The notes under the pieces were generated by a model. It was given only the letters and a program-made list of their open reading frames with translations. It was not told the origin of the DNA and did not search any database. Positions 1 to 48,668 of a stretch of DNA of 48,668 nucleotides are shown in pieces (the first letter of the stretch is position 1; each line of letters begins with the position of its first letter). The stretch lies in contig JADHTQ010000033.1 in the NCBI GenBank assembly GCA_016784965.1, positions 1 through 48,668 on the forward strand. Reading direction: 5' to 3'. This DNA comes from Bacteriovoracaceae bacterium. Lineage in GTDB: Bacteria > Bdellovibrionota > Bacteriovoracia > Bacteriovoracales > Bacteriovoracaceae. The position numbers and the translations under genes were made by a program.

Positions 1-18
1 TCGATAAGGTTCTTCATT
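1..18 (-). CDS. 5' end of an unidentified gene (partial)
   Basis: An ATG on the minus strand at 18 is preceded by a good ribosome binding site (GAGGAG-type, about 8 nt upstream) and opens a frame that leaves the window after about five codons (Met-Lys-Asn-Leu-Ile). The start signal is visible, but nothing can be said about the product. It could be the next gene downstream of the ariAB-like pair. Confidence 0.35.
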
Positions 19-153
19 GTAAATACTCCTCACGCCCCAATTAATATGCTAGATGTGTGCCAAAGTGTATTTTTTACTCTTCAGAATAAAGTTTTTATCT
101 CTTGCGTTTATACTGCACGGTTACCTGAGACAGGGGGTATGCATGTTCATACA

Positions 154-1122
154 TTAAGGATTTGTGGGAAAAATATTCTTAAAAATGGTTCTTATCTCGT
201 TATAATATAGTGTATCTTCTACATTAGAACTTAAATGCTTTTTTAGTTCATCGAAAATATTAACAGTCATTAAGGAAGAGTGTAATTCAAAATCACCCTC
301 CAAGCTTAATAAGCTAAGCGTATGATTCTTTAATATTTCCTTGCGAAAACCTCTCACTGCCCTATTTGTCAATAAAACTAAAAATTTACCCTTAATTAAT
401 AAATTTATAGTCTTCCAATCGCCATTAACAGCCCCTAACTTAATTTCATCCATATTTTGAAGGAAATCTTGTTTCAAGTTTTGAAGTCTGTGCGGTAGGT
501 GTCTTGCAGACAATTCGTCCCATAGGTCTAGGTTTTTCATTAATTTGAGGTCTGCATCTAAATCGCTAAGTGTCTTATTAATATTGTGGTCATTTTGTTT
601 TTTCTTTGTACAAAATGGCGTTCCTCTATTATTCTCATAAATCAACTTATCCATCGCAAAAAATGGCGAGAAGATTGCTATTAATTTCTTGAGACTATCC
701 TCTAGAACTGCTTTATTTTCAGAATTAAGGTAGAGACCGCATAAAAGAGCGAGACTGTTTTTTCCAAACAATATATTTTCTATTTCATAAACTGGAAGAG
801 TGTAAATTTCAGAATTTTGAATACTAGAGAAATCTTTGTCAAGTATTCCAAAAATTTGCTTGTCCTTCTTGATAGGCTTAAGGTCAGAAAGGAAAGTAGT
901 CACATTTTTTTTGCCTCCACATGACGCAAAGTAAGTTTTTCTTCTTTCTTTTTTATTTAAAAATTTTTCTAGAACCTCCTCATCTCGACTCTTCTTAGAT
1001 ATCGGTCGTTCCATTCCCTCTACTAATATTATAACATTAGCCTTGATCCACTTGGGCTCATGTCTGGTCCGAAAGGAATTAAAAGTTATGCGTTTATTTT
1101 GGAAAAAGTTTTTCTGGTTCAT
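154..1122 (-). CDS. AriB-like DUF4435 (TOPRIM) effector of a PARIS-like defence pair
   Basis: About 322 aa from the ATG at 1122; a TTG at 1134 would add four codons and overlap the ATPase stop. Visible motifs fit a TOPRIM/DUF4435 fold: ILVEG near residue 35, with the glutamate expected to be catalytic, then ILDKDF near residue 95 giving a D-x-D metal pair, then YEIENIL. In PARIS (phage anti-restriction-induced system), AriB is a TOPRIM nuclease held by the ATPase AriA and released when a phage anti-restriction protein is sensed, which leads to abortive infection. The ATPase gene lies immediately upstream and the two are tightly coupled. The family call rests on motif pattern and gene pairing, not a search. 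A related OLD-like ATPase/TOPRIM pair outside strict PARIS is possible. Confidence 0.7.
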   Translation of the reverse strand: MNQKNFFQNKRITFNSFRTRHEPKWIKANVIILVEGMERPISKKSRDEEVLEKFLNKKERRKTYFASCGGKKNVTTFLSDLKPIKKDKQIFGILDKDFSSIQNSEIYTLPVYEIENILFGKNSLALLCGLYLNSENKAVLEDSLKKLIAIFSPFFAMDKLIYENNRGTPFCTKKKQNDHNINKTLSDLDADLKLMKNLDLWDELSARHLPHRLQNLKQDFLQNMDEIKLGAVNGDWKTINLLIKGKFLVLLTNRAVRGFRKEILKNHTLSLLSLEGDFELHSSLMTVNIFDELKKHLSSNVEDTLYYNEIRTIFKNIFPTNP

Positions 1123-1126
1123 AAGC

Positions 1127-2191
1127 TTAGGCAATATGAAGTTTATATTCTTCAGGTGAAAAAGTTAAATGAACAAATTTATCGCACGAATTTGCTAGAT
1201 CTTCGGAATGTGAAGCAAATATTATCTGATTATTTTTACATCCTGGTATTTCTCTTATCCAGTTAACAAAATTTTCTTGCCACTCGAAATGAAAAGATGT
1301 TTCTGGCTCATCAAAAAGGATTACACCATCAGTAATCGTTTTACTCATTATTGCAAGAATTCGTGTTATTAGGTGTGTTTCTCCAGCACTGAGGTCGTAG
1401 AAAGGAATTAGCTCTTTTTCATTATTTATTCCAAACCACATAATTCCATCTTTCACAGATTTAATTGATTTACCTGTCAACATATTATGGTCTTCAAGGT
1501 ATTTCTTAAACTGGGAAAAGATATTATCGCATCCATTAGAAATATAATCTGTGTACGCCTTTTCAAATTTATTCATAAATTGAGGTGAATATTGTGTTTT
1601 CACATGATCATACAAGTGAACCCTCTCATTAAAAAGAAATGGAAAAATTTCACGGATAAAACTGTCTGCTGGATCAGGTGTATTGTTTGCACTACCTGAA
1701 GGCCGAAAAAAGTCGGAGAATTGTTGGGCAATGCTGGGGTAAAAAATAAAGTTATCAAATTGCTTCAGTAAATTGGGAAATACGATGACTTGTTTCTTAA
1801 CATCAAGATATCTTTGGATTAATTTGCCATTAATTTTTAAATTTGCGTTGTGATATTCAATAACAACATCTTCCTCTCTGTCATTTGAGATTACTAGTTG
1901 CAACTTCATTTTTTTATATTTTACATCAAGTTTTTCAAGCACTTTATCAACAGAATAAAGAAGCATAAAACTCCTTTGCTTCGAATCAACTTTTGCATTA
2001 TTTAAAAAATAAAAGTAATTTCTAATGGTCTCTATAAAGTCACGGAACAGCTTCAGTAATGTTGTCTTGCCTGAACCATTCAATCCGTAAATACCAATAG
2101 TTTGAAAAACATTATCTACACCGGATGAAAAATCCAACGTAAAGTTATTGAAAAAACGATAGTTATCCACTGTAATTTTTTTTATTCTCAT
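1127..2191 (-). CDS. AriA-like ABC/SMC-type ATPase of a PARIS-like defence pair
   Basis: 354 aa with all ABC-ATPase motifs: Walker A GLNGSGKTT at residues 36-44, signature LSAGE near 267-271, Walker B ILFDEPE near 291-297, and a switch histidine in FASHSE near 328. The insert between Walker A and the signature is short, as in AAA_15/AAA_21 (OLD-like) ATPases and not transporter subunits, and there is no membrane segment. Its stop touches the start of the DUF4435 gene, so the two are one transcript and probably one complex. In PARIS the ATPase assembles, binds the effector and acts as the trigger sensor. The ATG at 2191 has AGGA about 5 nt upstream and a clear promoter behind it. Confidence 0.75.
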   Translation of the reverse strand: MRIKKITVDNYRFFNNFTLDFSSGVDNVFQTIGIYGLNGSGKTTLLKLFRDFIETIRNYFYFLNNAKVDSKQRSFMLLYSVDKVLEKLDVKYKKMKLQLVISNDREEDVVIEYHNANLKINGKLIQRYLDVKKQVIVFPNLLKQFDNFIFYPSIAQQFSDFFRPSGSANNTPDPADSFIREIFPFLFNERVHLYDHVKTQYSPQFMNKFEKAYTDYISNGCDNIFSQFKKYLEDHNMLTGKSIKSVKDGIMWFGINNEKELIPFYDLSAGETHLITRILAIMSKTITDGVILFDEPETSFHFEWQENFVNWIREIPGCKNNQIIFASHSEDLANSCDKFVHLTFSPEEYKLHIA

Positions 2192-2501
2192 GGGGTCCTA
2201 GTTGGAAATTCCCAAAAATCCATTTTGTTCCATTATAGGGAATTGTATCACAAAATCAAAGAGATAAAGATACTCCCTGATGTAAATCTATCTCGGCCGT
2301 GACTATAAACAAAATCTAATAAATTAACAAGGTTAAGTGTGATTTTTCTTCAAATGAGTATTTAGTTTGTCACCTGCGTGAGGGCAGTCCTATTTTGTAA
2401 CAATAAATAATGCAATTAAATATATATGGGAAATGAGAATCAAGCGTTTTTTCATTCTAGAGAGTACTTCGTTGGCATTAAGAAGTGATGCTTGAAACCT
2501 T
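2192..2501. other. Intergenic stretch upstream of the ATPase gene
   Basis: 310 bp with no credible gene. Apart from the promoter at 2232-2259 it is AT-rich, and I see no strong hairpin, repeat or attachment site. Confidence 0.5.
2232..2259 (-). promoter_or_regulatory. Predicted sigma-70 promoter of the ariAB-like pair
   Basis: On the minus strand a TTGATT -35 (2254-2259) is followed after 16 bp by a perfect TATAAT -10 (2232-2237). Transcription would start near 2225, giving a leader of about 34 nt before the ATPase ATG. Confidence 0.6.
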
Positions 2502-2972
2502 CTAGTACGGAGCGGTGCACGATGTCTTGTTACCCAGTTTACAAGCCTTGGAAAAGAAGATATTTACCTTTTCTCGATCATCGCCACGCTCTAAATATTC
2601 AGCTGCCAATAACCCACAACCAAGGCCATGATTTGCATTACAGGCTTCTTTCCAAAATTTAATTGCTTTTTTCGAATTGCCAAGTTTGCTTTGGTGAACT
2701 CCTAAATTGATGCACCCAAGTTTCTGTTTCTCATTGCATACCTTTCTATAATACTTCAATGCTTGTTTTTTTTTGCCTTCTTTGTTTAAGATTGATCCCA
2801 AGTTTGTACATGCGTATTCGTGTTTAAGGCGACATCCTGTTTTATAAGAGGATTTAGCTTTGTCTATGTGACCATCTTTAAGCTGTAATATACCAAGATC
2901 ATTGCATGAACTGGCATATTTTAATTTGCACGCCTTTTTTAGGAACACCACCGCTTGCTTTATTTGACCCAT
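2502..2972 (-). CDS. Sel1-like repeat protein (C-terminal half of a split gene?)
   Basis: 156 aa made of roughly 36-residue Sel1/TPR-like helical repeats, each with a paired cysteine pattern of the type ACKLKYASSCNDLG, as in Helicobacter Hcp-type proteins. Such repeats usually act as protein-protein scaffolds in the periplasm. The ATG at 2972 is probably not the true start: the same frame stays open upstream to 3032 and encodes another good repeat piece (CNHAESCDDVAF), then hits a TAA at 3033-3035 inside the neighbouring membrane ORF. The protein also lacks a signal peptide. Both points suggest it is the C-terminal part of the membrane protein upstream, separated by a one-base shift. Confidence 0.6.
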   Translation of the reverse strand: MGQIKQAVVFLKKACKLKYASSCNDLGILQLKDGHIDKAKSSYKTGCRLKHEYACTNLGSILNKEGKKKQALKYYRKVCNEKQKLGCINLGVHQSKLGNSKKAIKFWKEACNANHGLGCGLLAAEYLERGDDREKVNIFFSKACKLGNKTSCTAPY

Positions 2973-3370
2973 AATCTTATATCTAAAAGCAACATCATCA
3001 CATGATTCAGCGTGATTACATTTACATGTTGTTTAGAATTTCTTGGTCTAGTTGTTTTGTTAAGGCTATCTATATTGTTGATTATTTTTAGACCAATAAT
3101 GAAAAGAGCACCTAGGGATATGCTTGAGAAAATAAATATCTTTTTGCCCCGAACTTGAAAGTAATCATCTTTTTTGCAAGCTTCATCTATCTTATATATA
3201 TGTGAAACAATATTTATGATCACTAGTAAAAATGCTAGTAAGCTAAGAAAGAAAACTACGGGGATAAAAAATGAGACCAAAATCAGCATTACACCGATAA
3301 CTCCAAAAGCAATTGTCGTTTGACGTGGCATAGGAAAGGACTTGCCTATGAAAATATACACTTTTTCCAT
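2960..3370 (-). CDS. Membrane protein (N-terminal half of a split Sel1-repeat gene?)
   Basis: 136 aa with three hydrophobic segments: about residues 18-36 and 38-56 as a hairpin, then about 83-100. The last 20 or so residues, after RPRNSK, look like out-of-frame reading because the overlapping -1 frame encodes cysteine-paired Sel1 repeat sequence there. The most economical reading is one protein with N-terminal membrane anchors and Sel1 repeats beyond, broken near 3030-3040. No function is recognisable from the N-terminus alone. If the shift is real, this ORF yields a truncated membrane peptide. Confidence 0.5.
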   Translation of the reverse strand: MEKVYIFIGKSFPMPRQTTIAFGVIGVMLILVSFFIPVVFFLSLLAFLLVIINIVSHIYKIDEACKKDDYFQVRGKKIFIFSSISLGALFIIGLKIINNIDSLNKTTRPRNSKQHVNVITLNHVMMLLLDIRLWVK

Positions 3371-3412
3371 ACTTAACTTCCTTACTGCATAACTCTTCTT
3401 GTCATCTATGCA

Positions 3413-3832
3413 CTATGGCTTTTTAATAGGGCTTGTTTCTGGAATCTCGATACTGACTTTGCACCAACCAGAATATATCTTTTTAGTGATGACTTCCTCA
3501 AAGCTTGGAGGGCCATCAGCATCTCCAAATATTAGAAACTCGCTACTAACGCCTAGCACCCTAGATACTCGTCTAACTGATTTAAAACTTCTCGGTTCTG
3601 TACCTGAGGCCCAATCTTTTAGAGTTGATTCACTGACCTCGGAGAGTTGACTCAATTTTTTATAAGTTAGGCCTTTGTCCTTCATGAGTTTGCGAAGAAT
3701 CTTGCCTATTTTGATTTCATCCATAAAATCATTATCGCTATTTCCTTTCCTTTGATAAGAGAAAGCCGATTCGCCAACTGTAAAGCCGATACCCCGTACT
3801 TTTTGTTTGGTATTTCCGTATTTTATTTCCAT
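3413..3832 (-). CDS. XRE-family helix-turn-helix regulator
   Basis: 139 aa from the ATG at 3832, which has an AGGTGG ribosome binding site about 5 nt upstream. An upstream in-frame start would add 23 poorly conserved-looking residues. Residues about 42-105 form a Cro/CI-type HTH: LGxxLKxxRxxxGLT-like KLMKDKGLTYKKLSQ, then SESTLKDWASGTEPRS as the recognition helix and linker. A short C-terminal tail of about 35 residues has no recognised effector domain. It sits between the Sel1 gene and the divergent GHKL/DUF4325 operon, so it could regulate itself or that operon. Its targets are unknown. Confidence 0.7.
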   Translation of the reverse strand: MEIKYGNTKQKVRGIGFTVGESAFSYQRKGNSDNDFMDEIKIGKILRKLMKDKGLTYKKLSQLSEVSESTLKDWASGTEPRSFKSVRRVSRVLGVSSEFLIFGDADGPPSFEEVITKKIYSGWCKVSIEIPETSPIKKP

Positions 3833-4191
3833 AAATCCACCTTTTGCAAAGTGAATATGGAGGATCAAAAGCTGGTGTTTAACGCAAGAGCTTGTTCGCA
3901 TATTTGTTCACATAAAACGTGAAAAATAGTGATAAATGATGAGAAATGATGAAATACAGGTAAAGATAAGTTGTTGAAAATTATCCAAAATGCTTACTGG
4001 TGGGGTTGTTAAATAACGAATGTACAATCAAGTCGGCTCGACCATTTAAAACGCATTCATTGAGGGACTATAACATGTTGAAATAATAGACCTACCTATC
4101 ATTGGGTGAAATTTTCCCTCTAAATTGACATGTGATTTCAAGATGTTATTATACTTATACCCTCAATAAATTAAGAGCGGAAAAAGTCAAC
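3833..4191. other. Divergent intergenic region between XRE regulator and GHKL operon
   Basis: About 360 bp without a gene. It contains the +strand promoter at 4125-4152, a short inverted repeat TTCAC-N7-GTGAA (3907-3923) close to the XRE gene that could be an operator, and a direct repeat of AAATGATGA (about 3934-3950). The operator role is a guess. Confidence 0.4.
4125..4152 (+). promoter_or_regulatory. Predicted sigma-70 promoter for the GHKL/DUF4325 operon
   Basis: A consensus TTGACA (4125-4130), a 16-bp spacer and TATTAT (4147-4152). Transcription would begin near 4159, downstream of the GTG at 4132. This rules out that longer start and supports the ATG at 4192. Confidence 0.6.
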
Positions 4192-5055
4192 ATGAAAATA
4201 ATTAAGTTTCCCAAAAGTCCAAAGTTAAAATATGCTAACTCCTTAATACGTTCAGTAAATGAAGTTTTAAGTACAAAAGACCGGCAGGTTTTCTTTGATC
4301 TGACAGCAACAGAAGAATTAGACGCACTAGCGATATCGTTTTTATGTGGTTTGATCAATATGACATTAGAAAATAATCCAAAAGTAAGCATTAAGTATCC
4401 TTTGAATAAAAAAATTAAATCAGTGGTTAAACTATTAGAGAAATCAATAACTAGTGACAAATTGCATGAAACGAAAATACAAAGTAATAGTTTTCAATTA
4501 AGAAAAGTTACAAGTAATAACAATTTATACATTGAACAAATGTTAACCTTACTACAAATAGAATTGAAATTTGGAGAATCAACAAGAGGTTCGCTCAGAA
4601 TTGTACTGACGGAATTATTAACAAATTCAATTGACCATAGCGGAGAAAAAGCTTGTTACATATGTTTGGGTAGGTGGCCTAATTCCCCCTATCTTCATTT
4701 AGTATGTCTAGATTTTGGAGTTGGAATACCTGCTAAATTAAGAACACGGTTTCCTGAATTAGACAATGATGTCACTGCCTTTAAAAATCAGCATGAACAA
4801 GGATTGACTACGAGAAGGGCACGAGATGGTGGAAGAGGGTATAGGCTTATTCAAGATATACTAATGGCAAACAAGGGGAGATTAAATATAATATCAAACT
4901 CTGCTAAGGTTAGTTATAAATACGACAAGGGTGATTACAAAGTGATAGCTTCTAAAGAAGGGTTTACGGGAACATGTGTGGATATTCAGTTTAATCCATC
5001 ACGTGGTGGATTTGAAGAAACTCTTGTGAAACAACATATTGAGGACTTTTTCTAA
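4192..5055 (+). CDS. STAS-like/GHKL ATPase protein (anti-sigma-like kinase fold)
   Basis: 287 aa from the ATG at 4192. The N-terminal 90 residues look STAS-like (FFDLTATEELDALAISFL). The C-terminal half is a HATPase_c/GHKL domain: N-box ELLTNSIDHS at 141-150 with N145, G1 box DFGVGIP at 174-180, G2 box GGRGYRLI at 213-220. There is no HisKA helix or phospho-acceptor His, so it is not a classical sensor kinase. It is closer in plan to partner-switching anti-sigma kinases or GHKL switch ATPases. Its stop overlaps the start of a STAS-like DUF4325 gene by one base, so the two products probably act together. The target is unknown. Confidence 0.65.
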   Translation: MKIIKFPKSPKLKYANSLIRSVNEVLSTKDRQVFFDLTATEELDALAISFLCGLINMTLENNPKVSIKYPLNKKIKSVVKLLEKSITSDKLHETKIQSNSFQLRKVTSNNNLYIEQMLTLLQIELKFGESTRGSLRIVLTELLTNSIDHSGEKACYICLGRWPNSPYLHLVCLDFGVGIPAKLRTRFPELDNDVTAFKNQHEQGLTTRRARDGGRGYRLIQDILMANKGRLNIISNSAKVSYKYDKGDYKVIASKEGFTGTCVDIQFNPSRGGFEETLVKQHIEDFF

Positions 5056-5357
5056 TGAAAATCAATATTAAAAAAATTTGTGGAGAGGATATCATTTCTA
5101 GAGATGCAGGAAAAAAAATAAGAGATCTGTTACTCGAAAACTGGAGTGCAAAATGTATTGAAATTTCAATTGGAAAAATTCCTATAGGGTCAGCGTCTTT
5201 TTTTGATGAAGCATTTGCGCTGCTATTAAAAAGAGAAGCTAAAACGATTGATGAAATTAAACATAAGTTAAAATTTGTTGATATATGTGATGATGACAGA
5301 AAATTATTAAATTATGTTTTGATGGCGCGAATAACTGAAGTTAAAATGAAAGCTTAA
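5055..5357 (+). CDS. DUF4325 STAS-like protein
   Basis: 100 aa. The pattern IEISIGKIPIGSASFFDEAFALLL in the middle matches the DUF4325 (STAS-like) family, in which a conserved S-F-x-D-E-A-F motif follows a beta strand. In these families the small STAS-like protein is usually paired with a GHKL ATPase, as here, where the start codon overlaps the upstream stop (TAATG). By analogy with anti-sigma-antagonist pairs the conserved Ser could be a phosphorylation site. That is inference. No signal peptide or membrane segment is visible. Confidence 0.65.
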   Translation: MKINIKKICGEDIISRDAGKKIRDLLLENWSAKCIEISIGKIPIGSASFFDEAFALLLKREAKTIDEIKHKLKFVDICDDDRKLLNYVLMARITEVKMKA

Positions 5358-5564
5358 GCGCCTAGAAACAATGCTAATTCCGAAATTATAACTTCGAAAG
5401 AGAGATTCACCTGAACATGTCAAAACACATATTTCACAAAAATATCCACCTATAAACACTCTTTTATTAAGATAACATAACAATTAATTAATACCAGCTT
5501 CTTAAACTTTAGTTACACATACTTTTTAAAATATTTAAATATAATCTTTCAAAGGAGAAAGGTA

Positions 5565-7037
5565 ATGATACCTTATAAGTTCAAAATATCGATAATAATG
5601 GTGGGCACTCTACTTGCGAGTTGTCAAAAAAAGCTGGACAACAGATTAGTTGAAAGTGCTGCAGATTCAAGGCAAAGCGAACAAATTGAGCAATTAACCA
5701 GACAGTTAAATGCTACTCAAACTGATCGGGCCAGGCAGGTCGAAGATAATTTTAAAAACTATACTGCCAGAGTTGGTCAAGCCTATAGTTATGCCGATTT
5801 TGTAATGGCCACTATAGTGCATACCCTCTGGCAATTAAAGAAAAATCCTCGGAAAAATGTACAAGTTGCAGTTGCTGAAGTTAATAAAACAATTGAAGCG
5901 CAATCCACCAATGCCCTATCTGGCCAACAAGATGAACTTACATCAACAATTGCAAATCCTGATAGTACAAATATAAATAAAATAATTAAAAAATATGAAC
6001 CGTCATTATTTGCAACTAGAGTAGACTTAGCAACTTCTTTGAATTTGCTTTTTAAAGAATTCATCCAAAGTTATAACATCAATAGAAATATTTTCTTTTC
6101 TTCTTTTTCATCTTTACTGGATGATACAAAATTAATCAAGCTAATTGCTACATATGATAGAGCAATGAGTTCCTTTGATTATGATGGAAAAAGTAATTTT
6201 AATTATCAGAGGGCCCTAGATGAAATTGCAAAATTTATTCTAGATGGTCCAACTGTCGATAATGGAAGGCAGATAAAAACACTTCTTTATAAAATGATAA
6301 AAGCGACCAAACAGGATCAAATAAGTTTAATCAGTTATCAAAACTTTCAGGCCCAAGATGCTGCAAGCAGGGCAAAGGAGTCTGAACAAAATGCTTCTGC
6401 AAGTGCACTAGCTGCCACCTCCTCTGCAGAAGCCGCCTTTCAACTTGCAAGTAAATCAAAACAGTATGCTGATGATTCTTCCCAAAGTGCTAAAAGCACC
6501 TCAGAAATTGCGTCACAAGTCCAAGACAGGGCATCTGAGGTTGAAACAATGATGAAAAATGCCCAAAACTCTGCCGAAAATGCTAAAGACAATTTCGACA
6601 AAATAACCTCCATCTTACAAGAGATAGAAACTAAACTTGCTCAAGCAATAGAAGAAGCTAATTCGGCCAAAACTAGCGCAGAAAATGCTGCACAAGCTGC
6701 CGATAGTGCCCAAGAAAAATTAGCTGATATTCGCTTGGCCCAGGATACCATAAATACTTCACAGGAGGGTATTCAAGAAATTGCCACTCAAATTGACCAG
6801 AGTCTAAAGGATGCACAAACAAGACAAACACAAGCTGCAGAAAGTGCCACAACGGCCCAAAAACAAGCAGGTGAAGCCAAACGCTTTGCAGACTTAACAC
6901 AAACATTACATGATCAAGTCGTGGAGGCCATCAAGCAAATTCAAAGTGATACCCCAGCGGTTAGTGATATACCTTCAATTACAGCTTCTGAGGAGCAGTC
7001 AACTGGAAGCAACGGGCAACAGGAGGTATCGCCATGA
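5565..7037 (+). CDS. Coiled-coil outer-membrane lipoprotein
   Basis: 490 aa with a lipoprotein signal: a hydrophobic stretch ending in LLAS-C20. Residues 40-260 are mostly helical. Residues about 265-470 are an Ala/Ser/Gln-rich coiled coil with repeated AxxSAExA units (SAENAKDNF, SAENAAQAADSAQ, SATTAQKQAGEAK) resembling the helical shafts of tail fibres and bacterial surface fibres. The start has AAAGGAG 8-10 nt upstream and a TATAAT at 5540-5545, though no good -35 is seen. The stop overlaps the next start by 4 bp (ATGA), coupling it to an OmpA-domain/barrel protein, so a periplasm-spanning or surface fibre complex is plausible. No known family recognised. Confidence 0.65.
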   Translation: MIPYKFKISIIMVGTLLASCQKKLDNRLVESAADSRQSEQIEQLTRQLNATQTDRARQVEDNFKNYTARVGQAYSYADFVMATIVHTLWQLKKNPRKNVQVAVAEVNKTIEAQSTNALSGQQDELTSTIANPDSTNINKIIKKYEPSLFATRVDLATSLNLLFKEFIQSYNINRNIFFSSFSSLLDDTKLIKLIATYDRAMSSFDYDGKSNFNYQRALDEIAKFILDGPTVDNGRQIKTLLYKMIKATKQDQISLISYQNFQAQDAASRAKESEQNASASALAATSSAEAAFQLASKSKQYADDSSQSAKSTSEIASQVQDRASEVETMMKNAQNSAENAKDNFDKITSILQEIETKLAQAIEEANSAKTSAENAAQAADSAQEKLADIRLAQDTINTSQEGIQEIATQIDQSLKDAQTRQTQAAESATTAQKQAGEAKRFADLTQTLHDQVVEAIKQIQSDTPAVSDIPSITASEEQSTGSNGQQEVSP

Positions 7038-7876
7038 AAAAGTACATCTCAATATTACTATTTTTGACTTCAATTATACAAAACAGTTTTGCTAAGGAGA
7101 TAACTTGTCAGGTTTGGTTTAAGTTTGATTCTATTGTTGTCAACAAAAAATCACTAACCAAATGTGTGAGTCAAGTGAATCAAAAATATATAGATTTCGT
7201 CCACATTTTTGCAACAGCTTCTGATCCTGGAACAATGAAGTATAACCGAAAGCTATCGCTGCAAAGAGCACGTGCCGTTAAACAAACCTTAATTGAAAGT
7301 TTTCCAAAAATTAAAAACATTGTCGTCAAGGAGGGTGGAGAACATCCAGATGGACAACAGGCCACAATTTTTGTATATGCCAATACTAACAAGCATTCTC
7401 AAGCAATAACTTTAGGGCAGGCTGCAGTCTCAAAAACCCGCGAACCTATTAACGAAATCAATCAGCGGCTCAATCTATTCTCTTTTAGAGTTGGTCAAGA
7501 GAGATACAGGATGAGCAATAATAACTATAAAAGTGTTGGGATTGATTATAAAAGGATGAAGCTGATATTTAGTAATAACTTCTTTTTAAGTTATGGAGTC
7601 TCTTTTACAAGCTATGCCGATGATAGTTTTTTAGACCTATATGGAATCTATGGTACTTTAGGAGTAGATTACAAATATCAAAATTTTATACTCGGTATAG
7701 AATCATTTGCAGGAGGATTTTCTCATTTCAACAAACGTGTGAAAAATACAACCGTTTTTGATCCAGGAGGAAATACTAAAATAGGCTTTGATAGTGAGGC
7801 ATATACTGCCACAATCAACTATGGTATTTCCAAATCCTTTGAAAAGCTCACCTTTAATTTTGGCATTAAATTTTAG
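7034..7876 (+). CDS. OmpA-like domain with C-terminal outer-membrane barrel-like region
   Basis: 280 aa with a signal peptide (cleavage near SFA-KEI, residue 21). Residues about 25-125 resemble a compact OmpA C-terminal (peptidoglycan-binding) fold: an FKFDS strand, HIFATASDPG, then NRKLSLQRARAVKQTL, which matches the conserved helix. The rest, from about 150, has alternating amphipathic strands rich in Tyr, Phe and Gly and ends in the aromatic FNFGIKF, the C-terminal signature that directs barrel assembly by BAM. This order (OmpA-like first, barrel last) is the reverse of classical OmpA. It is translationally coupled to the coiled-coil lipoprotein gene. Confidence 0.6.
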   Translation: MKKYISILLFLTSIIQNSFAKEITCQVWFKFDSIVVNKKSLTKCVSQVNQKYIDFVHIFATASDPGTMKYNRKLSLQRARAVKQTLIESFPKIKNIVVKEGGEHPDGQQATIFVYANTNKHSQAITLGQAAVSKTREPINEINQRLNLFSFRVGQERYRMSNNNYKSVGIDYKRMKLIFSNNFFLSYGVSFTSYADDSFLDLYGIYGTLGVDYKYQNFILGIESFAGGFSHFNKRVKNTTVFDPGGNTKIGFDSEAYTATINYGISKSFEKLTFNFGIKF

Positions 7877-7881
7877 TAGAA

Positions 7882-7907
7882 AGCTTCAACATCTAGCAAG
7901 TTGAGCT
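7882..7907 (+). terminator. Weak hairpin after the lipoprotein/barrel operon
   Basis: AGCTTCAAC and GTTGAGCT can pair (8 bp with one bulged T, 9-nt loop) just after the stop codon. The following sequence is AT-rich but lacks a true T-run, so termination is only possible. Confidence 0.3.
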
Positions 7908-8077
7908 AATTTATGCAATATTGCCCCATATTTTTTGCACTTATTTTTTTTAAAAATTTAAGTATTACCGCTAATAATAAAAAAATAAAATAATTTTAAT
8001 TTCATGGCTTCTACTTAGGTAACATATTGTAATCACTTGCCATATCCAAGTTATATACTTCATAGAAAAGCTTGATA

Positions 8078-8132
8078 CTGCTGCAAAAATCAACATATTT
8101 GCCCTAAATAGCACTAGAAATGTTTGCAGCAG
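8078..8132. repeat. 10-bp perfect inverted repeat upstream of the pilin-like operon
   Basis: CTGCTGCAAA (8078-8087) and TTTGCAGCAG (8123-8132) are exact reverse complements separated by 35 bp. They could be an operator pair for a looping regulator or the stem of a leader RNA. Function is not established. Confidence 0.5.
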
Positions 8133-8201
8133 ACTGGGTCAGACACTACAATTATTTTATAAAGTATTTATTTCCTTTAAGTTCGATTAATTGGAGGGAT
8201 T

Positions 8202-11171
8202 GTGGCTGTTTCTAACAATTTAATAAAGAAAATTATCGAAGAAAATCGCGGTGGATTTTTAGTATTAGTCATTGCAATTACTGGTGCAATGAGTGGATTT
8301 TTACTTATATTTGCTGATCAACTTACGGGTGTACTTAAAATCACGAAAAAAAAGCAGTCCAGTTTTGTTGAAAGGGGATCTATTGCTCAAGTCTTAGCAT
8401 ATGGCCAATATTTAGTTGAAAATCATAAATGCGTCAACACTAGTACAGGCGTCATTATAGATGATCCAGATAGTGCAGATTGCAGTCTGAATGCTTCAAA
8501 TAAGTATAATCTTTTAAAGGTTATCTTGTTTGACAAAACAGTCAATGATCTTAGGGGACGATGGGGTGCTGATATCGAACGTGAAGATCAAATTATCATT
8601 ACAATACCTAAGGCTACTTTGAAAAACAGAAGCTTCGCACTAAGCCATCTCTACTATAATAATGTTGAGTTAAAAGGCCTAGATAGCATTCAAATTACAT
8701 ACAATAGTTACTACAACCCCCACAATGAAGATATGATTCAACTAAAAATTACGGCAACTCTTAAAAATAGCAATATAGTCGGCAATGAGTTTGCAAAAGG
8801 TCAAAGAACAATTATTTTATCACCTCGCTTTGTCAATACCATATCCCTGGCACTTAATCGAAACTTGGTAATAGGAAATAATACTGGCAATAATGGAGCG
8901 CTTGGTGAGGGCAGTGATGTAATGACCGAGTGTAAAGATAGCGGCAGAAGTGTTAACAACTTAAAGTTTACAAGTAACACAGCAAAACTCATATTTGATT
9001 CACCAGTTTTTGTTAATGGTGATGTACTCATTCCAAAAGAGGATGAAACCTCGAGTAATATTGTTACAAATATAAAGTTTAATGATGTTGTCAGTATCGG
9101 TGGTAAAATTAAAACATACAAGGGAGCTGAAGTTAGTGACCTTGCACCTGCTACAGATGGTTTGCTTGAACCACTAGCATCACACAATAACTTTCCCGGG
9201 CTACTTGGAGGTATTAAACTTGCAGAATTTGAACCATCACTTTGTACGATCTTTACAAAGCGATATTCAGGAGTAGTGCCTGCACCAGCTCCAGACATTG
9301 AAGCCTGTAAAGTAGAAAGTGCTGCTGAAAATGATCCTACAGCAATCAATGGTTCGCGTATAGTTATGAAAAAACTATCGCGAGACGTATCAAACACACT
9401 ATCAACACCTGCATCGGCTGATCCAAACGATAAACTATGTACTTGGCCTGATAACCCTGTATATAATGGTAGTCCTCCAAGCAAATGTAGTGATTCTAGA
9501 CCTGTCACATCTTTACCCACTTCAACCCAAATAATGGTTGGTCTTACAAAAGGTAATAAATATAAAGGAAATTCATGGTCCGATGGTAGCCTTAGCAAAA
9601 TAACCATGCAAGATGGGAGCACAGTTGACGCAAACCTTGAACCAGTAATGGGTGTGCAGCTAAAGTGGAAAAAGGTATCTATAGGTGATACACGTGATAG
9701 CCTTAATACAAATGGTGATGAAGTTATAAAGAACTTTCAACTAGCAGCAGGAACCAAATACACTATTGGGGATGTTACTGCTTCTGATATTGCTATAGCA
9801 GTTGAAACCAGGTTTGGGGTTAGTTCATCAGAGAGTCCAAAAGATTATTTTCATGATGACAGGATTTTAGAAGCTGACCCTAGTTATTCTGCAAATCCAG
9901 CTTTGGCTAGAAAATGTACAGGAACCCCTCCATATGGGCCAGGAGATTGCGAGCCACTTAGACCGTCTCTGTCGTTTAGCCTTAGTGATGGACCAACTGA
10001 TAGCCAGAAGAAGTTAAAAATAACAGTAAACAACAGGCATGACTACTACCCTTGGCTTGCAGATATCGAAGTAACTCTTAGGCCTTATAATAAAAAAACC
10101 AAAGGGGAGCTTCCTGTAAATCTTGCCGATGCAACCAAGTATGATCAAAATACTGGAGGGCCAAATGCTAATCCGGCTCAACGTACTTTTACTATTAAAA
10201 GCACGGGTCAATACGCAGCAGCTGGCAATCAAAACGATACAGATATTGGCTGGACTGGCCCTACTGGGGGACCAGATCTTGGTATAGGGGACCCACTTCC
10301 TGTACCGGCTAACTACTATCCTTCTAATCAGTGGAAGGCATTTACTACTACATCTAATAACTATGCTAACTATAGCCCTGATCCAGGGGCAGGCGAAGAC
10401 AAAAGTCTGGGAGATACAGCTGTTACTCCAACTAGTAACAATTGTGATGGAGTTACTACAGCACTACAAGCATCTCCTACTCCATCGGAGATTAACCCAG
10501 ATTTTTCACCAGGAGCATTTTATTCATGGAACTTTAGACCTTCTAGTATGAAATTTCAATACAAACCAAAAGATGGATCAGAAAGCTTATGGGAAAGTAT
10601 ATATTCAACCGGTACAGAAAGCGTGCTCAATTCCTTAGAGGTCAATGACTCAAATGAATCTATAGTGCACGTTTATAGTATCCTCGATAAGTGTGTCGTA
10701 AAGAGTTCAGCCAATCAAGTTATGGGCTTTATGACCTGTCGTAATTTAATAATTGAAAGTAGAAGCACTCCCTTAGAAATGATCGGATCATTTATCGTTG
10801 ATCAATTAACTATCTCTCCTAGTGTAACCAGCACAATTACCTGGAGAACGGTGTATCATCCAGGAGCTCTAGTTACACTCAAGCGAGTCAGAGCAATGGG
10901 AAATCCACTTGATGAGAATGATAATATTTCAAATTGTTATGTTCAAGCAAATAGTCCAACTTGGAATATAGTGAGTGCTGATCTTAAAAAGATGGATCGG
11001 TTTGAAAAATGTGCAGGTATGTTTTTGGCCAAGGATGCAGATCCTTTTAATTGGACCTCTTTTAATCCTCATGAAGGAATAACAGAGGCCGGCCAAATTA
11101 TAAATCAAAGAAAGGCCGATGGCCTAACAGAATCATATTCAAGCTACATAGTGAGTGAAACTTATGAATAA
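8202..11171 (+). CDS. Giant PilX/GspK-like minor pilin (989 aa)
   Basis: 989 aa, starting at a GTG with a strong GGAGGGA site. The N-terminus has a basic stretch, then RGGFLVLVIAITGAMSGFLLIF, a single hydrophobic helix at about 17-36. It resembles PilX/GspK-type prepilins, whose mature helix lacks the Glu5 of ordinary pilins. The rest is a large exported domain rich in Asn, Ser, Pro and Gly with scattered cysteines (for example at DSADC and HKC) and no domain I recognise. It is followed by two prepilin genes of the sizes expected for GspI- and GspJ-like subunits, so a tip-complex role is inferred. GspK is normally about 300 aa, so the size is unusual. Confidence 0.55.
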   Translation: MAVSNNLIKKIIEENRGGFLVLVIAITGAMSGFLLIFADQLTGVLKITKKKQSSFVERGSIAQVLAYGQYLVENHKCVNTSTGVIIDDPDSADCSLNASNKYNLLKVILFDKTVNDLRGRWGADIEREDQIIITIPKATLKNRSFALSHLYYNNVELKGLDSIQITYNSYYNPHNEDMIQLKITATLKNSNIVGNEFAKGQRTIILSPRFVNTISLALNRNLVIGNNTGNNGALGEGSDVMTECKDSGRSVNNLKFTSNTAKLIFDSPVFVNGDVLIPKEDETSSNIVTNIKFNDVVSIGGKIKTYKGAEVSDLAPATDGLLEPLASHNNFPGLLGGIKLAEFEPSLCTIFTKRYSGVVPAPAPDIEACKVESAAENDPTAINGSRIVMKKLSRDVSNTLSTPASADPNDKLCTWPDNPVYNGSPPSKCSDSRPVTSLPTSTQIMVGLTKGNKYKGNSWSDGSLSKITMQDGSTVDANLEPVMGVQLKWKKVSIGDTRDSLNTNGDEVIKNFQLAAGTKYTIGDVTASDIAIAVETRFGVSSSESPKDYFHDDRILEADPSYSANPALARKCTGTPPYGPGDCEPLRPSLSFSLSDGPTDSQKKLKITVNNRHDYYPWLADIEVTLRPYNKKTKGELPVNLADATKYDQNTGGPNANPAQRTFTIKSTGQYAAAGNQNDTDIGWTGPTGGPDLGIGDPLPVPANYYPSNQWKAFTTTSNNYANYSPDPGAGEDKSLGDTAVTPTSNNCDGVTTALQASPTPSEINPDFSPGAFYSWNFRPSSMKFQYKPKDGSESLWESIYSTGTESVLNSLEVNDSNESIVHVYSILDKCVVKSSANQVMGFMTCRNLIIESRSTPLEMIGSFIVDQLTISPSVTSTITWRTVYHPGALVTLKRVRAMGNPLDENDNISNCYVQANSPTWNIVSADLKKMDRFEKCAGMFLAKDADPFNWTSFNPHEGITEAGQIINQRKADGLTESYSSYIVSETYE

Positions 11172-11604
11172 AACAAAAAAAAATGATTCAGGAATGTCCC
11201 TCATTGAAGTTATGGTCGGCTTCGCTGTTTTGGGAATAATTATTACCATTGTTACTTCTGGTCTTGGTACATGGTTTGGGACACTCAACAAGGTTAAAAC
11301 TACAGAGCAAGGCAATGAAATGGTAACCTCCATTATGGAGAGCCTTGTTCATAACTCACGTTACTATCAAGCAAATTTTGCAGGACCTGATAGCCTGCCC
11401 GAATTTGATCCCAATAATCTACCGATGGCATGGAGTAAAACTGGAATAAATGTGCCAGTAGAACAGTGTCCTAAGTGTGATGGACGATATGGTATTAGGA
11501 TGTGGGCATTAGAAGATTATCGTGGACTCTATATGATGGAAATCACAATGACACACCCTACGATTAAGGGGAACAAAGTATATTCACGAATAGTTGGGTT
11601 TTAA
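11164..11604 (+). CDS. Type IV prepilin-like protein (small minor pilin)
   Basis: 146 aa from the ATG at 11164; a GTG at 11155 would add three codons. A short basic leader ends in SG, then MSLIEVMVGFAVLGIIITIV, a class III prepilin signal with Gly-1 and Glu+5; the +1 residue is Met in place of Phe. The globular part has a CPKC pair. The start overlaps the end of the 989-aa gene by 8 bp. Its size and position between a GspK/PilX-like and a GspJ/PilW-like gene suggest a GspI/PilV-like role. A prepilin peptidase must act from elsewhere in the genome. Confidence 0.75.
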   Translation: MNKTKKNDSGMSLIEVMVGFAVLGIIITIVTSGLGTWFGTLNKVKTTEQGNEMVTSIMESLVHNSRYYQANFAGPDSLPEFDPNNLPMAWSKTGINVPVEQCPKCDGRYGIRMWALEDYRGLYMMEITMTHPTIKGNKVYSRIVGF

Positions 11605-11606
11605 AT

Positions 11607-12581
11607 ATGAAAAAGCAAAAACACATTAATGAAAAAGGGTTTTCACTTGTTGAAACGATGATAGCTGTTACTGTTTCTGCAGCTTTAATTTTTGCTGTCC
11701 TACTATGGTGGCAAAATTTTCAAAAAGGTAAAGGTGCTCTCGAGGCAACAGCAGAGCAATACTCAGTCGACTCCACAGTCAAAAGGTTTCTTTTTGATGA
11801 CCTAGGACATTCTGCTACCTCATTTTATCTTTTTACAGATCTCACTGCCCAGACTGATGGCGATGATTGTGCTGGTATTGATAATTTGTGGCAATTAGCA
11901 AGCGGTATTGCAGACTGTTCATTGGAATTTGAATTAAACCCTTCCAATGAATTGTGGCTTTTAAGAGAGAGAAGTAATTCAAAGGCAATGATTTTTTCTC
12001 CGAAAATGGCCTACAAAACAAACCCCGACCTAACTTATAGTCCTACTGATTTTAAAAATTATATCACTAGTCAAGGAAGCTGGTATCCAGGTTCACTTGT
12101 AAAACTAGAAAGCACTACCAGGCCAAGAGATACAAATGGGAATATGTTAAATTATTCCATTTTAGTAAAACAAGTTGATGATAATTCAAATCCACTGCAG
12201 TTGTATACGAATGCTGATGAGGGATTTAATAAACTTCTTCCTCCTAATTATAGTACTCATTGTGACAAAGGTAGTTACTCAAATGCAGGCATTGATCTAT
12301 TTCTACGTTGTCCTCCCTCAACCGGATCAGTATCATTAATTCGCTTGATTCCTGTTTCTCTTATAAGGTACAGAGTGGAAAATTCCACAGAATATGAAGG
12401 GTTATTTGACTTATATAGGGCCAAAGTGATGGTAAATAAAGACTCAGGAGCAACAAGTATTATTGAAAATAGAATTGCTACTAAAGTAAAAAAGTTAATA
12501 TTTTTTAGAACAAGTATAACAAGCCCAATGATTTCATTTCAATTTGAAATGGCTTTGTGGCGAAACTTAAAAAAGCTCTAA
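11607..12581 (+). CDS. Type IV prepilin-like protein (GspJ/PilW-like)
   Basis: 324 aa. The leader ends in EKG, then FSLVETMIAVTVSAALIF, a canonical prepilin cleavage site with Phe+1 and Glu+5. The ectodomain has cysteines at DDC, DCS, THC and RCP that may form disulfides. It starts 2 bp after the preceding stop, so it is cotranscribed. Length and position fit the J/W class of minor pilins that cap a pseudopilus. There is no ATPase, platform protein or secretin gene nearby, so these subunits would have to use assembly machinery encoded elsewhere. Confidence 0.75.
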   Translation: MKKQKHINEKGFSLVETMIAVTVSAALIFAVLLWWQNFQKGKGALEATAEQYSVDSTVKRFLFDDLGHSATSFYLFTDLTAQTDGDDCAGIDNLWQLASGIADCSLEFELNPSNELWLLRERSNSKAMIFSPKMAYKTNPDLTYSPTDFKNYITSQGSWYPGSLVKLESTTRPRDTNGNMLNYSILVKQVDDNSNPLQLYTNADEGFNKLLPPNYSTHCDKGSYSNAGIDLFLRCPPSTGSVSLIRLIPVSLIRYRVENSTEYEGLFDLYRAKVMVNKDSGATSIIENRIATKVKKLIFFRTSITSPMISFQFEMALWRNLKKL

Positions 12582-12596
12582 CAGAAGGAGTGAGGT

Positions 12597-14297
12597 ATGA
12601 AGAAATATCTTTTTTTCGACATATTGATTTTTTTATTTTCATTACACACGTTTGAATTATTTGCCACCACGGTTAATGTCTACCCTCAGTCAGCATCATC
12701 TGGTCTAAGTGGAGCATCAACGGCACCTGTTTCAGAGGCTAAACCTAGTGGGGAGAATGCCTTATTTTTTAAAGGCACCTGTTATGGTACAAATAACCGT
12801 AGTACAAATAATCCAATTAGCCCTAGCTCAACAATTACTGCAACGGTTAAAGTTGGAGGAGTTGTAAAGTTACGATTTTCATTTAAGGGCAAACTTGCAT
12901 CTCGTACTCCTCCGGTAACAAACTTTGAGGATGATGCACAAGCCTCACAAGATAGGTCTATGAACTATTCTGAGAGGGTAAGTAACCTATTGTATACTCA
13001 CGTGAAGATGTTTTGTGAAATGGGACCAAGCGGGAGCGACAACCAAAAACTATGTAATAAAGAGTTAAGTGATGAAGGGGCGACTAATGCCCTAAATGCC
13101 GCCAAAGGATTCATTAATGCTAATCTCACCACAGGATCATTTCCTGCTTCACCAGCAGGAGGTACTGCCAAATCAGCAGAAGTTGGAAAATTTAAAGGTA
13201 AAACAGCACAATTTATTACAGAGTTATTGAGCAATACTGAAGCTGGTAAATTATCTATGGCAAGTACGTACAACACACAGGTCGCTGCAGTGAGTGGGCT
13301 TGCTCGAGGATACTGTTTGTTAAATCCAGATCAAAGTGATGAGGCAAAAGGGGGATTAACTGATACCCAAAAAACTTGTCTCAAACAAACAACATGTAGT
13401 GCAATATGTGCACTAAAAGAAAATGCTAGTATATATGGTAATTGTAAAACAGAATGTTTAACTGACCTTAATCCTGCCAGCACCCCTGACCTCGCCTGTA
13501 AAGCAGGCTTAGGTACTTCTAGTCTATCTTCAACGGGTGTTGCTTGTCAGGATAGAAGTCTAGTATATGAAGGTATTAATTGGGGTGCAGGTGGTAATGT
13601 TGAAGTTACATATGAGCAAACAAACACTGGCCGTCCAACTAGAGTTAATTTTTATGCTTGGGATGGACCGATTACTGTAAAACCATCATGGAGTTGGGGG
13701 CAAAATGGTTCTTTAAATCTCGAGGCTACATTTCCGGGACAGGATGGGTACTGTGGAGGATATCACTCACCTCTGATGGTATTTTTTAATAAAAAATATC
13801 CTAAATTTAGTAATGTTGTTAACTTTTTACGAAAAGATATTGATGGTGTTAAAACCTTTTGGCCAGAAAAAAACCATCATGGATATTTTTTAGCTCTGCT
13901 TAAAAAAGGTAAAGAAAAACAAGGAATTTGGGAGTCCAGTCAAGTATTTGGTCAAAATGGATACTACCTTGATGGCTTTCGTGCCCTTTCTGCTATAGAC
14001 TCAAACTTTGATGGGAAAATCACAAAAGCTGACGATGAGTTTAAACGACTGGTATTATGGAAAGATAAAAACTCTGATGGGCGTTCACAAAAAGGGGAAC
14101 TGTTTACACTCAAAGAGATGGGAATTTATCGCTTTGATATTCATGACAGAGATACGAGCTTCACAATGCACTTTGGTAGAAGAGCTAATGCTAGGGGTAG
14201 AGCTAACTTTTATTATGTAGATCCAAAAGATAAGTCACATCGGAAAAAAACCGGAGAGCTTATCGATATCTTTTTTCATGAATACCTACCTGAATAG
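12597..14297 (+). CDS. Secreted EF-hand protein of the pilin-like operon
   Basis: 566 aa with a signal peptide (MKKYLFFDILIFLF, cleavage near FA-TTV) and a strong AAGGAG site. The central part has a cysteine-rich cluster (CLKQTTCSAICALKE and following). The C-terminus carries two consecutive EF-hand loops: DSNFDGKITKAD at 468-479 and DKNSDGRSQKGE at 490-501, followed by a LKEMGI segment as in calcium-binding repeats of secreted bacterial proteins. Last gene of the operon, 15 bp after the prepilin gene. PilY1 also binds calcium and works with minor pilins, but I see no PilY1 beta-propeller signature, so that link is only an analogy. Confidence 0.65.
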   Translation: MKKYLFFDILIFLFSLHTFELFATTVNVYPQSASSGLSGASTAPVSEAKPSGENALFFKGTCYGTNNRSTNNPISPSSTITATVKVGGVVKLRFSFKGKLASRTPPVTNFEDDAQASQDRSMNYSERVSNLLYTHVKMFCEMGPSGSDNQKLCNKELSDEGATNALNAAKGFINANLTTGSFPASPAGGTAKSAEVGKFKGKTAQFITELLSNTEAGKLSMASTYNTQVAAVSGLARGYCLLNPDQSDEAKGGLTDTQKTCLKQTTCSAICALKENASIYGNCKTECLTDLNPASTPDLACKAGLGTSSLSSTGVACQDRSLVYEGINWGAGGNVEVTYEQTNTGRPTRVNFYAWDGPITVKPSWSWGQNGSLNLEATFPGQDGYCGGYHSPLMVFFNKKYPKFSNVVNFLRKDIDGVKTFWPEKNHHGYFLALLKKGKEKQGIWESSQVFGQNGYYLDGFRALSAIDSNFDGKITKADDEFKRLVLWKDKNSDGRSQKGELFTLKEMGIYRFDIHDRDTSFTMHFGRRANARGRANFYYVDPKDKSHRKKTGELIDIFFHEYLPE

Positions 14298-14318
14298 ATA
14301 GCAATTTTTTATGTTCAC

Positions 14319-14346
14319 TTTGCTCACCAAGGAATCGGTGAGCAAA
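14319..14346. terminator. Hairpin terminator between convergent genes
   Basis: TTTGCTCACC (14319-14328) and GGTGAGCAAA (14337-14346) form a perfect 10-bp stem with an 8-nt loop. A T7 run lies at about 14358-14364 on the plus strand, and an A-rich stretch on the other side serves the minus strand. It can act in both directions between the pilin-like operon and the cysteine-rich gene. Confidence 0.65.
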
Positions 14347-14369
14347 TTACATCATCATTTTTTTAAAAA

Positions 14370-14930
14370 CTAACGTTGCTGACGTCTACCCTTTCGATTA
14401 CTTCTTCTTTCCTCTATTTCACTTTTACAATCAGCGGAAAATTTATCTTGGTTTTCTCTTATACATTTCCTTCTTCCACCTCGCTCTTTTGAGGCATCCT
14501 TACAATACTTTTCAAAATCTTCTCGACATTTATTATCCTTACCGCCACCATGCTTCTTTTTTCTTTCTTCTATCTCACTTTTACAAGCATCTGAAAATTT
14601 ATCTTGATTTTCTCTTACACACTCCCTTCTTCCGCCTCGGCCTTTTAGAGAATCTTTACAATATTTATCAAAATCTTCTCGACATTTACTATCCTTTCTT
14701 CCTCCGTGTCTTTTTTTTCTCTCTTCAATCTTACTTTTGCAAGCGTCTGAAAACTTATCTTGGTTTTTACTTATACACTCCCTTCTTCCTCCCCGCTCTT
14801 TTAGAGAATCTTTACAATATTTTTCAAAATCACTTGCACATGGTCTGCTACTACTGGCCATAGCAAGTCCACTGTACAGTAAAGAAGAACCCAACAATAA
14901 CAGACTAATCATTATTATTTTAACATCCAC
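14370..14930 (-). CDS. Secreted cysteine-rich GLG1-like repeat protein
   Basis: 186 aa from a GTG at 14930, chosen because AAGGA sits 6 nt upstream; longer starts would run into the arsR-like gene. A signal peptide (ISLLLLGSSLLYSGLAMA, cleavage after AMA) is followed by three tandem 52-residue repeats, each with four cysteines and a basic, RGGRR-containing middle (CxxDFxKYCKDS, RRxCIxxNQDKF, xxCKSxIEER). The Cys spacing resembles the cysteine-rich GLG1 (Golgi apparatus protein 1) repeat found in scattered bacterial secreted proteins. The tail is very basic. Binding function is unknown; positive charge suggests interaction with acidic polymers or the envelope. Confidence 0.65.
   Translation of the reverse strand: MDVKIIMISLLLLGSSLLYSGLAMASSSRPCASDFEKYCKDSLKERGGRRECISKNQDKFSDACKSKIEERKKRHGGRKDSKCREDFDKYCKDSLKGRGGRRECVRENQDKFSDACKSEIEERKKKHGGGKDNKCREDFEKYCKDASKERGGRRKCIRENQDKFSADCKSEIEERRSNRKGRRQQR
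14373..14840 (-). repeat. Three tandem 156-bp coding repeats
   Basis: Units at about 14685-14840, 14529-14684 and 14373-14528 encode the 52-aa cysteine-rich modules. Recurrent blocks such as TTTACAATAT and CAAAATCTTCTCGACATTT recur with a period of about 156 bp. The high nucleotide identity suggests recent duplication. Confidence 0.7.
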
Positions 14931-14958
14931 AAAAATTCCTTTTTTAAAGTAATCGTTT

Positions 14959-15300
14959 CTATTTTTTAGATTCCGCCAATAGACATAATCCCAGTTCAAG
15001 CAAGGTTATGACACATGGATCTAGAATTCGGTAATGTATTTCGGTCCCATTTCTTTTACAAGCTAGAATATTACAATTAACAAGACGCTGAAGCTGGTTA
15101 GAGACTGCCTGGGGCTTCATATCCACTTCTTTTGCCAAATCGTTGACGCAAAGCTCTTGTTTTCTAGCAAGCGCATGGAGTAATCTAAGCCTTGTGTCAC
15201 TTGTTAATATCTTAAATAGCTTTGTTAGATCTGTTGCGACCTCTAATGAAATAAGTGGCCTACTGTGAATAGGTGCATTGTTTTTTTCACACGCTTTAAT
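14959..15300 (-). CDS. ArsR/SmtB-family metalloregulator, non-canonical start
   Basis: A clear ArsR winged-helix protein of about 113 aa: TDLTKLFKILTSDTRLRLLH, then ELCVNDLAKEVDMKPQAVSNQLQRL as the helix-turn-helix, then a wing with GTEIHYRILDPCV. Cysteines in KAC, ELCV, NC, AC, DPCV and GLC may bind metal. The frame is open up to a TAA at about 15370, but it has no ATG, GTG or TTG before the HTH. The best start is an ATT at 15300 with GGAG 6 nt upstream. It lies divergent from a Cu/Zn efflux permease with a palindrome between them, so it probably represses that gene in the absence of metal. Confidence 0.7.
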   Translation of the reverse strand: MKACEKNNAPIHSRPLISLEVATDLTKLFKILTSDTRLRLLHALARKQELCVNDLAKEVDMKPQAVSNQLQRLVNCNILACKRNGTEIHYRILDPCVITLLELGLCLLAESKK

Positions 15301-15335
15301 TAATTTCTCCGATTTTATTCTAAATTGTATTTGCT

Positions 15336-15357
15336 TATTACACTTTATAGTGTAATA
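15336..15357. promoter_or_regulatory. Palindromic operator between arsR-like gene and permease
   Basis: A perfect 9-bp inverted repeat TATTACACT-TTAT-AGTGTAATA. It overlaps a possible permease -10 (TATAGT, 15346-15351) and lies just upstream of the arsR-like gene. This is the geometry expected of an ArsR/SmtB operator that controls both genes. Binding by the nearby Fur-family protein is an alternative. Confidence 0.65.
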
Positions 15358-15401
15358 GTGTAAGATGTCAACTTAAAAAACTAGAAGCCAAAAGGATAGT
15401 T

Positions 15402-16472
15402 ATGGAATTTTTACACACAATTTGGAAGTACCTTTTAATCTCCTCTCCTTATATCCTCGCAGGAGTTTTCTTTGCCGGTATTTTACATAGCTTTATACCC
15501 ATGACTAAAGTGAAGAAAATATTGGGCAAACATAGTTTTTCATCAGTCATAAATGCCTCCATATTGGGTGTCCCTTTGCCACTATGTTCGTGTTCGGTTA
15601 TACCTACTGCCGTCACCCTTAAAAAAAGTGGCGCCACCAATGCAGCGACATCTTCTTTTTTAATCTCTACCCCAGAATCGGGAGTAGACTCGATAGCTGT
15701 AACTTATGCATTGATGGACCTTCCTATGACCATCATCAGACCAATAGCTGCATTTTTATCTGCCTTTTTAGCCGGAATTTTACAGCTATACTTCAATAAC
15801 GAAAACCAAATTGTGGCTGACAAGGAACCTGTAAAAAGTTGTTGTTCAAGCAAAAAGCCTGCTCAAGACGAAGCCCCAAAATCTTTTATACAAAAATTAA
15901 AAGGTGGGGCAGAGTATGCCTTTATCGATTTAATGGACGATATTGCCTTCTGGCTTGCACTTGGGGTGCTTGCTGGGGCCACTATTGATTACTTCGTTCC
16001 AGCACATGTTTTGGCCAATTTCAATGGGTGGTCTGGACGAATTGCAATCGTTTTAATTGGCATACCTATGTATATATGTGCAACTGCTAGCACACCAATA
16101 GCTGCATCGCTTGTAATGAAAGGAATGATGCCTGGAACGGCTCTCATATTTTTATTAGTAGGACCTGCTACTAATATTTCCAATCTCTTGGTAATGCAAA
16201 AATACATTGGTAAAAAAGGGGTGATAATAAATGTATTTGCCATAATTGGGGTCGCCCTTATACTGGCTGTTTTTGTCGATTTTCTGTATGTTAAATACGC
16301 CTGGAAATCAACCTTAAACTTACAAATGCACCATGAGGAAACAGGTGGTGTCTTGTTTCAATGGACACAGATAATTTCAGCTATAGCTATGGTAATTTTA
16401 TTAGTTAAAGGTATTTATAAAAAAGAAATAGTTCCAAAGTTCAAGGGTGAACCGGCAAATAGTTGTGGCTAA
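15402..16472 (+). CDS. SO_0444-family Cu/Zn efflux permease
   Basis: 356 aa with about eight to ten membrane helices in two halves, matching the permease family PF03773 (ArsP/DUF318-like). Diagnostic features are GVPLPLCSCSVIPTA near residues 55-70, a repeat-like IPMYICATASTPIAASL near 220-235, and a cytoplasmic linker with KSCCSSKK, typical of the SO_0444 heavy-metal efflux subgroup. It would move Cu or Zn out of the cytoplasm; the exact metal cannot be read from sequence. Flanked by an ArsR-type regulator with a shared palindrome upstream and a Fur-family regulator downstream, forming a metal-resistance module. Confidence 0.8.
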   Translation: MEFLHTIWKYLLISSPYILAGVFFAGILHSFIPMTKVKKILGKHSFSSVINASILGVPLPLCSCSVIPTAVTLKKSGATNAATSSFLISTPESGVDSIAVTYALMDLPMTIIRPIAAFLSAFLAGILQLYFNNENQIVADKEPVKSCCSSKKPAQDEAPKSFIQKLKGGAEYAFIDLMDDIAFWLALGVLAGATIDYFVPAHVLANFNGWSGRIAIVLIGIPMYICATASTPIAASLVMKGMMPGTALIFLLVGPATNISNLLVMQKYIGKKGVIINVFAIIGVALILAVFVDFLYVKYAWKSTLNLQMHHEETGGVLFQWTQIISAIAMVILLVKGIYKKEIVPKFKGEPANSCG

Positions 16473-16537
16473 CGCTGTGTTGAATATATTTGTGTTAAAT
16501 AACTTGGATTCAATTTTTAAAAACTAAAGGGATTCTC

Positions 16538-16984
16538 GTGAAAGCAACAAATACAGATTACAAGTTAACAAAGCGACTAAAAGAAAATGATCTTTCTTCA
16601 ACCAGTACAAGAAAGCTACTCTTTCACATTATTGATGCACACATTGAACACCACTTTGATGCCGATGAACTTTTTGAAATAATCACTGTCAACAAAGTGA
16701 AAATTTCCCGCGCTAGCATGTATCGAACATTAGCAATCTTTGAAGCAATCGGAATTATCAGAAAAGTTCAATTCACCGATCGACACTCCCATTACGAGTA
16801 TGTACGTCACCAGTCTTTGCATGGCCATACCATATGTACAAAATGTAAAGACGTGATATCTTTTCATGATCAGACTATTGATAAAATGCTGCAAGAGATT
16901 GCTCAAGAGCAGGGTTATACCTATTTTTCTCATACTTTAGAAATTGTTGGGCTTTGTCGTAAATGCATAGGAAGCATCCAGTAA
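16538..16984 (+). CDS. Fur-family metalloregulator
   Basis: 148 aa, starting at a GTG after AAAGGG. The N-terminal winged helix includes ISRASMYRTLAIFEAIGIIRKV. The C-terminal dimerisation domain has the family's HGHTICTKCKDVISF and the paired CxxC motifs (CTKC and CRKC) that bind structural zinc. Whether it acts as Fur, Zur or PerR cannot be decided; the permease upstream (65 bp away) favours a zinc or copper role. It converges on the next gene with only 3 bp between stops and no terminator seen. Confidence 0.85.
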   Translation: MKATNTDYKLTKRLKENDLSSTSTRKLLFHIIDAHIEHHFDADELFEIITVNKVKISRASMYRTLAIFEAIGIIRKVQFTDRHSHYEYVRHQSLHGHTICTKCKDVISFHDQTIDKMLQEIAQEQGYTYFSHTLEIVGLCRKCIGSIQ

Positions 16985-16987
16985 CAG

Positions 16988-17812
16988 TTACATCTCTCCA
17001 ACATATTTAGCATACAGCCTATCAACAGTGCCATCATCAGACAACTGCTTTACTGCTTCCATAAACTTAAAAGCAATAGATTGCGGATCAACAACTACTG
17101 GAAAATTGTTGATGCTCACACTATAACTCTTATTAAAACTCTGATTTACACTAGCTTTAAAATGTTTGGAGCCCATTGCAAAACCCAAATGATACGGCTT
17201 TTTACCACCACAACAATTTGGATGCAACTTCAAGTTACCTCTCATTTCTTCGTTGTATTTAAAAAAAACATCTAAGACACTTGTGTCGTCTGAATAGAAG
17301 TCTATGCGATTGTTGAGTAACATTACTGTTGCTCTTTTAATATCCAGCTGATTGATTTTAAAGACATCAATTTTTTTATTTTGGTATATATTAATTCCAC
17401 CAAGAGGTATAGCCGTCCTTAAACCTTTCAGCTGATCTAAAGATGTAATATCCCTTGTAAATTTATTCAAGGTCAACCCTGTTTTACTATAATAGATCCC
17501 ATTGACCGCAAAGTAAGCAAACTTTGCTCTTTTTAAATTAAATTTCATACCAGGATAAAAATCTACCTCCCCATGTTTCATCATGCGGTAAATTCTCATT
17601 TTAGGAAATCTTTTTATGGACAACTTGCATGAAATTTTGCTTGCCGCTAAAGAATATAGGTCTTTATAGACTCCCGAGTTATCTTGGGCACCTCCTATAA
17701 AAGGCCTTTTAGGCTTCAACTTAAAGCCTAGAGTTATTTCACAGGCAAATGAAGGTATACAGACTAATACAATAAAGTAAATTATAACTACTTTATAAAG
17801 TTTAGTTTTCAT
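16988..17812 (-). CDS. Periplasmic solute-binding protein (SBP_bac_3-like)
   Basis: 274 aa with a signal peptide (KVVIIYFIVLVCIPSFA, cleavage before CEIT). The body fits the type 3 solute-binding fold: GVYKDLYSLAA near the N-terminus, GEVDFYPGM near residue 90, LKGLRTAIPLGG, and a C-terminal DGTVDRLYAKYV helix. No ABC permease or ATPase gene is adjacent. It starts 11 bp after a membrane histidine kinase gene, so it may present a ligand to that kinase and not feed a transporter. The ligand is unknown. Confidence 0.7.
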   Translation of the reverse strand: MKTKLYKVVIIYFIVLVCIPSFACEITLGFKLKPKRPFIGGAQDNSGVYKDLYSLAASKISCKLSIKRFPKMRIYRMMKHGEVDFYPGMKFNLKRAKFAYFAVNGIYYSKTGLTLNKFTRDITSLDQLKGLRTAIPLGGINIYQNKKIDVFKINQLDIKRATVMLLNNRIDFYSDDTSVLDVFFKYNEEMRGNLKLHPNCCGGKKPYHLGFAMGSKHFKASVNQSFNKSYSVSINNFPVVVDPQSIAFKFMEAVKQLSDDGTVDRLYAKYVGEM

Positions 17813-17823
17813 TTTTTACTCCT

Positions 17824-19284
17824 TCAGGTTTGAGATGCAAGATGCAATTTCTCTCTCTTACGTTGACTCTTTACTTTCTCTAATATAAGACCGTTGTTGG
17901 CTCCTTCTAAGTATAAAATTACTGTAACTGTAGTTCCCTTACCTTTCACGCTCAGAATTTCAACATGTCCATTCAAAGCATCGACAAGCTTTTTTACGAG
18001 GGTAAGCCCAAGGCCTACTCCCTTAAATTGTTTTTGTAAGGAATCATCTTCTTGTGAAAATGGGAGATATGCCTCGGACATAAACTCACGGCTAATGCCT
18101 ATACCGGTGTCTTCTAGGCAAAATTGAATTTTTGTCAACTCATCTTTTGCAGTTATTTTACTTATCATTAGATTGATCTGACCATTATCAGTAAACTTAA
18201 TGGCATTATATAACAATGCATTTAAAATTTGTTCAATATGGCCTCGATTTCCAAGGTATAATTCTTCTAAAGTTTTATCTAAAAATAACTTGAACCTATT
18301 ATCTAGAAAATTAACTCCTCCAACAACCTTATCTACTAATTCATTTAATGAAAACACTTCCTCATCAAAGCTCATCGAATTATCATCAAGTTGTGAAAGT
18401 GTAATAATACAATCTATATGCTCTAGTAACTCATGACCACTGTGCTGGATCTTCTCAACATACTCAATAGAATAGTCAGTTTTTAAAAGATCACTAAATC
18501 CAAGAATAGCATTTATAGGTGTTTTAAATTCATGACTAACATGACCCAAAAATTGTGTTTTAGCTACATAAGCTTTTTTAAAATTATCTTCAATAATTTC
18601 GTGCTGTTTCAAGTAACTCATGACATTGTTTGATAATTCATTCAATGAACTTACAACATGATCTAATTCATCAGGATTTTTCGTTTTTCTATCTAACACT
18701 ATTGGTTGAAAATTTTTTGGATCTGTGGTTTTGATAGAAGAAACAATGCGAGTTAAATGTCTTGTAAGTGCATATTGTATTATAAGGAAAATAAAAAAGG
18801 ACGTTATAAATGTTTTAACACCATTAATTATTAAAATTCGCAATATTCGTTTAAATAATTGTTTATAGATACCATCATAACTTGCAACAATCGTCATTTC
18901 CCCTAGATTAATTACTTTTTTTCCATATTTAAAAGTTATAGGGTACGTCTTAAGCACATCTTTTGAAAAAGTAGTCGATCCCTTAGAAGTAATATATTCT
19001 CTCCCCTTAATTGATTCTTTAATTTCTACATAAACAATATGTTTTTCACTTACGATATGGTCCATAATCAACTCTAAGTGCTCATTATCTAGCTTATAAA
19101 CATCTACTCCAATAATTTTTAAATAACTTTGCTCGATATGCTGGATATTATCATCAATACCACCACTTTCTTCCGCAAACTCTAAATATAATTGAAAAGC
19201 AGTGGCAAGTAGTGTGAAGACAGAACTACAAAGCACAACATATAACAATATTTTATAAGATATCCCCTTGCTTGCTATAGTCAT
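17824..19284 (-). CDS. Membrane sensor histidine kinase
   Basis: 486 aa from the ATG at 19284, which has AAAGG 8 nt upstream; the longer reading adds 30 residues without a better site. Layout: TM helix about 10-30, periplasmic sensor about 31-155, second TM about 158-180, a HAMP-like linker, a HisKA helix with the phospho-acceptor in GHVSHEFKTPINAILGF, then HATPase_c with ALLYNAIKFTDNG (N box), DTGIGIS (G1) and FKGVGLGLTLV (G2). No response regulator gene is nearby. The cotranscribed solute-binding protein may supply the signal. Confidence 0.85.
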   Translation of the reverse strand: MTIASKGISYKILLYVVLCSSVFTLLATAFQLYLEFAEESGGIDDNIQHIEQSYLKIIGVDVYKLDNEHLELIMDHIVSEKHIVYVEIKESIKGREYITSKGSTTFSKDVLKTYPITFKYGKKVINLGEMTIVASYDGIYKQLFKRILRILIINGVKTFITSFFIFLIIQYALTRHLTRIVSSIKTTDPKNFQPIVLDRKTKNPDELDHVVSSLNELSNNVMSYLKQHEIIEDNFKKAYVAKTQFLGHVSHEFKTPINAILGFSDLLKTDYSIEYVEKIQHSGHELLEHIDCIITLSQLDDNSMSFDEEVFSLNELVDKVVGGVNFLDNRFKLFLDKTLEELYLGNRGHIEQILNALLYNAIKFTDNGQINLMISKITAKDELTKIQFCLEDTGIGISREFMSEAYLPFSQEDDSLQKQFKGVGLGLTLVKKLVDALNGHVEILSVKGKGTTVTVILYLEGANNGLILEKVKSQRKREKLHLASQT

Positions 19285-19492
19285 GTCACAACCTTTAAAC
19301 ATACAATATACCTCATAGAGGTTAATCAAATAGTATAAGGGTATTATGTTTGAATTATGTGTTTTCATTAACATTTTAAATTGATAATACAGAGATAAAA
19401 TAAATACTATTCACTATACAATAATGTTTAGTGTGTATCATTCATTTTAGAATAGATCTGTAAAAATAGCACAAAGAACAAGGAGTCAAAAG

Positions 19493-20839
19493 ATGAGTGT
19501 ATTTACCAATAGAACTCTAAACATGAAAAAGATTAAGGCAATTGGTTTTGATATGGATCACACTCTCATTAAGTATTTTACAAAAAACTTTGAAGCATAT
19601 ACCTATAACGCTATAAAAGAAAAGCTCATAAAATCAAAAAACTATCCAGAATTGATTAGAACGTTAACTTTTGACTTTGACCGTGTTATTCAGGGGCTAG
19701 TTATCGATAAACATCGAGGTAATCTTCTCAAATTGTCTCGTTTTGGCAAAGTAAAATCCAGCTACCATGGTACTTCTAAAATTGATTTTCAGGAGCAAAA
19801 TCGAATTTATGCTGGCAAGGAGATTGATCTCAATGCCCCCCATATTAAAAGCCTTGATACCTCTTTTTCTCTGTCTCACGGGATTTTATTTAGTCAACTT
19901 GTAGATCTCAAAGACAAGCTTGGCAGCAAGTTTTCAAGTTATGAAACTATTGCTGATGATCTCAGAGAGGTTTTAGATGCTGCTCACCAAGATGGGACAC
20001 TAAAAGATGAGGTTAGAAAAAATATTAAACAATATATCCAAACAGATCCACAACTTCCAAAACTTCTTGAACTTTACAAGGAGAACGGAAAAAAATTAAT
20101 TATTATTACCAACTCGGATTATGCGTACACAAAACTACTAATGGATTATGTCTTTAACCCGCATCTTGAAAAACATAAAAGCTGGATGGATCTTTTTGAA
20201 ATCACAATTACCAATTCATGCAAGCCTCGTTTTTTCCTTGAAAAACAAGATTTTTTAAAAGTTGATCCTTCAACTGGACTTATGAGTAACACTTCTGGGC
20301 CTGTAGAGCCTGGTATCTATCAAGGAGGTTCTGCTGCCAAGTTACAAAAAGATCTCAAAATGCTACCAAATGAAATCTTATACCTCGGTGACCATATCTA
20401 TGGAGATGTATTAAGTATTAAAAAGACATTTAGTTGGAGGACTGCACTTGTAATTGAACCTCTTTTTGAGGAACTTGCAAGTATTAAAAAAGCAAAAGAA
20501 GTACAGCTTGAAATTGATAATAAAATGGAGATCAAAAGAATAAGAGAACACAAACTTAATGAACTATTCTCAAACAAAAATAAGGGTAAAGTTAACGAAC
20601 TCTATAGGCAGATTGAAGAGATAAATAACTCCATATCAACTGATATTGAACTATACCAAAGTTATTTTAATCCGTACTGGGGAGAATTACTTAGATCAGG
20701 TCACGAAGAAAGCAGGCTCGCTGGACATGTTGAAAAATACGCTTGCATATATATGGCGAGCGTTAATGATCTTCTAATGCACTCTCCAAGGACATACTTT
20801 AGACCCATTAAGCGCATCATGCCTCATGAGTATATTTAG
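19493..20839 (+). CDS. HAD-IG family 5'-nucleotidase
   Basis: 448 aa with AAGGAG 8 nt before the ATG. HAD motifs are visible: I GFDMDHTL (D20 nucleophile and D22 acid/base), II IIITNSDYAY, III/IV LYLGDHIYGDV. The large cap between motifs I and II and the motif wording match the HAD-superfamily, subfamily IG 5'-nucleotidases (related to purine 5'-nucleotidase). The predicted reaction is hydrolysis of nucleoside monophosphates, in the cytoplasm, since no signal peptide is present. It stands alone and is divergent from the kinase gene. Confidence 0.85.
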   Translation: MSVFTNRTLNMKKIKAIGFDMDHTLIKYFTKNFEAYTYNAIKEKLIKSKNYPELIRTLTFDFDRVIQGLVIDKHRGNLLKLSRFGKVKSSYHGTSKIDFQEQNRIYAGKEIDLNAPHIKSLDTSFSLSHGILFSQLVDLKDKLGSKFSSYETIADDLREVLDAAHQDGTLKDEVRKNIKQYIQTDPQLPKLLELYKENGKKLIIITNSDYAYTKLLMDYVFNPHLEKHKSWMDLFEITITNSCKPRFFLEKQDFLKVDPSTGLMSNTSGPVEPGIYQGGSAAKLQKDLKMLPNEILYLGDHIYGDVLSIKKTFSWRTALVIEPLFEELASIKKAKEVQLEIDNKMEIKRIREHKLNELFSNKNKGKVNELYRQIEEINNSISTDIELYQSYFNPYWGELLRSGHEESRLAGHVEKYACIYMASVNDLLMHSPRTYFRPIKRIMPHEYI

Positions 20840-20912
20840 AATAAGAAACTAGTTAATTTAAATTAATAGTATTATACTAGTAATATTAATTAAATTAGTA
20901 GGAGAAGACATA

Positions 20913-21149
20913 ATGCGCACTCATCATAATTTTAACCTAGATGCTGAGCTAAGAAGACTTTATCAAATACTAGAGGTCTTAAAATGGAGTGCACTTGTAA
21001 GTCTAACATGGTGGGTACTAGATAGATTTATAGGCCTACCCTTTACAGAAGCCGTTATTGGTATTACGTTAGCTGGCTTCTTTTTTATTTTACTTGCCAT
21101 CAATATTGACCTTAATGCAATACGAATCAATTTAAAAGATTATCTATAG
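20913..21149 (+). CDS. Small two-helix membrane protein of unknown function
   Basis: 78 aa with a good site (AGGAG) 8 nt before the ATG. Two hydrophobic helices (about residues 24-40 and 47-65) flank a short loop; charged N-terminus, no motif recognised. Position 73 bp after the nucleotidase gene, behind a very AT-rich stretch, suggests either cotranscription or its own promoter. Confidence 0.6.
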   Translation: MRTHHNFNLDAELRRLYQILEVLKWSALVSLTWWVLDRFIGLPFTEAVIGITLAGFFFILLAINIDLNAIRINLKDYL

Positions 21150-21183
21150 TACTTAAACTCACTTTGCCACATCACTCATACAA

Positions 21184-21852
21184 TTATCTAAGCCAAAATG
21201 ATAGAATTTTATTCAAATGCCAAAAAGCCCCAAAATGACCACAAGATAAACTCATCTTTTTTGGTCGCCCCAATTGTTCCCAAAGTTCAACTTGGTTATC
21301 ACTAGGGACGAAAGTGTCTTTTAAAGTAACAATCATGCATATATTCTTGTCTTTAATAGCAGGAGCAATTTCAAGAGGATCAAGTAAATTTACGGATGCA
21401 GTAGCATTTTCATAATCAACTATATTGTGATGAGAAAAAAGTAACATATGGTGCTTTCTATAATTTGCTACATCTGGTTGAGTCGAGTATGTTAACATTT
21501 TTGCTAAATTCCCCCCTCCCATAACAACTATCCCGGTTTTTATTTTTGGAATAGCAGCAAGTAGATAGATCAGTCTAATAGCTCCAAGTGAAATACCCAT
21601 AGCATTTATAGATGTTTGATCAACTATATCGATATATTGTGTAAGGGTATGTTCTAAGGCCAATTTGACAAATATTGTATTGCGTACAAAAAAATGGGTC
21701 AACTCCTCAAACTTTCTATTTTCTATGCTAGCAATATTGACGTCTGGCTTCACAATAAGCACCACATTGCCCTGTAAGGCAAACCTGCGGCCAATGTAGC
21801 GATTTAAGATTTTGTTTTTCAAGTCGTCTCTAATTGGCGGTAGTAAAACCAT
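21184..21852 (-). CDS. Alpha/beta hydrolase (main ORF of a frameshifted gene)
   Basis: 222 aa. The nucleophile elbow GISLGA places Ser88. The acid is probably in LKDTFVPSDN and the histidine in SCGHFGAFWH, completing a serine-hydrolase triad. The ATG at 21852 is internal to the fold: the same frame continues upstream to about 21940 with strands typical of this family (FLHLAGTLKTS, YELVVPQN). At an A7 run (21953-21959) the coding sense jumps to another frame that continues to a GTG at 22094. The full protein would be about 300 aa. Last gene of an ECF sigma/anti-sigma/S41 protease operon; substrate unknown. Confidence 0.6.
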   Translation of the reverse strand: MVLLPPIRDDLKNKILNRYIGRRFALQGNVVLIVKPDVNIASIENRKFEELTHFFVRNTIFVKLALEHTLTQYIDIVDQTSINAMGISLGAIRLIYLLAAIPKIKTGIVVMGGGNLAKMLTYSTQPDVANYRKHHMLLFSHHNIVDYENATASVNLLDPLEIAPAIKDKNICMIVTLKDTFVPSDNQVELWEQLGRPKKMSLSCGHFGAFWHLNKILSFWLR

Positions 21853-21938
21853 TAGTGGAGCTTTGCTACCACCGATATTTTGAGGAACAACTAATTCGTA
21901 CTCAATACTTTTATCTTCACTTGTTTTTAATGTTCCAG

Positions 21939-22094
21939 CTAAATGTAAAAACTTTTTTTGTGTTTGATTGTTATTTGATTAAAATCAACTATTGTACTTC
22001 CATCTTCGAATATTTTTTGAAGCAAAATCTTCTTATCAGCTCTTTGAGATTCAATGCTCTTTTTATAATTTTTAATACTTTCTTCAAAACCCAC
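21939..22094 (-). pseudogene. 5' fragment of the alpha/beta hydrolase gene, out of frame
   Basis: A GTG at 22094, 11 bp after the S41 protease stop, opens a 51-codon frame (VGFEESIKNYKKSIESQ and on to DGSTIVDFNQ) that ends at a TAG (21939-21941). Adding one A to the A7 run (21953-21959) would fuse it to the downstream hydrolase frame. The shift may be a real mutation, transcriptional slippage on the A run, or a sequencing error in a homopolymer. Confidence 0.5.
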
Positions 22095-22105
22095 TCTACT
22101 GGTCC

Positions 22106-23266
22106 CTATTGCAAAAGATAGTTTTTTGCAACTTCCAACACAACATCGCCCTTATCATTTGCAAAGTTCTGGTCACTCTCAATTTTAGGAAATGATATAT
22201 CCGGTGTAATACCTCGATTTGCCCAGGATGAATCAGTCGCATCGTATAATTGTCCGACAGTATATTTAGCTGCATACCCGTTGGGTAAACCTAAAATCGT
22301 TTCCATAGTGGCCTTTCCGAATGTTTGGTGCCCGATAACTATACCCTTTTTTAGACTTTTGATCATACTGACAAATCCCTCGGCCATAGAAGATGTGGAC
22401 TGATCTACTAAGACAGCTAATTTAAAGCTTGAGGCCGGCCCATCTTTTTGAGCAGTATAAACTTTCTCGTCACTGTTGATATCCATTTTTCTAACTTTTA
22501 AAACAACATCACCTTTGTTGGCAAAAAGCTTTATAACTTTGATCCCCTCCTTAAATAATCCTCCCGAACTACCTCTAAGATCGACAATTATCTTTTTTAT
22601 TTTTACTTTTTGAAACTCTAGCATTTTGTCAATAATCTCTTTATAAGTTTTTTCATTAATAAATTTAATATTGAGATAGGCAATTTGTTTATTAATTATT
22701 TTAGACTGGGTAGAATTATAAGTAATCTTTCTACGTGTAATTGTTTTTGTAATTATATTACCATTTCGAAGCAAGCTTAATTTTACTTTGGATCCAACTG
22801 TGCCCCTAATTTTATAGATCATACTCATAAGTCCATCGAATTTATCTGCGGGAGTATCATCTACTTTAACAATGTAATCACCTGCTTTAACTCCAGCATC
22901 TAAAGCTCCACCTGGCAGAACTTTAGTTATTATTGGAAATACATTTTTTTTATTATCGGTAAACTTAATTTGTGCTCCTATCCCTGTAATTTCGCCCTTT
23001 AGCTCTCCTTCCATAGAGGCGGTTTTAGTAGGAGGCAAGAGTCTGTTCACACGATAGTCTTTGCCTGCACGTTTATTTACTCCATTTTTTTCATCCAACT
23101 TGGCCAAAACTCCACCTAGGGCCGCTTCATAGATTTCACTTTCACTAAGTTTATGCATAGATGTTTTTAAAATGGACTCCACTGTATCAAAAAACACTAT
23201 CTTGTTAAAAGTGCTGGCGTAAATATTGGTTGTAAACACAAACATAAGTAAAATTGTTAGTTTCAT
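22106..23266 (-). CDS. S41 family (CtpA-like) PDZ serine protease
   Basis: 386 aa with a signal peptide (cleavage near IYA-STF). A PDZ domain covers about residues 80-165 (GIGAQIKF, PGGALDAGVKAGDYIVKVDD). The catalytic domain follows: VDLRGSSGG, then DQSTSSMAEGF with Ser293 as nucleophile and QTFGKATME with Lys318 as general base, the Ser/Lys dyad spacing (25 residues) seen in tail-specific proteases. It acts in the periplasm on misfolded or C-terminally tagged proteins. It is cotranscribed with an ECF sigma factor and anti-sigma factor, so it may be a stress output or the protease that degrades a regulator. Confidence 0.8.
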   Translation of the reverse strand: MKLTILLMFVFTTNIYASTFNKIVFFDTVESILKTSMHKLSESEIYEAALGGVLAKLDEKNGVNKRAGKDYRVNRLLPPTKTASMEGELKGEITGIGAQIKFTDNKKNVFPIITKVLPGGALDAGVKAGDYIVKVDDTPADKFDGLMSMIYKIRGTVGSKVKLSLLRNGNIITKTITRRKITYNSTQSKIINKQIAYLNIKFINEKTYKEIIDKMLEFQKVKIKKIIVDLRGSSGGLFKEGIKVIKLFANKGDVVLKVRKMDINSDEKVYTAQKDGPASSFKLAVLVDQSTSSMAEGFVSMIKSLKKGIVIGHQTFGKATMETILGLPNGYAAKYTVGQLYDATDSSWANRGITPDISFPKIESDQNFANDKGDVVLEVAKNYLLQ

Positions 23267-23286
23267 AAGTACCTCACTTAAGTTAA

Positions 23287-23664
23287 TTACATCAAACCTG
23301 CTAGGTTCTTTTCATCCCAGTCAAGCTGTTTTGGAATGACCTTTACCATCGTCATGGCAGCGGGTGAGTTGATTTTAGTGTCAAAAACTAGATATCTTGC
23401 TTCGACATAAATACCGATAAAAAATGATACGACTATGAATGTACCTGTTTGTAGAACCTGCCCCCAAAATGAATGTGACTGAGCCGGGCGAGCGGAGTTT
23501 ACCGGAGCAAAAAGAATCTTTTCCCTGATTAATTCAATCTGTCTCACCTGTTGCTTTAACTGCTCATTATCTTCTTTTAATGCTAATGTAATCTTACTTT
23601 TTTGTTCATTAGAACAATCATCGATTAAGTAAGATAAAATTTCATCATCAGTAAACTGGCTCAT
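23287..23664 (-). CDS. Putative anti-sigma factor (single-pass membrane protein)
   Basis: 125 aa. The N-terminal 40 residues (DDEILSYLIDDCSNEQ) resemble the start of zinc-less anti-sigma domains. One hydrophobic helix at about 70-88 separates a cytoplasmic N-terminus from a short periplasmic tail. The ATGA overlap with the sigma gene (4 bp) is the usual arrangement of an ECF sigma factor and its anti-sigma partner. No HxxxCxxC zinc motif is seen, so the assignment rests on size, topology and coupling. Confidence 0.65.
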   Translation of the reverse strand: MSQFTDDEILSYLIDDCSNEQKSKITLALKEDNEQLKQQVRQIELIREKILFAPVNSARPAQSHSFWGQVLQTGTFIVVSFFIGIYVEARYLVFDTKINSPAAMTMVKVIPKQLDWDEKNLAGLM

Positions 23665-24125
23665 ACATCTCCTCTTAAGTTTTTTCTAAGTCTTGTAAGA
23701 CCGGAGTTTATCCTACTTTTAACGGTCCCTTCTGGAATATCCAAAACTTCAGCAATTTCAGAAATTTTCAACTCTCCATTTATTCTAAGTATAATTGCCT
23801 CTTTTTGTTTAGTAGGAAGCTTGTTTAACTCTTCCATTACACCGATATGTGTACCAAGTGTTATCGGAAATAACTGACTAAATTGCTCTTTGCAGATTTC
23901 AATAAATCCAATCAGACGCTTTCTGCTACGCAAGCGATTTAAGGCACGGTTTTTAACGGCTTTAAAAATATAGGCCTTTGTTATTTTATCCGCTACCTTC
24001 TTTTCCAAACACTCTAAAAACACTTCTTGCACAACATCCTTAGAGTCTTCAATATTTTTTGTAAAAGTAGTAGCAAATGCTAGCAATGAGTCCTTCTGTG
24101 CATTAAAGAGTAATTCCATTTTCAT
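23661..24125 (-). CDS. ECF-type RNA polymerase sigma factor
   Basis: 154 aa. Region 2 is visible as FTKNIEDSKDVVQEVFLECLEKK and the following helix that binds the -10 element. Region 4 has the HTH ELNKLPTKQKEAIILRINGELKISEIAEVLDIPEGTVKSRI. The length is typical of ECF factors. It heads an operon with its anti-sigma gene, an S41 protease and a hydrolase, and diverges from a secreted Hsp20-like gene, which fits an envelope-stress regulon. Autoregulation is likely but not shown. Confidence 0.85.
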   Translation of the reverse strand: MKMELLFNAQKDSLLAFATTFTKNIEDSKDVVQEVFLECLEKKVADKITKAYIFKAVKNRALNRLRSRKRLIGFIEICKEQFSQLFPITLGTHIGVMEELNKLPTKQKEAIILRINGELKISEIAEVLDIPEGTVKSRINSGLTRLRKNLRGDV

Positions 24126-24167
24126 CTCATCGATAATTTGTAAATAAATTCCTTATACATTTTCAAC

Positions 24168-24206
24168 ACCGCAAGATCAAAAAAGGTTCATTTTTTTATA
24201 CCGCAA
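24168..24206. repeat. Direct repeat in the sigma/Hsp20 divergent region
   Basis: ACCGCAA occurs at 24168-24174 and again at 24200-24206, 32 bp apart (TTGCGGT on the minus strand). Each is followed, reading toward the sigma gene, by an AT-rich stretch. They could be sites for the ECF sigma or an activator. Confidence 0.35.
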
Positions 24207-24285
24207 CGCATAGTCACTGGTCAGATTTTTTTTGATATCATCTACAATACTAGTGTGAGCTTCTTTTTTGTGAGGATAGTAAAAC

Positions 24286-24915
24286 ATGTTGGCCTTAAAA
24301 TTAACAATACTAACTTTTTTAATAACTAATATCGCTATTGCAGATAATCCAAATTCTTTGAAAAAAAATCAAAGAGATCCTTTTGATGCCCAGCAAAAGC
24401 TACTCAGTGAGTTTTTTAATGAATTTATGGATGATGGTTTTTTTAATATGGATATAGACCCTTTCAAGGAAATGGAGACAATGAGAAAAAGATTCAGACA
24501 ACACTTTAAAAACCATAAAGACTTTGATGAGTTTGATTCCTTATTTGATAATTGGCACGGTGGTAAATTTAAACCGAGACATAAAAATATTGATGAGTCG
24601 GAAAATGATGAGTATGTATTTTATAAAATGGAGATACCAGGTTTAAGCAGCATCGATGTCAACGTAGAGGTGAAAAATAGAGTTGTTACTATCAAAGCTA
24701 AAGTTGTAGAGACTCACAACAAATCAAAATTAAATTACAAAGGTATTTCACAATTCAATCAAACTTTCACTCTCCCAGATTACGTTGATCCAGACAGCAT
24801 CGATACTTCTACCAAAGATGATTTTTTAACCTTGAAGTTTAAAAAAATACCCAGAAAAGGCAAAATGAAAAGGCCTAGGCAACAATTAATTCCCGAGCAG
24901 GAAATTAAAATTTAG
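24286..24915 (+). CDS. Secreted Hsp20/alpha-crystallin-like protein
   Basis: 209 aa. An N-terminal signal peptide (LKLTILTFLITNIAIA, cleavage before DNPN) is followed by an acidic, Phe-rich region and then an alpha-crystallin domain at about 105-190 with EYVFYKMEIPGL, VNVEVKNRVVTIKAKV and FLTLKFKKI. The last is the family's conserved C-terminal strand. Small heat-shock proteins normally act in the cytoplasm as ATP-independent holdases; here the leader predicts export to the periplasm. It lies divergently next to an ECF sigma/S41 protease operon, which suggests an envelope protein-folding role. Confidence 0.75.
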   Translation: MLALKLTILTFLITNIAIADNPNSLKKNQRDPFDAQQKLLSEFFNEFMDDGFFNMDIDPFKEMETMRKRFRQHFKNHKDFDEFDSLFDNWHGGKFKPRHKNIDESENDEYVFYKMEIPGLSSIDVNVEVKNRVVTIKAKVVETHNKSKLNYKGISQFNQTFTLPDYVDPDSIDTSTKDDFLTLKFKKIPRKGKMKRPRQQLIPEQEIKI

Positions 24916-24948
24916 TATTAATTTTATTAACATTTTTGTGCCCAAAAC

Positions 24949-24977
24949 CTGACTTACGATAAATTTTAACATATAAT
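24949..24977 (+). promoter_or_regulatory. Predicted promoter of the peptide-binding lipoprotein gene
   Basis: CTGACT (24949-24954), a 17-bp spacer and a perfect TATAAT (24972-24977). It would start transcription near 24984, about 50 nt before the lipoprotein ATG. Confidence 0.5.
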
Positions 24978-25032
24978 ATATTGTCAACAGCAGTATAAAT
25001 ATTGGCGCTCAGCGTTAACCGGGGATTGATAT

Positions 25033-26829
25033 ATGAAAGTATTGAGTTTAGTTATTGTCAGTTTGCTATTAACTAGCTGTCTACCAGCTAACAGAGACAA
25101 TATGAGAAAAAGGAAAGGACAAAGCAGCAGGAAAAGATCGGGCAGGAAACAAGAAATTGTACACAGAAAGGGGAAACCAAACGTCCTCAACTATCGTCTT
25201 CAGTCACAAATTAAAACTCTCGATCCTGCAGTATCCTATGATACCGTTTCTGCCAAAGTAATTTATCAGGCATATGAAACACTATATGAGTATGAATACT
25301 TAAAACGACCCTACACTCTAAAGCCACTACTCGCAGTAGGTATGCCCAAAATTACTGACAACGGAAAAACTTACACTATTAAAATTAAAAAATATATCAG
25401 CTATCATGCCGATCCCAGTTTGAAGGGAAAATCGCGCTATGTTACTGCACAAGATTTTATTACTCAAATTAAAAGAGTTGCTTTTAAACCTACTAGGAGT
25501 CAGGGATGGTGGGCCTTTGACGGCAAAATTGTTGGGCTAAATGAGTTTCGCGAAAAAGCCGGAAAGGACATTGATGTTTTAAAATTTTATCAAGTTCCCG
25601 GTCTGATTGCCATCAATGACAACACTTTGCAAATCAAGCTAACTACTGCTTACCCTCAACTGAAATACATTTTAGCAATGGCATTTACTTCACCCATACC
25701 AAAAGAAGCTGTTGACTACTACAGTAACGACTTGAGCAACCATGTGGTAGGAACTGGTGCATTTGCTTTAAAGAAATGGAATCGCTCCTCATCGGTTATC
25801 ATGGAGAAATTTAGACGTTATCATCGCGATTATTACCCTGATACAGGTGATTCTTACGCTAAGAAGAATAATCTCACAAGCGATGCTGGTAGTCGTCTTC
25901 CCTTTTTAGATGGTATACATTTCCACATCATTAAGGAGTCTCAACCCGCTTGGCTTAATTTCCAAGCTAAAAAATTAGACCTATTAGATGTTCCAAAGGA
26001 TAACTTTGATACCGTTATTAACCCCTCTGGCGAATTAATGGATGATTTCATTGACCGAAATATTGATTTGCTCAAGGCCGAGACACTTGTCCATTATTGG
26101 TTTTCTTTCAACATGAAAGATCGCCTTCTAGGTAGAAATAAAAACTTACGACTTGCAATCGCTCACGCTATTGATAACGACAGATATATTGAACTCTTTT
26201 CCAACAACGTCGCTTTAAAAGCAAATTCAATTTATGTTCCCGGCATTTTTGGCTACAATTCTAAACGAGTTCCTCCATACAGCTATAACTTTAATCTGGC
26301 CAAGCGCTATTTAAAAAAGGCCGGTTATCCACAGGGCAAGGGTCTTCCGACTATCGTTTATGATGTACGAGGCGGAACGACCTCATCTCGGCAGCGAGCG
26401 GAGTTTGTTAAAAGAGAGTTAGCAAAAATTGGTATTAAAGTCAGAGTTAGTGTTAATACTTTCCCATCATTTTTGAAAAAACAATCAGCTGGAAAACTCC
26501 AATTTTGGCAAGATGGCTGGGCCTTAGATTATCCCGATGCAGAAAATATTCTACAACTTTTAATTTCTCAAAATGTCATCCCTGGACCTAATGCTACTAA
26601 TTATTCAAATCCCAAGTTTGATGCGCTATATGAGAAGTTAAGAGTATTAGAAGACGGACCTGAAAAAATGTCTGTAATGCAAAAAATGGAAGATATAATT
26701 TTCGACGATGTTCCCTGGGCGCTACAGTTGTATCAAAGATACTACCTAGTAAAGCATGGTCATTTAAAAAATTATAGGCCTTCAAGCCTCATAAAGAGAA
26801 ATATGAAATATCTAAAACTGACCGAGTAG
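25033..26829 (+). CDS. Peptide/solute-binding lipoprotein (SBP_bac_5)
   Basis: 598 aa with a lipobox (LLLTS-C16) and a very basic Lys/Arg-Ser linker at about 25-45. The body matches extracellular solute-binding family 5 (DppA/OppA-like): LNYRLQSQIKTLDPAVSYD near the start, YETLYEYEYL, the later GTGAFALKKW, and LRLAIAHAIDNDRYI with the closing WALDYPDAENIL. It would bind peptides at the membrane. No permease or ATPase is adjacent, but the next gene is a metallopeptidase, so the pair may scavenge or trim peptides. A GC-skewed start context (GGGGATTGATAT) gives only a moderate ribosome site. Confidence 0.75.
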   Translation: MKVLSLVIVSLLLTSCLPANRDNMRKRKGQSSRKRSGRKQEIVHRKGKPNVLNYRLQSQIKTLDPAVSYDTVSAKVIYQAYETLYEYEYLKRPYTLKPLLAVGMPKITDNGKTYTIKIKKYISYHADPSLKGKSRYVTAQDFITQIKRVAFKPTRSQGWWAFDGKIVGLNEFREKAGKDIDVLKFYQVPGLIAINDNTLQIKLTTAYPQLKYILAMAFTSPIPKEAVDYYSNDLSNHVVGTGAFALKKWNRSSSVIMEKFRRYHRDYYPDTGDSYAKKNNLTSDAGSRLPFLDGIHFHIIKESQPAWLNFQAKKLDLLDVPKDNFDTVINPSGELMDDFIDRNIDLLKAETLVHYWFSFNMKDRLLGRNKNLRLAIAHAIDNDRYIELFSNNVALKANSIYVPGIFGYNSKRVPPYSYNFNLAKRYLKKAGYPQGKGLPTIVYDVRGGTTSSRQRAEFVKRELAKIGIKVRVSVNTFPSFLKKQSAGKLQFWQDGWALDYPDAENILQLLISQNVIPGPNATNYSNPKFDALYEKLRVLEDGPEKMSVMQKMEDIIFDDVPWALQLYQRYYLVKHGHLKNYRPSSLIKRNMKYLKLTE

Positions 26830-26847
26830 GTCTACTAGGACAAAAAA

Positions 26848-29814
26848 ATGCATGATAAATTTAATTCTGAGCTAATAGTCGGGAAAGACTATTTTGGATT
26901 CACTGTCAAAAAAATTGAAGAGCTACCAAATACCAAGAGTCTTTGTTACACGCTTGAGCACAATGTAACAAAAGCACAAATGTTGCATATTAGTACAACC
27001 GATACCAACAACTGTTTTGGAGTAACTCTTAAGACAATTCCAATGGACTCCACTGGTGTTGCACATATTTTAGAGCATACAGCACTTTGTGGTTCAAAAA
27101 ATTATCCAACGAGGGATCCATTTTTTAGCATGATAAAAAGAAGTGTTAATACTTTCATGAATGCTTTTACAGCATATGATTGGACGATGTACCCCTTTGC
27201 TTCACAAAATTTAAAAGATTTTTACAATCTTATGGGAGTCTATGTTGACGCAGTATTTTTCCCCAACTTAGAGGAATTAAACTTCAAGCAAGAAGGTCAT
27301 CGATTAGAGTTTTCTGATATGTCTGATAGTGGTTCGCCACTTGAGATTAAAGGAATTGTGTATAATGAGATGAAAGGAGCGATGAGCACTCCCGATCGTA
27401 AAATGGGACAAGAGTTAATGTCTGGTCTCTTTGAGACAACTACGTATCACTACAACTCTGGAGGTGATCCCAAAGCAATTCCCGATCTAACATATGAAAA
27501 CTTTCTTGAGTTTCACAGAAGACACTATCATCCTTCAAACGCTTATTTTTATTCCTATGGCCACTTTCCACTTATAGGCCATCTTGAGTTTCTAGATAAA
27601 AACGTTTTTGGCCACTTTAGTAAAATTGACCCAAACACAGAAGTACAGGATGAAAATCGCACTTCCTATCCTAAAAAGATCCAATCCTCATACCCTTTAA
27701 GCAAAGAAGAAAATGATGGTAATCAGTGTATTGGTGCCGTTGCTTGGCCCATGGGAAAAAGTTTTTCTACAGAGCATGTTTTGACGTTTAAAATAATTGA
27801 CCACATCCTCCTGGGTCATGATGGAGCTATTTTACAAAAAGCACTTCTTGAATCAAATATAGGAAGGGCACTTTTTTCTGAGTCTGGCTTTCAAAGTGAT
27901 AGTCGTGAAACAACATATTTTGTAGGTTTACAAGGAGTAGCACAAAGCGATCTAGAAAAAATAGAAGCACTCGTTATGAATACTTTGGCCAATACTTTAG
28001 AAAAAGGCATTGACCCCGAAGAGATAAAATCAGCAATTCATCAAATTGAGCTTGAAAGTAAGGATTTAGATAGCGGCCATTATCCATTTGGACTCGTTCA
28101 GATACTCAACTGTATCGGTGGCTGGATACATGGTGGAGATCCTGTAACTTATTTAAACATTGATACAACTTTAGACCAGATAAAGAAAAAACTAGAGGAC
28201 AAAGAGTACATTCTAAGTTTAATTAAGCAAAAGTTTATTGATAACCCACACCGAGTAACTCTTTTTCTTACTCCCGATGAGAACTTAACACAAGCAGAAG
28301 AAGAAGAACAGGCCAAACACCTCGAACAAATTAAAGCTAAATTATCCGATAATGAAAAAAATGAATTAATCACTCAGGCGAAAGTTTTAAAAGATTTTCA
28401 GGAAAAAGAAAGTGATCTCTCATGTTTACCAATCATTGCCATAGAAGATTTAGATAAGTCGCCAAAAGTGCTAGATAAGCCTTTTATAAAAACCACTTTA
28501 GGCCTAAATGAGATATTTAAATATGAACAAAACACTAACGGCCTATCTTACGTTAACTTTTTATTTTCTTTAAAAAACTTTTCCATGAAAGAAAGAATGT
28601 GGCTGCCTCTATTTTCCTCCCTGCTTGTGCAATCAGGTGTGGGCAGTAAAGATTATGAAGAGTTTGCAAAAGAGAAAGCAAAAACAACCGGAGGTTTTAA
28701 GGCCTCTCCAGTTATACTTACTTCCGCCCAAAGTGACGCATCTGTAGAGTATTTTAGTTTAAGCTCAAGGGCATTAAATCAAAACCTGACTTCTGTATTT
28801 AATCTTGCCACAGATATGATTAATGACTGGAACTTTCAAGACTTAAGCAGAACTAAAACTGTTATTGAAAAAAGATTTAACACATTAAAAAACTCTATCC
28901 TCTACGACGGTACTGCATTTTCGATGAGTGCCGCAAGCCGTAGTTTTTCATCCGTTTCATATATTAAAGAGGGGTATACTGGAATTAAGCAAGTACAGTT
29001 TATGGAATCTTTAACCAATAAGTCAGAAGCTGAAGTTAAAGAAATTGTAAACACTCTTAACCAAATTGGAAAAAAGGTATTTCAAAAAGATAACCTCTCG
29101 ATAATTCTTATAAGCGATGAAGCTATTTTGAATTCATCTGACAAAGTTATTTCAGATATGCTTAGTAAGCTTAAAACCAGTGAAACTTCAAGTGCAATGA
29201 CCACTGCTTACCAAGATCTTGAAAAAGAACTACAAAATCCCTACCATAAAGAGGCGTGGACAACAACTACACCAGTCTCGTATGTCACTCAGTGTTTTAA
29301 AGCACCAGTAATTAGAGATACTGACGCCGCTAGTCTCAAGGTATTAAACCGGCTAATCACTACCCAATATCTTCACCCAGAGCTTAGAGAAAAAGGTGGT
29401 GCGTATGGTGGATACTCTGTATACGATGAAATTATGGGGGTTTTCTACTTGTGTTCCTATCGAGACCCACACTTTGATAGAACAGTCTCAACCTACAATT
29501 CAGTTTTACAATGGTTGTCAAATACTAAATTTAGCCAAGAGCAGCTACAAGAAGCCATTTTGCAAGTTATTTCAGGTCTTGATACCCCTTACCCTCCATC
29601 GCGTGAGGCAATGAAAGATTATTGGCAACATGTGCAAGGAGTTGATTACAACCTTCGCGCTGAATTTCGTACCCAAGTTCTTGGTTGTACCCTTGCAAGC
29701 ATCACACAAGCTGCAAAAAAATATTTAGCAACAACCACTTCTCTATCGGGTATTACAAGCGATGAGATCTATTCTAAAACGATGATTAAAAATTTAGCAA
29801 AGCATAAAATTTAG
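26848..29814 (+). CDS. M16C metallopeptidase (PreP/presequence protease-like)
   Basis: 988 aa, the usual length of the four-domain M16C family. The inverted zinc motif HILEH is at residues 73-77 within GVAHILEHTALCGSKNYP, with a distal glutamate in IVYNEMKGAMS. The YDWTMYPF, the GGYSVY loop near the C-terminus and the YPPSREAM motif also fit PreP. The enzyme degrades unstructured peptides inside a closed chamber. No signal peptide is seen, so it is probably cytoplasmic. It follows the peptide-binding lipoprotein by 18 bp with AGGA upstream, likely the same transcript. Confidence 0.85.
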   Translation: MHDKFNSELIVGKDYFGFTVKKIEELPNTKSLCYTLEHNVTKAQMLHISTTDTNNCFGVTLKTIPMDSTGVAHILEHTALCGSKNYPTRDPFFSMIKRSVNTFMNAFTAYDWTMYPFASQNLKDFYNLMGVYVDAVFFPNLEELNFKQEGHRLEFSDMSDSGSPLEIKGIVYNEMKGAMSTPDRKMGQELMSGLFETTTYHYNSGGDPKAIPDLTYENFLEFHRRHYHPSNAYFYSYGHFPLIGHLEFLDKNVFGHFSKIDPNTEVQDENRTSYPKKIQSSYPLSKEENDGNQCIGAVAWPMGKSFSTEHVLTFKIIDHILLGHDGAILQKALLESNIGRALFSESGFQSDSRETTYFVGLQGVAQSDLEKIEALVMNTLANTLEKGIDPEEIKSAIHQIELESKDLDSGHYPFGLVQILNCIGGWIHGGDPVTYLNIDTTLDQIKKKLEDKEYILSLIKQKFIDNPHRVTLFLTPDENLTQAEEEEQAKHLEQIKAKLSDNEKNELITQAKVLKDFQEKESDLSCLPIIAIEDLDKSPKVLDKPFIKTTLGLNEIFKYEQNTNGLSYVNFLFSLKNFSMKERMWLPLFSSLLVQSGVGSKDYEEFAKEKAKTTGGFKASPVILTSAQSDASVEYFSLSSRALNQNLTSVFNLATDMINDWNFQDLSRTKTVIEKRFNTLKNSILYDGTAFSMSAASRSFSSVSYIKEGYTGIKQVQFMESLTNKSEAEVKEIVNTLNQIGKKVFQKDNLSIILISDEAILNSSDKVISDMLSKLKTSETSSAMTTAYQDLEKELQNPYHKEAWTTTTPVSYVTQCFKAPVIRDTDAASLKVLNRLITTQYLHPELREKGGAYGGYSVYDEIMGVFYLCSYRDPHFDRTVSTYNSVLQWLSNTKFSQEQLQEAILQVISGLDTPYPPSREAMKDYWQHVQGVDYNLRAEFRTQVLGCTLASITQAAKKYLATTTSLSGITSDEIYSKTMIKNLAKHKI

Positions 29815-29898
29815 TCAATTTGTAATTAAATTTGCATTGTCAAAGTAGATTCTAATCTGCTAGCCTTAAAACTCAATTTTAATAATTTGGGGGGATCT

Positions 29899-30363
29899 AT
29901 GAAAAAATTGTTCATCTTATCTACATCTTTAATTATTCTAAGCCTCACCGCAAATGCAAGGGTCTACCGTTTAGTACCCGGCACCAGCAAAAAAATTGGA
30001 ACCCATAAAGTTTACTGTGATAGTGCCATTGATCGCAACCTAAGCTGCAAAGAACGTTGTTTAAGGTCAAGTGCTACTCATTGTGATTATCGTGAGCGTT
30101 GTAGTGTCTCAAACGGATGCCTAGTCAAAGTTAGTTGCGGTCGTTTTTTTGGTGATAATTGTGTATTCGAATATAAAGAAGCAACTTGTACTAGCTCAAA
30201 TGGCAAAGCACACTGCAAAGAACGTTGCCTCAAGTGGTTTGGAAATGAATGTATTTACAAAGAAAAATGTTATAAAAAAGATCGTTGTTTAGTGAAAAAA
30301 ACCTGTGTTGATTTCTTTGGCCACGACTGCCGTCAAGAGACTAGGTTATACAGTTGTATGTAG
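29899..30363 (+). CDS. Secreted protein with 17 cysteines in two repeats
   Basis: 154 aa from the ATG at 29899, which follows a GGGGGGA site; an ATG 12 bp earlier is less likely. A signal peptide (KKLFILSTSLIILSLTANA, cleavage before RVYR) is followed by two roughly 50-residue repeats of the form CKERCLxxxxxxC, YxExC, CLVKxxC, FFGxxC. Seventeen cysteines imply several disulfides in the periplasm or outside. No family recognised. Its last 18 bp overlap the end of ileS on the other strand. Confidence 0.6.
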   Translation: MKKLFILSTSLIILSLTANARVYRLVPGTSKKIGTHKVYCDSAIDRNLSCKERCLRSSATHCDYRERCSVSNGCLVKVSCGRFFGDNCVFEYKEATCTSSNGKAHCKERCLKWFGNECIYKEKCYKKDRCLVKKTCVDFFGHDCRQETRLYSCM

Positions 30364-33300
30364 AAATTTTTTTATTTTAATCACATATAACTCATTTAAG
30401 ATTGTGACTTCTTTTTTTACACAGTTGTCTGGTACATCTTCAGACACAGAAAGAGCATCACTTAAAAGCTTCTTTTTCCATTTATTGCTTAAAGCACCTT
30501 CAATGCTTAAATAGACGCGATCGCTTACATTAAGCCCAATCTCTTTTCTAAGATCTTGAATATAGCGATTAAGATCGTTGGCTACCCCTTCTTCTTGCAG
30601 CTTTTCATCCACATGAAAGTCCATTGAAACGATAATCCCAGCATTACTTGCAACATCAAATCCATCTTTTCCACTGTACCCTATTGCGATATCATCTAGG
30701 CTCACTTCCCAAACTTTAGCTTCGCCATAGACTTTTACTACATCATTGAAAATTTCTATTTGCCCCCCCTTACAACTTTGTAAGAATTCTGCCATGTCAG
30801 CCCCAAGAGCTGGACCTAATTTTTTTGCATTAGGTATGGCCTTAATATGTGCAATTTCTTTTGGATCATCTATAAAACTAATTTTTTTAACATTTAGCTC
30901 ATCTTTTAAAACGTCCAGCTGATCCCTCAACATATCCGGCGACAAGTTGGACGGCAAGCCTATCTGCAAACAACGCAGTGGCAGCCTAGTCTTCACCTTT
31001 TTCTTTTGACGTAAAGAAAGTCCTAGAGCTGCAATGTCTCTAGTTAGTTGAACCTGTTGCAACAAGGCCCTATTTTGAAAACTCTTAGGGATCACAGGCC
31101 ACGCAGATAAGTGAACCGATTCTTCCATAGTTAAATTTGTATAGATTTTATCACTTATAAAAGGTGTTGATGGGGCAAGTAGCTTTACCAAATTGATAAG
31201 GCAGTAGTGCAAAGTATCGTAGCACTGTTTTTTATCTTGATCTACTTCACTTCCCCATACTCTTTTTCTAGATCTCCTAACATACCAATTGGTAAAACTA
31301 TCAATAAAATCCAATATCGGTCTTAAGGTTTGATTAATATTATAATTATTGAAAGCATCAGTTACCTCCTCAACCACCTCAAATAGTTTGGCATGAATCC
31401 ACTGATCCAACACATTGTTGCTTTCTTTGGGATGATCTTTGTAATCCGGTGTATAAGCATCTAATTTGGCATATGTCACAAAAAATGAATATGCATTCCA
31501 TATAGGCAAAAGAACATTTTTAGTTTGTAGGCCAATGTCTTGATCAGTAAATCGTAAATCCTGCATGATAGCAGCAGGTGAATTAATTAAATATACTCGA
31601 AGAGAGTCAGCACCATATGTATCCAACAGCTCCAAAGCATCTGTATAGTTTTGTTTTGATTTTGATATTTTTGTACCATCTTCTGCCAATAATGTTCCAT
31701 GAACCACACAGTTTGAAAAAGCAGGTCTATCAAAGAGTGCAGTAGAAATTACGTGTAAATAGTAAAACCACCCACGTATTTGCCCAGGATATTCAACGAT
31801 AAAATCGGCCGGAAAATGTGATTCAAACCATTTTTGGTTTTCAAATGGATAGTGACATTGTCCCATGGGCATGGAACTGCTTTCAAACCAACAGTCCAAC
31901 ACCTCTGGCACACGATTCATTAACGTATTACATTTACTACAAGGTATTTTTATTTTATCTAAAAACTCTTTATGGAGATCCGTTATAGTAAAGTCTGAAT
32001 ACTTTTGAAGCTCTTCAATTGAACCCATAACTTTTTTACTATCGCACGCAGAACAACTCCAGACTGGAATCGGAGTTCCCCAATAGCGGTTTCTAGAGAT
32101 ATTCCAATCCCTGGCTCCCTCTAGCCATTTACCGAAGCGGCCAAACTTTACCGACTTTGGAGTCCAGTTTATTTGTTGGTTATTCTTAATAAGCTTTTTC
32201 TTTATTTTTTCAACATTAAAATACCATGCCTCCATTGCTCGATGAATTAAAGGCTCTCGACAACGCCAACAATGTGGGTAGTTATGCTCTAAGGTCTTAT
32301 GTTCTAAAACCTTATCCCAACTTTTAAGCAGCCTTATCACTTCTTTATTGGCCGAAATTACATTCATACCTTTAAAGTGAGTAACAACATCACTAAACTG
32401 GCCCGTCTCATCCACCGGATTTATACAAGTGATGTCATTTTTGCGACAAACCCAATAGTCATCCTCTCCAAAAGCTGGTGCTGTATGAACAATTCCAACA
32501 CCTTCTTCTGTGGTTACAAAATCTCCTAGTATTATTTTAAAAGCACCTTCTTTTTTTGCATTTTCAAAATAGAAAAAAAGCGGCAAATACTCCTCCCCTT
32601 GAAGCTGCTGGCCTTTAAATTTCTTTACAATTTTAAGATCATCATTAAAAATCGTTTTAAGTTTTAAAAAAGCAAATTCCGCTAAGATATAAACTTCGCC
32701 ACTACTTTCAACTGCAATATAATCAATATCTGCCCCAACTGTTAGTGCTAGATTAGAGACTAAAGTCCAGGGTGTTGTGGTCCAAGCTAAATAGTAACTT
32801 TTTTTATTATTGATTTTCTGCAAAGCTTCAAACTTCACAATTAAAGTTGGGTCCTGCCTTAATCTAGTAGAATCAGATTCTCTAGTATCAGAGATAGAAA
32901 GAGATGTTTCACATTTATAACAATAAGGAGTAACTCTATGGTCTTTATAAATGAGTCCCAAGTCATAACACTGCTTAAAAACCCACAAAACACTCTCCAT
33001 ATAGTTTTTATCTAAGGTTTTATAGGAGTTATCATAATCTACCCACCTGGCAACTCTGTTAATATACTGTCGCCAAGACTCATTATACTGACTAACAAGC
33101 TCTCTACATGTATTGTTGAATTTAGTTACACTGTGGACTGATTCAATTTCATGTTTATTTTTAATTTTTAAAATCTTTTCGGCTTGATTTTCAATTGGAA
33201 GACCATGACAATCCCATCCCCACACCCTTGGTACTGCAAATCCTTTCATACTAAAAAATCGTGCTATGCAATCTTTTAATACTGAAACTAAAATTGTCCC

Positions 33301-33462
33301 ATGATGTGGAGTTCCAGTGGGAAAAGGAGGCCCATCATAAAATATTACCTCTTCACCCTTGGTGCTTAGGGATTTTTCTTCAATTTGATGCTTTCTCCAA
33401 TGTTTTAAAACTTGTGATTCTAGTTCAACAAAACTAATCCTTGATTCGACATCTTCAAACAT
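30346..33462 (-). CDS. ileS: Isoleucyl-tRNA synthetase, type 2-like
   Basis: 1038 aa, class I aminoacyl-tRNA synthetase charging tRNA-Ile. The HIGH-like motif is PHHGT at 52-56, and the KMSKS motif is KISKS near 597-601. An editing domain (CP1) lies between, with TTPWTL. Zinc-type pairs CWRC, CSAC and CSKC are visible. The C-terminus is long and lacks the terminal zinc finger of E. coli IleS. Length and this tail suggest the type 2 (eukaryote-like) class, often less mupirocin-sensitive; this is inference. It is preceded by an Ile-codon leader peptide and terminator. It starts at ATG 33462 after GGGGTG. Confidence 0.9.
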   Translation of the reverse strand: MFEDVESRISFVELESQVLKHWRKHQIEEKSLSTKGEEVIFYDGPPFPTGTPHHGTILVSVLKDCIARFFSMKGFAVPRVWGWDCHGLPIENQAEKILKIKNKHEIESVHSVTKFNNTCRELVSQYNESWRQYINRVARWVDYDNSYKTLDKNYMESVLWVFKQCYDLGLIYKDHRVTPYCYKCETSLSISDTRESDSTRLRQDPTLIVKFEALQKINNKKSYYLAWTTTPWTLVSNLALTVGADIDYIAVESSGEVYILAEFAFLKLKTIFNDDLKIVKKFKGQQLQGEEYLPLFFYFENAKKEGAFKIILGDFVTTEEGVGIVHTAPAFGEDDYWVCRKNDITCINPVDETGQFSDVVTHFKGMNVISANKEVIRLLKSWDKVLEHKTLEHNYPHCWRCREPLIHRAMEAWYFNVEKIKKKLIKNNQQINWTPKSVKFGRFGKWLEGARDWNISRNRYWGTPIPVWSCSACDSKKVMGSIEELQKYSDFTITDLHKEFLDKIKIPCSKCNTLMNRVPEVLDCWFESSSMPMGQCHYPFENQKWFESHFPADFIVEYPGQIRGWFYYLHVISTALFDRPAFSNCVVHGTLLAEDGTKISKSKQNYTDALELLDTYGADSLRVYLINSPAAIMQDLRFTDQDIGLQTKNVLLPIWNAYSFFVTYAKLDAYTPDYKDHPKESNNVLDQWIHAKLFEVVEEVTDAFNNYNINQTLRPILDFIDSFTNWYVRRSRKRVWGSEVDQDKKQCYDTLHYCLINLVKLLAPSTPFISDKIYTNLTMEESVHLSAWPVIPKSFQNRALLQQVQLTRDIAALGLSLRQKKKVKTRLPLRCLQIGLPSNLSPDMLRDQLDVLKDELNVKKISFIDDPKEIAHIKAIPNAKKLGPALGADMAEFLQSCKGGQIEIFNDVVKVYGEAKVWEVSLDDIAIGYSGKDGFDVASNAGIIVSMDFHVDEKLQEEGVANDLNRYIQDLRKEIGLNVSDRVYLSIEGALSNKWKKKLLSDALSVSEDVPDNCVKKEVTILNELYVIKIKKFLHTTV

Positions 33463-33479
33463 AACAACACCCCATATAT

Positions 33480-33509
33480 AAAAAGGCCCAGGATAATTCC
33501 AGGGCCTTT
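33480..33509 (-). terminator. Attenuator terminator hairpin upstream of ileS
   Basis: On the minus strand AAAGGCCC and GGGCCTTT (8 bp; 33502-33509 and 33482-33489) enclose an inner GGA/TCC stem with loop ATTA, and a T5 run follows (33480-33484). It ends about 18 nt before the ileS start, so it must control read-through into ileS and not end the upstream gene. The left arm can instead pair with the end of the leader peptide. Confidence 0.8.
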
Positions 33510-33549
33510 ATTTATATTAAAACCAATTTTTCTCATCGCATGCAGGTCC

Positions 33550-33612
33550 CTAAACACACTCCTTTTGGGTGGTAATAATAATAATTTCTAAATTGATGTT
33601 TAGAGTCCTCAT
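33550..33612 (-). CDS. Ile-rich leader peptide of the ileS attenuator
   Basis: A 20-codon ORF, ATG at 33612 to TAG at 33550-33552, with four consecutive ATT (Ile) codons at codons 10-13 (33574-33585), a fifth Ile (ATC) at codon 6, then Thr-Thr. It is too short to have been called by a length-limited ORF search. Downstream, CCCAAA (33564-33569) can pair with TTTAGGG (33548-33554), which contains the leader stop codon. AGGGACC (33545-33551) can alternatively pair with GGCCCT of the terminator. Ribosomes stalled for lack of Ile-tRNA would cover the first segment and allow antitermination. No ribosome binding site precedes the ATG; translation may be leaderless. Confidence 0.75.
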   Translation of the reverse strand: MRTLNINLEIIIITTQKECV

Positions 33613-33619
33613 AGTCTTA

Positions 33620-33647
33620 AAAATACAGGATTCAAAAAATTTGTCAA
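33620..33647 (-). promoter_or_regulatory. Predicted promoter of the ileS leader
   Basis: TTGACA (33642-33647, overlapping the tlpA-like stop), 16-bp spacer, TATTTT (33620-33625). Transcription would begin within a base or two of the leader ATG at 33612, explaining the missing ribosome site. Confidence 0.5.
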
Positions 33648-34255
33648 GGCGATTTAAGATATTTGTCTAAATACTCTTGATATTCAAGGTTTTCCCAAGC
33701 CTGAGGGCCAATTAATCTGGCTTGTGTCACTCCCTTAAAATCAAATATGTAAGTTTCAGGAACTTTAACAGTACCAAACTTGCTCATGATACTGGAAGTT
33801 GGGTCTAATACAATGAGAACACTAGAAGGAACTTCTTCAACTGCTTTTTGTAGCATCTTTTGAACTTTGATCTTTGTATCATTAACCGCAATAAGTATGA
33901 ATTTAATACTTCTATTTTCAAGCTTTTTTGCATATTTGATGAAATTTGGCAGCTCGCTTTTGCATGGTGCACACCACGTTCCCCAAAAGTGGATAAAGAT
34001 TCTACTGGTGCCATCATCAAAAATGGCTTCGCTATCAATTTTAATTTCTTTGTTTATGGTGTCTGCTTTAAATTTGGGCAATGTCTTTAGAATTAGCTCG
34101 TTGCTGGTTTCTTCCCAGGTAAATGTGTTGCTGGTTGAAACTGCAATATTCTCTATTTTTCTTTTATTGTAAAGTGAGTATGAATACGTAGTCGCAACGA
34201 CCAAAAGAATAATCAGAACTTTTAAAATTGCGGGATATCGGATATTAGTCGACAA
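33644..34255 (-). CDS. TlpA/ResA-like membrane-anchored thioredoxin
   Basis: 203 aa with one N-terminal membrane helix (ILKVLIILLVVATTYSYSL) and a periplasmic thioredoxin fold. The active site is WGTWCAPCKSELP, a CxxC redox pair; the later PETYIFD carries the conserved cis-proline. Family members reduce or relay disulfides, for example in cytochrome c maturation. The start is TTG at 34255, overlapping the rplQ stop by 11 bp, so it is translated as part of the ribosomal alpha operon. That location is unusual for a redox gene. Confidence 0.8.
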   Translation of the reverse strand: MSTNIRYPAILKVLIILLVVATTYSYSLYNKRKIENIAVSTSNTFTWEETSNELILKTLPKFKADTINKEIKIDSEAIFDDGTSRIFIHFWGTWCAPCKSELPNFIKYAKKLENRSIKFILIAVNDTKIKVQKMLQKAVEEVPSSVLIVLDPTSSIMSKFGTVKVPETYIFDFKGVTQARLIGPQAWENLEYQEYLDKYLKSP

Positions 34256-34601
34256 GGGCGATATAGCTCATTTTAGCATTATCACCGACTCGGCCATCTG
34301 CTAATTTTAGAATTCTCGTGTAACCACCGGCCCTTTCTTTAAAGCGAGGCGCTACTTCATTGAATAACTTTTGTACAGCAAGCTTGTTATTAATCTTTTT
34401 TGACGCAGTTCTTCGATTTGCAACTGTGTCTACCTTCGCCAAAGTAATTAGCTTTTCAACATAACCTCTAACTGCTTTACACTTAGCACTAGTAGTTTTA
34501 ATTTTACCATGCTCAATAATAGCTGCAGATAGATTCCTCATCAATGCTAGGCGGTGCGTCGGATTTGTTCCTACTTTATATTTGTGCTTCTGGTGTCTCA
34601 T
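34245..34601 (-). CDS. rplQ: Ribosomal protein bL17
   Basis: 118 aa, typical bL17: MRHQKHKYKVGTNPTHRLALMRNL at the start, ending in GDNAKMSYIALVD. Sits on the 50S subunit near the exit tunnel. Last ribosomal gene of the alpha operon, 22 bp after rpoA; its stop overlaps the start of the tlpA-like gene. Confidence 0.95.
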   Translation of the reverse strand: MRHQKHKYKVGTNPTHRLALMRNLSAAIIEHGKIKTTSAKCKAVRGYVEKLITLAKVDTVANRRTASKKINNKLAVQKLFNEVAPRFKERAGGYTRILKLADGRVGDNAKMSYIALVD

Positions 34602-34623
34602 TTTATCTCCTATTTGCCCCTAT

Positions 34624-35646
34624 TTATGCATCTTCTTGATTGTCCTGCACTTCCTTCATAATGCTATCCACTTTCATACCTAGCCCTAGACCCATGTTTG
34701 TAAGGATCTCTTTAATTTCATTTAAAGATTTACGACCAAAGTTTTTGGTTCTAAGCATTTCACCTTCTGTTTTTGAGACAAGTTCATATATGTATTTAAT
34801 ATTAGCATTTTGTAAACAGTTTGCTGAACGAACAGATAGCTCAAGCTCTGAAACAGGCTTGAGTAGCGCGTTATTAGCTGGAGACGCTGCCTGTGATGGT
34901 CTGCTTTCAATTTTAGCAATTTCTTCTTCATCCTCAAAATTTAAAAACACCATCAACTGGTCTCTCATAATTTTGGCAGAGTATGCTACTGCATCACCCG
35001 GCTCAATAGCTGCCGAAGTCCAAATCTCAAGAGTTAACTTGTCAAAGTCAGTTCTTTTTCCAACACGACTGTTTGTAACTGTATAATTAACTCTGTTAAC
35101 TGGAGAAAAAAGTGTATCTAAATACAACCAGCCCAAAGGTAAATTAAATGTCTCTTTATTATCTGCAGCAGATACGTATCCCTTGCCTCTTGCAACTTTT
35201 AGTTCCATTTTTAAGGAACCACCCGAAGAAGCATTAGCAATAACGTGATCGGGGTTTAAAACGCTAATCATTGGGTTTTCTGATATATCAGAAGCCAAAA
35301 TTGGCCCTTCACCGTGTTTTTCTAAATAAAGAATTACGTCTTCTTTTTCCTTAATCTTAAATCTTATTTCTTTTAAGTTAAGAATAATTTCAGAAACTTC
35401 TTCTTTAATGTTATTGATAGTACCAAACTCATGGTCTACACCTTCAATTCTTACGGCTACAATACCAGCGCCTTGCAGTGAAGACAGTAGAACTCTTCGT
35501 AATGAGTTACCCAAAGTTTGTCCATAACCACGCTCTAGTGGTTTTGCAACAAATTTGCCATAGTTGGATTTTACACTATCAGAATCCACTTCAAGTGCAA
35601 CGGGTCTAATCATTGTTGACCAATTCTTCGCTACAAAGTTACTCAT
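34624..35646 (-). CDS. rpoA: RNA polymerase alpha subunit
   Basis: 340 aa. The N-terminal domain (GYGQTLGNSLRRVLLSSLQGA) drives dimerisation and assembly of core polymerase. The C-terminal domain (LSVRSANCLQNANIKYIYELV, KNFGRKSLNEI) binds UP elements and activators. Full length, in the usual place after rpsD. Confidence 0.95.
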   Translation of the reverse strand: MSNFVAKNWSTMIRPVALEVDSDSVKSNYGKFVAKPLERGYGQTLGNSLRRVLLSSLQGAGIVAVRIEGVDHEFGTINNIKEEVSEIILNLKEIRFKIKEKEDVILYLEKHGEGPILASDISENPMISVLNPDHVIANASSGGSLKMELKVARGKGYVSAADNKETFNLPLGWLYLDTLFSPVNRVNYTVTNSRVGKRTDFDKLTLEIWTSAAIEPGDAVAYSAKIMRDQLMVFLNFEDEEEIAKIESRPSQAASPANNALLKPVSELELSVRSANCLQNANIKYIYELVSKTEGEMLRTKNFGRKSLNEIKEILTNMGLGLGMKVDSIMKEVQDNQEDA

Positions 35647-35697
35647 TTAATATTTCTCCTTAAGAATTGTCATCTTGTTATAAATATCAAAAATATC

Positions 35698-36324
35698 CTA
35701 TTTACTGTAAAGTTCAACAATCAGACGTTCTTCAATTTGTGCAGATATGTCTTCTCTTTTTGGCAATGCTTTGACAGTGCCTTTAAACGCAGCTTTTTCT
35801 ACATCAAGCCAAGCAGGGACTTCTCTAATGCTATTGGCATCCAAAGCATTTTTTAGTTTATCTGATTCTCTTGATTTTGTAGCTAGCTCAACAACATCTC
35901 CAGTTCTAAGAACCATAGATGGCACATTCGCCTTTTTGCCGTTAATTAGAAAGTGGTAGTGCTTGACCAGTTGTCTTGCTTCTTTTCTTGATACTGCAAA
36001 ACCAATGCGATAAACAATATTGTCTAATCTTCTTTCTAAAAGACAAAGTATATTTTCGCCAGTTACTCCCTTCATGCGAATGGCCTTGTCGAAAATGTTT
36101 CTCATTGGTTTTTCTTGGATTCCATAAATCCTTTTTAACTTTTGCTTTTCACGAAGCTGAACGCCAAAATCAGAAATTTTAGATCTTCTTTGCCCATGTT
36201 GACCTGGAGGATAAGGTCTTCTTTCAATGCCACACTTATCACTATAACAACGTGAACCTTTTAAGAAGAGCTTCATTCCCTCTCTTCTACATAATTTACA
36301 TACTGATCCAATATACCTACTCAT
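35698..36324 (-). CDS. rpsD: Ribosomal protein uS4
   Basis: 208 aa. Primary 16S rRNA binder that nucleates 30S assembly. The N-terminus keeps a four-cysteine zinc cluster (C9-x2-C12, then C26 and C31), the zinc-binding form of S4. An S4 RNA-binding domain follows ([15 protein letters not shown]). Alpha operon. Confidence 0.95.
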
Positions 36325-36347
36325 ATTATCTTTCCTCTTAAAGCGTC

Positions 36348-36734
36348 TTAAACTCTTCTTCTTTTTGGTGATCTACACCCATTGTGTGGAATAGGACTTC
36401 GATCTGATACTGATGTAATCTTAAGCCCAACAGAAATCAATGCCCTAATTGCATTTTCTCTTCCCGCTCCTGGACCTTTAACCCTTACTTCTACAGTCGA
36501 AAGACCATGTTCCATCGCCTTTTTAGCAGCTTCAGTAGACGCCATTTGTGCTGCAAATGGTGTCGACTTTTTTGAACCCCTAAAACCTAGCTGGCCCGCA
36601 CTGGCCCAAGCAAGTGCATTCCCTAAAGTGTCCGTAAATGTTACGATCGTATTATTAAAAGAAGCCTGCACACAACATATACCATTTGATATGTTCTTTT
36701 TTACTTTCTTTTTAGCAACTGTTTTCTTTACCAT
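36348..36734 (-). CDS. rpsK: Ribosomal protein uS11
   Basis: 128 aa with the conserved [10 protein letters not shown] and [13 protein letters not shown] and the C-terminal [15 protein letters not shown]. Binds the 30S platform. Lies between rpsM and rpsD. Confidence 0.95.
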
Positions 36735-36766
36735 CTTATTAACCTCAATAAGCTTCTAATCAACCA

Positions 36767-37150
36767 TTACTTCATTGATTTAATTGACTTCTTACCAGCA
36801 ATAGCAACGGCTTTACCTTTTCTGGTTCGAGCATTTGTACTAGTCCTTTGACCTCTAACGGGCAAACCTTTCCTATGTCTTATACCGCGATAACATCCTA
36901 AATCTTTTAATCTTTTGATGTTAAGACCTACGTCTCTACGCAAATCTCCCTCAACAACATAATCATCTTCTAGACATTTTCGGATAGTTTGAATCTCTTC
37001 TTCAGTCAACTCATTTGAATTTTTAGTCAAGGCCATGTTTGAAGACGTTAAAACATCTTTTGCAATCTTTGGGCCTACCCCGTATAAAGACTGTAACGCA
37101 ATAACCATCGCTTTATTTCTTGGAATGTCAACACCGAGTATTCTGGCCAT
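36767..37150 (-). CDS. rpsM: Ribosomal protein uS13
   Basis: 127 aa; [20 protein letters not shown] and [25 protein letters not shown]-type tail are diagnostic. Head of the 30S subunit, contacts the 50S and tRNAs. Starts 13 bp after rpmJ. Confidence 0.95.
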
Positions 37151-37163
37151 TATATTCTCCTCA

Positions 37164-37280
37164 CTAACCTTGTCTTTGCTTATGTTTAGGGCTTGCCTTA
37201 CACACTACTCTAAGTACACCTTTGCGCTTAATAAGTTTACAATCCTTACACATTACTTTTACTGATGCTCTTACTTTCAT
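37164..37280 (-). CDS. rpmJ: Ribosomal protein bL36 (zinc form)
   Basis: 38 aa, ATG at 37280 to TAG at 37164, read directly from the sequence because it is very short. [20 protein letters not shown] is the family start. C11, C14, C27 and H33 form the complete zinc site, so this is the zinc-binding type. Sits between infA and rpsM as in most bacteria. Confidence 0.95.
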
Positions 37281-37301
37281 GTTTAACCTTCTTTACAACT
37301 A

Positions 37302-37523
37302 TTAACCTTTACTTCTATAAGTAATTCTTCCCTTACTAAGATCGTACCTACTAATTTCAACGGTAACTTTATCTCCAGGTAGAATTTTAATAAAATGCAT
37401 TCTCATTTTTCCACTAATATGGGCTATTACTTTATGCCCATTGGGGAGCTTTACCTTAAATTTTGTATTTGGTAAAAGCTCAATGACCTCACCTTCAACC
37501 TCTATACTCTCATTCTCTGCCAT
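37302..37523 (-). CDS. infA: Translation initiation factor IF-1
   Basis: 73 aa OB-fold protein ([26 protein letters not shown]-like [29 protein letters not shown]). Occupies the A site during initiation. Follows secY after 76 bp that contain a predicted promoter. adk and map, often found here, are absent. Confidence 0.95.
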
Positions 37524-37549
37524 CTATGCCTTTCCATCATTGTTTTGCT

Positions 37550-37578
37550 TGTATATACGAGCGAGCACTATTTCGCAA
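37550..37578 (-). promoter_or_regulatory. Predicted internal promoter before infA
   Basis: TTGCGA (37573-37578), 17-bp spacer, TATACA (37550-37555) on the minus strand. It would start a separate infA-rpmJ-rpsM-rpsK-rpsD-rpoA-rplQ transcript with a leader of about 20 nt. Confidence 0.45.
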
Positions 37579-37599
37579 GTTATTTCACCTTTTTATAAC

Positions 37600-38910
37600 C
37601 TAAAATCTTCGCTTAGAGCCGCTATATTTCCCTTTGGACTTGTATGCACTTTCATACCTATCCGCATACAGAAACGACTGAACATTCATCATTACTCTGA
37701 TGGCAACACTAACTAGAATCAGCATTGATGTTCCACCAAATCTTGTTTGCCCACCCATTATTATGCTCGGCAAGATACAAACCACAACCAAAAACAGTGC
37801 TCCGAAAAAGGAGAGTCTAAAAAGAATGAAGTCCAAATATTCTCTAGTCTTTGTACCTGGCCTAATCCCTGGTACAAATGCATTATTTTTTTGAAGCATC
37901 TCTGCAATCTTCTTGGTTTTAAACTGTATCGGCGCATAAAAATAAGTCATATATACTATGAGTAGACCAAAGCAAATATTAAACAAAAGTCTCCCTGGAT
38001 ATAATGACTGCTGTATTGTATCTAAAAATGGCTTTATAGCACTGTCTGTTGCCACAAAGTTTCCAAAAGTTGCTGGTGCTGCCAGAAGAGATGAGGCCAA
38101 AATTGGAGGCATAACACCACCTGTATCAACTCTAACTGGAAGGGTTTGTGTTCCACCATATACTTTATTGTGTACAACCTTTTTGGCATATTGGACCGGC
38201 ACACTTCTAAATGCACTCTCTACAAATGCGACTACATAAAAAGCGCATACCACAACAAGTAGCCCTATTAGCAAGCTAAAGCCTGGTAGTTCTCCATTTC
38301 TATATAAAGTCAATTTTTGGATCACTTCAGAAGGTAGGGCCACAGCAATACCTGCAAAAATGATCAAAGAAACACCGTTTTCTAAACCATATTCAGTAAT
38401 TCTCTCACCTAGCCATAAAAGAAACATCGTTCCCGCAGCGAGGGTAATCATTGTTGTCAAGCGAAACAGCATCCCTGGATCAGGAATAACCGGCGCACCA
38501 CTTGGACTTTTAAAGCTTTCAAAAACTGCCGCCATAGTATAGCCCTGCACACAGCAAAGCACCACGGTTGCATATCTTGTCCACTTTTGAATTTTTTTAT
38601 GTCCCTCAGAGTCTTCCTGAAGTTCCTGTATTTGTGGAATAACTTCACCCAATAAGCTAAATATAATGGATGTCGTGATATATGGCATTATACCCAGAGC
38701 GAGCACAGAAAATCTCTTAAAGGCTCCACCACTGAAAGTATTGATAAGATCAAAAAGACCTCCACCAGAACCAGCAAAATAGGATTCGATAGCTGCTCCA
38801 TCGACACCTGGCACAGGTATTTGAGCTGCCATTCTAAAAACTACTAATAGAAGAAAGGTGAAAAAGATCTTCTTCTTTAGCTCCTCGAGTTTTCCCTGAG
38901 CAAAAACCAT
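37600..38910 (-). CDS. secY: Preprotein translocase subunit SecY
   Basis: 436 aa, ten membrane helices, forming the SecYEG channel. The plug and TM2 region (PGVDGAAIESYFAGSGGGLFDLINTFSGG), the SIFALGIMPYI-like VLALGIMPYITTSI and the cytoplasmic loop PGIRPGTKTREYL are conserved. Starts 12 bp after rplO. Confidence 0.95.
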   Translation of the reverse strand: MVFAQGKLEELKKKIFFTFLLLVVFRMAAQIPVPGVDGAAIESYFAGSGGGLFDLINTFSGGAFKRFSVLALGIMPYITTSIIFSLLGEVIPQIQELQEDSEGHKKIQKWTRYATVVLCCVQGYTMAAVFESFKSPSGAPVIPDPGMLFRLTTMITLAAGTMFLLWLGERITEYGLENGVSLIIFAGIAVALPSEVIQKLTLYRNGELPGFSLLIGLLVVVCAFYVVAFVESAFRSVPVQYAKKVVHNKVYGGTQTLPVRVDTGGVMPPILASSLLAAPATFGNFVATDSAIKPFLDTIQQSLYPGRLLFNICFGLLIVYMTYFYAPIQFKTKKIAEMLQKNNAFVPGIRPGTKTREYLDFILFRLSFFGALFLVVVCILPSIIMGGQTRFGGTSMLILVSVAIRVMMNVQSFLYADRYESAYKSKGKYSGSKRRF

Positions 38911-38922
38911 TCCTAACCCTTT

Positions 38923-39378
38923 TTATTTTGTAATTACACTTCCGCCGGCTTTTACGATTAAATCCTGCGCTGTTTTTGAAAACTTATCAATATTAACAAA
39001 AGTTAAGGCCTTATCCAACTTACCGTTTCCAAGAACTTTAACAGGCATTGCTCTTTGCTTACCTTTTAACAACCCACTATCAATAAGGGTTTTCTTGGTT
39101 ACCTCACCACTTTCAAGCTTGTCATTAATTTGAGACAGATTAAGTATTGCATACTCTAACTTAAATGGGGCATTTTTAAAGCCTCTTTTTGGTAGTCTCA
39201 TATAAATGGGCATGGCGCCACCTTCAAAGCCTGGCCTTACACCACCACCACTTCTACACTTTTGCCCTTTGTGGCCTTTTCCAGATTGAGTTCCTTGACC
39301 AGAAGCTTGACCTCTTCCAAGACGCTTTGTATTTTTATGTGCACCTTTGGGGCTTTTTAGATTATTTAACGTTAGCAT
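38923..39378 (-). CDS. rplO: Ribosomal protein uL15
   Basis: 151 aa from the ATG at 39378, chosen for the GAGGA site 5 nt upstream; the longer reading overlaps rpmD. Glycine-rich KRLGRGQASGQGTQSGKGHKGQ is characteristic. 50S assembly protein. Confidence 0.95.
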   Translation of the reverse strand: MLTLNNLKSPKGAHKNTKRLGRGQASGQGTQSGKGHKGQKCRSGGGVRPGFEGGAMPIYMRLPKRGFKNAPFKLEYAILNLSQINDKLESGEVTKKTLIDSGLLKGKQRAMPVKVLGNGKLDKALTFVNIDKFSKTAQDLIVKAGGSVITK

Positions 39379-39388
39379 ATTTTCCTCA

Positions 39389-39568
39389 TCATTTAATTTC
39401 AAGTAAATGCATGACCTTTTTGATCATTCCGCGAACTGCTGGAGTATTTTCAAGCGTTCTTTCACTTCCAATTCTCCTCAAGCCCAAACCCGCGACATTG
39501 GCTTTCTGTAGCTCAGTAGCACCAATGAGACCTTTTTTAAGTCTTACGGTAATAGTTTTATTGGCCAT
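39389..39568 (-). CDS. rpmD: Ribosomal protein uL30
   Basis: 59 aa, ATG at 39568 to TGA at 39389, read directly from the sequence. MANKTITVRLKKGLIGA, then LGLRRIGSERTLENTPAVRGMI, match uL30. Lies between rpsE and rplO as expected. Confidence 0.93.
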   Translation of the reverse strand: MANKTITVRLKKGLIGATELQKANVAGLGLRRIGSERTLENTPAVRGMIKKVMHLLEIK

Positions 39569-39587
39569 AACACACCTCTTCTTTATC

Positions 39588-40172
39588 CTATTTCAAACGA
39601 ACATTCTTTGCTTCAATGTTTCGTACTTTTGCAATTTGTTCAACAGACCTTAATGATTTTAAAGCATTAAAAGTTGCTTTTACAATATTATGTGGATTAT
39701 TTCCCCTAAGGGATTTTGTTAATACGTTTTTAATTCCAGCAAGCTCAAGGATAGATCGACAAGCACCAGCAGATTTAACACCACAACCATCTGCAGCTGG
39801 CTTAAATAAGACTTTGCCTGCATCATGTCTTCCAATAATAGTATGAGGTATAGTTCCTTTTTCAATTGGGATATGAATCATTCTCTTTTGAGCTTTTTGC
39901 GTTGCCTTTCTAATTGCTTCGGGCACTTCTTTGGCCTTTCCTAGTCCATAACCAACGTTACCTTTTTTATCACCTACAATCATAAGTGCTGAAAAAGAAA
40001 ATCTACGTCCACCTTTAACAACCTTGGCAACACGATTTACAGCAACAACCCTTTCCTCTAAGTCTGGATTTGGTGATGCTTGCTTGGCCCGCGCAGGTGG
40101 TCTCTTCTTTTCATGTTTCTTTTCCGTTTTGGGCTGTTTTGCTTCTTCCGTTGATTGTTTTTCTTCGCTCAT
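39588..40172 (-). CDS. rpsE: Ribosomal protein uS5
   Basis: 194 aa. A Lys/Pro-rich N-terminal extension of about 35 residues precedes the standard core ([44 protein letters not shown]). Involved in decoding fidelity. The extension is charged and likely disordered. Confidence 0.95.
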
Positions 40173-40208
40173 TTGTTCCTCATTATTCTCTTTTTAAAAA
40201 AGTTCACA

Positions 40209-40586
40209 TTATAGCTGAATGCCTTCTTCTCTAATACTATCGGCCAATGCTGAAATAAGACCTGTATATTTATAACCACTTCTATCAAAAACAACTGTCT
40301 GAATCTTATTTTCTTTTAATAAGTCCGATACTTTAACACCTAACACCTTAGCACCACTTAAAGATTTTGAAGCATCTTTTGGTGCGTCTTTTCCAAATGT
40401 TTGCACAGAGAAAATAGTTTTCGAAATATCATCATTGATAGCTTGTATGCGTAGATGCTTATTAGATTTTGTTACACAAATTCGTGGACGCTCAGCAGTG
40501 CCCGTAACTTTTTTTCTAATTGTTAGCTTCCGCCTAGTCCTATTGGCCAGTGCCTTATCATTAATTTTACCAAATTGTTTTCGCAT
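40209..40586 (-). CDS. rplR: Ribosomal protein uL18
   Basis: 125 aa; KVTGTAERPRICVTKSNKHLRIQAIND and the C-terminal VVFDRSGYKYTGLISALADSIRE are typical. Binds 5S rRNA with uL5. Confidence 0.95.
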   Translation of the reverse strand: MRKQFGKINDKALANRTRRKLTIRKKVTGTAERPRICVTKSNKHLRIQAINDDISKTIFSVQTFGKDAPKDASKSLSGAKVLGVKVSDLLKENKIQTVVFDRSGYKYTGLISALADSIREEGIQL

Positions 40587-40613
40587 TTTTACTTCCTTAA
40601 CCCTACAAAGTTA

Positions 40614-41153
40614 TTATTTTTTCGCACCTGATTTACCAGCTTTACGTATAATAACCTCATCAACATATTTAACACCTTTTCCTTTATAAGGTTCAGGTGG
40701 TCTAAATGATCTTACTTTGGATGCTGCAAATCCAACTAACTCTTTATCGTTGCCGCTAATATTAATAATATTTTTATCAACCTTAGCGCTCACACCATCA
40801 GGTAGTTTGTATTCAATGGGATGAGAGTAGCCTAAATTTAAAACTAATGTGCTACCTTTAGTTACAGCTTTATATCCAACACCATTTAGTTCTAAAGACT
40901 TGTTAAAACCTTGGGTCACACCTGTGACCATATTATTTATTAGAGACCGAGTAGTACCCCATAGCGCCCTAGACAACTTTTCTTGGTTAATAGGCTTTAT
41001 AACTACAGTCTTGTCAACCAACTCAATTGTAACATACTTGGTAAACTGATACTCTAACTGGCCCTTAGGCCCTTTTACCGTCACGTGTCCCTCGTTAATC
41101 TTAACATCAACTTTTTCTGGTATCGCTACTGGTTCCTTGCCAACTCTTGACAT
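40614..41153 (-). CDS. rplF: Ribosomal protein uL6
   Basis: 179 aa; MSRVGKEPVAIPEKVDV start, GVGYKA motif and FRPPEPYKGKGVKYVDE end are diagnostic. Sits near the factor-binding site of the 50S. Confidence 0.95.
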   Translation of the reverse strand: MSRVGKEPVAIPEKVDVKINEGHVTVKGPKGQLEYQFTKYVTIELVDKTVVIKPINQEKLSRALWGTTRSLINNMVTGVTQGFNKSLELNGVGYKAVTKGSTLVLNLGYSHPIEYKLPDGVSAKVDKNIINISGNDKELVGFAASKVRSFRPPEPYKGKGVKYVDEVIIRKAGKSGAKK

Positions 41154-41187
41154 AATTGCCTCTTTTAATTCTTTTAGTTAATCCTAA

Positions 41188-41571
41188 TTACCACACTGTA
41201 CAGAGGACTTCGCCTCCGACCTTTCTCTTTTTTGCTTCTCTAGATGAGATTACACCAGTAGAAGTTGATAAAATTGAAATACCCAAGCCACTCACAACTC
41301 TAGGTAAGTCTTGATATCCCTTGTATTGGCGCAAGCCAGGCCTTGAAAACCTCTGAATCCCAACTATTGCATCTTCTTTAAATAGAACTTTCAAACGGAT
41401 ATCGCTCTTCTGTTTAGCAATAATCTTAAAGGAGCGAATATATCCCTCTTGCTTTAGCACTTTGCACATAGCAGCTTTTATTTTACTTGCAGGAAATTCA
41501 ACTCTATCTTGCCCAACACGTAGGGCATTTCTAATTCTAGTTAACATATCCGCAACAGGATCAGTCATCAT
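41188..41571 (-). CDS. rpsH: Ribosomal protein uS8
   Basis: 127 aa; DPVADMLTRIRNALRVG start and GLGISILSTSTGVISSREAKK end match uS8. Central-domain 16S binder and, in E. coli, the spc operon repressor; whether it autoregulates here is unknown. Two adjacent ATGs at the start leave a one-codon ambiguity. Confidence 0.95.
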   Translation of the reverse strand: MMTDPVADMLTRIRNALRVGQDRVEFPASKIKAAMCKVLKQEGYIRSFKIIAKQKSDIRLKVLFKEDAIVGIQRFSRPGLRQYKGYQDLPRVVSGLGISILSTSTGVISSREAKKRKVGGEVLCTVW

Positions 41572-41591
41572 AATCTTTTACTCCTTAAATT

Positions 41592-41777
41592 CTACCAGCT
41601 AGATTTTGTAATGCCTGGGATCATCCCTTTCAAGGCAAGGTCCCTAAAACAAAGTCTACACATATTAAAAATGCGATAATAGGCCCTAGCTCTTCCACAA
41701 AGAGCGCATCTATTCCTTTGCTGTACGCGAAACTTTGGCTTTTTCTTCGCGGCTACAATTTTTGCTAATCTGGCCAT
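41592..41777 (-). CDS. rpsN: Ribosomal protein uS14 (zinc type)
   Basis: 61 aa, the short form with two CxxC pairs (CALC and CRLC) that bind zinc: [27 protein letters not shown]. Lies between rplE and rpsH. Confidence 0.95.
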
Positions 41778-41789
41778 ACTTAATCCTCT

Positions 41790-42329
41790 CTATTTTTTAA
41801 AAGGCATTCCAAACTGTGTTAACAATTCTCTACCTTCATCATTATTTTTTGCTGAAGTTACAACAGTAATATTGAGCCCTCTCACCTTATCAATTTTATC
41901 ATAATCGATTTCTGGAAAGATAATTTGCTCTTTTATCCCTAGTGTATAGTTACCCTTCCCATCAAAGCTTTTGCGTGATACTCCACGAAAATCTCGAACT
42001 CGAGGTAGGGCAATACTTATCAATCTATCAATAAACTCATACATTCTGTCACCTCTAAGGGTAACCGCCGCACCAATTGCCTGACCGGCCCTTAGCTTAA
42101 AGCCTGCCTCAGATTTTTTAGCTCTTGCTATAACGGGCTTTTGACCCGTAATTGCAGTTAAATCTGAAACGATAGAATCTACAACTTTACCGTTTGTAAC
42201 ACAGTCTCCACTACAGGAGTTAACAATAACCTTTTCAAGTTTAGGAACTATGTTAACGTTTTTGTAACCAAATTTTTTTAATAAGGTTTCTCTAATTTCT
42301 TTGTTATATCGATCTTTCAATCTGCTCAT
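41790..42329 (-). CDS. rplE: Ribosomal protein uL5
   Basis: 179 aa; [30 protein letters not shown] and [19 protein letters not shown] are family motifs. Forms the central protuberance with 5S rRNA. Confidence 0.95.
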
Positions 42330-42350
42330 AAATGCCTCAAAGCTTATCTA

Positions 42351-42662
42351 TTAATCAAGTAAGGAACCGCAAGCCACGGCAACTCTTACTTTTTTATCGT
42401 CTCTTGTCTCTATTCTTACTCTTGTAGCCTTATTTGTCTTAGGACTAACTAACGCCACGTTACTTATATCTAGAAAGGATTCTTTTTTAACAAAACCACC
42501 ATCTGGATTTTCTTGAGTGGATTTTTTGGTTTTTTGAACCATATTCAATCCTTCCACTAAAACTTTTCCCGACTTTCTATTAATTTTTATAATTTTACCG
42601 TTTTTTCCCTTCTCTTTACCGGTCAAAACAATAACATCATCATTAATTTTTACTTTTTGCAT
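42351..42662 (-). CDS. rplX: Ribosomal protein uL24
   Basis: 103 aa with a KOW motif at the start (INDDVIVLTGKEKGKNGKII) and EGLNMVQKTKKSTQENPDGG. Early 50S assembly initiator. Starts 17 bp after rplN. Confidence 0.95.
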   Translation of the reverse strand: MQKVKINDDVIVLTGKEKGKNGKIIKINRKSGKVLVEGLNMVQKTKKSTQENPDGGFVKKESFLDISNVALVSPKTNKATRVRIETRDDKKVRVAVACGSLLD

Positions 42663-42679
42663 CGCTAGTTCACCTTACT

Positions 42680-43048
42680 TTATAATACTTCTGGAGCGAG
42701 GGAGCATATTTTCGTAAAATTTTTATTTCTAAGCTCTCTTGCAACTGGTCCAAAAATTCTAGTCCCAATAGGTTCATTTGCTGGGCCAAGTATTACTACA
42801 CTATTTTTATCAAATCTAATATAAGAACCATCGGCCCTTGTAATTGGATACGTTGTCCGAACAATGACGGCCTTTTTAACATCACCCTTTTTCATCTTCC
42901 CACCGGGCAATGCTTGTTGAACTGCTACGACAATAATATCGCCTAATCTGGCAGTCATTCTTTTAGAACCTCCAAGCACCTTTATACATTTTACGATTTT
43001 GGCACCGGAATTATCTGCAACTTCAAGTTTCGTCTGCATTTGTATCAT
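42680..43048 (-). CDS. rplN: Ribosomal protein uL14
   Basis: 122 aa; [17 protein letters not shown] start and [13 protein letters not shown] end are diagnostic. Contacts 16S rRNA in the intersubunit bridge. Confidence 0.95.
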
Positions 43049-43077
43049 TGGTCTATCTCCTAAACCGCTTCAATCTT

Positions 43078-43332
43078 TTAGTTAACCTTTAACAATTCCC
43101 ACGTCTTCTTTTTTGAATAAGACCTAGACTCAATAATTGTTACATTATCACCTTTTTTGGCTTCATTTTTTTCATCGTGAGCATGGTATCTTTTACTCTC
43201 ATTTATAAACTTGCTGTACTTATCATGCTTGAAACGTCTTGTCACATTGACTACAACGGTTTTATCATTTTTGTTACTTACAACAACACCATCAAGCCTT
43301 CTTTTAAATGTTTTTACAGTCTCTTTTTCCAT
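43078..43332 (-). CDS. rpsQ: Ribosomal protein uS17
   Basis: 84 aa OB-fold protein: [20 protein letters not shown], then [15 protein letters not shown]. Starts 3 bp after rpmC; 16S 5'-domain binder. Confidence 0.95.
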
Positions 43333-43335
43333 CTT

Positions 43336-43530
43336 CTATTTCTCTCTTTTTGACCTAAGCGCTGTTAATAAACGAGCAATATCTCTCTTCCTATCTTTTA
43401 TTTGATGAGGTTTGTCAATTCTAGAAACGCCCTTTTGCATCCTAAGAGTAAAAAGTTCACTCCTTATGCTTTTTACTTTGTCCTTTATGAGGCTTTCTTC
43501 CCAAGTTTTAATTTCATTCATTTTTAACAT
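43336..43530 (-). CDS. rpmC: Ribosomal protein uL29
   Basis: 64 aa with two helices (MNEIKTWEESLIKDKVKSIR, KDRKRDIARLLTALRSK). ATG at 43530 has GAGAGG 6 nt upstream. Located at the tunnel exit, docking site for trigger factor and SRP with uL23. Confidence 0.93.
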   Translation of the reverse strand: MLKMNEIKTWEESLIKDKVKSIRSELFTLRMQKGVSRIDKPHQIKDRKRDIARLLTALRSKREK

Positions 43531-43544
43531 CTTAAACCTCTCAA

Positions 43545-43961
43545 TTACTCTTCTTGGTCTTTAGAAATAATCCTCGTTTGGACTGATAATTTATACTTAG
43601 CAAGCCTAAGTGCTTGGTAGCTAAGCTCTTTGTCAATTCCACCCACTTCAAACAACACTCTACCAGGCTTGATGACTGCAACCCATCTATCAAGAGAACC
43701 TTTCCCCTTACCCATTCTAACTTCAGCTGGCTTCTTCGATAGTGGTTTGTCTGGAAAAATCTTAATCCAAACATTTCCACCTCTTTTGGTCTTTCTTGTG
43801 ATCGCAATACGAGCAGCCTCTATTTGCCTGCTTGTTATAAATCCACAAGTAGTTGCCTGTATCGCATGCTCGCCAAAAGTTATTTTGTTACCTCTATTGG
43901 CCTTGCCACGCATCTTGCCCTTGTGCTGTTTTCGCCACTTAATCTTTTTTGGACTTAACAT
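43545..43961 (-). CDS. rplP: Ribosomal protein uL16
   Basis: 138 aa; [19 protein letters not shown] start, [18 protein letters not shown] and [18 protein letters not shown] are conserved. Organises the A-site tRNA pocket of the 50S. Confidence 0.95.
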
Positions 43962-44034
43962 TACTTACCTCTATTCATTTTTGTGTAAATTAGTCACAAA
44001 CTTCCGGTTTTATGAATTTACCAAATGCCAAAGC

Positions 44035-44661
44035 TTATTTAAAAATCTCACCTTTATAAACCCATACTTTCACGCCAATAACGCCATATGTTGTATGAGC
44101 ATCTGCTGTATCATAATCTATATCTGCCCTAAGAGTGTGCAATGGAACCTTTCGCTCGGAATATCCTTCAGCTCTGGCCATTTCAGCACCACCAAGTCGC
44201 CCGGCAGTTCTTACTTTAATTCCTTTAACTCCTGCTCTAAAAGCAGACTGCATAACTTTTTTCATCGCCCTTCTAAACGCAACTCGTTTTTCTAATTGAG
44301 CTGCAATATTTTCAGCAATTAATTTTGCACTTGCATCAGGTCTTTTTACTTCTGAGATATTGAAGATCAGCATACCACCCACGATTTTTCGTAGATCATT
44401 TCTCAACTTCTCAATTCCAGCACCCTTTTTACCGATGGCCACACCTGGTTTGGCAGTATGAACGGTCACTTTCACTTGATCAGAAGTTCTGACAATCTCC
44501 GTTTTTGCTACTGCAGCATTTTTCATCTCTTTGTTGATATACTTTCTGATGGCCAAATCTTCATGCAGAAGTTTTGCATAATCATCTTTTGCATACCAGG
44601 TTGAGTTCCACGTTTTTATATAGCCTAATCTAAATCCAAAAGGATGTACTTTTTGTCCCAT
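44035..44661 (-). CDS. rpsC: Ribosomal protein uS3
   Basis: 208 aa with a KH domain ([20 protein letters not shown]) and the C-terminal [12 protein letters not shown]. At the mRNA entry channel. A 73-bp gap to rplP, slightly long for this operon, shows no promoter or hairpin. Confidence 0.95.
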
Positions 44662-44669
44662 TACAATTC

Positions 44670-45005
44670 CTATGCTTCTTTCAGTTCTAAAAATATATTA
44701 CTGGTTCTTTTTCTTATTCTAAAGGCGCGCCCTTGTGCTCTTGGTTGTATTCTTTTAAGAGTCGCTCCTCCATTAACATAAATTGTGCTTACGACCAAAT
44801 TATCAATATCGTATTTGTCAGAATTCGATGCAATCGCCAATCCACTGTTAAGTAGTTTAGTCAGTATGATCGAAATTTCTTTTTTCTCACAAAATCTTAG
44901 AATTTTAATCGCTTCAGAGGCCTTCTTGGTCCTAATAAGATCACATACCTGTCTCACTTTCCTTGGAGCAATTCCAACTTTATTGTTTTTCACCACAATG
45001 GCCAT
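44670..45005 (-). CDS. rplV: Ribosomal protein uL22
   Basis: 111 aa; [21 protein letters not shown] near the start and the C-terminal hairpin [20 protein letters not shown] that lines the exit tunnel. Precedes rpsC by 8 bp. Confidence 0.95.
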
Positions 45006-45049
45006 AACGTAACTCTCTTACCTTAAAAATTAGTAAATTCTTTAAAACC

Positions 45050-45331
45050 CTATTTCTTCGATTTCTTATCTGCTCCATGTCCATAAAATGTTCTGGTTAT
45101 GGAAAACTCTCCCAACTTCATCCCAATCATATTGTCTGTAATGTATACAGGTATAAATTTTTTGCCATTATGAACCGCAAAAGTTAAACCTATAAACTCT
45201 GGAATAATAGTCGATCTACGAGACCAAGTTTTTATAATTTTCCCCGACCTGGCTTTATCATTTTCAAGTGCCAAGGCCTTTCTCAACAAATGCTCATCTA
45301 CAAATGGACCTTTTTTTAACGATCTGGCCAT
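45050..45331 (-). CDS. rpsS: Ribosomal protein uS19
   Basis: 93 aa from the ATG at 45331 ([16 protein letters not shown]), with AGGAG 7 nt upstream; an upstream TTG adds only two residues. [21 protein letters not shown] is conserved. Head of the 30S. Confidence 0.95.
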
Positions 45332-45356
45332 AATCAATCTCCTAAACTATAAAACC

Positions 45357-46181
45357 TTACTTTCTGCGTTTTACAATAAATTTATCAGTTCTTTTATTTT
45401 TCCTAGTTTTATAACCTTTAGTTGGCACACCCCATGGAGTTACTGGATGTCTCCCTCCAGAAGTTCTACCCTCACCACCACCGTGTGGGTGGTCCACTGG
45501 GTTCATCACAACACCGCGAACCTTCGGTCTAAAACCTAATAATCTTTTCTTTCCAGCCTTGCCAATTACCCTTTTTTCATGATCTAAGTTACCAATTTGT
45601 CCTATTGTTGCACGACAAACAGTTTTTACTTTTCGAAGCTCTCCAGACGGCATTCTAAGTAGAGCAGAGTCACCTTCTTTTGCCATAAGCTGAATATAAG
45701 AGCCAGCAGATCTTGCTATTTGTCCGCCTGCTCCTGGATTTAGCTCCACATTATGTATCAAGGTACCAATTGGAATGTCTTTTAGTTGTTTAGCGTTGCC
45801 AACTTTTATATCAGCACTCGCAGAAGAAATTACAACATCACCAACGTATAACCCATTTGGAGCTAAAATAAAATTTTTCAAACCATCAGCATAAGCCAAT
45901 AATGCAATATTGCATGACCTATTTGGGTCATAAACGATTGCCTCAACTTTTGCAGGGATATCGAGTTTATTTCTTTTAAAATCGATAACTCTATACTTTT
46001 TCTTTACACCGCCACCTCTGTGCCTAACAGTGATCCTTCCGTCATTATTGCGACCAGCTTGAGATTTTTTCGGGCTGGTTAGCCGCTTTGGAGGTTTTGC
46101 ACTTTTAGTTAAGACGCTGCTATCTATTACAGTCATACTCCGTAGTGCTGGAGTTGTAGGTTTAAATTTTCTTATGGCCAT
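45357..46181 (-). CDS. rplB: Ribosomal protein uL2
   Basis: 274 aa from the ATG at 46181; a GTG two codons earlier falls inside the GAGGTG ribosome site. [16 protein letters not shown], the peptidyl-transferase-near [14 protein letters not shown] and the basic end are diagnostic. Confidence 0.95.
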
Positions 46182-46239
46182 AATCACCTCATTTCATCGC
46201 AAAAAACTTTTAAGCCAGTCTTGTACAATCACACAAATA

Positions 46240-46527
46240 CTAAACACCTTTAAAAAATTCGATCTTTTGTCCTTCTTTAAGTTGAACCAACGCTTTTTTA
46301 ACTTTTGGGGTCTTTCTTGTCACCCTACCAGCACGTTTTGGTTTTCCCGGTGTAATATTCGTTTTAACGTTCAACACTTTTACGTCATAAAGCTGTTCTA
46401 CAGCTTGCTTAATCTGGTTTTTATTAGCTTTCAGAGTTACATGAAAACCATATCTGTTGCTTTTATCAGTAGCAAACGAAACTTTTTCCGTAATCATAGG
46501 TTTTATAAGGATGTCTTCCAAATGCAT
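46240..46527 (-). CDS. rplW: Ribosomal protein uL23
   Basis: 95 aa; ILIKPMITEKVSFATDKSNRYGFHV, then VEQLYDVKVLNVKT. Tunnel-exit protein. Starts 2 bp after rplD. Confidence 0.95.
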   Translation of the reverse strand: MHLEDILIKPMITEKVSFATDKSNRYGFHVTLKANKNQIKQAVEQLYDVKVLNVKTNITPGKPKRAGRVTRKTPKVKKALVQLKEGQKIEFFKGV

Positions 46528-46529
46528 AA

Positions 46530-47147
46530 TTACACCATTCTTTTTAATAATGTTTCTAGAGCTTCTTTTTCAATTAAAAGATTTTCATATTTCAACGCTT
46601 CATATACGCTGAAGCCTTCAACTGCCATTCCTCTGCCATATTGAAGATTTCTAACTGCTTGTATTGCTGGAGAATCCTTACTACTCGTTACAAGCAGTGC
46701 GGGCAATAGTCCTTTACCATCCAATAAATTAAACATTGACTTTGTCTTTCCATCAGACTCTATTTTATCAACAACTGTTAATTTTCCAGCTTGTAATTTA
46801 TCTGCAATAACTGAGCGAATAGCTAGAATCATTGCTTTTTTATTTACTTTCTGAGAATAATCTCTGGGCGTAGGTCCAAAGGTAACACCACCGCCAACCA
46901 TTAGTGGTGATCTACTTGTACCTTGTCTTGCCCTACCTGTGCCTTTTTGTTTAAATGGCTTGGCACCGCCACCTCTAACAGCCGACCTATTTTTAGTACA
47001 AGCTGTACCTTGTCTTCTGTTTGCCAAAATCGCTTTTACTGCTTGGTGAACAACTGGCACATTGATATCTTTTGGCGTTAGACTTACTTCGGTGTCTAAT
47101 GTACCGGAAGTTTCTAGCTTTGAATTTAACAACGTTATTTCAGTCAT
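46530..47147 (-). CDS. rplD: Ribosomal protein uL4
   Basis: 205 aa; the extended loop RSAVRGGGAKPFKQKGTGRA and RSPLMVGGGVTFGPTPRDY are characteristic. Lines the exit tunnel; in E. coli it represses the S10 operon, but I see no S10-leader-like structure here. Confidence 0.95.
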   Translation of the reverse strand: MTEITLLNSKLETSGTLDTEVSLTPKDINVPVVHQAVKAILANRRQGTACTKNRSAVRGGGAKPFKQKGTGRARQGTSRSPLMVGGGVTFGPTPRDYSQKVNKKAMILAIRSVIADKLQAGKLTVVDKIESDGKTKSMFNLLDGKGLLPALLVTSSKDSPAIQAVRNLQYGRGMAVEGFSVYEALKYENLLIEKEALETLLKRMV

Positions 47148-47174
47148 AACTTAAGTCCTCATATTCCTTCGACG

Positions 47175-47840
47175 CTACTTTTTAGTGGCCTTTACAATTT
47201 TAACAATACTATTTTTTGATCCAGGAACAGATCCCCGCAGGAGCATATACCCTTTTTCTAGATTAACTTCATGGACCAAAATATTTTGTATAGTTTGTTT
47301 TTTATTTCCCATGTGACCGGGCATCTTCTTACCAGCAAATACTTTACCTGGAGTCGCACGATTCCCAATAGATCCAGTAGTTCTGTGAAAATGAGAGCCA
47401 TGAGCAGCAGGGCCACCTGAAAAATTATAACGTTTGATGACTCCTTGAAATCCCTTTCCTTTTGAGATACCGGTGACATCTGTATATATTTCTGGCTTAA
47501 ACTCAGTCAACGCAATGGGTTTACCAAGATTTTCTGTCGTTACATCTGAAACAGGAATTTCAGAAAAACGTGACATTTTGTTTTGGATATTTGCTTTTTT
47601 AAGTTGACCTTGGGTGGGTTTGTTTATTAACCGCTCACGCTTTTCATTGTAAGCAATTTGATACGCTTCATACCCATCTTTCTGTTTGGTTTTAACCTGG
47701 GAAATAAAGTTTGGAATAAGCTTAATGACGGTTACCGGTACATGGTTTCCGCTCTTGTCAAAGACCCTAGTCATTCCAGCTTTAACACCATAGAAAGCAG
47801 GCAGGACTACACCATCAATGTTCTTGTTTTCTTCTGACAT
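47175..47840 (-). CDS. rplC: Ribosomal protein uL3
   Basis: 221 aa; FYGVKAGMTRVFDKSGNHVPVTVI start and GPAAHGSHFHRTTGSIGNRATPGK-type core. Near the peptidyl transferase centre. Follows rpsJ after 58 bp. Confidence 0.95.
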   Translation of the reverse strand: MSEENKNIDGVVLPAFYGVKAGMTRVFDKSGNHVPVTVIKLIPNFISQVKTKQKDGYEAYQIAYNEKRERLINKPTQGQLKKANIQNKMSRFSEIPVSDVTTENLGKPIALTEFKPEIYTDVTGISKGKGFQGVIKRYNFSGGPAAHGSHFHRTTGSIGNRATPGKVFAGKKMPGHMGNKKQTIQNILVHEVNLEKGYMLLRGSVPGSKNSIVKIVKATKK

Positions 47841-47898
47841 TTGTCCTCCACAGCATCACCCTGTCATATCAGGGATGCATGCATGGTTTAATAATAAC

Positions 47899-48207
47899 CT
47901 AGTACTTTATTTCGACATCAACACCAGCTGATAAATCTAGTTTCATCAAGCTATCTACTGTTTGTTGTGTCGGATCTAGTATGTCGACCAGTCGTTTATG
48001 AGTTCGCATTTCAAACTGCTCACGAGATTTTTTATCTTTATGAGGCGACCTTAGAACTGTAAACTTATTTATTTCTGTTGGCAAGGGAATAGGACCTACA
48101 ACACGAGCACCAGTCTCCTTAGCCGTTTGAACGATTTCACCTACCGAATTATCCAACAACCCATAATCGTATGCTCTAAGCTTAATTCTCAGTCTTGATG
48201 CCTTCAT
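47899..48207 (-). CDS. rpsJ: Ribosomal protein uS10
   Basis: 102 aa; [14 protein letters not shown] and [29 protein letters not shown] are diagnostic. First gene of the S10 operon, also NusE in antitermination. Preceded by 108 bp with two promoter-like sites. Confidence 0.95.
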
Positions 48208-48281
48208 CTTATCTGTTTCCCTTCACATTAACTTTCATCTTTAAAATCATATCTAATTACTTGTTAATAGTTAAAGTGTCA

Positions 48282-48310
48282 ATACTAAAATCAAATTGAA
48301 ATATTGACAA
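48282..48310 (-). promoter_or_regulatory. Predicted S10 operon promoter
   Basis: TTGTCA (48305-48310), 17-bp spacer, TAGTAT (48282-48287) on the minus strand between tuf and rpsJ. A second, weaker pair TTGACA (48277-48282) and TAATTA (48254-48259), also 17 bp apart, lies just downstream. No terminator is seen between tuf and rpsJ. Confidence 0.5.
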
Positions 48311-48315
48311 TCTAT

Positions 48316-48668
48316 TTATTCAAGAATGTCAGTAACTGTACCAGCTCCGATGGTTCGACCACCTTCTCTAATCGCAAATCTTAGACCCTTTTCCATGGCA
48401 ATTGGGGTGATCAATTCTGCCTCAAAAGAGGTATTATCACCTGGCATAACCATTTCTACGCCTTCTGCTAGCTTCACAGCTCCAGTCACGTCTGTAGTTC
48501 TAAAATAAAACTGTGGTCTGTATCCTGGGAAGATTGGAGTGTGACGTCCACCTTCATCTTTAGTCAGAATATAAACTTCTGCTTTAAACTTTGTGTGAGG
48601 AGTTACTGTGCCTGGAGCAATAATACATTGTCCACGCTCAACTTCTTCTCTTTTTAGACCTCTAAGTA
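48316..48668 (-). CDS. tuf: Elongation factor Tu (C-terminal part, runs off the window)
   Basis: The last 116 or so codons of EF-Tu, ending in a TAA at 48316-48318. [40 protein letters not shown] and [14 protein letters not shown] are domain 2/3 motifs that bind aminoacyl-tRNA. The GTPase domain lies beyond the window edge. Confidence 0.95.

Follow-up and report, generated by a model that had tools for sequence, protein, structure and literature searches.

The window analysed here, 48,668 nucleotides of DNA from a Bacteriovoracaceae bacterium, carries on its plus strand the four-gene unit K-I-J-X. Its products, among them a giant pilin and a predicted calcium-binding partner, probably form a tip for a retractable pilus. 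Our favoured reading, which we consider likely, is that these minor pilins and X prime and cap a type IV pilus, in all likelihood one of type IVa, with X in the place of PilY1. The first-pass annotation had taken the unit to consist of three genes; the fourth, X (12597-14297), which starts 15 bases past J and encodes a domain like the calcium-binding self-processing module (SPM) of FrpC, had been missed.

The three prepilins and the large subunit

The coordinates first assigned to the K-I-J stretch proved correct. K (8202-11171, plus strand, GTG start) encodes 989 amino acids and holds the position of a GspK/PilX minor pilin. Its prepilin-type leader, residues 1-17 (8202-8252), with predicted cleavage after Gly17, was recognised through a rule-based reading of the sequence; position -1 is Gly and position +5 is Leu. 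When 25 K proteins are aligned (that of the window plus those of 24 of the 25 loci found via X, L050 being omitted) the Gly at -1 is invariant, Glu at +5 occurs in none, and 19-20 of the 20 residues following +5 belong to a nonpolar or small set (A, V, L, I, F, M, G, S, T, W, Y or C). The 5' end of I (11155-11604, plus strand; 149 residues), a GspI/PilV-like prepilin, overlaps the 3' end of K; an alternative start at ATG 11164 is also possible. J (11607-12581, plus strand; 324 residues) is a GspJ/PilW-like prepilin. I and J both match PF07963, the motif of prepilin N-termini (E 6.6e-7 and 1.8e-4, respectively). Class III leaders are present on three linked genes, with Glu5 in I and J and, as originally proposed, none in K; the leader of K is of the kind that prepilin peptidase would cut. 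A 273-residue minus-strand frame inside K (8801-9622) was taken as spurious, and a promoter scan was uninformative (28 sites, compared with 21.5 +/- 4.4 in shuffled sequences).

The size of K, put at about three times the usual when first described, is so only in comparison with a typical GspK of around 320 residues. The GspK-like gene of the same genome encodes 447 residues and, with K lengths ranging from 828 to 1169 amino acids across 25 loci, 989 is an ordinary size for the K family. The ectodomain had also been called unrecognised. That description stands for the database searches: the window K matches no Pfam family and yields no match in a sequence search of the PDB, none of the 25 family members matches T2SSK, and Pfam and NCBIfam gave just scattered coiled-coil matches in one or two of the 25. 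Foldseek with the K model found nothing at E <= 0.001 (best E 0.43). The description needs amending for the model itself (mean pLDDT 54.4) which, at low confidence, resembles a ComZ-like β-solenoid. The first part of the predicted solenoid comprises residues 209-313 (8826-9140) and the second residues 811-885 (10632-10856), this latter the best-modelled region with blocks mostly at pLDDT 79-93; between them, residues ~390-760 form a long insertion without a usable model. The last strand, residues 979-988 (11136-11165), may return to the pilin sheet as in the ComZ topology, and VIA alignments take in model residues ~70-206 together with 986-989. The top VIA match was ComZ (PDB code 6qvi; Z 8.1, RMSD 14.8 Å over 291 residues), and the solenoid of this low-confidence model also matched FfIBP with Z 7.6-7.7. 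GspK is absent from the VIA matches listed, an absence that excludes nothing.

The fourth gene and its SPM-like domain

X (plus strand, 566 residues) has a Sec-type signal, assigned by eye, a poorly modelled N-terminal half and an SPM-like domain at its C-terminus. The region defined by profile and Foldseek, residues 385-560 (13749-14276), comprises a conserved CGGYHSP segment and the SPM-like domain. The C-terminus matches the profile of the FrpC SPM (PDB codes 6sjw and 6sjx) with E 1.1e-22, while Foldseek comparison with the same structures gave E values of 1.6e-7 and 8.1e-7 and TM scores, by target, of 0.70 and 0.72. Shared with FrpC are thus sequence, fold and EF-hand-like loops, two of which are seen in X. 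The acidic or amide ligand residues of the loop at residues 468-479 (13998-14033; D-x-N-x-D...D) are kept in all 24 aligned X proteins, and those of the loop at residues 490-501 (14064-14099; D-x-N-x-D-G...E) in 22 of the 24; the first EF-like loop of SPM is not evident in the window X. The scissile Asp-Pro with which the FrpC module begins has no conserved counterpart in X: none is shared across the 24 proteins, and the sole Asp-Pro of the window X lies at residue 542. The reading of X as self-cleaving in the manner of FrpC was therefore rejected, and X is better described as an SPM-like protein than as a self-processing member. A further probable difference is the signal peptide of X, FrpC being an RTX protein exported by a type I system. 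X looks exported, bears calcium-type loops and is a predicted calcium binder.

The first-pass annotation had suggested that K could be an adhesin contacting prey at the pilus tip. A role in prey contact is plausible, the corresponding J gene of Bdellovibrio bacteriovorus being reported as needed for attachment (PMC6561027), but K need not itself be the adhesin and X is the better candidate for a PilY1-like tip partner.

Linkage, distribution and Bdellovibrio counterparts

All 25 named loci found via X contain the complete K-I-J-X unit, and so do 15 of 15 frames having both X segments (one locus, G200, is common to both sets). Because K, I and J recur jointly in 25/25 loci, their association is not due to chance; the earlier recognition of K-I-J as a tip set is supported. 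The I gene of one locus (L056) was identified only during the work on the K alignment. Among 240 sampled genomes of the phylum, 71 X genes score at E <= 4.6e-49 and count as strong, and every one of them adjoins K; hits above this E value, for the most part SPM by itself or fragments of the N-terminus, were left out. K lies within 5 kb of 70 of these strong genes; for the remaining gene (G183:C11) K is found in L086. With up to three candidates scored per genome, the K profile matches 49/240 genomes at E <= 1e-20, and the 46 genomes with strong X all fall among these 49. Conversely, X lies within 5 kb at 70 of 73 K loci, the other three belonging to genomes in 360-470 contigs, and K was not found without the prepilin genes. 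X precedes K in some loci (L041, L043, L048 and G012), so that the linkage survives reordering. A Fisher p value for the linkage (3e-46) takes no account of kinship, and we place no weight on it. The X profile was made without L050 and L062 and the K profile without L050; one of the 40 extracted regions (L121) has no SPM frame despite an X-profile match there. For comparison, 20 control regions, each 17 kb long and drawn from these genomes, contained no K, I, J or SPM frames and a single, probably false, match to the prepilin rule (L073), a rule that also missed real I and J genes. Of 17 genomes in the genus taken as Bdellovibrio, 16 have two or three strong X copies, and G183 has four.

Judged by order, sizes and identities in a relative (G117), as opposed to the HD100 sequences, the unit corresponds to B. 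bacteriovorus Bd2209-2212 and Bd2723-2726. The published sizes for the two operons are 414/384 residues for X, 328/325 for J, 153/162 for I and 995/901 for K (PMC12034629), and those of the counterparts in the relative are 430/384, 328/325, 153/162 and 1006/924. Pairwise identities between the two sets are 40/36/40/33 % in the relative, compared to a published 39/37/41/31 % (PMC12034629). The window copy has the same four genes in matching order and of matching sizes, but comes from a different family and is the only one in its genome. Both Bdellovibrio operons have been modelled as four-protein complexes, with ipTM 0.852 and 0.837 (PMC12034629), and are published as predation-linked complexes of hypothetical proteins (PMC12034629; PMC6561027). 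In the portions of the former paper used here 'pilin' does not appear and 'pilus' appears once, and our literature search found no paper naming either operon as a pilus tip. A transposon mutant in the J gene, Bd2210::tn, resembles a PilT mutant in having lost attachment, killing and rounding (PMC6561027); the same class also holds TadC and AglS (PMC6561027), and the phenotype is therefore not specific to type IVa pili.

Pilus machinery and alternative readings

No pil genes lie within the window, but the assembly genes that the first-pass annotation had suggested seeking are present elsewhere in the genome: PilQ (E 1.3e-92) and, together on one contig (C116), PilT, a prepilin peptidase and a PilB-like gene. 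PilT gave three matches over the cut-off, and the PilB-like gene falls below the PilT-family cut-off. A second K-I-J set (C47) is paired with another SPM protein, a pairing seen also in L099, L102 and L115, and in L117 one prepilin is fused to SPM; these sets support a link between pilins and SPM. The K-like gene of the second set aligns with the window K only in the leader (hhalign probability 9, 58 columns). PilQ matches 240/240 genomes whereas K is missing from 191/240 at E <= 1e-20, and a type IV pilus can therefore do without the K-X tip.

The strongest of the other readings, though an improbable one, places K-I-J at the end of a piston-like pseudopilus of type II kind, with X as a secreted FrpC-like exoprotein substrate. 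Like GspK, K lacks Glu5; X looks exported and is related to a domain of RTX exoproteins; and a type II secretion operon is present in the genome (C15). That operon, however, has its own G-H-I-J-K set, as read from gene order and lengths, so that of 11 PF07963 matches only those of the window and C47 sets look like pilus I/J partners. K and the GspK of the same genome align over the leader only (hhalign probability 21, 22 columns) and, with no Pfam or T2SSK match and the gsp operon on another contig, identification of K as GspK was rejected. T2SSK (PF03934) itself does not discriminate secretion systems from pili, matching 173/240 genomes, often in frames of ~780 residues; the only match in this genome lies on C39, not at the GspK on C15. 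The L117 fusion, the placing of X inside the complex in the published models (PMC12034629) and the resemblance of Bd2210::tn to a PilT mutant (PMC6561027) also argue against a secreted substrate.

Less probable still is the tip of a competence pilus, with K as a ComZ-type DNA receptor and X as an accessory protein. ComZ of Thermus thermophilus is a GspK-like pilin with a large β-solenoid inserted before its last strand, it heads the structural matches of the low-confidence K model, and it is reported as a DNA-binding pilin, argued to lie at the tip, with a solenoid that likewise resembles the ice-binding protein FfIBP (PMC6561018). Against this, a shared fold, here at an RMSD as large as that given above, shows no function; K is distinguished by its length and its unmodelled insertion; no SPM partner is mentioned in the parts of the ComZ report used (PMC6561018); and in B. 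bacteriovorus it is attachment to prey that fails in the J mutant (PMC6561027). Very unlikely is a type IVa minor-pilin cluster of the ordinary kind, in which X would be a PilY1 diverged beyond recognition. X does stand where the PilY1 gene usually stands and retains calcium loops of EF-hand-like type, and PilY1 too is calcium-dependent (PMC8833165), but the C-terminal domain of X matches the FrpC SPM fold, described as novel by its authors (PMC7078468). PF05567 (PilY1) gave no match in 240 genomes, but as it gave none in 14 control genomes either, this is no proof that PilY1 is absent.

For the type IV pilus tip that we favour, the following scheme may be drawn. By analogy with GspK-I-J and PilX-V-W, prepilin peptidase would cut K, I and J, whose N-terminal helices would assemble into a complex capping the filament, with the large predicted β-solenoid of K inserted in the pilin head. 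X would be exported by Sec, fold around calcium in the periplasm or outside, and bind K-I-J in the place that PilY1 has in other type IVa pili. There it could help to prime assembly and be exposed on the end of the filament, so that contact with a surface or prey would be made by X together with the K solenoid; extension and retraction by PilB and PilT would then drive attachment. PilY1 with the minor pilins PilVWX and FimU in Myxococcus and Pseudomonas similarly sets minor pilins beside one exported calcium-loop protein, and several such sets per genome are common (PMC8833165); the present system differs in that its minor pilins number three, K is giant, and an SPM-like domain stands in for the PilY1 propeller, none being recognised. 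The Kil pilus of Myxococcus xanthus, likewise linked to predation, has exchangeable tips encoded by several alternative gene sets (PMC12075869). Kil is, however, of the Tad/Flp type.

The phylum is known for predators. Bdellovibrio and its relatives need type IV pili to grip and enter their prey, a process still open to question, and in the literature that we found the tip of these pili is undefined. K-I-J-X offers a concrete and conserved candidate for that tip. It makes several 'hypothetical' genes linked to predation testable as parts of a pilus tip, and would bring a calcium-binding fold known from secreted RTX proteins into the range of tip components. As a tentative extension, which we hold as possible though short of probable, many Bdellovibrionota may have replaced the PilY1 tip by a distinct kind of tip, made of a giant β-solenoid K together with a calcium-folded, SPM-derived X no longer capable of self-cleavage. 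Duplication of the whole cassette would then supply a choice of tips suited to particular prey or stages of an attack.

A probable four-gene operon ending in an SPM-like protein

The three prepilin-like ORFs proposed by the first-pass annotation proved correctly placed on the plus strand: K, the 989-aa minor pilin in GspK/PilX position (8202-11171), I (149 aa, 11155-11604) and J (324 aa, 11607-12581). PF07963 leaders are present on I and J. K has no Pfam match; its leader has Gly in position -1 but lacks Glu in position +5, a pattern kept across 25 aligned K proteins. Since the start of I (11155) precedes the end of K (11171), and J is separated by only 2 bases from I and by 15 bases from the following gene, X (566 aa, 12597-14297, plus strand), the spacing makes K, I, J and X look like a single operon, hereafter the cassette. 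Upstream on the same strand, a lipoprotein-like coiled-coil protein overlaps an OmpA-domain protein (5565-7876; PF00691, E 3.1e-6), and a small exported-looking protein with about three Cys-containing repeats (14370-14999, minus strand) is convergent with the cassette.

X begins with a Sec-like signal, as read by eye. A profile built from eight X proteins (A1) matched the calcium-binding self-processing module (SPM) of FrpC in the PDB with an E-value of 1.1e-22. The AlphaFold model of X, from 24 sequences, has a mean pLDDT of 62.2, with residues from around 385 onward mostly above 84; Foldseek matched it at E <= 0.001 to 6sjx and 6sjw and to nothing else. One EF-hand-like loop is kept in all 24 aligned X sequences, the other in 22. 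FrpC is reported to cleave an Asp-Pro bond where this module begins (PMC7078468); the 24 X sequences share no Asp-Pro, so self-processing of X would not be expected.

Distribution of the cassette and of the SPM domain

A search of 84,980 species genomes with a single peptide pattern, which misses distant X, gave 44 matches resolving to 25 loci, whose record titles name Bdellovibrionota lineages except for two 'Proteobacteria bacterium' and one 'Oligoflexia bacterium'. K, I and J are present in all 25, with K 828-1169 aa long; in L062, X runs off the contig end. Among 240 sampled genomes of the phylum, the X profile matched 77 at E <= 1e-5, strongly in 46, and K matched 49 at E <= 1e-20. These 49 include all 46 strong-X genomes, the three with K only being assemblies in 360-470 contigs. 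K lies within 5 kb of 70 of the 71 strong X matches, and for the remaining one it was found in the fetched locus. Genus g83, taken as Bdellovibrio, has the cassette in 16 of the 17 genomes sampled, against 14/72 in the window organism's own family. PilQ, by comparison, has matches in all 240 genomes (198 over the cut-off), which marks the cassette as one option for the tip rather than a universal part. One locus (L094, G157:C6) bears two cassettes back to back, a hint that the entire tip set was duplicated.

Among fetched loci, all 15 ORFs combining the SPM with the conserved CGGYHSP segment that precedes it in X sit with K, I and J, while 32 carry the SPM alone. Four of the latter (L033, L099, L102, L115) belong to a second, divergent kind of K-I-J set, whose adjoining protein of ~1030-1130 aa ends in an SPM-like domain; the set in L033 (26-6872), on contig C47 of the window genome, has a K-like protein of 532 aa. 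One SPM-only ORF lies by a 190-aa pilin (L112) and two near a type-A cassette. One more, at L117 (7366-9243, minus strand), is a 625-aa prepilin-SPM fusion with a collagen-like run, its SPM-like domain lying at the C-terminus (residues 479-615). For 24 of the 32 there is no prepilin in the fetched stretch, and many of these are lipoprotein-like; L084, L087, L088, L096, L097 and others encode such proteins of ~430-490 aa with an SPM-like end and no prepilin genes nearby. The SPM domain is not exclusive to pili; its recurrence beside K-I-J sets of two kinds, together with one fusion, nevertheless argues for use at pilus tips.

The predicted fold of K and the candidate machine

In the K model (mean pLDDT 54.4), residues 16-73 form a long N-terminal helix; there is also a small sheet, and further strands lie at 263-313 and 811-882. 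A Foldseek search with this model gave nothing significant. In VIA, a re-alignment of Foldseek's candidates only, ComZ ranked first (Z 8.1, 291 residues, rmsd 14.8), followed by ice-binding beta-solenoids (Z ~7.6, 153 residues, rmsd 3.8). For ComZ, itself bearing a solenoid inserted ahead of the last pilin strand, the nearest folds are reported to be GspK and the ice-binding protein that also appears in the VIA list (PMC6561018). We take a ComZ-like solenoid in K as a weighty lead, short of proof.

The window genome contains PilQ, and its contig C116 carries PilT, a PilB-like ATPase and the single detected prepilin peptidase. By our reading of the genes, C24 has a PilA-like gene and C15 a type II secretion operon, which might be the machine using the K-I-J-X set, though it has pseudopilins of its own. 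Of the eleven PF07963 matches found genome-wide at E <= 1, that operon holds four and the K-I-J-X and C47 sets two each; the remaining three, at other places, are PilA-like or weak. The two SPM-linked sets are therefore the visible candidates for minor pilins of the pilus.

Probable counterparts in Bdellovibrio

Two cassettes of G117 agree with the B. bacteriovorus operons Bd2209-2212 and Bd2723-2726 in order, sizes and mutual identities, the likeness being drawn through G117 and not HD100 sequences; their K lengths are 11 and 23 residues from those published. Both operons are reported as modelled four-protein complexes (ipTM 0.852 and 0.837) with attack-phase expression, loss of predation is linked to Bd2210, Bd2211, Bd2212 and Bd2723, and Bd2209, corresponding to X, is annotated frpC (PMC12034629). 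Bd2210::tn, affecting the J counterpart, is described as defective in attachment, killing and rounding, in a phenotype class that includes PilT but also TadC and AglS (PMC6561027). The K homologue Bd2726 is listed there among c-di-GMP-binding candidates needed for predation, an odd candidacy for an exported pilin. In the open-licence papers searched, a set without subscription papers or preprints, none was found that names these genes as a pilus tip.

The cassette is real, conserved and pilus-tip-like. Its composition, a giant and putatively solenoid-bearing pilin with an SPM-like partner, is new; the broader kind to which it belongs, minor pilins accompanied by an exported tip protein, is already known. 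We infer that it acts at the pilus tip and in prey contact.
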